From positions 1 to 35,490 of the forward strand of contig JAJYGT010000157.1 of assembly GCA_021785005.1 (NCBI GenBank): DNA of 35,490 nt. Reading direction: 5' to 3'. Shown one piece after another: positions 1-35,490 of this stretch. Both the position numbers and the translations under genes were made by a program. The notes below the pieces were generated by a model. It ran no database searches. It was not told the origin of the DNA and worked only from the letters and a program-made list of their open reading frames with translations. How positions within the stretch are numbered: position 1 is the stretch's first letter; every line of letters starts with the position of its first letter. Source of the stretch: Actinomycetes bacterium. Lineage in GTDB: Bacteria; Actinomycetota; Acidimicrobiia; Acidimicrobiales; Acidimicrobiaceae.

Positions 1-41
1 TTCCGATCTTCGGCTGGGACAAGATCATGTAGTTTTAACAT
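1..41 (-). CDS. rplO: Ribosomal protein L15, 5' fragment
   Basis: The first 13 codons of L15 lie at the window edge, reading M-L-K-L-H-D-L-V-P-A-E-D-R, a typical start of bacterial L15. The gene is cut by the window, so nothing can be said about the rest. It begins 9 bases after the rpmD stop, in the usual spc-operon order rpsE-rpmD-rplO. L15 is a late-assembling protein of the large subunit. The identification rests on the short N-terminus plus the position. Confidence 0.85.
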   Translation of the reverse strand, partial: MLKLHDLVPAEDR

Positions 42-50
42 GGTAAACTC

Positions 51-257
51 CTACGCGCTTTCTACGACTGTAATTAAATGTGGCACTCTTGCAATCATTC
101 CACGTATTTCAGGGCGATCTGGCACAATGTTTACTTTGCCGATTCCTCGCAAGCCAAGCGCCTTTAGAGTCGCACGATGCTTGGGTTTGGTACCTATTGA
201 GGAACGAATCTGCTTGACAATTAGTTTATTTTCTCCGTCGCTGCTAGGTTTTGCCAT
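51..257 (-). CDS. rpmD: Ribosomal protein L30
   Basis: This is a 68-residue L30, a small 50S protein. The typical core is visible: KLIVKQIRSSIG near residues 11-22, the HRATLKALGLRGIGK segment around 27-41, and a C-terminal IRGMIARVPHLITVVE. The length is slightly above the usual 58-61 because of a short polar N-terminal extension (AKPSSDGEN). The ATG follows a GGGAG motif about 10 bases upstream, inside the end of rpsE. It starts 2 bases after the rpsE stop, so it is probably translated by coupling. Confidence 0.95.
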   Translation of the reverse strand: MAKPSSDGENKLIVKQIRSSIGTKPKHRATLKALGLRGIGKVNIVPDRPEIRGMIARVPHLITVVESA

Positions 258-259
258 CT

Positions 260-802
260 TTAGCCAACTCCCTGTTCGATGTGCTTCTTCTTGTCCTGAT
301 AAGCTTGGAAAATCGGTCGAGGCACAACTTCGTCAGGGTATTTGCCCCGCAGCGCGGCAATCTCGTCTGGTCGCTTCAGATCCTTTAGACCAGCGATCGT
401 GGCATGAGCAACATTAATCGCGTTAGATGAACCGAGCGATTTAGAAACTACATCGTGAATACCAGCCATCTCCAAAATGGCCCTAGCTGCACCGCCGGCA
501 ATTACACCGGTTCCGGGAGCCGCAGGTTTTAGCAACACTCGTCCTGCCCCAGCCTCACCTAAGACGGGGTGAATGATGGTATCGCCGGCAAGGGGCACGC
601 TAAAAAGATTTTTACGTGCCTCTTCAATGCCCTTTTGTACAGCTATACCGGCCTCTTTAGCCTTACCATAACCTAGACCCACGTGGCCATTCTTATCACC
701 AATCACCATTAAGGCGGTAAACGAAAAGCGACGGCCACCTTTGACCACTTTCGCAACTCGATTGACCTTTATAGTTCTCTCTTCATAAACTTCATCAGCC
801 AT
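260..802 (-). CDS. rpsE: Ribosomal protein S5
   Basis: A 180-residue S5 of the small subunit, which helps maintain decoding accuracy and mRNA helicase activity at the entry tunnel. The N-terminal double-stranded RNA-binding domain (about residues 9-75) contains [14 protein letters not shown] and [12 protein letters not shown]. The C-terminal domain contains [23 protein letters not shown] and the [11 protein letters not shown] motif. It lacks the long N-terminal extension seen in mycobacterial S5. The start codon lies 5 bases after the rplR stop, with only a weak GGAA upstream, so coupling to rplR is likely. Confidence 0.97.
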
Positions 803-807
803 TGTAA

Positions 808-1173
808 TTAAAATTCCAATCCCTTGTTGCGCGCAGCATCAGCAAGTGCCGCTACTCGACCGTGATACTGAAACCCACCGCGATCAAAAACCACGGCTTT
901 AATTCCCTTTTCGACGGCTCGCTCCGCCACCAACTCGCCAACTTTAATTGCTGCTGTGGAATTACCAGTTCCCAAACCCTTCAAAGCAGTCTCCATTGTG
1001 GATGCGGCTGTAATGGTAACTCCGGTTGAATCGTCCACGACTTGTGCAATAATATGGCGATTAGACCGATAGACAGCCAACCGCGGTCGCTCGGGTGTTC
1101 CAACTACGATTCGCCGTACTCGTTTATGACGCTTAATACGTAATGCGTGACCGTTGCCATTCTTATTTGACAT
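808..1173 (-). CDS. rplR: Ribosomal protein L18
   Basis: L18 binds 5S rRNA in the central protuberance of the 50S subunit. The family signature is clear: [21 protein letters not shown] near the N-terminus, [14 protein letters not shown] in the middle, and [27 protein letters not shown] at the end. I place the start at the ATG of MSNKNGN (121 residues), because a GGAG motif lies 6 bases upstream. An in-frame TTG four codons earlier overlaps that ribosome-binding site and is unlikely to be used. The gene sits 24 bases after rplF. Confidence 0.95.
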
Positions 1174-1197
1174 CACATTCTCCAAACATTCCTAAAA

Positions 1198-1740
1198 CTA
1201 TTTACCTGTCTTACCGGCTTTTAGGTGGACAACTTCACCCAAATAGCGAACGCCTTTACCCTTGTAAGGTTCGGGCTTCCTGACTTTACGAATATTCGCG
1301 GCAACTTGTCCAACAAGTTCTTTATCGATCCCGTGTACCAATATCCTGGTAGGCGTAGGTACCTCAAAAGTAATTCCCTCCGGGGCAAGCATTTGTACCG
1401 TATGGGAAAAACCTAAAAACAGTTCAAGCTCTCGAGGCCCTTTTGGAACCGCACGATAACCAACACCCCGTATCTCAAGTTCTTTTACAAATCCAGCCGT
1501 GACCCCAGTAACCATATTGGCCACCAAAGTCCGTGACAAACCGTGCAAAGCTCTGGAGATTCGCTCATCATTCGGACGTTGAACCACCAACGTGTCACTC
1601 TCCTGGCGGACCGAAATCTCTCCGGGAAGAACTCTGTTCAAACTACCTTTTGGACCCTTAACCGCTAACGTATTCGTACCGGTAATTTCAACCGCAACGT
1701 TAGATGGAACGGGCACAGCTACTTTACCTATTCGGGACAT
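1198..1740 (-). CDS. rplF: Ribosomal protein L6
   Basis: A full-length 180-residue L6, which sits near the factor-binding site of the large subunit. The N-terminus [19 protein letters not shown] is canonical. The two repeated L6 domains occupy about residues 1-82 and 83-180, and the C-terminal motif [14 protein letters not shown] is intact. It follows rpsH after a 52-base gap, one of the larger gaps in this block, but no terminator is visible there. No unusual features are seen. Confidence 0.97.
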
Positions 1741-1792
1741 TCTTCATCTCTTTACTTCTCATGCAAATCTCTTCTAATGCAGAGGTGCGCTA

Positions 1793-2194
1793 CTACCAGA
1801 CGTAGCAAAGAACCTCGCCACCGACTTTCTGTTTGCGTGCTTCGCGATCAGTCATAAGACCTTTGGACGTCGAAAGAACTGCAACACCAAGGCCACCGAG
1901 GACTCGAGGAACAGCTTCAGCTCGTGAGTAAACTCTAAGCCCAGGCTTTGATACCCTCTGAATACCTGAAATAACTCTTTTGCGTTCAATCGAGTATTTC
2001 AAGCGAATCTCAAGAAATTTACCAGGCCTTCCTTCGATTTCGCTTAAAGAAAAATCTTCTATATAGCCTTCGTTTTTCAAAACATCTGCAAGCGCGCTCT
2101 TGAGTTTTGACCCTGGCATTACCACGGTCTCGTGCATAGCAGTATTTGCATTACGAATGCGGGTCAGCATATCTGCTATTGGATCGGTCATCAT
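1793..2194 (-). CDS. rpsH: Ribosomal protein S8
   Basis: S8 binds the central domain of 16S rRNA; in E. coli it is also the translational repressor of the spc operon. The 133-residue protein has [14 protein letters not shown] at the N-terminus and ends with [26 protein letters not shown], both diagnostic. Two consecutive ATG codons are available at 2194 and 2191. A GGAGG motif lies 11 bases before the first, which I prefer. It starts 15 bases after the rpsN stop. Autoregulation by S8 is known only from enterobacteria and is not shown here. Confidence 0.96.
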
Positions 2195-2209
2195 AGTTAG
2201 TAAGTCCTC

Positions 2210-2395
2210 CTACCAGCTTGCCTTGGTGACACCGGGAATCTCGCCTGCGTGAACCATGACGCGCAAACAAATTCGACAAAGTCCGAACTTACGGTAAACC
2301 GAGTGCGTGCGTCCACATCTGCCACAACGGGTATAAGCACGAACCTTGAACTTTGCAGCTCGCTGTTGCTTTTCTATCAAAGCTTTTTTAGCCAT
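2210..2395 (-). CDS. rpsZ: Ribosomal protein S14, zinc-binding type
   Basis: A 61-residue short S14 of the zinc-containing (C+) type, a primary component of the 30S head. Four cysteines, C24, C27, C40 and C43, form the CxxC-x12-CxxC zinc ribbon, which is intact here. The C-terminus [11 protein letters not shown] is canonical. Many actinobacteria also carry a longer cysteine-free S14 elsewhere that replaces this one during zinc limitation; none is in this window. The gene lies between rplE and rpsH with short gaps, as is usual. Confidence 0.95.
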
Positions 2396-2402
2396 CTTTT
2401 AT

Positions 2403-2969
2403 CTAACCTTCTTTCTTGAAGGGAAATCCGAATGCCAATAACAATTCTCGGCCATGATTATCATTATTTGCTGTAGTTACAATGGTTATATCCATGCCAC
2501 GAGTCGCATCTACTTTGTCATACTCAATCTCTGGAAAAATAAGTTGCTCCATGACACCAAAGGTGTAATTTCCTTTACCATCAAACGAATTTGGATTCAA
2601 ACCACGAAAATCTCTTATGCGTGGAATCGCCAATGCGACTAAACGGTCGAAAAACTCCCACATACGATCTCCGCGCAGGGTTACCTTTGCACCAATCGCA
2701 TTGCCTTGACGAAGTTTGAACGCGGCGACGGACTTGCGAGCTCTTGTTACAATCGGCTTTTGACCTGTAATAGTCTCAAGATCACGTAATGCCCCTTCCA
2801 ACAAAGAAGCTTGTTGGGTCGCACGTCCCACACCCACGTTAATAACAATCTTCTCCATGCGGGGAACTTGCATCACGTTTGACAAACCGAGAGAGTCTTT
2901 TAGTGCAGAGCGAATTTCAGTATCAAACTTCACCTTCAAACGAGGAATTACCTTTGTCTCGGTACTCAT
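2403..2969 (-). CDS. rplE: Ribosomal protein L5
   Basis: L5 contacts 5S rRNA and the P-site tRNA. The 188-residue product shows [25 protein letters not shown]-type sequence, the [22 protein letters not shown] segment and the C-terminal [30 protein letters not shown] start it at the ATG of MSTETKV rather than an upstream in-frame codon, because GGAGG lies 6 bases before it and the ATGA overlaps the TGA stop of rplX by four bases. This is a classic translationally coupled junction. Confidence 0.96.
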
Positions 2970-3271
2970 AGATCGCCTCCACACTTGCGACAAATTCTCT
3001 TTTTCACACCATCGGAACCGAACTCATAGCCAACCCGCGTAGGACCGCACGAGCTACAAACTATCTGCACGTTAGATGCGTCAATAGGCATATCTTTTTC
3101 GATAATTCCACCTTGGGTCACAGTTTGGGTCGGGCGAAAATGTTTCTTAGCGACATTTACTCGCTCCACAATCAAGCGATTTTCTTTAGGAAGCACACGA
3201 GAAACAGTAGCTTCACGCCCTTTATCCTTACCTGCCAACACCTTGACTTTATCACCTTTGCGAATTTTCAT
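2966..3271 (-). CDS. rplX: Ribosomal protein L24
   Basis: L24 is an early assembly protein that nucleates folding of 23S rRNA. The 101-residue protein has the KOW motif [20 protein letters not shown] at the N-terminus, and a C-terminal half with the paired cysteines CSSC and CRKC that are common in actinobacterial and other Gram-positive L24. The ATG at 3271 has GGAGG 9 bases upstream; an earlier in-frame TTG overlaps that site and is rejected. Its stop overlaps the rplE start by four bases. Confidence 0.95.
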
Positions 3272-3272
3272 C

Positions 3273-3641
3273 CTAAAGCACCTCCGGTGCAAGCGAAATA
3301 ATTCTCATGAACTTCTTGTCACGAAGCTCGCGACCCACTGGTCCGAAAATACGTGTGCCTCTCGGCTGCAACGCGTCATTGATAATAACCGCTGCGTTTT
3401 CATCGAAACGAATGTAGCTGCCGTCGGGTCGTCGCTTTTCTTTCTTGGTCCGAACAACTACGCACTTGACAACATCTCCGCGCTTTACGTTGGCACCAGG
3501 AATGGCGTCTTTTACCGTAGCGACAAATATATCGCCAATACTTGCATACCGACGTCGAGATCCACCGAGCACTTTGATAACAAGCACCTCTTTAGCTCCC
3601 GAGTTGTCAGCAACTCTCAGTCTGGTTTCTTGTTGAATCAC
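3273..3641 (-). CDS. rplN: Ribosomal protein L14, GTG start
   Basis: L14 lies at the subunit interface and contacts 16S rRNA. The start is the GTG of [15 protein letters not shown], which gives exactly the family length of 122 residues. A GGAG motif lies 8 bases upstream, and the GTGA overlaps the rpsQ stop by four bases. An in-frame ATG 11 codons earlier would add a non-conserved tail and is rejected. Diagnostic segments include [17 protein letters not shown] and [28 protein letters not shown]. Confidence 0.96.
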
Positions 3642-3913
3642 CTTGCGCGCTCCACAATCTCTATAACTCTCCATCGCTTTAATTTCGACAAAGGTCGGGT
3701 TTCTTCAACACGTACAGTATCTCCCATACGCGCTTCGAACTTCGAATCGTGCGCGTAAAGCTTCTTGGTACGTTGCACCGTCTTGCGATACCTTGGGTGG
3801 CGAACTCGCTCGATAACCGCAACGATAACAGTATCTGTCATCGCGTCAGAAATTACCGTGCCCTCGCGCACCTTGCGGGTACCGTGTTTCACATCTACAT
3901 CATCTAAAGACAT
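3638..3913 (-). CDS. rpsQ: Ribosomal protein S17
   Basis: S17 is a primary 16S rRNA-binding protein of the 30S body with an OB fold. The 91-residue protein shows [19 protein letters not shown], the basic [19 protein letters not shown] stretch and [21 protein letters not shown], all diagnostic. A short polar N-terminal leader ([13 protein letters not shown]) precedes the conserved domain. AGGA lies about 7 bases before the ATG. The TGA stop overlaps the GTG start of rplN, so the two are probably coupled. Confidence 0.96.
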
Positions 3914-3926
3914 CGCTAATTCCTAC

Positions 3927-4136
3927 CTACTTCGCACTCGCAGCAGCTGCCGCACGTTCGTTCAAAATTGTACGCATACGCGCTATGTCACGCTTCACGC
4001 TCTTGATGCGCGAAGTGTTGGCGACTTGTGCTGTCGCAATATCGAACCGAAGATTAAAAAGCTCCTTAACATTTTCGTCAAGTCTCTCTTTTAATTCGTG
4101 ATCCCCAAACTCTCTAAATTCTGAAGCCTTAGACAT
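3927..4136 (-). CDS. rpmC: Ribosomal protein L29
   Basis: A 69-residue helical-hairpin protein near the exit of the peptide tunnel, where with L23 it forms a docking site for nascent-chain factors. The pattern FGDHELKERLDENVKELFNLRF followed by VANTSRIKSVKRDIARMRTILNER is typical. The C-terminus is a short alanine-rich tail. The ATG is preceded by a GGGG motif at the end of rplP and lies 6 bases after the rplP stop. Nothing is unusual. Confidence 0.95.
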   Translation of the reverse strand: MSKASEFREFGDHELKERLDENVKELFNLRFDIATAQVANTSRIKSVKRDIARMRTILNERAAAAASAK

Positions 4137-4142
4137 TTGCCA

Positions 4143-4574
4143 CTACCCCGCATTCTCATGTGAAAACGAATCACGAATTACAAACCGCGCCTTCAAAGGC
4201 AGCTTTTGGATAGCTCGCTCCAGCGCACCCCTGGCAAGCTCTTCAGTGACCCCATCAATTTCAAACAAAATTCGACCGGGCTTCACCACTGCCACCCAAA
4301 ACTCTGGATTACCTTTGCCGGATCCCATTCGGGTTTCAGCTGGCTTCTTAGTAACGGGCTTATCTGGAAACACTCGAATCCAAACCCGTCCACCTCGGCG
4401 AATATGCCTGGTCATAGCCACACGAGCGGCCTCAATTTGCCGGGCGGTAAGCCATCCTGACTCTAAAGCCTGAATGCCGTACTCGCCGAAATTTAGCTCC
4501 GTACCGCCTTTAGCGACGCCCGAACGTCGGCCTCGCTGCATTTTACGATGCTTTACCTTTTTGGGCATCAACAT
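4143..4574 (-). CDS. rplP: Ribosomal protein L16
   Basis: L16 sits next to the A-site tRNA and the peptidyl transferase centre. The 143-residue product begins [19 protein letters not shown], matching the actinobacterial MLIPRRVKHRK pattern, so I keep the first ATG although a second one lies two codons later. A GGGAG motif lies 10 bases before the first ATG, at the end of rpsC. Typical segments are [23 protein letters not shown] and [20 protein letters not shown]. The gene follows rpsC by two bases. Confidence 0.96.
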
Positions 4575-4576
4575 AA

Positions 4577-5431
4577 TTAATCGGTCTCCCGTTTGAAATG
4601 CGCAGTCTCATGAGAGTCTGGACGCACCTTCTTCTCTAGATCTTCCGATCGGTCAAGCAATTTTTCCAACTGCTCCTCACCACTCAACGCTGGGCTTAAA
4701 ACCTTATCGCGACCGTCAACGTTGCGACGTCCACCACCAGCTGATACGCGCCGTGGCCGACTTGGCGCTTCCGGTGTGACCTCAGTGTGACTTGGAACTT
4801 TGTAGGGAACAATGTCGCCTTTATAAATCCATACTTTTACACCGATACGACCAAAGGTTGTCCGGGCTTCTCTAAAACCGTAGTCAATATCGGCTCGCAA
4901 TGTATGCAAAGGAACACGACCCTCACGATATTGTTCTTTACGAGCCATTTCAGCTCCGCCCAGGCGGCCGGAACACTGGATCTTGACTCCTTGCCCACCA
5001 GCACGCTCAACTAACTGCATCGCTCGCTTCATTGCACGTCTGAAACTGACTCTGCGCGCTAACTGGTCAGCGATACTCTGCGCAACAAGTGCCGCATCTA
5101 AATCCGGCTGAGAGATTTCTTTAACGTTGAGTTGAACTTTCTCATCACCAATCAACACGCCCAGGTCGTGACGAAGTTCTTCAATTTTCTTACCTTGGTG
5201 TCCGACAATAGGACCTACCTTGGAAGAGTAAATATCTACCCGTACGTCTCCTCGTTTGCGCTCAATCTCTACTTTGGAAAGTTGAAGAGTCTCTAAACGC
5301 TTAGTAAGGAAACTTCGAATCTTCCAGTCTTGGAGAACAGTCTCTTTATAATATTTGTCCTCGTACCAAGTAGATTTCCACTTCGTCGTGATGCCCAAAC
5401 GAAATCCGTACGGGTTAACTTTCTGACCCAT
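4577..5431 (-). CDS. rpsC: Ribosomal protein S3 with long C-terminal tail
   Basis: S3 lines the mRNA entry tunnel of the 30S subunit and carries a KH RNA-binding domain. The protein starts [14 protein letters not shown], and the KH GxxG-like loop [15 protein letters not shown] is visible near residues 78-92. The C-terminal S3 domain runs to about residue 212 and includes [15 protein letters not shown]. Residues 213-284 form a charged, low-complexity tail rich in P, R, E and K, common in length but not in sequence among actinobacteria. The start codon shares one base with the rplV stop (TAATG). Confidence 0.97.
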
Positions 5432-6084
5432 TACTTGTTCTCACTTTCATCGGCGTCTAACGCCTCGGCGTTTACACTCTCTTGCGCTTCTTGCGAATCA
5501 TCTTGTGCCAGTGCCTCTGGAACTGAAACTTCTTCCTGAACGACTTCTGCTTCGATCAGGCCAGTATCTGGAGTCGGAGCTTCTACAACGTCGATTATTT
5601 CGACTTCTGGCGACACTTCTTCGCCGGACAATCCTTGGCCGGTTGAACGCTTCACTCGCACAGATCGTCGCTCCGCGCGCTTTGTAGCTTCAGCCGAACG
5701 TTTCCGAGAAATCTCCGAGATTCGACTCGAGTCCATTCTTGCAACATAAATGGTAATATGACTGGTTCTCTTCAAGATCTGAGAAGCACGGCCGCGCGCG
5801 CGAGGCTTAAAACGCTTAAGTGTTGGACCCTCGTCCGCAAAACAAGCCGAAACAAACAGTTCGTCGGCAGGAATACTATCGTTATTCTCCGCGTTTGCCA
5901 CAGCCGAAGCAAGTAGCTTTAAGATCACTTTGGCAGCACCGCGCTCTGAATAAATCAAAATATCGCGTGCAGTAATAATGTCTTTACCGCGAATTAAGTC
6001 GAGCACTTCGCGTACCTTAGAAGCTGACATCCGATAGGACTTCAAAATCGCCCTCGTACCCGGATTTACAAGTGTTACGCTCAT
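5431..6084 (-). CDS. rplV: Ribosomal protein L22 with acidic C-terminal extension
   Basis: L22 lines the narrow part of the peptide exit tunnel. The canonical domain occupies about residues 1-115, with [19 protein letters not shown] and the C-terminal hairpin region [19 protein letters not shown]. Residues 116-217 form an extra tail: first basic ([20 protein letters not shown]), then strongly acidic and E/D/V/A-rich up to the end. Standard L22 is about 110-120 residues, so the tail nearly doubles it. The gene overlaps rpsS by four bases (ATGA) and touches rpsC. Confidence 0.95.
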
Positions 6085-6362
6085 CTTCTCTTGCCGACCC
6101 TCTCCTGTCCAGCATGGTACTTAAAGGTTCGAGTCGGGCTAAACTCACCCAACTTGTGACCAACCATGGACTCGGTAACGTATACGGGTACGTGTTTGCG
6201 CCCATCATGAACTGCCATCGTGTGACCCACCATGTCAGGAATAATCGTGGAACGGCGAGACCAAGTCTTAATGACTTTCTTTTCACCTTTAGCATTCATA
6301 TCATCGACCTTTTTCAAAAGGTGAGAATCGACAAAAGGACCTTTTTTAAGACTACGACTCAT
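6081..6362 (-). CDS. rpsS: Ribosomal protein S19
   Basis: S19 is a 30S head protein that contacts the A-site tRNA and forms a bridge to L5. The 93-residue protein is canonical: [19 protein letters not shown], the [21 protein letters not shown] core, and [18 protein letters not shown]. The ATG has a strong AGGAGG upstream. Its TGA stop overlaps the rplV start. No deviation from the family is seen. Confidence 0.97.
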
Positions 6363-6376
6363 ATTTTCTAGTCCTC

Positions 6377-7213
6377 CTAACGCCTAGCGCCGCGCGAACG
6401 ACGACGACGAACAATCAAAGTGTCACTTGCCTTACGCTTCGAACGCGTACGACCTTCAGGCTGACCCCAAGGTGATACCGGATGACGGCCACCAGAAGTC
6501 TTGCCTTCTCCACCACCGAGTGGGTGGTCAACTGGGTTCATTGCAACACCACGTGTTTGTGGACGAACGCCCTTCCAGCGATTTCGACCAGCTTTTCCAA
6601 TGGAAATCAATTCGGCTTCACTATTGCCGACTTCGCCGACGGTTCCACGACAGTCAATTGGCACTCGTCGCATTTCTGTCGAAGGAAGACGAAGAGTAGC
6701 AAAATCACCTTCCTTGGCCACGAGCTGCACCGACATACCGGCTCCTCGAGCCATTTTGCCGCCTTGCCCAGGTCGTAATTCAACGTTGTGAATCACTGTA
6801 CCAACAGGTATATTACGCAAAGGAAGCGCGTTTCCAACTCGGATGTCAGCGGCAGCACCCGACTCGACTAGCTCTCCCACCTTCAGCTTCGCTGGTGCTA
6901 ATATATAAGCTTTCTCGCCATCCAAATAGTGCAGTAGTGCAATACGAGCGTTCCTGTTTGGGTCGTACTCAATAGCAGCGACCTTTGCCGGCACGCCATC
7001 TTTACGACGCTTAAAATCGACTAGTCGATATTGCCTTTTATGGCCACCTCCGCGATGACGAGCTGTCTTGCGTCCATAACTATTACGACCACCGGTTGAA
7101 CTTTTTGGAGCCAACAAAGACTTCTCAGGAAAATCCTTAGTAATCTCAGCAAAGTCAGAACTAGACTGAAATCTTCTACCAGGGCTTGTTGGTTTTCTCT
7201 TTCTAATTGCCAC
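6377..7213 (-). CDS. rplB: Ribosomal protein L2, GTG start
   Basis: L2 is needed for subunit association and peptidyl transferase activity. The 278-residue protein carries [20 protein letters not shown] near the N-terminus, the central [14 protein letters not shown] segment, and the conserved C-terminal [18 protein letters not shown] with the key histidine. The tail [21 protein letters not shown] is basic, as usual. Translation begins at GTG with GAGGG about 6 bases upstream. It follows rplW by 13 bases. Confidence 0.97.
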
Positions 7214-7226
7214 TTCTTGCCCTCAC

Positions 7227-7514
7227 TTACTTCTGAAACAGTTCAATTTGACCCTCTTTAAGGGTAACCATTGCTCTTTTGCTGCCAGGAAGCCTCGAAT
7301 ATGCGCCAGTTTTTCTCGACCGCTTGCGCTTTCCTTTACGGTTCAGCGTGTTGACTTTGGCGACCTTTACTGAAAAAATCTCCTCAATCGCTTTACCGAT
7401 CTCAACCTTGTTGGCACGCGAATCTACCACAAACGTGTAGACACCGGCATCTGAAAGTCCGTAGGACTTTTCCGACACTACTGGCTTTAAAATAATTGAA
7501 TAAGCACTCTTCAT
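7227..7514 (-). CDS. rplW: Ribosomal protein L23
   Basis: L23 is located at the tunnel exit and is the main docking site for trigger factor and SRP. The 95-residue protein begins with the typical IILKPVVSEKSYGL motif and contains YTFVVDSRANKVEIGKAIEEIF and VAKVNTLNRKGKRKRSRKTG. It ends in a short glutamine/lysine tail. The ATG shares one base with the rplD stop (TAATG), which implies translational coupling. Confidence 0.96.
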   Translation of the reverse strand: MKSAYSIILKPVVSEKSYGLSDAGVYTFVVDSRANKVEIGKAIEEIFSVKVAKVNTLNRKGKRKRSRKTGAYSRLPGSKRAMVTLKEGQIELFQK

Positions 7515-8221
7515 TACAAAACCTCTGCCACTGGAATTGAGCTAACCTGTGTCTCGTCGACCTCAGCGTCAATTGAGCCAATCAATGTACTGTTGTCAAA
7601 AACAATGAAGTCTGACCACAACACGTCGTAAGCATTCAACTCCGCCTCGTCTATCAAACGAACTGCTGCTAAATTCGCAAAAGTCTTTACCAGGTTGTAG
7701 TCAAAAGGATTTACCACAAGCAAAACCTTCTTTTCTGACAAGTTCGCGTTCGCCAAAAATTCGATACCTAATTTGGTCTTGGGCTCATCGAAGTTAAAGG
7801 CATCCACAACAAGGACCGCCTCACAAGCAGCTCTATCTGAAAGCGCCTGATACAAAGCGGCACGTTTCATCTTCTTAGGAGTTCTTTGTTCATAGTCGCG
7901 AGGTTTAGGTCCAAGCGCAACGCCACCGCCAGCCCATTGAGGGGATCTGGTGGAACCCTGCCTAGCCCGACCAGTTCCTTTTTGACGAAACGGCTTTGCA
8001 CCGCCTCCGCTAACTTCTGCACGCGTCTTGGTAGATTGCGTACCTCGTCGGGCTGCTGCCAACTGGGCAGTAACCACTTGGTGCAACAAAGACACATTCG
8101 GAATAAGTCCAAAAATATCTGGATTCAGTTCAACACTTCCAATAGTTTTACCAGTTTGGTTCACTAACGGCGCGTTATGTCGGATTCGTGCCGGCGTATC
8201 CTTTACAATTTCCGTACCCAT
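7514..8221 (-). CDS. rplD: Ribosomal protein L4
   Basis: L4 extends into the peptide tunnel; in E. coli it represses the S10 operon. The 235-residue protein has a globular domain and the long basic loop (about residues 58-105) with GGGAKPFRQKGTGRARQGSTRSPQWAGGG, which is diagnostic. The N-terminus (about 15 residues before the conserved part) and the acidic C-terminus are slightly longer than usual. It starts one base after the rplC stop. A transcription terminator upstream of rplC makes L4-mediated control worth considering, but that is inference. Confidence 0.96.
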   Translation of the reverse strand: MGTEIVKDTPARIRHNAPLVNQTGKTIGSVELNPDIFGLIPNVSLLHQVVTAQLAAARRGTQSTKTRAEVSGGGAKPFRQKGTGRARQGSTRSPQWAGGGVALGPKPRDYEQRTPKKMKRAALYQALSDRAACEAVLVVDAFNFDEPKTKLGIEFLANANLSEKKVLLVVNPFDYNLVKTFANLAAVRLIDEAELNAYDVLWSDFIVFDNSTLIGSIDAEVDETQVSSIPVAEVL

Positions 8222-8222
8222 C

Positions 8223-8864
8223 TCACTTACCAGCCTTGATTGCGTCTCGTACTAATACTTGGCCACCCTTAGGACCTGGAATGGCGCCTTTGACCAGCAA
8301 AAGACCCCGCTCAACGTCAGCTTTAATGATTCGAAGATTCAAAGTGGTAACCTTTTCGGAACCGTATTGACCTGCCATCTTGGTACCTTTAAACACTCGC
8401 GCCGGTGTGGCACAAGCGCCAATTGAACCGGGAGCTCGATGCTTTTTGTGGTTACCGTGCGTAGCTTTTTGCCCACTGAAATTGTGCCTTTTCATGCCTC
8501 CAGAAAAGCCATGACCCTTGGAGACACCGGTAACATCTACAAAATCGCCAGCTGCCCAAATCTCAACACCATATTCAGCTCCAACTGAATATCCAGACAC
8601 ATCGTCTAGGCGAAACTCCAATGTCTCGACGCCAGGTTCAACACCCGCTGCTCGAAACACGCCAGCTTCTGGCTTATTCAACTTGCTCTCTGACTTAACA
8701 CCATGCGTAACGCACAGCGCAGAATAACCGTCAGTGGAGGGTTGTTTCACCCTCATGACCCTCATTGGGTCAACCTTGACCACGGTAACTGGAATAACCT
8801 CATTTTGGTCATTCCACACCTGAGTCATGCCTAGTTTTTTACCTACTAAAGCTTTGGTTGCCAT
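8223..8864 (-). CDS. rplC: Ribosomal protein L3
   Basis: L3 is one of the first proteins to bind 23S rRNA. I choose the ATG of MATKALVGKKLGMTQVW, giving 213 residues and the usual N-terminus. The frame is open for 26 more codons to a GTG immediately after the terminator hairpin, but that extension is not conserved. The signature FSGGMKRHNFSGQKATHGNHK is intact. The Shine-Dalgarno sequence is poor (GGAA directly before the ATG). The gene is preceded by a 207-base leader carrying an intrinsic terminator. Confidence 0.94.
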   Translation of the reverse strand: MATKALVGKKLGMTQVWNDQNEVIPVTVVKVDPMRVMRVKQPSTDGYSALCVTHGVKSESKLNKPEAGVFRAAGVEPGVETLEFRLDDVSGYSVGAEYGVEIWAAGDFVDVTGVSKGHGFSGGMKRHNFSGQKATHGNHKKHRAPGSIGACATPARVFKGTKMAGQYGSEKVTTLNLRIIKADVERGLLLVKGAIPGPKGGQVLVRDAIKAGK

Positions 8865-8942
8865 TTCCGTTACGAAACTTTCCGCGTAATTAAGAAGAAA
8901 ACTCTTCATATATTGATTGTCATAGGACGTCTTTTCAGACAC

Positions 8943-8968
8943 AAAAAACTCCGCCTTGTCGGGCGGAG
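8943..8968 (-). terminator. Intrinsic terminator / attenuator between rpsJ and rplC
   Basis: On the minus strand a perfect 7-bp GC-rich stem (CTCCGCC / GGCGGAG, 8962-8968 and 8949-8955) with a 6-base loop is followed directly by six T residues (complement of 8943-8948). This is a textbook rho-independent terminator. It lies 104 bases after the rpsJ stop and 78 bases before the rplC start, so transcripts from the str-rpsJ side would be partly or conditionally stopped before the S10/spc genes. Confidence 0.88.
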
Positions 8969-9071
8969 CCTTGCCATCTGTTTGCTAGGTGGTTCCAATT
9001 ATGGCCTACCCAGACGTCAAAGCTTTCAAACTCCTCTAGCCTAGCGCTTAGTTATCACAGTTGAGCACTAG

Positions 9072-9398
9072 CTAAAGATTCTGTACCTTTATTTCAATAT
9101 CTACTCCAGCCGGTACATCTAGCCTTTGTAAAGAATCCACCGTTTTTGGTGTATGTTCTACGATATCTAAAAGCCTTTTATGCACACGCATCTCAAAATG
9201 CTCTCGCGAATCCTTGTGCTTGTGCGGCGAACGAATCACTGTATAACGAGATGTTTCGGTCGGTAATGGAACCGGACCTTTCACCTTCGCATCGGTTCGC
9301 AACACTGTATCTACGATCTTACGAGTAGAGGAATCTAAGATTGCGGCATCGTAAGCCTTTAGTCGAATACGAATTCGTTGCTTCGAATTGTCAGCCAT
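9072..9398 (-). CDS. rpsJ: Ribosomal protein S10 / NusE
   Basis: S10 is a 30S head protein and also acts as NusE in antitermination and in coupling to NusG. The 108-residue protein is canonical: [15 protein letters not shown], then [21 protein letters not shown] and the C-terminal [10 protein letters not shown]. It lies 132 bases after tuf and is separated from rplC by a terminator, so it belongs transcriptionally with the str operon or has its own promoter. Weak promoter-like TATAGT occurs in the tuf-rpsJ gap. Confidence 0.97.
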
Positions 9399-9455
9399 AA
9401 TAATTCCTTCAAGTACTCAAATAATGCGCCATACTATACTAATGCAATAACTACC

Positions 9456-9486
9456 TGACCGACCCCAAATTTCTCGAAGTCGGTCA
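9456..9486 (-). other. Hairpin in the tuf-rpsJ intergenic region
   Basis: A perfect 8-bp inverted repeat, TGACCGAC / GTCGGTCA, spans a 15-base loop and lies 44 bases after the tuf stop. No T-run follows on either strand, so it is not a standard intrinsic terminator. It could be an mRNA-stability or processing structure or part of a weak terminator. The remaining gap contains TATAGT on the minus strand, a possible -10 for rpsJ, but without a good -35. Confidence 0.45.
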
Positions 9487-9530
9487 AATTACCTTGCTCA
9501 TCGGTACAAGCATGGCACGGGCAAGCACCG

Positions 9531-10718
9531 TTACTTTATAATCTTGGTAACTGCTCCTGCGCCAACTGTACGTCCACCCTCACGGATTGCGAAGCGAAGA
9601 CCTTCGTCCATTGCGATAGGCTTTTGCAATTCTACGCGCATGGTGATGTTGTCACCCGGCACGACCATCTCTTTGCCTTCCGGCAAAGTGATCGAGCCAG
9701 TAACGTCAGTAGTTCTAAAGTAAAACTGCGGACGATAATTGTTAAAGAACGGCTTGTGTCGTCCACCTTCTTCTTTGGTTAGCACATAGACGTTAGCATC
9801 AAAGTCGGTGTGAGGAGTTATGGAACCAGGCTTACAAAGAACCTGACCTCGCTCTACATCTGTCTTTTTTGTACCTCGCAAAAGCACACCGACGTTGTCA
9901 CCGGCACGACCCTCATCGAGAATCTTATTGAACATTTCCACGCCAGTACAAACTGTCTTTTGTGTCGCACGAAGTCCAACAATTTCCACTTCATCGGAAA
10001 TCTTGACGATACCCTTCTCAACCTTGCCAGTCACGACGGTACCGCGACCTTGAATCGTAAATACGTCCTCTATCGGCATCAAGAACGGCTTGTCGATGAC
10101 TCGCTCGGGCTCGGGAATATAAGAATCCACCGCATCCATCAGTTCCACGATCTTATTCTGCCATTCAACGTCGCCCTCAAGTGCTTTGAGCGCTGACACA
10201 CGAATCACGGGCGTGTCATCGCCTGGAAATTCATATTCGCTCAATAGCTCACGAACCTCTAGCTCAACAAGATCGAGCAACTCTTCGTCGTCAACCATGT
10301 CGGCCTTGTTCAATGCCACAACAATATATGGCACGCCGACTTGTCGAGCAAGTAGAACGTGCTCACGAGTCTGGGGCATAGGACCGTCTGCGGCAGACAC
10401 CACTAGAATCGCTCCGTCAACCTGGGCCGCACCGGTGATCATATTCTTGATATAGTCAGCGTGACCCGGCATATCGACGTGCGCATAATGCCTCTTTGGA
10501 GTCTCGTACTCGACGTGCGCAATCGAAATTGTTATACCACGTGCACGCTCCTCAGGTGCTTTGTCAATCTGATCGAAAGGCGTAAATTTAACGCCTGGAT
10601 TCCGATCAGCCAATGTCTTTGTAATCGCCGCCGTCAAAGTAGTTTTACCATGGTCGATATGACCCATAGTACCTATATTTATGTGTGGCTTGAGGCGCTC
10701 AAACTTTTGCTTTGCCAT
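9531..10718 (-). CDS. tuf: Translation elongation factor EF-Tu
   Basis: EF-Tu delivers aminoacyl-tRNA to the ribosomal A site as a GTP complex. The 395-residue protein has the P-loop GHIDHGKT at residues 19-26 (isoleucine where most have valine), the switch II motif DMPGH at 82-86, NKADM as the G4 motif, and domains 2 and 3 with [11 protein letters not shown] and the C-terminal [13 protein letters not shown]. It follows fusA by 76 bases, a gap containing a stable hairpin. Only one tuf copy is in view. Confidence 0.98.
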
Positions 10719-10746
10719 CTCTCCAACTTGCTCCGTTATGTGTGGC

Positions 10747-10767
10747 CGACGTTTATCGAAAACGTCG
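10747..10767 (-). other. Hairpin in the fusA-tuf intergenic region
   Basis: A perfect 8-bp stem, CGACGTTT / AAACGTCG, with a 5-base loop TCGAT lies about 28 bases upstream of the tuf ATG. It is not followed by a T-run, so it does not look like an intrinsic terminator. It may protect or tune the abundant tuf mRNA relative to fusA, or mark an RNA-processing site. The structure is seen directly; its role is inference. Confidence 0.5.
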
Positions 10768-10794
10768 ACTTGCTTACAAGGTAATTATACTAGG

Positions 10795-12879
10795 CTACTC
10801 GCCTCGAACCCGGGCTACTATCTCCTTTGCAATGGAGTCGGGAACCTCTTGGTACGAATTGAATTGCATAGAATATGTGGCGCGCCCTTGCGTGCGCGAC
10901 CTAAGGTCAGTTGAGTAACCAAACATTTCCGAAAGAGGAACCTGAGAACGAATCGTTTGTGTCGATCCTCGCTGGTCCATTCCTTCGATTTTTCCACGCC
11001 TTGAGGACAGATCTCCGATTACGTCACCCATGTACTCATCGGGAGTCACCACCTCAACTGACATTATTGGTTCCAAAAGAACCGGCGACGCTTTCTTGGC
11101 TGCATCCTTAAAAGCCATCGATCCTGCTATTTTGAAAGCCATTTCCGACGAGTCCACATCGTGATACGATCCGTAGGTTAGGAGAACACGTACGTCAACG
11201 GTCGGATAACCTGCCAGAACGCCAGACGTCATAGACTCTTGAATTCCAGCATCAACTGAAGGGATGTATTCCTTGGGAATAACCCCACCAGTAATCTTGT
11301 CAACGAACTCATACCCGCCGCCAGGACCGGTTGGTTCTAACGAAATAACCACGTGACCGTATTGTCCACGGCCACCGCTCTGGCGAATGAACTTACCTTC
11401 AACTTTTTGAACTGCGTTTCTAATAGTCTCGCGATAAGCAACTTGAGGTTTGCCGACATTTGCATCGACCTTAAACTCTCGCAACATTCGATCGACAATC
11501 ACCTCTAGGTGAAGTTCGCCCATACCAGAAATGACTGTTTGACCGGTTTCTTCGTCAGTGCGAATTCTAAACGTAGGATCTTCTTCTGAAAGTGCATAAA
11601 GAGCCCTGCCCATTTTATCCTGGTCGGCTTTTGTTTTGGGTTCAACTGCAACGTGTATAACTGGTTCTGGAAATTCCAATGACTCAAGTATTATTGGTGC
11701 ATCAATGTCACAAAGTGTATCACCTGTAGTTGTATTCTTCAATCCAACTGCTGCAACAATATCCCCAGCAAAAATAGAGTCGATATCTTCTCTATGATTT
11801 GCGTGCATCAACAACAAACGTCCAACGCGCTCTTTTTTATCCTTTGTGCTATTTAGCACAGAAGATCCTTTTTCAAGCTTTCCCGAGTAAACCCTGAAAT
11901 AGGTAAGTTTGCCGACATAAGGATCTGTCATGATCTTAAAGGCGAGTGCTGAAAACGGTTCCTTGTCATCTGCATGACGCTCTAGCTCCGTGGTACCGCG
12001 CAAATCAGTTCCAACGGCAGCTGGAATATCCAATGGACTTGGCAAGACATTCACAACGGCGTCAAGCATGGGTTGTACGCCCTTGTTCTTGAATGCTGAC
12101 CCGCATAAAATCGGAACTCCATATCCTGCGATAGTGGCTGATCGCAAGACCTTCCGCAAAAGAAGAGCCGATATTGGCTCTTCAGCCAAGTACAACTCCA
12201 TCAGATCGTCATCATATGAAGCTAGCGCTTCAACTAACTCTCGATGATAGTTTGCCGCTTCTTCGGCCAATTCTTCGGGAATCTCAACTGTAAAAACTTT
12301 CTCCCCGAGATCGTCCTCATAAACTTGCGCATTCATTTCAACTAGATCAACAATGCCGCGAAAGCCATTTTCTGCTCCGATTGGAAGCTGAATAACAAGA
12401 GGATTGGCATCCAAGCGATCTTTGATCATGTCCACGCAACGGTAGAAATTTGCTCCTATGCGATCCATCTTATTAACAAAGCAAATACGAGGAACATTAT
12501 ATTTGTTTGCCTGACGCCAAACAGTCTCTGTCTGAGGCTCAACCCCGGCTACTGCGTCAAACACAGCCACAGCGCCATCAAGGACTCGCAAAGAGCGCTC
12601 AACTTCCACCGTGAAGTCCACGTGTCCGGGCGTGTCAATGATATTTATACGATGGTCTGCCCAAAAACACGTAGTGGCGGCTGAAGTAATAGTGATTCCA
12701 CGTTCTTGCTCTTGCACCATCCAGTCCATGGTGGCAGCACCCTCATGCACTTCACCGATCTTATAATTCTTACCCGTGTAGTAAAGAATGCGTTCTGTGG
12801 TCGTTGTTTTACCTGCATCGATGTGGGCCATGATGCCGATATTTCTTATTTTCTCTAACGGATATTCTCTAACCGCCAT
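10795..12879 (-). CDS. fusA: Translation elongation factor EF-G
   Basis: EF-G is the GTPase that drives ribosomal translocation and, with RRF, ribosome recycling. The 694-residue protein has the P-loop AHIDAGKT at 18-25, the switch I region [16 protein letters not shown], and NKMDR. Downstream domains include the [10 protein letters not shown]-like segment of domain IV and the C-terminal [27 protein letters not shown] lies close upstream of the ATG. It is separated from rpsG by 252 bases with a consensus TTGACA but only a weak -10, so a separate promoter is possible. Confidence 0.98.
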
Positions 12880-13131
12880 CTTGTCCCTCGATCATAAATT
12901 TAAGCACACCATACTGGCAGCTCTCAACCACGTCTAATCAAAATCGTTGCATCTGACTATTTCGCGCTAAACAGCTACGTAACACCACTAAGTCTGGAAA
13001 CCACCAGCAAAACTAACTTTTAAAATTATTACTGATGACTAAAGATCTTCATCTCAAAACATCATCAAAATCTTGTCAACTAACAATACTCAGCTAATAC
13101 AGCTAAAGAACCTTAAAGTCCAATTACCTAT

Positions 13132-13602
13132 CTACCAGCGATAATGAGCAAACGCCTTGTTGGATTCTGCCATTTTGTGCAAATCCTCACGACGTTTCAC
13201 CGATGCTCCAACGCCGTTAGACGCATCTAGTATTTCATTCGCCAAACGAAGAACCATGCTCTTTTCGCGACGCTTACGCGAATAAGACACGATCCAGCGG
13301 ATTGAAAGTGTATGAGCTCTACGACTTTTCACCTCGACGGGAACTTGGTACGTAGCGCCACCCACACGACGCGACCGAACTTCTAACTCCGGCTTCGTGT
13401 TTTCAATTGCCTTTTTCAGCACAGTCAAAGGATCGCTACCGGTTCTCTCTTTAATGTTATCAAGTGCGCCGTATACGATAGTTTCTGCAAGCGTCTTTTT
13501 ACCTCTAGAAAGAATCTTGTTGATCAACTGAGTAACTAACGTGGAGTGGTAAATGGGGTCTGCGACAATCTCTCTTCTTGGTGCTGGACCTTTACGAGGC
13601 AT
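13132..13602 (-). CDS. rpsG: Ribosomal protein S7
   Basis: S7 nucleates assembly of the 30S head and contacts E-site tRNA. The 156-residue protein is canonical, with [20 protein letters not shown] at the start, the [13 protein letters not shown] motif, and the C-terminal helix ending [13 protein letters not shown] lies 6 bases upstream, inside the end of rpsL, and its ATG directly follows the rpsL stop, so the pair is coupled. In E. coli S7 represses this operon; nothing here tests that. Confidence 0.97.
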
Positions 13603-13974
13603 TTACTTCTCCTTCTTAGCGCCGTAACGACTACGTGCTTGTTTACGATTCTTTACACCTGAAGTATCAAGCGCTCCCCGAATAATTTTATATCTCACAC
13701 CAGGAAGGTCTTTAACACGACCTCCTCTTACAAGAACAATCGAGTGCTCCTGTAAATTGTGTCCAACACCTGGAATATAAGCTGTTATCTCAACACCGGA
13801 AGTCAATCGAACACGCGCAACTTTTCGTAGCGCTGAGTTAGGCTTCTTGGGTGTGGTGGTATAAACTCTCGTACAAACGCCTCGGCGTTGCGGAGCACCT
13901 TTTAGAGCCGGCGTTTTAGTCTTCGAACGCTTCGACTCTCTACCTGTACGTACAAGCTGTGCAATGGTGGGCAT
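13603..13974 (-). CDS. rpsL: Ribosomal protein S12
   Basis: S12 sits at the decoding centre and controls accuracy. The 123-residue protein contains [18 protein letters not shown] with lysine at position 43, and [13 protein letters not shown] with K88 and D89, so the classical streptomycin-resistance positions are wild type and the aspartate that is beta-methylthiolated in many bacteria is present. It is the first gene of the str operon, preceded by a 270-base gap with a hairpin and a promoter-like -10. GAGAG precedes the ATG. Confidence 0.97.
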
Positions 13975-14072
13975 CGGATTCTCTCTTATTCACAAAACAA
14001 ACTTAGGCACAAAAACCAGCGCCAACAAATAAAACTTTTTCGGCATGAACTCTATCACTTCATAGCGCGCCC

Positions 14073-14099
14073 GTCGTCATTTTTGGTACATATGACGAC
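14073..14099 (-). promoter_or_regulatory. Hairpin in the rpsL leader
   Basis: A perfect 8-bp inverted repeat, GTCGTCAT / ATGACGAC, with an 11-base loop lies in the leader about 100 bases before the rpsL ATG and just downstream of the candidate -10. It lacks a T-run. By position it could be a 5' UTR element for S12/S7 control or mRNA stability, but I recognise no known family. Confidence 0.4.
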
Positions 14100-14115
14100 A
14101 CTTTGCCAAACTAAT

Positions 14116-14121
14116 ACTATA
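14116..14121 (-). promoter_or_regulatory. Candidate -10 for the str operon
   Basis: TATAGT on the minus strand matches the sigma-70 -10 consensus at five of six positions, in the gap between rpoC and rpsL. No convincing -35 lies 16-18 bases upstream. A promoter is expected here because a strong hairpin follows rpoC, but this particular assignment is tentative. Confidence 0.3.
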
Positions 14122-14195
14122 GATTAGCAGTGGCTAAACTCCTGCAATTATCGACCTTCTCGAATCCTTGGCGTGAAGAATTTCCCCGATGGAGT

Positions 14196-14229
14196 CCTGG
14201 ATGAATTCTCATTTAAGAATTCATCCAGG
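14196..14229 (-). terminator. Long hairpin after rpoC, probable terminator
   Basis: A perfect 14-bp stem, CCTGGATGAATTCT paired with AGAATTCATCCAGG, closes a 6-base loop and begins 16 bases after the rpoC stop. Its position suggests transcription termination or 3'-end protection of the rpoBC mRNA. There is no T-run after the stem on either strand, so it would be a U-less terminator or an RNase barrier rather than a classical intrinsic terminator. Confidence 0.6.
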
Positions 14230-14244
14230 CCAAGCCATGAATTT

Positions 14245-17200
14245 TCACTGAGCACCGGACTCAGGTAAATCATGAAAATCGAGGTCAGTACTTGCGTAAA
14301 TACCCGATTCCTCCACTTCGGCTTCTACCCCAGCGAGCTCTGACTCACCAGGTTCTCCAAAATCATCAAAATCATCACCGCTAGACCAGTAGGACATCTT
14401 TCGAGCATGGGGGGTGGCCACTTGAACGCTTCGATAAAGTCCCATACCAGTTCCAGCAGGTATCAACTTGCCGATAATGATATTTTCTTTCAGACCCAAC
14501 AGTCCGTCAGAACGTCCTTCAATAGCAGCCTCAGTTAAAACCCTGGTAGTTTCCTGGAAAGACGCAGCCGACAGCCACGATTCCGTGGCAAGGCTGGCTT
14601 TTGTAATTCCCATTAACTCCGGCCGACCAAGAGCTGGCATCAAATCCTTAGATGTTAGTTCAACATTACGATCGTGATAGATACGGGCGTCAACACGTTC
14701 TCCGGGCAAGAAGCTAGAATCTCCAGGTTCGGCAACAGTCACCTTTTTGAGCATCTGTCGCACGATCAGTTCGATATGCTTGTCATGGATCGATACGCCT
14801 TGATCCCTATAGACCTTCTGCACCTCTTCAACAAGATACTGCTGAACTTCGCGCATGCCTTTTATCTCTAGAAGTTCCTTTGGATCTTTAGGACCATCTA
14901 CCAGAACGTCACCGGCTTCGACGGAGGCACCTTGTGCAACTTCCAAGCGCTGCTTCATAGTCAAGTCAGTTTCGTGACGGTTACCATCGTCATCGACTAC
15001 CACCACTTTACGATGATTGTCTGAATCTTCGATTTGAATGATGCCGGAGCTATGAGCTAAGACAGCGGCTCCCTTAGGCGTACGCGCTTCAAAAAGCTCG
15101 ACGACTCGCGGTAGACCGTGTGTTATATCGGCGCCCGCAACACCACCCTGGTGGAATGTACGCATTGTCAACTGAGTCCCTGGCTCACCAATCGACTGAG
15201 CTGCAATTACACCAACTGCCTCACCTAGATCAATAAGACGTCCAGCACTAAGTGACTGTCCGTAGCAAACTCGGCATACTCCGTGAGGAGTCTCGCAAGT
15301 TAATACTGACCGAACTCGTATCCTTTCGACCGCTTCATCATCTCGAAGCGTAGCCAAAACAGCGTCGTCAATCAAAGTCCCCGTTTTTATCTCGGTTCCG
15401 TCCATCAAGGTAACATCCTCAACAAGAACTCGGCCATAGATACGAGTCTCTAGATACGAACTCCGTTTCGCCTCGTCAGGAGCAATGTGGTCCATCCAAA
15501 TACCACGAGTACTACCACAGTCGTCGACGCGCACAATCATTTCCTGTGCTACATCAACAAGTCGGCGTGTCAAGTATCCAGAGTCCGCCGTCCTCAACGC
15601 TGTGTCTGCAAGACCTTTTCTCGCACCGTGCGTGGAAATAAAGTACTCTAGAACTGAAAGTCCTTCACGAAACGACGACTTGATCGGCCTTGGTATCATC
15701 TCTCCTCGCGGATTAGACACCAATCCCTTCATACCAGAAATCTGCCTGATCTGCTGCGAGTTACCTCGAGCACCTGAATCAACCATCATGTCTAGGGGGT
15801 TGAACTCAAAAGACGATAACATCGTCTCCATTGCTCGACCGATCTCAGAGTTTGCAGAGGTCCATATCTCGACCTCTTTCTGCCGACGTTCGTCGTCAGT
15901 TATAATTCCGCGCTTGAACTGCAGTTCGGCCTTTTCGGCCTCTTTCTCGTACCGATCCAGGATCTCACCTTTTACTGCTGGAGTCTTGACATCGTCAATT
16001 GAGATCGTCAACCCGGATCTTGCTGCAAAACGAAAACCTAAAGACTTAATTGCATCTAATGCTCTCGCCACTTCTTGCTTTGAATAGGCATTCGCAATCT
16101 CTTCCACAATCGTTGCAATTGGAGTTGCCTTCTTGCCAATAAGTGTGTTTACAAAACGAAAACCATCTGGCAAAGCCGCATTGAAAAAGACGCGTCCAGC
16201 GGTTGTGTTTATCGCTTCAAACCCATCCTCAGTAGCACGGCGCATAATGATGCGAGCATGAAGATCCAGCTCACCAGTATCAAAAGCCCATTCCACTTCG
16301 TACTGATTGCGAAACACCTTACCCTCGCCCTTACGTCCAGCTATTTCCATGGTTAGGTAGTAAATACCGAACACCATATCCTGTGTGGGAACCGTTATAG
16401 GGCGACCCGTAGCAGGAGACAAAATGTTATTCGCCGACAGCATTAGTACGCGAGCCTCGGCTTGAGCCTCGGCACTAAGCGGCAAGTGAACAGCCATCTG
16501 ATCGCCATCGAAGTCAGCGTTAAAGGCTGAGCAAACCAGAGGGTGAATCTGAATCGCTTTTCCATCCACTAAAACTGGCTCAAACGCCTGAATACCTAGC
16601 CGGTGAAGCGTAGGTGCTCGGTTCAAAAGAACCGGATGCTCCTTTACCACTTCCTCTAGGACTTTCCAAACTTCATTTCGGCGTCGTTCCACCATTCGTT
16701 TGGCAGACTTAATGTTTTGCGCATACTCACCTTGCACAAGTTTCTTCATCACAAACGGCTTAAAGAGTTCCAAGCCCATTTGTTTTGGAATACCACACTG
16801 GTGCAATTTCAGAGTAGGGCCAACCACGATAACTGATCGACCGGAATAGTCAACTCTTTTACCAAGCAAGTTCTGACGAAATCTACCTTGCTTACCTTTT
16901 AACATATCCGAAAGACTTTTCAGCGGTCGATTTCCAGGTCCAACCACCGGCCGTCCACGTCTACCATTGTCGAACAATGCATCAACGGCCTCTTGCAACA
17001 TTCGCTTCTCGTTGTTCACGATAATCTCAGGTGCGGAAAGATCCAAAAGTCGCTTAAGACGATTATTACGGTTTATCACACGACGATATAAATCGTTCAA
17101 GTCTGACGTTGCAAACCGCCCACCATCAAGCTGCACCATCGGTCGCAAGTCAGGCGGTATAACTGGAATTACATCCATAATCATCGAATTTGGCTTGTTG

Positions 17201-18174
17201 GACTTGGCCCCTTCTTTCGAAGCAGCATTAAAGGCAGACACGATCTTCAAGCGCTTGATAGCCTTTTGGCGTCTTTGCGCCGAAAGAGGTTTTCTGCCGT
17301 CAGTTGGATCGATAATCTCACGAAGCTTGGTCTCTTCTTCGCCCAAGTCAAGGCGTGCGATCAACTTTGCGATCGCCTCAGCGCCCATTCCACCTTCGAA
17401 GTATTCACCGAACCTCTCGCGAAGCTCTCTCCACAACACTTCATCTTCAATTATAAGACGTCCATGAAGGTCCTTGAAAGCGTCGAAAGCCTTTTCGGCT
17501 ACTTCTACTTCTCGATCCAAACGGACACGAGTCATCTCGATACGTTGTTCAGCACGCTTTTGCGCGGCACGCAATTCTGCGTCCTTCGCCCCTTTTGCTT
17601 CTAATTCTGCTAGCTCGTCTTCATTTTCTTTGAAAATGGCATCGAGATCAAGATTCTTGCGATTCTCAATTTCTTTTAGTGCGATTCGATGCTCGACTTC
17701 TAAGTTCTCAAGGTCAGCATGACGTTTTTCTTCGTCCACCCAGGTAACAAGATTAGCCGCAAAGTAAATTACTTTCTCTAGCTGCTTGGCCTTTAGTTCC
17801 TCTTTTAGGGTAGTTCCCATCAACAGATACGCCAGCCAAGATCGAGTTCCTCTCAGATACCAGATATGAACGACCGGGGCAGCTAATTCAATGTGTCCCA
17901 TGCGCTCGCGACGAACCTTATTGCGTGTCACTTCAACGCCGCAACGTTCACAGATGATTCCTTTGAAACGCACTCGCTTGTATTTACCACAAGCACATTC
18001 CCAGTCCTTTGTAGGACCAAAGATTTTCTCGCAAAAAAGACCATCGCGCTCTGGTCGCAACGTTCGATAGTTGATCGTTTCCGGCTTTTTTACTTCGCCA
18101 TGCGACCAATACCGAATTGCGTCCGAACTCGCGATACCGATTCGAAGGCTACTGAATTCATTAACATCAATCAT
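14245..18174 (-). CDS. rpoC: RNA polymerase beta' subunit
   Basis: The beta' subunit forms the clamp and provides the catalytic aspartates. The 1309-residue protein has the N-terminal zinc ribbon with C60, C62, C75 and C78, the catalytic loop NADFDGD at 552-558, the bridge helix and trigger loop region ([17 protein letters not shown]), and the second zinc site around CGSTRG, CETPHG and CRVCYG. The N-terminal insertion around residues 145-230 is helical and highly charged, as in actinobacteria. It starts 5 bases after the rpoB stop. Confidence 0.98.
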
Positions 18175-18179
18175 TACTT

Positions 18180-21100
18180 CTAAAAGCTCCCTTCTCCTCC
18201 GTAGCGCCTTCTGCCATCCTCATAATCAGAACCACGCTCGGGTCTCGCAAGCGAAATCCCAAGTTGTTCAGTTGTTCTGAATGCGTCTTCATCGATCTCA
18301 CGTATTTCGATCTCTTCTCCGCTGCGAGACAAAACCTCTACGTCAAGACCTAGTGACTGCATTTCTTTAATGAGAACCTTGAAGCTCTCCGGTATTCCTG
18401 GCTCAGGTATATTCTCGCCCTTGACGATCGCCTCATAGACTTTTACCCGTCCAAGCACATCATCTGACTTGATAGTTAGAAGCTCTTGAAGTGCATATGC
18501 TGCGCCATACGCCTCCAGTGCCCATACCTCCATCTCGCCGAATCTTTGACCACCAAATTGGGCTTTACCACCAAGTGGTTGCTGCGTGATCATAGAGTAT
18601 GGTCCCGTTGACCTGGCGTGTATCTTGTCATCTACAAGGTGAGCAAGTTTCAAAATATAAACGTAGCCAACTGAAATTGGATTGTCATATTTTTCACCGG
18701 TACGACCGTTATAAAGTGTAACTTTACCGTTATCACCGATCAACCTCTCGCCATCTCGAGTTTCCGGATTTAGGTTTCTAAAAATACTCTGAATCGTTGG
18801 ATGACGCCCAGATTTATCTTCTTCATCCCAGTGAGCGCCGTCGAAAACTGGCGTAGCAATCCAAGTAGATGGAGTTGTACGCGGACGCGTCTTAGTTTCG
18901 GTTCCCCTAATTGGCACTGTTGCGAGCGGGTTAGATGCCCATCCCCAACGAGCTGCGTACCCTAAATGAGATTCGAGAACCTGTCCAACGTTCATTCGGC
19001 TAGGAACACCAAGCGGATTCAAAATAATATCGACCGGAGTTCCATCTTCCATATATGGCATATCCTCAATCGGAAGAATCTTAGATATAACGCCCTTATT
19101 ACCATGGCGTCCTGCAAGTTTGTCGCCTTCGGTTATCTTACGACGTTGCGCCACATAGACACGAACGAGTTGATTGACCCCAGCGGCAAGATCTGGATTG
19201 TCATCTCGCGAAAACACTTTCACGTCAATAACTTTGCCATACTCACCATGGGGAACCTTGAGTGAGGTATCTCTCACTTCCCTGGACTTTTCACCAAAAA
19301 TCGCTCTTAGCAAACGTTCTTCTGGAGTAAGTTCGGTCTCACCTTTCGGCGTAACTTTACCTACCAAAATATCGTTCGGTCCCACCTCAGCGCCGATGCG
19401 TACAATTCCACGCTCATCCAGATCAGCTAAAATCTCTTCGGATAAATTCGGTATATCTCGAGTTATTTCCTCTGGTCCAAGCCGGGTCTCACGTGCGTCA
19501 GTTTCGTGTTGATCAATGTGAATAGAGGTCAATACGTCATCTTTTACAAGGCGTTGAGAAAGAATAATCGCATCTTCATAGTTGTATCCCTCCCATGGCA
19601 TAAATGCCACTAAGAGGTTCTTACCCAGTGCTAAATCGCCATTGTGTGTTGCAGGGCCGTCAGCTAGTACGTCTCCCTTTTCCACACGCACTCCCACGTC
19701 AACCAAAACCTTCTGGTTGAAGCTGGTATTTTGGTTAGAGCGACGGAATTTCGCTACGCTATAGATTTTTCTGCCCAAAGGACGTGAATACCTGTCGCTC
19801 TCGCCGACCTCGTACTCCACAGTCACGTGGTCTCCAGCCACATCAACTACGGTTCCAACGCCTTCAGCCAGCACTACATCGCCTGCATCTTTAGCAGCGC
19901 GTGCCTCTACACCAGTTCCAATATACGGAGCTTCTGGCACCAAAAGAGGAACCGCTTGCTTTTGCATGTTGGCGCCCATCAGAGCTCGGTTAGCATCATC
20001 GTGTTCGATAAATGGAATCAAAGACGTCGATACCGATACAATTTGTTTTGGAGATACATCCATTAGCTCAACGTCTTTGGCCAAAACGAAGTCAATCTCC
20101 GAAGTAGAACCATACGATGTCGTGTCAGCACCAACTCTAACTTCGGCACCAATTGGACCACGACGAACCAAAACTTTATCTTCTAAGAATCGACCATTCT
20201 TATCCAATGGAACATTGGCCTGAGCGATGATATATCGTTCTTCTTCATCTGCAGAAAAGTATTGGATTTCATCCGTAACAACGCCATCTACGACTTTTCG
20301 ATACGGCGTCTCTATGAATCCAAATGCGTTGATTCGCGCGTAACTGGCCAATGCACCAATTAAACCAATGTTCGGTCCTTCTGGAGTTTCAATTGGGCAC
20401 ATTCGACCGTAATGCGAAGTATGAACGTCGCGAACTTCGAACCCAGCTCGCTCACGAGACAATCCCCCAGGCCCTAGGGCTGACAGTCGTCTTTTGTGCG
20501 CCAAACCGGAAAGTGAGTTGACTTGATCCATAAACTGACTCAACTGAGAAGTCGCAAAGAACTCCTTAATCGCTGAGGTAACCGGACGAATATTGATAAG
20601 AGTTTGTGGCGTTATAGCTTCAACATCTTGAGTAGACATCCGTTCTTTTACCAGTCGCTCAAGGCGTGATAAACCAAGTCTTAGCTGATTTTGAATCAAC
20701 TCTCCAACGCTTCTAACGCGCCTATTGGCAAAGTGATCTTGATCGTCGAGGCGGTACCCCGGTGTAGCGTCTACCAAACGCAACATGTACGATATGGCAG
20801 CAAAGATCTCGCCCGGAGTAAGTGTCGTCACATTATCCGCTGGAACAGGGATGTCGATGCCCAAAATCTTTGAAAGATTCTCTATTTCTGGACCAAGCTT
20901 TCGGGAAAGCTTGTATCGGCCAACACGAGTGAGATCATAACGCTTCGAGGAAAAAAATGAATTTTCAAAATAGTTTCGAGCAGACTCAATATTTTGCAGG
21001 TCAGCAGGACGTACTCGCTTGTAAATCTCAAGAAGTGCTTCGTCTTGGGTCTTAAAAATATTTTTATCCTTCTGCCACTGATCCGCAAGAAATGGATTTG

Positions 21101-21746
21101 CCGCAACAAATTTTTCAAGCAACTCAGGGTCGTCAAAACCTAAAGCTTTGATAAGGGTAAAAATAGAAATACGGCGCTTGCGTGCCACACGGGCACCTGC
21201 GTTTAGCTCCCGACCTGGCTTTGACTCCACATCAAATTCAAGCCACTCACCACGATAAGCGTGAATAGTACCGGTCACTATTGTTTTCAGGTCACGACCT
21301 TTTTGAAAAATAATGCCTGGAGACCTAACGAGTTGTGAAACAACAACGCGCTCAGTACCATTTATTATAAATGTACCTCGATCCGTCATCATTGGAAAAT
21401 CACCCATGAATACGGTGTGCTCTTTCAATTCGCCCGTATTTTTATTGATGAATGTAGCTTTGACAAAGATCGGAGCTTGATACGTCAAGTCCCTTTCCTT
21501 GCAAAATTCCTCAGTATATTTTGGTTCGGGCGTTAAATCTGGATCTTCGGGATCGAACTTTAATTCGAGCGCCAAGCGCCCATTAAAGTCTTCAACAGGA
21601 CTAAGTTCAGCAAAGGCTTCCGAAAGGCCTTTATTTAAAAACCAATCGAAAGAGTCTCTCTGAATTGATATAAGATCTGGTAGAGGAAGTACCTCATCCA
21701 GATTTGCAAACGAAAATCGTTCAATGGAACGAGTTCTAGAGGTCAA
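18180..21746 (-). CDS. rpoB: RNA polymerase beta subunit, TTG start
   Basis: The 1188-residue beta subunit forms most of one side of the active cleft. The rifampicin region around residues 400-425 reads [21 protein letters not shown], with the key D, H and S positions retained but several others altered. The downstream [21 protein letters not shown], the NYEDAIILS active-site segment and the C-terminal [23 protein letters not shown] are all present. The start is TTG with GGGAG seven bases upstream. The length is typical for actinobacteria. Confidence 0.98.
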
Positions 21747-22065
21747 CGAATCTCTCCCAGCTAGAGTTCACCTGATTTAGGACATGGCTCGCGAAATAGC
21801 TCATTAAAAAGCTCGAATAGCGCAAAAGGGCGAGTCTATTAGATTGCACGGCAATACAAAAGTCTATACGTAGAGACGCCAAAATGAGTCATTCCTTTCA
21901 AGGACTGACCGATTTTTTTAAATTCTGCGGAGTAAAGCAGGCGCAAAGTGTGAAATTGCTTCACGCCCTACCATACTCAACTTCAAAGTAACGCCTCTAG
22001 CTAATCAAATAGCGTGAATCGAGCATGAACCCAACGGGCTCTGTCCCGATACACCGTAAGTGTAA
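21747..22065 (-). promoter_or_regulatory. rplL-rpoB intergenic region, no gene
   Basis: This 319-base gap has no plausible gene. On the minus strand it carries two small stems shortly after rplL (ACAC..GTGT and CGGG..CCCG), which could form a weak attenuator as is known between rplL and rpoB in E. coli. TATGGT and TATAGA hexamers occur as possible -10 elements; one, TATAGA, has ATGACT 18 bases upstream. None is strong enough to call, but a separate rpoB promoter or partial termination here is likely. Confidence 0.35.
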
Positions 22066-22449
22066 TTACTTCAGTTCTACAGTTGCTCCGGCACCTTCAA
22101 GCTGTGCCTTGGCCTTTTCGGCATCCTCTTTTGATACTTTCTCAAGGACTGCCTTTGGAGCACCGTCAACAAGATCCTTGGCCTCTTTCAGACCCAGATT
22201 TGTCAAGGTTCGAACCTCTTTAATGACTTGAATTTTTTTCTCACCAGCACCGGTAAGAATAACGTCAAACTCGTCTTGCTCTTCAACAGCTGGAGCTGCG
22301 TCTCCGGCTCCTCCGCCGGCTGCTACAGCAACTGCTGCCGGAGCGGCGGCTGTTACACCAAACTTCTCCTCAAATGCCTTTAGCAACTCGCTTAGTTCGA
22401 GCACCGTCATAGAAGCAATTGCATCAAGAATTTCTGCTTGAGATGACAT
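22066..22449 (-). CDS. rplL: Ribosomal protein L7/L12
   Basis: L12 forms the flexible stalk that recruits translational GTPases. The 127-residue protein has the N-terminal dimerisation helix pair ([25 protein letters not shown]), an alanine/glycine-rich hinge at about 34-54, and the C-terminal domain with [27 protein letters not shown] and the final GATVELK. AGGAA lies 8 bases before the ATG. It follows rplJ after about 100 bases, as in other bacteria where the L10:L12 ratio is set by translation. Confidence 0.97.
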
Positions 22450-22552
22450 TAGTTATTTCCTTCCTTATTAATTTAACAAACGTAGTTGAGACTTTTACTC
22501 AAGTACCTATTTCTCGTTACGGCTGTAACGAAATTTATGTGTGCGCACATGC

Positions 22553-23086
22553 CTAATTTGACTCTTGGTCCTTCTTTTCCAAAAGCGCACTTAACGCATA
22601 AGCGAAATTTTGCGGCAAGGCATTCAAAAGGGAGGCGAAATTTCGCATCGGAGCGGCGATCAAACCAGCCAGTTGAGACAAAAGCACTTCACGCGACGGC
22701 AAATCTGCAAGAGCTACAGCGTCTTTAGCTGATATCACTGTCCCGGCAAGAACTCCGGCCTTGATTACCAAATTCGGATTTGACTTTGAGAACTCCTTGA
22801 GTACCTTTGCAACCTCGACGACATCAGCATCTATAAAAGCTAAAGCAGTTGGACCTTCTAGAAATTCCGCAACACCTACCATGCCGCGTGCGTCAGTTGC
22901 CCGCCTGACCAAGGTATTCTTGTAAATCTTAAACGAACCTCCGGCCGAAGTGAGTTGAGTACGAAGTTTCTCAAGCTCGGAGACTTTTAAACCTCGATAC
23001 TCCGTCAACATGACAGCCGCAGAAGTTGAAAGCTTTTCAGTTAGCTCTTCAACTATTGCGACCTTTCCAGGTCTAGGATTTTCCAT
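22553..23086 (-). CDS. rplJ: Ribosomal protein L10
   Basis: L10 anchors the L12 dimers to 23S rRNA at the stalk base. The 177-residue protein shows the N-terminal KVAIVEELTEKLSTSAAVMLTEYRGL, the LRTQLTSAGGSFKIYKNTLVRRA rRNA-binding segment, and a C-terminal L12-binding helix (MRNFASLLNALPQNFAYALSALLEKK). The ATG has GGAG four bases upstream, and that site directly follows a terminator hairpin in the leader. The L10-L12 complex is a known autogenous regulator of this mRNA in several bacteria. Confidence 0.97.
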   Translation of the reverse strand: MENPRPGKVAIVEELTEKLSTSAAVMLTEYRGLKVSELEKLRTQLTSAGGSFKIYKNTLVRRATDARGMVGVAEFLEGPTALAFIDADVVEVAKVLKEFSKSNPNLVIKAGVLAGTVISAKDAVALADLPSREVLLSQLAGLIAAPMRNFASLLNALPQNFAYALSALLEKKDQESN

Positions 23087-23235
23087 ACTTCTCCGTTCAC
23101 AAAAAATGCCGCTATTCCAAAAAGGAATGCGGCAGCACCAAAGAACACATCGTCACCTACCTGGGCTCCAAATTGGATTACGCAAAAGCGCCGAGGGTCT
23201 TTGGCGACTGCCAAATATATAAATATCTAAAAAAA
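23087..23235 (-). promoter_or_regulatory. rplJ leader, L10-leader-like
   Basis: The 149 bases between rplA and rplJ form a structured leader on the minus strand that ends in a terminator hairpin just before the rplJ ribosome-binding site. Upstream of the hairpin is a segment containing GGAGCCCAGGTAGGTGACG. An L10 leader with an attenuator is an established r-protein regulatory RNA in Gram-positive bacteria; I assign this one by position and by the terminator, not by a covariance match. Confidence 0.55.
23101..23134 (-). terminator. Terminator hairpin in the rplJ leader
   Basis: On the minus strand TGCCGC pairs with GCGGCA and, inside it, ATTCC with GGAAT, with one bulged base and a five-T loop. 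Six T residues follow. This is a strong intrinsic terminator that ends only six bases before the rplJ Shine-Dalgarno sequence, so it would act as an attenuator of rplJ-rplL rather than ending the rplK-rplA unit by chance. Confidence 0.85.
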
Positions 23236-23955
23236 TTAACTTGCTAGATCTTCGTCTTGCACTCTCAAATGATTAGTATCCAACTTGATACCAGGTCCCA
23301 TGGTCGAACTAAGTGTAACACTTCTAAAGTAACGACCTTTAGCTGAGGCTGGCTTAGCTCGACTCAACTCTTCAATTACCGCCCTGAAATTAGACAAAAT
23401 CGCATCTTGGCCAAAAGATACCTTACCAAGCGGAACTTGAACGTTACCTACTCGGTCGGTTCTGTATTCTACGCGGCCACTTTTGAACTCACGAACGGCG
23501 CGTGCAACGTCGGTCGTAACGGTTCCAGTCTTAGGGTTTGGCATCAAACCACGAGGTCCAAGGACACGTCCAAGCTTGCCCACTTGACCCATCAGGTCCG
23601 GGGTTGCAATCGCAATGTCAAAGTCCAAGAACCCTTCAGTCTGGATTTTGTTCACGAGATCATCCGCGCCAACGACATCAGCACCAGCTTCACGCGCTTC
23701 TAGCGCAGCGTCGCCAGCGGCAAAAACTACTACCTTTACGGTTCGTCCGGTACCCGCTGGAAGTGAAACTGTACCTCTAACAATTTGATCAGCCTTACGT
23801 GGATCAACACCTAGGCGTACTGCAAGCTCGACCGTCTCATCGAACTTTGCACCTGCAAGACGTTTAACTGTAGCTACAGCGTCCACCGGTAAATTTAATT
23901 TCTCTCGATCAAATGATCCTTCGAGCGCTTTCATGCGCTTACTAACTTTAGCCAT
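23236..23955 (-). CDS. rplA: Ribosomal protein L1
   Basis: L1 forms the mobile stalk at the E site and is an autogenous repressor of the L11 operon in E. coli. The 239-residue protein contains [28 protein letters not shown], and the diagnostic [23 protein letters not shown]. The last third, with [18 protein letters not shown], is intact. It lies 43 bases after rplK. The upstream GGGAG is 15 bases from the ATG, so initiation may be weak. Confidence 0.97.
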
Positions 23956-23998
23956 ACTATTTATTCAATCTCCCAAATAATAAATGCGCGCTGAGGCC

Positions 23999-24427
23999 CT
24001 ACGGGGCAATCGCAATACCCATTGACCGAGCCGTTCCAGTAATCTGGCGTTTTGCGGCCTCGATGTCATTGGCATTGAGATCCTGCATCTTGGTTTTAGC
24101 GATATCTTCTAGTTGCTCGGTGGTGATTGACCCCGCTGCAACTTTCTTGTTTGTGGCTGACCCTTTAGTCACCCCTGCGGCCTGGCGCAATAGCACCGGC
24201 GTAGGTGGAGTCTTTAGGACGAACGAGAACGACCTGTCATCAAAAATCGTTACTTCAACAGGAATTACAGTACCCCGTTGCGCTTCCGTCGCCGCATTGT
24301 ATTGCTTACAAAACTCCATGGTTTGAATACCATGAGGTCCCAATGCAGTACCGACTGGCGGCGCAGGAGTAGCCGCTCCTGCGGGAAGTTGAATCTTTAC
24401 AATTGCTGTTACACGACGCTTTGCCAT
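23999..24427 (-). CDS. rplK: Ribosomal protein L11
   Basis: L11 forms the GTPase-associated centre with 23S rRNA, is the thiostrepton site and is needed for the RelA stringent response. I start it at [17 protein letters not shown], giving the usual 142 residues; the open frame extends upstream to a TTG without conservation. The proline-rich [19 protein letters not shown] and the C-terminal domain [20 protein letters not shown] are typical. There is no clear Shine-Dalgarno sequence (the ATG is preceded by an A-run). Confidence 0.96.
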
Positions 24428-24550
24428 TTTTTTGCTACGTTTCACTAATGAGATGCTGCTGATAATATCTAGCAAACGAACTTAACTATAATAATTACTA
24501 CTCGGTCATAATCCTGCACAAAATGTCACACGACACTCGCGATCCAGATA

Positions 24551-25243
24551 CTAAACCTTTGCCACTTGGGCAAACTCAAGCTCAACCGGTGTTTCTCGAC
24601 CAAAAATATTGACTAATACCTTTAGCTTGAGATGATCCTCATTTATCTCTGAGATCACTCCCGTCAAACCTTCAAATGCGCCATCCTTAACGGTCACCGG
24701 CTCACCCACCTGATATTCAAGCTGCGGACGAGACTTTCTTGGTGTTTCGGTGTCTTCTTCCGAGAAATGGAGCATCGATTCCACCTCTTTGCGTGAAAGA
24801 GGTGTTGGCTTCGATCCCATTCCAACGAATCCGGTCACACCAGGGGTATGACGGATAACGTCCCAAGCGAGATCGTTTAACTCGGCGCGCACCAAAATGT
24901 AGCCGGGAAACACCTTCTTCTGCGAGACAAGCCTCTTGCCATTTTTAATCTCTGTAACGTCTTCGAGCAGAATAACAATGTCGTGAATCCTCTCCTCGAC
25001 CTGCATCGAAACCATTCTCGAATTAAGATTCGATTTTACCTTGTTCTCATAGCCGGAATATGAATGAATCACATACCAATCACCGGGAAGGTCATACGGA
25101 CTCTCTCGCCGCTCATGAACCGTCATAGTTGGAGCGTCTGCTTCTTTCACATATTCCAAGCGGCCGCGCGCACCAGTGCGCCCGTCATCTATTTGTACAG
25201 AATCTGAAGTCTGTGCTGGTTGTTCGTCGAAATAATCACTCAT
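24551..25243 (-). CDS. nusG: Transcription antitermination factor NusG
   Basis: NusG binds the RNA polymerase clamp and couples it to Rho or to the ribosome through S10. The 230-residue protein has an acidic N-terminal extension of about 50 residues, common in actinobacteria, then the NGN domain ([37 protein letters not shown]) and a C-terminal KOW domain ([18 protein letters not shown]). GAGGG lies about 7 bases before the ATG. It follows secE by 20 bases. Confidence 0.97.
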
Positions 25244-25263
25244 ATTTTTCCCTCTTGGGACCT

Positions 25264-25557
25264 CTAACCAAATAAAAACAGAACCGCTCGAGAAAAGACT
25301 AAATTTAACAAAAATATCAGGCTAATCAATACTACCAAGGTAATAAGAACAACTGCGGAATAATTCACAACAGTCTTTCGACTAGGCCAATTAACTTTCT
25401 CTAGCTCGTCGCGTACTTCTTTCACGTAAATTTTCGTAGTCATCTTGCGTGACTCGGGCTGGTTCTTTTGCGAAGCCATCCGCTTTTGAATCGACTGGCG
25501 ATCTTGTTCTCCTTGGCCCTGTTGCTTAGCCATCATCCTTTTCATTTGTCGATTCAA
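25264..25557 (-). CDS. secE: Preprotein translocase subunit SecE
   Basis: SecE is the clamp-like subunit of the SecYEG channel in the cytoplasmic membrane. The conserved amphipathic helix [20 protein letters not shown] is followed by one transmembrane segment ([23 protein letters not shown]) near the C-terminus, the single-TM form. A polar Q/K/M-rich N-terminal tail precedes it. I favour a TTG start at 25557 because AAGGGG lies seven bases upstream; ATG codons at 25545 and 25533 are alternatives. Its leader lies directly behind tRNA-Trp. Confidence 0.9.
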
Positions 25558-25584
25558 TTTAAAACCCCTTAGTTTAAGATTTTG

Positions 25585-25657
25585 CACGATCGGCGGGACT
25601 CGCACCCCCAACACCGGGTTTTGGAGACCGGTGCGCTACCAATTGAGCTACTACCCT
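25585..25657 (-). tRNA. tRNA-Trp (CCA), structurally degenerate
   Basis: A tRNA-Trp with anticodon CCA in the loop CTCCAAA lies at its conserved place before secE. The D-loop AATTGGTA and discriminator G73 are normal. However, every stem has a defect: G2-G71 and A6-G67 in the acceptor, T12-C23 in the D stem, an extra C that breaks the anticodon stem, and G50-G64 in the T stem; T55 is G. No CCA is encoded. Function is uncertain; it may be a pseudogene or contain sequencing errors. Confidence 0.65.
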
Positions 25658-25669
25658 AAAGACAGATAG

Positions 25670-25678
25670 ATAATACCA
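25670..25678 (-). promoter_or_regulatory. Extended -10 promoter of the tRNA-Trp/secE/nusG unit
   Basis: On the minus strand TGGTATTAT combines a TGn element with TATTAT, which matches the -10 consensus at five of six positions. The hexamer ends 12 bases before the tRNA-Trp 5' end, so transcription would begin about six bases upstream of the tRNA. The -35 region is poor, which is typical for extended -10 promoters. Confidence 0.5.
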
Positions 25679-26005
25679 GAAACTCTAGACAAGATCGACT
25701 TCTAAGTCCTGGGAAAATCCGGTGCAATCTAGGACTCAATAGTCTATTTGGATTAGCACGACAAGCGGATAGTATTTTTCCCTAGTGGTTCACAATAACT
25801 TATAAGAGCACCCACACCCAATGACAACCGTGTCAAAACACACAAGAACCCATTTTTCGCCCGATGGCATCACGCCAAATACGCCAAGTAACAAAAGACC
25901 CGCAATTCATGATGGAAGACTCAAAGTATTTTAGAAAGTCACCGACCGTAAATCCAAGGCAGCGACAAACACGATTTCCTCTACTTCAGAAAAAATAAAT
26001 ATACT
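25679..26005. other. Gene-free region between the sigma factor gene and tRNA-Trp
   Basis: These 327 bases have no plausible gene on either strand. The end nearest tRNA-Trp holds upstream promoter sequence for that tRNA. The end nearest the sigma gene is A/T-rich on the minus strand (TATTTATTTTTTC) but has no stem, so no intrinsic terminator is seen. In mycobacteria this interval between rpmG and trpT is occupied by hadABC. Confidence 0.5.
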
Positions 26006-26593
26006 TTAGTTTTCCAACGCCGCATCGTCTTGGGACTCGAAACCTGCAGCGCCAAGTGCAGCCCTTAATTGCTTTCTTGCTCGATGCAAACGAATTTTAG
26101 AATTGGACTCAGAGATACCTAGCGTATCGGCTATTTCGTCATGGTCAAATCCATAAAGGTCTTTTAAGACAAATACAAACTTCAAGTTTTCAGGCAAAAC
26201 CTCAAGTGCCTTGAGGAGTTCAACAACAAAAATAGGATCACGTTCCAGCACAGGGCTATCTGCCAAAGACTCCTTGGTCTCGTCCTCAGCTGGATTTCCC
26301 AAAATAAGCTCGAAACTCCGTCGACGAGCTTTAGCCATCAATGTTGCACTTGCATTATTGACAATCGTGATCATCCATTTAAAAAAACTCGAATCGCCGC
26401 GAAAATTCGTAACCGATTTAAATGCCCGGATATACGCATCTTGGAGTGCATCACGAGCGTCCTCGATATTGCCTGTCAGCGAAAGAGCGCGCTTTAAGAG
26501 ATTGGGGTACGTTATACGTACCAGCTCTTCGAACGCATCTTTGCTGCCGGTCCGGGCCTCATCAACAAGCTTTTTTAGTGCGTTGGACTCCAT
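26006..26593 (-). CDS. ECF-family RNA polymerase sigma factor
   Basis: A 195-residue extracytoplasmic-function sigma factor that would redirect RNA polymerase to a small regulon. Region 2 (about 20-90) has NIEDARDALQDAYIRAFKSV and FRGDSSFFKWMITIVNNA; region 4 (about 125-180) has LPENLKFVFVLKDLYGFDHDEIADTLGISESNSKIRLHRARKQL, a clear helix-turn-helix. I prefer the ATG at 26593, preceded by AGAGG, over an ATG nine codons earlier. No anti-sigma gene is adjacent, so its signal is unknown. The product resembles the SigE/RpoE group in general form. Confidence 0.9.
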   Translation of the reverse strand: MESNALKKLVDEARTGSKDAFEELVRITYPNLLKRALSLTGNIEDARDALQDAYIRAFKSVTNFRGDSSFFKWMITIVNNASATLMAKARRRSFELILGNPAEDETKESLADSPVLERDPIFVVELLKALEVLPENLKFVFVLKDLYGFDHDEIADTLGISESNSKIRLHRARKQLRAALGAAGFESQDDAALEN

Positions 26594-26795
26594 AATACCT
26601 CTCGAGTCGCCTGCTGGCATAAAACGTACTCACTTGGAAAAGCGACCAGCAAATCCACGATGTCGAATTATTTTTTCACAGAATTTATTGGTTACCAAGA
26701 TCTGCGTATATTTCAACAGACGCTAAACACGTTTGGCAAACCATCAATTGTAAAACCACAAAAACATCGCTACTGCTAGCGCAAGACCTAAAGAA

Positions 26796-26960
26796 CTAGC
26801 GAGTCTCTTTATGATTCGTATGGACTCGCTCCCAGCGACAGTACTTTTTCATCTCAATACGTTCACGATCATTGATACGGTTTTTTGTCGTAATATAATT
26901 TCGACGTTTGCAGTTTTCACACGCAAGTGTCACCTTGATACGCTTCTCGTTTTTTGCCAT
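26796..26960 (-). CDS. rpmG: Ribosomal protein L33 with a half-lost zinc ribbon
   Basis: A 54-residue L33 of the 50S subunit, encoded between tRNA-Met and the sigma gene. The start [23 protein letters not shown] is typical, and C14 and C17 form the first knuckle. The second knuckle should be CxxC but reads C41-R-W-E44, so one zinc ligand is missing. The C-terminal VHTNHKETR is conserved. GGAG lies 6 bases before the ATG. It may bind metal differently or not at all. Confidence 0.93.
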
Positions 26961-27029
26961 CTATCTCTCCATCTAAAGCCAGCGTCCGCACTAAGCGAAC
27001 ATATCGTTTGATCCTATTATCCCACCATG

Positions 27030-27103
27030 TAGCGGCGGTCGGACTCGAACCGACGACCCCACGATTATGAGCCGTGTGCTCTAACCACCTGAGCTACGCC
27101 GCC
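27030..27103 (-). tRNA. tRNA-Met (CAT), elongator type
   Basis: The cloverleaf is well formed: acceptor GGCGGCG with CGCCGCT (a G-U closing pair), D stem GCTC/GAGC, anticodon loop CTCATAA with CAT, and T arm GTCGG-TTCGAGT-CCGAC. The anticodon stem lacks the three G-C pairs of initiator tRNA, so it is elongator Met; an Ile tRNA read with lysidine is less likely. Discriminator A is present and CCA is not encoded. It is followed by rpmG, as in mycobacteria. Confidence 0.9.
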
Positions 27104-27104
27104 A

Positions 27105-27180
27105 TGGAGCCCCCTGTCGGAATCGAACCGACGACCCCATCCTTACCATGGATGTGCTCTGCCGTCTGAGCTAAGGGGGC
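27105..27180 (-). tRNA. tRNA-Thr (GGT)
   Basis: The cloverleaf is perfect: acceptor GCCCCCT/AGGGGGC, D stem GCTC/GAGC, anticodon stem CATCC/GGATG with loop ATGGTAA (anticodon GGT), and T arm GTCGG-TTCGATT-CCGAC. The discriminator is T and a CCA end is encoded. Only one base separates it from tRNA-Met, so both are probably cut from one precursor. Confidence 0.95.
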
Positions 27181-27291
27181 ACACTGAAACTAAAATTTAG
27201 CCTCTTTATTCTATAGTCCCGACAATGTTTCGAACACTATATAGTCAAACTGAAATAATGACGCAGTACCAAGTATTACTAAGCTATACCA

Positions 27292-27801
27292 ATGAGTTCA
27301 TCGAATCCAGTACAATTTCGTACCGTCGAAGTAGCAGATGCACAAGCCCTTTGCGACATTTACAATCGTGAGGTTGAAGGATCTAGGGTAACGTTGGACT
27401 TAGTACCAAGAACATTGGCGGATCAAATTACCTGGATCGAACAACATTTAGGCGTGTATCCTGCCTTGGTCGCGGTATCTAATGACCGCGTAGTTGGATT
27501 CGCTTCAGTTTCTCCATACCGCATTCGTCCCGGCTACTCAACGACTGTCGAAGACTCTATTTACATCGACCCCGCCTTTCAGGGAAAAGGCATAGGCAAA
27601 AAACTTCTGACAAATGTCCTAGAGCTCGCTAAACGTCATGGGTTTCACACCTGCATTGCACGGGTGGCAGCCGATCATACAGCATCCATCAACTTGCACA
27701 AGTCACTCGGTTATAATGAAATTGGCATCGAACGAGAAGTTGGGCGCAAGTTTGGCAAATGGATCGACATCATGTTGCTCCAACTTTTATTTGAGCACTG
27801 A
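27292..27801 (+). CDS. GNAT-family N-acetyltransferase, phosphinothricin-acetyltransferase-like
   Basis: A 169-residue acetyltransferase of the GNAT superfamily, the only complete gene on the plus strand. The acetyl-CoA binding motif A is VEDSIYIDPAFQGKGIGKKLL, with QGKGIG at 97-102; the later ARVAADHTASINLHKSLGYNEIG is typical for the PAT/MnaT group that acetylates methionine sulfone-type or phosphinothricin-type amino acids. The substrate cannot be named. No Shine-Dalgarno sequence precedes the ATG, and TATTAC 12 bases upstream may be a -10 for a very short leader. Divergent from tRNA-Thr. Confidence 0.9.
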   Translation: MSSSNPVQFRTVEVADAQALCDIYNREVEGSRVTLDLVPRTLADQITWIEQHLGVYPALVAVSNDRVVGFASVSPYRIRPGYSTTVEDSIYIDPAFQGKGIGKKLLTNVLELAKRHGFHTCIARVAADHTASINLHKSLGYNEIGIEREVGRKFGKWIDIMLLQLLFEH

Positions 27802-28441
27802 TTAACTCGTCTGGTACGAGCTTGACGTTAGGCAAATGCGGTTAACTCAAGTTTCAGTCAGAAAAACCCGGGCCACCAAAGAGAATTAAAGGGGCGTAAG
27901 GATTCCAGATAGTTTGTATCACGGGAGCGATCAAACTTTGTCCACACTCGTGAATTCGGCTCGAATTCTAAAATTCAGAACCTCTAAGGCGATGTTTTTA
28001 GCAGTTTTATGTCCCATTATTTGTGGCTAGTACCTATCGTCACTTGCCAACCAAGAACAAGTCGAAAGTTTCCACCTTACTCGTTGACTTGGACCAATCT
28101 TGCCTGCCACCAGCATAGGCGTGAACCACCTAACATCCAAGATGAGCAACTAGGACTCAAAAAGCCCATTATTGCTAACCGGCAGCAAAGCGAAATTGCT
28201 TGGCATCTAAATATCACCACGACCGATTCACTCTCGGACCGATTACTGCACAATACGATGCGCTTAAAAATTAAAGGTAGATCGTGGTAATTCGCAAAAG
28301 CCAAAGTTTGCGCAATCTAGGTCAATGTTTTCGATTATCGCCTTTGATTTTGGTACCACGCCAAGCGCCATGCCACAAGGAATCCACCGCTATATTGGCA
28401 GCAATCAGATCTCCTCACATAAGTACAGGTTACGCCATATT
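27802..28441. other. 640-base region without a recognised gene
   Basis: No intact gene is recognised here. Directly after the acetyltransferase stop a 5-bp stem (CTCGT/ACGAG) could be a weak terminator. A plus-strand frame is open from 28009 to 28290 (93 codons); its second half, containing GLKKPIIANRQQSEIAWHL, looks protein-like, but the first half does not and I recognise no family. It may be a decayed gene or chance. Confidence 0.4.
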
Positions 28442-30001
28442 TTACGTGAGCTTTTTTTGGCGCAAAGCGACTTTATTTAATTTACCTGCGCTGGTAATAG
28501 GCATAATGTCAATAAATTGGATTTCGTTAGGTACCCAAAACTTCGTCAAACGACCCTCGACAACTGCCTGATAAAGATACTGTTCGACAACTTGGGAGCT
28601 AACATCATTTTCCGCTGTAACAAATGCGATAGGACGTTCGCCCCACTGAGGGTCTGGTCGAGCAACTACAGCTACAGCATGTACGCCAGGTATTTCGGAA
28701 ATGATTGACTCAATGACACTTCCAGCGATCCATTCGCCGCCACTCTTGATGGCGTCGTTGAGACGATCCATTACATAAAAACTTCCGTCAGGGTATCTCA
28801 CTGCCAAATCACCACTACGGAACCATCCATCATGAAAAGCGCGTTGTGTTTGTTCTGTTTCGTCTAGGTAACCTTGCGGAATCCAAGGACTTTGCACCCA
28901 GACCTCTCCAATAGTTTTGCCATCGGAAACAACGCATTGTTCTTTCTCATCACGAATTTCAACTCGTACCATTGGGAAAGGTGTCATTCTTGAAGACAAT
29001 CGGACTAGTCGTTCTACGCCGTCAAGACCAGATGCCTCAGAAATTGCGGTCCCCAGTTGATCGGATCCGCCATAAATAAGCGACAACGAGATGTTTGCCT
29101 TTGACGCATTCTCTGCCAGTCCTAACGGCAATGCGCTGCCACCAGTAAGGACTTTAAGACCGCGCAATTCCACATTTTCTTGAGTTTGCTCTTCCAGCAG
29201 AGTATAAAGCTGCGTAGGAACCATGTTACTCCAGGTCACCTTGTTTTGACGAATAAGTTGCCACTGTTCTGCAGGAGAGCTCTTTTCGGGTAGAACCAAA
29301 CTTGAGCCCAAATAGGGAGCAATAAAAGGAACTCCCCACCCGTGTATATGAAAAAATGGAATCAACGGCATAAGCACGTCATCTGCTCGTAAAAACGCTC
29401 CGGTGTCATGTAGACCCAAATCGTGGGCTATTTGCAATGAGGCCATTAACATTTGGCGGTGAGTATACCGAATGCCTTTGGGGCGACCCGTGGTACCAGT
29501 GGTGTAAAACAAGGAGTAAGTATCATCTTCATTGACCTTTGATGCCTGATCGGGAAGAAAAGGGGACCCCTCGGCGACTAAATCCTCGTATTGCAAACCG
29601 GAGTTCCCCTCTAAATCTCCCAGCCAGACCACGTTGGGTACGAGTGCCGCCATCGATTTAGCAAGCTCGCCAAATCCAGTCCAGGCAAATAACCACTCGT
29701 CATGGGCGTGGCGGATGGTGTAGCCCAGATCGGTAGCTGGCAAACGAAAATTGATAGTGTGAATTATGGCTCCGGTCATAGAGACCGCATACTTTAGTTC
29801 GAAGTAACGGTGGCTGTTGATATCCATTACGCCCACGACTGTACCCGGTCTAATTCCCAGATCTATCATTCGATGAGCTAGCTTTAGGCAACGGACAAAG
29901 ATCTCTGGATATGTAAATTGGTGGTTACCGCTGACAATATGCCCGTTAGTATACTGATAAGCCGCGTCAGCTAGCACCTCATGCACGACCAACTTTCGCA
30001 T
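28442..30001 (-). CDS. AMP-forming acyl-CoA ligase
   Basis: A 519-residue adenylate-forming enzyme that activates a carboxylic acid, probably a medium- or long-chain fatty acid, to its CoA ester. The ATP-binding motif YTTGTTGRPKG is at 166-176, the hinge motif GWFRSGDLAVRYPDG follows near 400, and the catalytic lysine in SAGKLNK is K507. The ATG has GGAGG eight bases upstream, inside the end of the dehydrogenase gene, and starts four bases after its stop. Exact chain length cannot be read from sequence. Confidence 0.93.
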   Translation of the reverse strand: MRKLVVHEVLADAAYQYTNGHIVSGNHQFTYPEIFVRCLKLAHRMIDLGIRPGTVVGVMDINSHRYFELKYAVSMTGAIIHTINFRLPATDLGYTIRHAHDEWLFAWTGFGELAKSMAALVPNVVWLGDLEGNSGLQYEDLVAEGSPFLPDQASKVNEDDTYSLFYTTGTTGRPKGIRYTHRQMLMASLQIAHDLGLHDTGAFLRADDVLMPLIPFFHIHGWGVPFIAPYLGSSLVLPEKSSPAEQWQLIRQNKVTWSNMVPTQLYTLLEEQTQENVELRGLKVLTGGSALPLGLAENASKANISLSLIYGGSDQLGTAISEASGLDGVERLVRLSSRMTPFPMVRVEIRDEKEQCVVSDGKTIGEVWVQSPWIPQGYLDETEQTQRAFHDGWFRSGDLAVRYPDGSFYVMDRLNDAIKSGGEWIAGSVIESIISEIPGVHAVAVVARPDPQWGERPIAFVTAENDVSSQVVEQYLYQAVVEGRLTKFWVPNEIQFIDIMPITSAGKLNKVALRQKKLT

Positions 30002-30005
30002 TTGA

Positions 30006-31610
30006 TCAGCCTCCCCACACAGTAGAGTCTTGATTGACCCAGCTCGGGTATTCTTCGTGGTCAAGAAAGCGCTTAGCATACAGTTCCGCTAGCTTCTCAT
30101 AACGATTACCCTGGTCTTGTGCCATTTGGTATAGCAAGGCAACTTGAACGGAATCAGCGACCTGCCTTAAGTGATGTTTGGCGTACCACTGGGCATCCTG
30201 GTTAGGCAATTGCTCGAGTTGGTGTAATGCGTTCTCCATCACAACTAAAGCTCGGCGTGCTGCTGGAGCACCAACATTGGTCAGCAGAGGAACTATTTCA
30301 GCTAGAAGGTCGCGGTGGGCATGTTGTTTGGTGATGGTTTCAAGGAAGTCCAATGCCTGAATGTTGCTTGGTCCCTCCCAAATAGGCGTAATCAAAGCCT
30401 CGCGGTGCCAACGAGCAATTCCATACTCCTCCAAAAAGCCTAAACCGCCAAATAGTTCCATCGCCATGCCGGTGATAGCAGAAGCGTGCTCTGCAGTACG
30501 ATTCTTGGCAAGGTGGGTAGTCATACGCGCTAGGTGGTAACGGGCGGTATAAGGAGGCACGTCGAGCCAGGCCTCGTCAAATTTCTTGACGCCATAAAAC
30601 GCCAACGCTAGTCCAGCAGCAGACCGCACCGCCATATCTGTTAAATCGCGGCGGATAAGGGGGTGGTCTTTCAAAATCTGTCCAAAACTACGGCGACGTA
30701 CCACCCTTTCCAACACTTCCATATAAGCTTTTTTGCCCGTGGCCATGGCCACAACGGCGTTGGCCAAACGCGACACGGTGAGATTTTCCAGGGTGTAATA
30801 AATGCCTTCCTCTGCGGTTCCGATTAGATAACCTTCACTTAAGTCCAGCTCGACTTCGCCAGAGGGCACTGCCCGCGTTGCACTTTTATCCTTGAGACGT
30901 CGGACATAAAAATTGAGGCTACCTTCGCGGTTTATTCGCGGCAAAAGAAACAGCGCAAGGCCCTTTGGACCTGCTTGTTTCCCAACTGGCCGCGCTGTGG
31001 CGATCGCAAAGTCGGTGAGTCCGGCTCCACTGGCGAAGTACTTCTCACCGGTCAAACGCCACACCGCACCGTCTTGTTGGGCGGTAGTTTCGTTGGCACC
31101 AAGATCGCTGCCTCCTTGGGATTCCGTCATCCAGGTAGCGCCAAAAGCTTCACCGCTTAAAAGGGCTTCCTTGATTGTTTCAGTACCATCGATACACTGT
31201 TGACCGTATTTGTACAATGCATAGACCGTTTGTCCAGTAATAGTTACGATGCATCCCAATCCTGGATCTCCTAGAAGGTAAAGCAAAGCGTAGTGAAATA
31301 GCCAGCCTTGACCCTCGTAGGGAGCACGATTGATCCATGCAATCTCCTTGAGCACATACTTTTCTGTAGGACTTAATCTCGCTCGGTCGATACGGTTACC
31401 ATCGAGGTCATGGGCAATAAGAACCGGGGGTGCGTCATGGTCAATGTGATATACGGCTTCATAGATCTCGCGCCCAGCAAAATTGCCGAACTCTTGCAGC
31501 TTAGACCACTGTTTTGACTGATGATCAGGCCAAAAATGCCGCAATACCGCTTGAAGTTCTTTATCATCATCAAAGTGATTATGGCCATAAATATATGAGA
31601 TACCGTTCAT
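30006..31610 (-). CDS. Acyl-CoA dehydrogenase, AidB-like
   Basis: A 534-residue flavoprotein of the acyl-CoA dehydrogenase family. The FAD/substrate motif MTESQGGSDLG is at 161-171 and the C-terminal domain has the helical RRSFGQILKDHPLIRRDLTDM and the late IWEGPSNIQALDFLETI. These and the long N-terminal part resemble AidB and its relatives rather than short-chain dehydrogenases. I start at ATG 31610, preceded by AAGGA. Coupling to the acyl-CoA ligase suggests a fatty-acid or branched-acid catabolic role, not only alkylation response. Confidence 0.88.
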   Translation of the reverse strand: MNGISYIYGHNHFDDDKELQAVLRHFWPDHQSKQWSKLQEFGNFAGREIYEAVYHIDHDAPPVLIAHDLDGNRIDRARLSPTEKYVLKEIAWINRAPYEGQGWLFHYALLYLLGDPGLGCIVTITGQTVYALYKYGQQCIDGTETIKEALLSGEAFGATWMTESQGGSDLGANETTAQQDGAVWRLTGEKYFASGAGLTDFAIATARPVGKQAGPKGLALFLLPRINREGSLNFYVRRLKDKSATRAVPSGEVELDLSEGYLIGTAEEGIYYTLENLTVSRLANAVVAMATGKKAYMEVLERVVRRRSFGQILKDHPLIRRDLTDMAVRSAAGLALAFYGVKKFDEAWLDVPPYTARYHLARMTTHLAKNRTAEHASAITGMAMELFGGLGFLEEYGIARWHREALITPIWEGPSNIQALDFLETITKQHAHRDLLAEIVPLLTNVGAPAARRALVVMENALHQLEQLPNQDAQWYAKHHLRQVADSVQVALLYQMAQDQGNRYEKLAELYAKRFLDHEEYPSWVNQDSTVWGG

Positions 31611-32098
31611 CGCATCAATTCCTTGTTTAACGCTTGCCCTCACTCGAAATTTCAATCAACTTTTAAATTGGTGAAGTTTCCCAATGATCTTTAGCGGATC
31701 TTCAATTTTGTTTTGGAGGTCTTCCAATTTCATATACCCAAGCTGGACCACCTTGTCCGTTCGACTTATTTAAACTGGGTCTCTAAAGTAACGACCAGCC
31801 AGCTTCTCTTTAGACTCGAACGATTGAACCCGAGGTGACGACAGCAAAAGGCATGATGGACACCTTCGGTCGCGCCTCGAATTCTCATGCCCATCGCCTC
31901 GTACGATATGGCTCAATTCACGAATCATAAAGAAGAGTTACGCAAACGTAAATAGCATACGCCTAAATAACAAAATGTTCAGGGCATTGTGTAATTATCA
32001 TCATGGCAGCGTGAGTCAACATCCACCAACAATGCGAAGTTAGGTGACGGTATCACGCCTAAATCGTACAAATGTGTCTTTGCGATTTGGTTCGCGAT
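31611..32098. other. Gene-free region upstream of the acyl-CoA dehydrogenase
   Basis: About 490 bases with no recognisable gene. On the minus strand it must contain the promoter for the dehydrogenase-ligase operon; CGGACA, 17 bases, then TATATG near 31735 is the best but weak match. A 25-codon frame at 31656-31733 ends just before the dehydrogenase start region and could be a leader peptide, but there is no Shine-Dalgarno sequence or conservation to support it. Confidence 0.35.
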
Positions 32099-32329
32099 TC
32101 AATTGAAATGAGACTGAATATCTCTATGAAGTGCAATCTTGTTCGCTAGATACACCTTAATAGCGATAATGTGGCCATCGCGAGTCCAATTCACTCCTTG
32201 ACATCTTTGCGAAAAGAGCACTAAATTGTCCCATTTGTGATGTTTGACAAGGTGCGAAAACTCTCTCAAGGCATATTCGGGAGTTGAGGTAGCACAGACA
32301 CGACGAATACAAATAGTCCTAAAAGAACG
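32099..32329 (-). pseudogene. Possible remnant of a DUF218/YdcF-like gene
   Basis: A 76-codon frame without an ATG runs from a stop at 32330-32332 to a stop at 32099-32101. It reads ICIRRVCATSTPEYALREF, then SHLVKHHKWDNLVLFSQRC, which resembles the segment of DUF218 (YdcF/ElyC/SanA-like) membrane proteins where a TxxEA motif is followed by a GW(x)nVLVVTS strand. The N-terminal part and the rest of the domain are missing. The same bases also encode a 29-codon frame with one hydrophobic segment (32266-32355). This is a tentative reading. Confidence 0.3.
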
Positions 32330-32391
32330 TCAACATATCCGTCTTTTGGCGTCATCCTTTTATTAAGGCAAGTAATTTATCTGATTTCAGC

Positions 32392-33030
32392 TCAAGGTTT
32401 GACCAAAGCCGGCATCTCGAGTACCCGCCAAAAAAACCAAGTCGCCAACGAAGAGTAAGGCGCATAACGATCTTGCGAATTTTGCATCTCCTGAACCGAT
32501 GGTAGTTCGCCCAGGTCATATAAAATTTGAAATCCTTTTCGCACACCAAGATCAGCAGGTGCCCATACATTTAGCCGACCCATTTCAAATATGAGAAACA
32601 TGTGTGCGGACCATGGACCAAATCCATAGATGGTGCAGATCTGTGTAGAAATTTCATCATCTGCCATGCCATGAAACGCACTTAAATCGATAGTCTCATC
32701 GTCTACTCGACGAGAAAGATCCAACAACGCTTTGGACTTGGCGGTGGAAAGTCCTATTTTTCTCAATCCCTCAAATCCAAGGAGCTGCAAACTCGTTGGG
32801 CTTACGGCACCGGTGGCAGTTAGAAGCCGATCCTCAAAAACACGAGCAACTTTTCCGGACAATTGTTGGTGAATTACTACCCGTGCTAACGATCCAAACA
32901 TGAGATCCGAATTGCCAGATACTCGGTTAGTCCTGTCCAAAAAGTCTGGAACACCAGCAAACTTGTATACCTTGACGAACTCCGAATGTGCTTTGAGGAA
33001 CGAGTCGACAGTCGCCGTCGGAGCAATCAT
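32392..33030 (-). CDS. DNA-3-methyladenine glycosylase, AlkA-type HhH-GPD
   Basis: A 212-residue base-excision repair enzyme that removes alkylated purines. The core HhH-GPD fold is visible: VIHQQLSGKVA at 52-62, the helix-hairpin-helix around GLRKIGLSTAKSKAL, then CTIYGFGPWSAHMFLI, and the catalytic aspartate D160 in the segment WAPADLGVRKG. The N-terminal AlkA domain is absent, so it is the compact form. I use the ATG at 33030; a GTG two codons earlier is also possible. It lies 22 bases after the mannosyltransferase stop, probably co-transcribed. Confidence 0.9.
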   Translation of the reverse strand: MIAPTATVDSFLKAHSEFVKVYKFAGVPDFLDRTNRVSGNSDLMFGSLARVVIHQQLSGKVARVFEDRLLTATGAVSPTSLQLLGFEGLRKIGLSTAKSKALLDLSRRVDDETIDLSAFHGMADDEISTQICTIYGFGPWSAHMFLIFEMGRLNVWAPADLGVRKGFQILYDLGELPSVQEMQNSQDRYAPYSSLATWFFWRVLEMPALVKP

Positions 33031-33052
33031 GCGCACATGCTAGCACAAAGCA

Positions 33053-34570
33053 TTATTGCGCCAAATGACTTGTTCGCTCAAAAAATAAATAGTGAAGGCC
33101 AGACGGCAAAAGCCGCACGCCCAGTCGATTGGCAACACGAACTAATCCAGTACCAATAACCAAGATATATCCGGTCCAAGACACAAGCATCGGACCGTCC
33201 GGCAAACCAAGTAGCATACCGGCAACCGATACGATCACGATCCCCGCGACCATCCGATTAGTAGGACGAACGGCCAGAAATACGAGTCCCCAAGCTATAT
33301 ACCATGGCTGGATTACTGGTCCAAATAACACTAGCGCCAATAAAGAGTATCCGATGGCTTTTTCCACTGAATATTTTTCGCAGCGCACGACAAAATAAAG
33401 TCCGATCGCGGCCGCTAAAAGCAGTCCAATCGTCCTGTACAAGGTTAGCCATGCGCCAACTTGCAAAGGGATGCCTAACAACGAGGTGACCCTATAAGAC
33501 CAATCAGCAAAGATAGTTGTAGGCACTGCTGGAGATCGGATTGTTCCCGGGGTTCCCAAGTTACTTAACCAACCCCATCCGATACCGGTAATGATTGAGG
33601 TAAACGCCAGGGTCAGTATCGAGACTCCACCGTAAATCAGCGATGGTCGCACTTTAGTCCGAAGATTTTTTCCTGGAACCGCGGTCCAGGCGACAAATGC
33701 GATACCCAATATGGCTGGTATTTTTACTGCTGCACCGAATGAAATCAAAATTACACTCAGAACCCGGTAATTTTTTCTTAGTGCAATCATCCCTAGAGCT
33801 AAAAACGCAAGCATATAAGCGTCATTGTGACCAGATGAAGCCAAATGAAATACAATAAGCGGGTTTAATCCAACCAGCACGAGAGCCATATTTTTATCGC
33901 TGCCGTTTTTCTCAGTCAACCACATTACTGCCTTGACAATTACTACTACGGCGGTGACCGCTCCTACCCTAAGTAAAAGCATCGTAAGCATGGGACTATG
34001 ACCGCTAATTACCGCCATCATGCCAGCAAACCATAAAAATACAGGACCATACGGGGCAGGTGCATTCCCCCAAAACGGATCGACTGTGTTCAAATACGGT
34101 GTAGCGCCGAGAATATTTGGACCGTACAAATAGGGTGAAATATGACGGGACACCATCTCGCCAATTGCCGCATAGCTATAGATGTCTTTGGAGTAAAAAG
34201 GACCTGCCAACGCCAACGGTAAAAACCACATAGCGCCTAGCCGCACCAATTCCTTGGTCGAATACTTTTTTTCCATTACAGATTTAACAAGCGTCGCCCA
34301 AACTACGACCCCAAGTGCTGCACCTATATAAAAAATCGTCTGCGCTAAAAAATCTGGAATGAATCCAAAGTTAATCGCACCACCGGGAAGACCAAAGTAC
34401 CAAGAGCCGGGTGTCTTTGAAGTAAAGGGAGAAGTGGGAGAAAATGAACCAATCAGCACCAATACTGAGCTCAAAATACCAAGTCGACGAAGCATTTTTT
34501 TGGGTGCGACGTTCTCGTCGACCCAACCCATCAAGTTTATCCATGCATTTTTTTGCAGCGTTGAGACCAT
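33053..34570 (-). CDS. Polyprenol-phosphate-mannose dependent mannosyltransferase, MptB-like
   Basis: A multi-pass membrane glycosyltransferase of the GT-C fold with about a dozen hydrophobic segments across 505 residues. The first extracytoplasmic loop has FYSKDIYSYAAIGEMVSRHISPYLYGP, typical of MptB, and a later LNPLIVFHLASSGHNDAYMLAF and FGAAVKIPAI match the same family. MptB adds alpha-1,6-mannose from polyprenol-phosphate-mannose in lipomannan synthesis in corynebacteria. I start at ATG 34570; the frame extends to a TTG without support. A GGT precedes it, a weak ribosome-binding site. Confidence 0.85.
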   Translation of the reverse strand: MVSTLQKNAWINLMGWVDENVAPKKMLRRLGILSSVLVLIGSFSPTSPFTSKTPGSWYFGLPGGAINFGFIPDFLAQTIFYIGAALGVVVWATLVKSVMEKKYSTKELVRLGAMWFLPLALAGPFYSKDIYSYAAIGEMVSRHISPYLYGPNILGATPYLNTVDPFWGNAPAPYGPVFLWFAGMMAVISGHSPMLTMLLLRVGAVTAVVVIVKAVMWLTEKNGSDKNMALVLVGLNPLIVFHLASSGHNDAYMLAFLALGMIALRKNYRVLSVILISFGAAVKIPAILGIAFVAWTAVPGKNLRTKVRPSLIYGGVSILTLAFTSIITGIGWGWLSNLGTPGTIRSPAVPTTIFADWSYRVTSLLGIPLQVGAWLTLYRTIGLLLAAAIGLYFVVRCEKYSVEKAIGYSLLALVLFGPVIQPWYIAWGLVFLAVRPTNRMVAGIVIVSVAGMLLGLPDGPMLVSWTGYILVIGTGLVRVANRLGVRLLPSGLHYLFFERTSHLAQ

Positions 34571-35010
34571 TTTACCGTTGTGTCGAAAACTAATTACATT
34601 ACAATTTACTCGGAGGCGCAACGAATTGCTCCTGATCGATATTTCTCAATCGGTTTCGGTTCTCATCCCGAACTTATTTAGGTATCGTCGCGACACCATA
34701 ATTACTGAAGCATCGTCGATTCAGTTCACCTTTATACATTCTGCGTGAGAAATGTTGGGTATTTCGGTACCGAGCGAGCTACACCAACTACCGAATAAAT
34801 TCGACTGAAGGGTCTCTCTACAATTCCGCAAAAACAATCCTAGAATATTAATCTCCGAAATCAGAGACAAAATTCATATAAATAACCCAAACGGTTCGCG
34901 TGGTTGCTCGAGCTTCTGATTCTTACTTGCGGGGCAAACAGAAAACGATACCGCAAAAAATGTACTGCGCGTGCAACTCGTCTTCATACGAGAACTCTCA
35001 AAAATAGACG
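34571..35010. other. Gene-free region between the mannosyltransferase and tRNA-Tyr
   Basis: No gene is recognised in these 440 bases. On the minus strand, downstream of tRNA-Tyr, there are a TTTTT run, a 5-bp stem (CTCGT/ACGAG) and a 6-bp stem with a wide loop (TTGCGG/CCGCAA); none forms a proper intrinsic terminator. The promoter of the mannosyltransferase-glycosylase pair must also lie here, but I do not see a strong candidate. Confidence 0.4.
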
Positions 35011-35092
35011 TGGGCCGGGTAGGGTTCGAACCTACGTAGGCGTAACCGGCAGATTTACAGTCTGCTCCCTTTGACCGCTCGGGCACCGACCC
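35011..35092 (-). tRNA. tRNA-Tyr (GTA)
   Basis: A well-formed class II tRNA: acceptor GGGTCGG/CCGGCCC, anticodon stem GCAGA/TCTGC with loop CTGTAAA (anticodon GTA), a long variable arm, and T arm GTAGG-TTCGAAC-CCTAC. The discriminator is A and no CCA is encoded. It is divergent from yajQ with only 27 bases between the genes, so its -35 region must lie within the yajQ coding sequence. Confidence 0.94.
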
Positions 35093-35105
35093 ATCTAGAT
35101 TGGAA

Positions 35106-35111
35106 TATCCT
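35106..35111 (+). promoter_or_regulatory. Candidate -10 of yajQ
   Basis: TATCCT ends eight bases before the yajQ GTG, so transcription would begin about two bases before, or at, the start codon. There is no Shine-Dalgarno sequence, which fits a leaderless or nearly leaderless mRNA. The -35 would fall inside the divergent tRNA-Tyr gene. Confidence 0.35.
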
Positions 35112-35119
35112 ATATTAGC

Positions 35120-35490
35120 GTGCCTACATTCGATGTCGTATCAGAAGTTAACCTACAAGAAGTCAGAAACGCAGTCGACCAAGCAAACCGTGAAGCGGGA
35201 ACTCGGTTTGATTTCAAAGACACTGACTCATCAATTGAATTTTCGGAGCAAGAGTTGAAACTCTCGTCTTCCTCAGAGGATCGCTTACGTGCCCTCTCGC
35301 TACTCCTAGATGAACGGCTCGTCAAACGCGGAGTGTCGTTAAAGAGTCTTGAACGCGGGCCGATTGTGGAGGGTTCCCGTAATTCAGCCAGGCAAATCAT
35401 TAAACTCGTGGCGGGCATTTCCCAGGATAAAGCAAAAGCAATCAATAAATTCATAAAGGAGCTGACTCTAAAGGGAGTAACTTCATCAGT
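35120..35490 (+). CDS. yajQ: YajQ-family nucleotide-binding protein, N-terminal part
   Basis: The start reads V/M-P-T-F-D-V-V-S-E-V-N-L-Q-E-V-R-N-A-V, an almost invariant YajQ N-terminus, followed by QANREAGTRFDFKDTDSSIE and SEDRLRALSLLLDERLVKRG. About 123 of the usual 163 residues are in the window, then it is cut by the edge. YajQ proteins have two ferredoxin-like folds; some bind cyclic di-GMP and act as transcriptional co-regulators, others have unknown ligands. The start is GTG with no Shine-Dalgarno sequence, possibly leaderless. Confidence 0.95.
   Translation, partial: MPTFDVVSEVNLQEVRNAVDQANREAGTRFDFKDTDSSIEFSEQELKLSSSSEDRLRALSLLLDERLVKRGVSLKSLERGPIVEGSRNSARQIIKLVAGISQDKAKAINKFIKELTLKGVTSS

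Follow-up and report, generated by a model that had tools for sequence, protein, structure and literature searches.

In Acidithrix and related Acidimicrobiia, the tRNA-Trp(CCA) gene lies upstream of the secE-nusG pair, which is followed by rplKAJL and rpoBC. The gene analysed here, located at 25585–25657 on the minus strand of a 35,490-nucleotide stretch of DNA (hereafter, the window), shares with these genes its position, strand, length (73), anticodon and 5′ half, and the order of the downstream genes is common to both. However, it differs from them by seven substitutions, of which five break stem pairs and one replaces T55, and it is not callable as a tRNA. A different kind of described system is the error profile of Illumina reads, where swaps between A and C and between G and T are the commonest substitutions (29.2% and 26.8%, respectively), error hotspots are dominated by A/T to G/C changes, and the low-quality 3′ tails of reads carry dense substitution errors (Minoche and colleagues, PMC3334598). 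Our comparison of the damaged gene with its relatives and with the rest of its genome suggests that a biological novelty is improbable here.

A tRNA-Trp gene with broken pairs in all four stems

Compared with the sequence of its genus and family, the tRNA-Trp (CCA) gene of the window carries the substitutions A23C, G42C, T55G, T64G, T67G, C69T and C71G, which all fall within 25587–25635 (minus strand; tRNA positions 71 down to 23) and become denser towards 25587. They break the pairs 2-71, 6-67, 12-23, 28-42 and 50-64, i.e. affect all four stems, and replace T55, so that the printed gene does not form a cloverleaf with paired stems; C69T merely yields a tolerated G4-U69 wobble. Positions 1–22 and 24–41 are perfectly kept. 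A preliminary description of this DNA had listed the mismatches G2-G71, A6-G67, T12-C23 and G50-G64 together with T55G, each of which is indeed present, as are the tRNA-Trp identity elements that it had recorded as retained, the CCA anticodon, G73 and A1-U72. The extra C that it reported in the anticodon stem is actually a substitution when compared with the relatives (G42C, resulting in a C28-C42 mismatch), and the gene length stays at 73 nt.

The seven changes weaken the forced cloverleaf from −28.8 kcal/mol to −5.5 kcal/mol, and the fold predicted for the altered sequence is not a cloverleaf any more. The gene scores 28.7 bits against RF00005, which is below the curated cut-off of 29, and ARAGORN made no call for tRNA-Trp at 25585–25657. 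By comparison, scores are 71.7 bits for the same gene in a relative (G001), 55–66 bits for the window's three other tRNAs and 49–79 bits for the genome's 40 other full-length tRNAs.

The neighbouring genes described here are all on the minus strand. The secE gene (25264–25557, with a putative TTG start) begins 27 bases downstream of tRNA-Trp and has an intact conserved start region. It is followed by nusG (24551–25243), the conserved neighbour that served to locate the locus in relatives, and then by rplK, rplA, rplJ, rplL, rpoB and rpoC. Upstream lie a gene named by eye from its translation as RNA polymerase sigma-factor-like (26006–26590, start approximate) and intact tRNA-Met and tRNA-Thr genes (27029–27180) in the same order as in relatives. 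The ∼ 350 bases between tRNA-Trp and the sigma-factor-like gene (25658–26005) have no evident gene, and prediction on the tRNA strand gave neither a promoter nor a terminator in this interval.

The host genome, its relatives and tryptophan decoding

The host genome is a 2.6 Mb draft in 176 contigs, 92% complete. Its NusG is placed with that of Acidithrix ferrooxidans (74% identity) and those of uncultured Actinomycetes MAGs, and the draft belongs to the genus of Acidithrix. The trpS gene is present in the host, although split between the ends of two contigs (C45 and C154; L257 and L258), and its middle part was not found in the assembly. Two other contigs of the draft (G000), C7 and C110 (L040, 1–96, and L029), both end in the same tRNA-Pro(GGG) locus with its flank and overlap by 96 bases with one base different; this may reflect redundancy in the assembly or strain variation instead of an error, and it carries little weight.

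Analysis of the 42 family genomes that were searched showed that the 74-base tRNA-Trp is identical in 28 of them, spread over five genera including the host's own, and 96–99% identical in eight more. It is intact in all 36 other family genomes where the gene was found, and its position directly upstream of nusG was checked in ten of these. Five family genomes (G003, G006, G007, G023 and G034) lack the gene at this locus; because they also gave no nusG match, the region itself is most likely missing from them. The sole tRNA-Trp of one of them, G006, is a divergent copy within an array of 34 tRNA genes (positions 2179–6517 of the 12619-base contig C278; L256). This array lies beside genes for a DNA methylase, an HNH nuclease and a TROVE plus Ro60-type vWA protein (6908–8563) and looks like a phage or mobile element, either binned with or resident in this Acidithrix relative; the Ro60-like protein next to such a large tRNA array may deserve separate study.

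The seven changes are thus an anomaly of one genome, unique within the family, and since 28 of the 42 family genomes carry the 74-base gene without any change, the damage is far beyond chance. A normal cloverleaf at the same position in relatives was what the preliminary description had itself named as refuting its claim, and this is what the relatives have: in them the locus keeps the same flanking genes, with different intergenic spacers.

We searched the host genome, and sampled it in stretches, for a second tRNA-Trp. None was found in the assembled part (∼ 92%) by RF00005 scan, anticodon census or a loose pattern search (a T-loop preceded by an anticodon loop with CCA or TCA). The loose pattern matched on contigs C18, C148, C149 and C142, but none of these matches folds into a tRNA. 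G001 has 43 other anticodons, of which 38 were recovered in the host (37, plus the tRNA-Tyr in the window), and five expected ones besides Trp are missing; hence the probability of detecting a second copy is about 88%, leaving a chance of about 12% of missing it. The whole-genome search for a second gene proposed in the preliminary description came out negative to the extent of an assembly that is ∼ 92% complete. All 43 sites with invariant Trp in four relatives still have Trp in the host, so that Trp codons are in normal use, and UGA decoding or loss of Trp could be ruled out.

Spectrum and placement of the changes

In order to characterize the substitutions typical of the host lineage, we took the positions in 30 window genes at which the window departs from a state shared by four relatives. 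Among these lineage-specific changes, 56% are G:C>A:T, 10% A:T>G:C, 14% G:C>T:A, 9% G:C>C:G, 6% A:T>T:A and 5% A:T>C:G, so a relaxed gene in this lineage should gather mostly G:C>A:T. The tRNA-Trp gene shows four A:T>C:G changes, two G:C>C:G and only one G:C>A:T, with transversions accounting for six of the seven. Compared with the lineage spectrum, corrected for the composition of the gene, the probability of at least four A:T>C:G changes out of seven is 1.3 × 10⁻⁴, and that of at least six transversions to C or G is 4 × 10⁻⁵. A milder yardstick, the differences between the host tRNAs and those of G001, gives 0.004 and 1.5 × 10⁻⁴, respectively. The changes do not follow the mutation spectrum of the lineage, as those of a pseudogene would be expected to. 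Comparison with a lineage's own substitution spectrum thus offers a cheap way of telling decay from error without reads.

The changes are at positions 23, 42, 55, 64, 67, 69 and 71, separated by gaps of 19, 13, 9, 3, 2 and 2. The probability of such non-increasing gaps is 0.003 and that of so late a mean position is 0.006, both tests having been picked after the data were seen; late placement is, in addition, confounded with the location of the changes in the 3′ strands of stems (P = 0.002 for that alone). With the post hoc nature of the placement tests in mind, the gene combines an error-type spectrum with the placement typical of read tails.

Error, decay or a working tRNA

Judging from the sequence, we consider it reasonably likely that the tRNA-Trp as printed reflects an error of sequencing or assembly, confined to this spot, in a gene that is itself ordinary. 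The host would then have an intact tRNA-Trp ahead of secE-nusG, as its relatives do, and the printed letters would be a local consensus error. At a thinly covered spot, a read oriented like the tRNA may have supplied its poor 3′ tail to the consensus, or a contig tip built of such tails may have done so; good sequence would resume after approximately position 71 of the tRNA, and the reads would be expected to restore the family sequence. The joining of such a tip is a guess, since a de Bruijn assembler normally discards a path backed by one bad read. We favour this reading because spectrum and placement match poor 3′ read tails, the gene is intact in every family genome where it was found, no second tRNA-Trp turned up while 38 of the 43 anticodons did, the 43 conserved Trp sites are all kept, and the assembly has weak spots (its 176 contigs, the cut trpS and redundant contig ends). 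A point against it is that neither the 40 other full-length tRNAs nor ∼ 20 kb of conserved window genes contain a similar burst of changes. Error across the whole window was rejected, as replacements in its conserved genes are mostly conservative and form no such cluster; the absence of a burst there means that the fault, if any, is local. The preliminary description had regarded general error as unlikely in view of the perfect neighbouring tRNAs, but this leaves room for a local error over ∼ 50–75 bases. Dephasing during sequencing, in which the wrong base equals the preceding one, fits only G42C by eye. Among the options that the preliminary description had put forward, a locally wrong assembly fits best, given the intact relatives and the error-like spectrum.

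A genuine recent pseudogene, whose promoter still serves secE-nusG while a functional tRNA-Trp (moved, duplicated or borne on a mobile element) sits in the unassembled part, is the main rival but appears doubtful. The normal-looking secE start is consistent with it, a second copy could escape an assembly that is 92% complete and lacks five other expected anticodons, and the G006 array shows that at least one member genome of the genus carries a mobile-looking set of tRNAs with a tRNA-Trp among them. Still, the chance of missing that copy is only ∼ 12%, the spectrum is wrong for the lineage, positions 1–22 and 24–41 are untouched, and no other family genome was seen to have lost or moved its tRNA-Trp. 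The earlier suggestion that the gene has moved and left a decaying copy is accordingly disfavoured by the spectrum and by the lack of a second copy when ∼ 88% of the other expected tRNAs were found. It is very unlikely that the printed sequence is correct and represents the working tRNA-Trp of the lineage, either tolerated as it stands or rescued through RNA editing or some other compensation. It is the sole tRNA-Trp in the assembled part and does keep the anticodon, A1-U72 and G73 in a genome that uses Trp codons normally; however, five broken pairs over four stems, the lost T55, the collapse in folding energy and the canonical state of every relative in a family where the gene is almost invariant all argue against this. 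We know of no precedent for bacterial tRNA editing on such a scale, and with five broken pairs and G55 the editing proposed in the preliminary description is left without support. That a free-living actinobacterium reads every UGG codon with a sole tRNA-Trp bearing these defects, helped by editing or by an unusual partner, seems hardly credible. Equally improbable are real changes that arose all at once, for instance through brief template switching or gene conversion, with another tRNA or an att-like sequence as the source. Clustered, mostly transversional changes can arise in this way, and by eye A23C with T55G, and G42C alone, make short inverted repeats. Nevertheless, the longest local match spanning at least two changes is 6 bases, a length that random controls usually reach or surpass, only one other match to the altered 3′ segment exists in the genome (three mismatches in 18 bases), and there is no element between tRNA-Trp and secE; no copy of the altered 3′ end was found in viral contigs. 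Template switching and local conversion were rejected, as no source did better than random controls.

Were the changes real, they would imply either that an essential tRNA gene has left a locus that is among the most stable in the family, or that there is an editing system new to bacteria; if they are an error, they serve as a warning that consensus errors can cluster in an essential RNA gene even in a draft of good completeness. Like a bacterial tRNA pseudogene, the window gene is a recognizable degraded copy at its ancestral place, but its spectrum is opposite to the G:C>A:T bias of the lineage and a replacement gene was not found in the assembled part. Unlike the B-tails of Illumina reads, its changes would have entered an assembled consensus; in common with these tails, it shows substitutions only, with A>C and T>G prominent and a density that rises along one strand.
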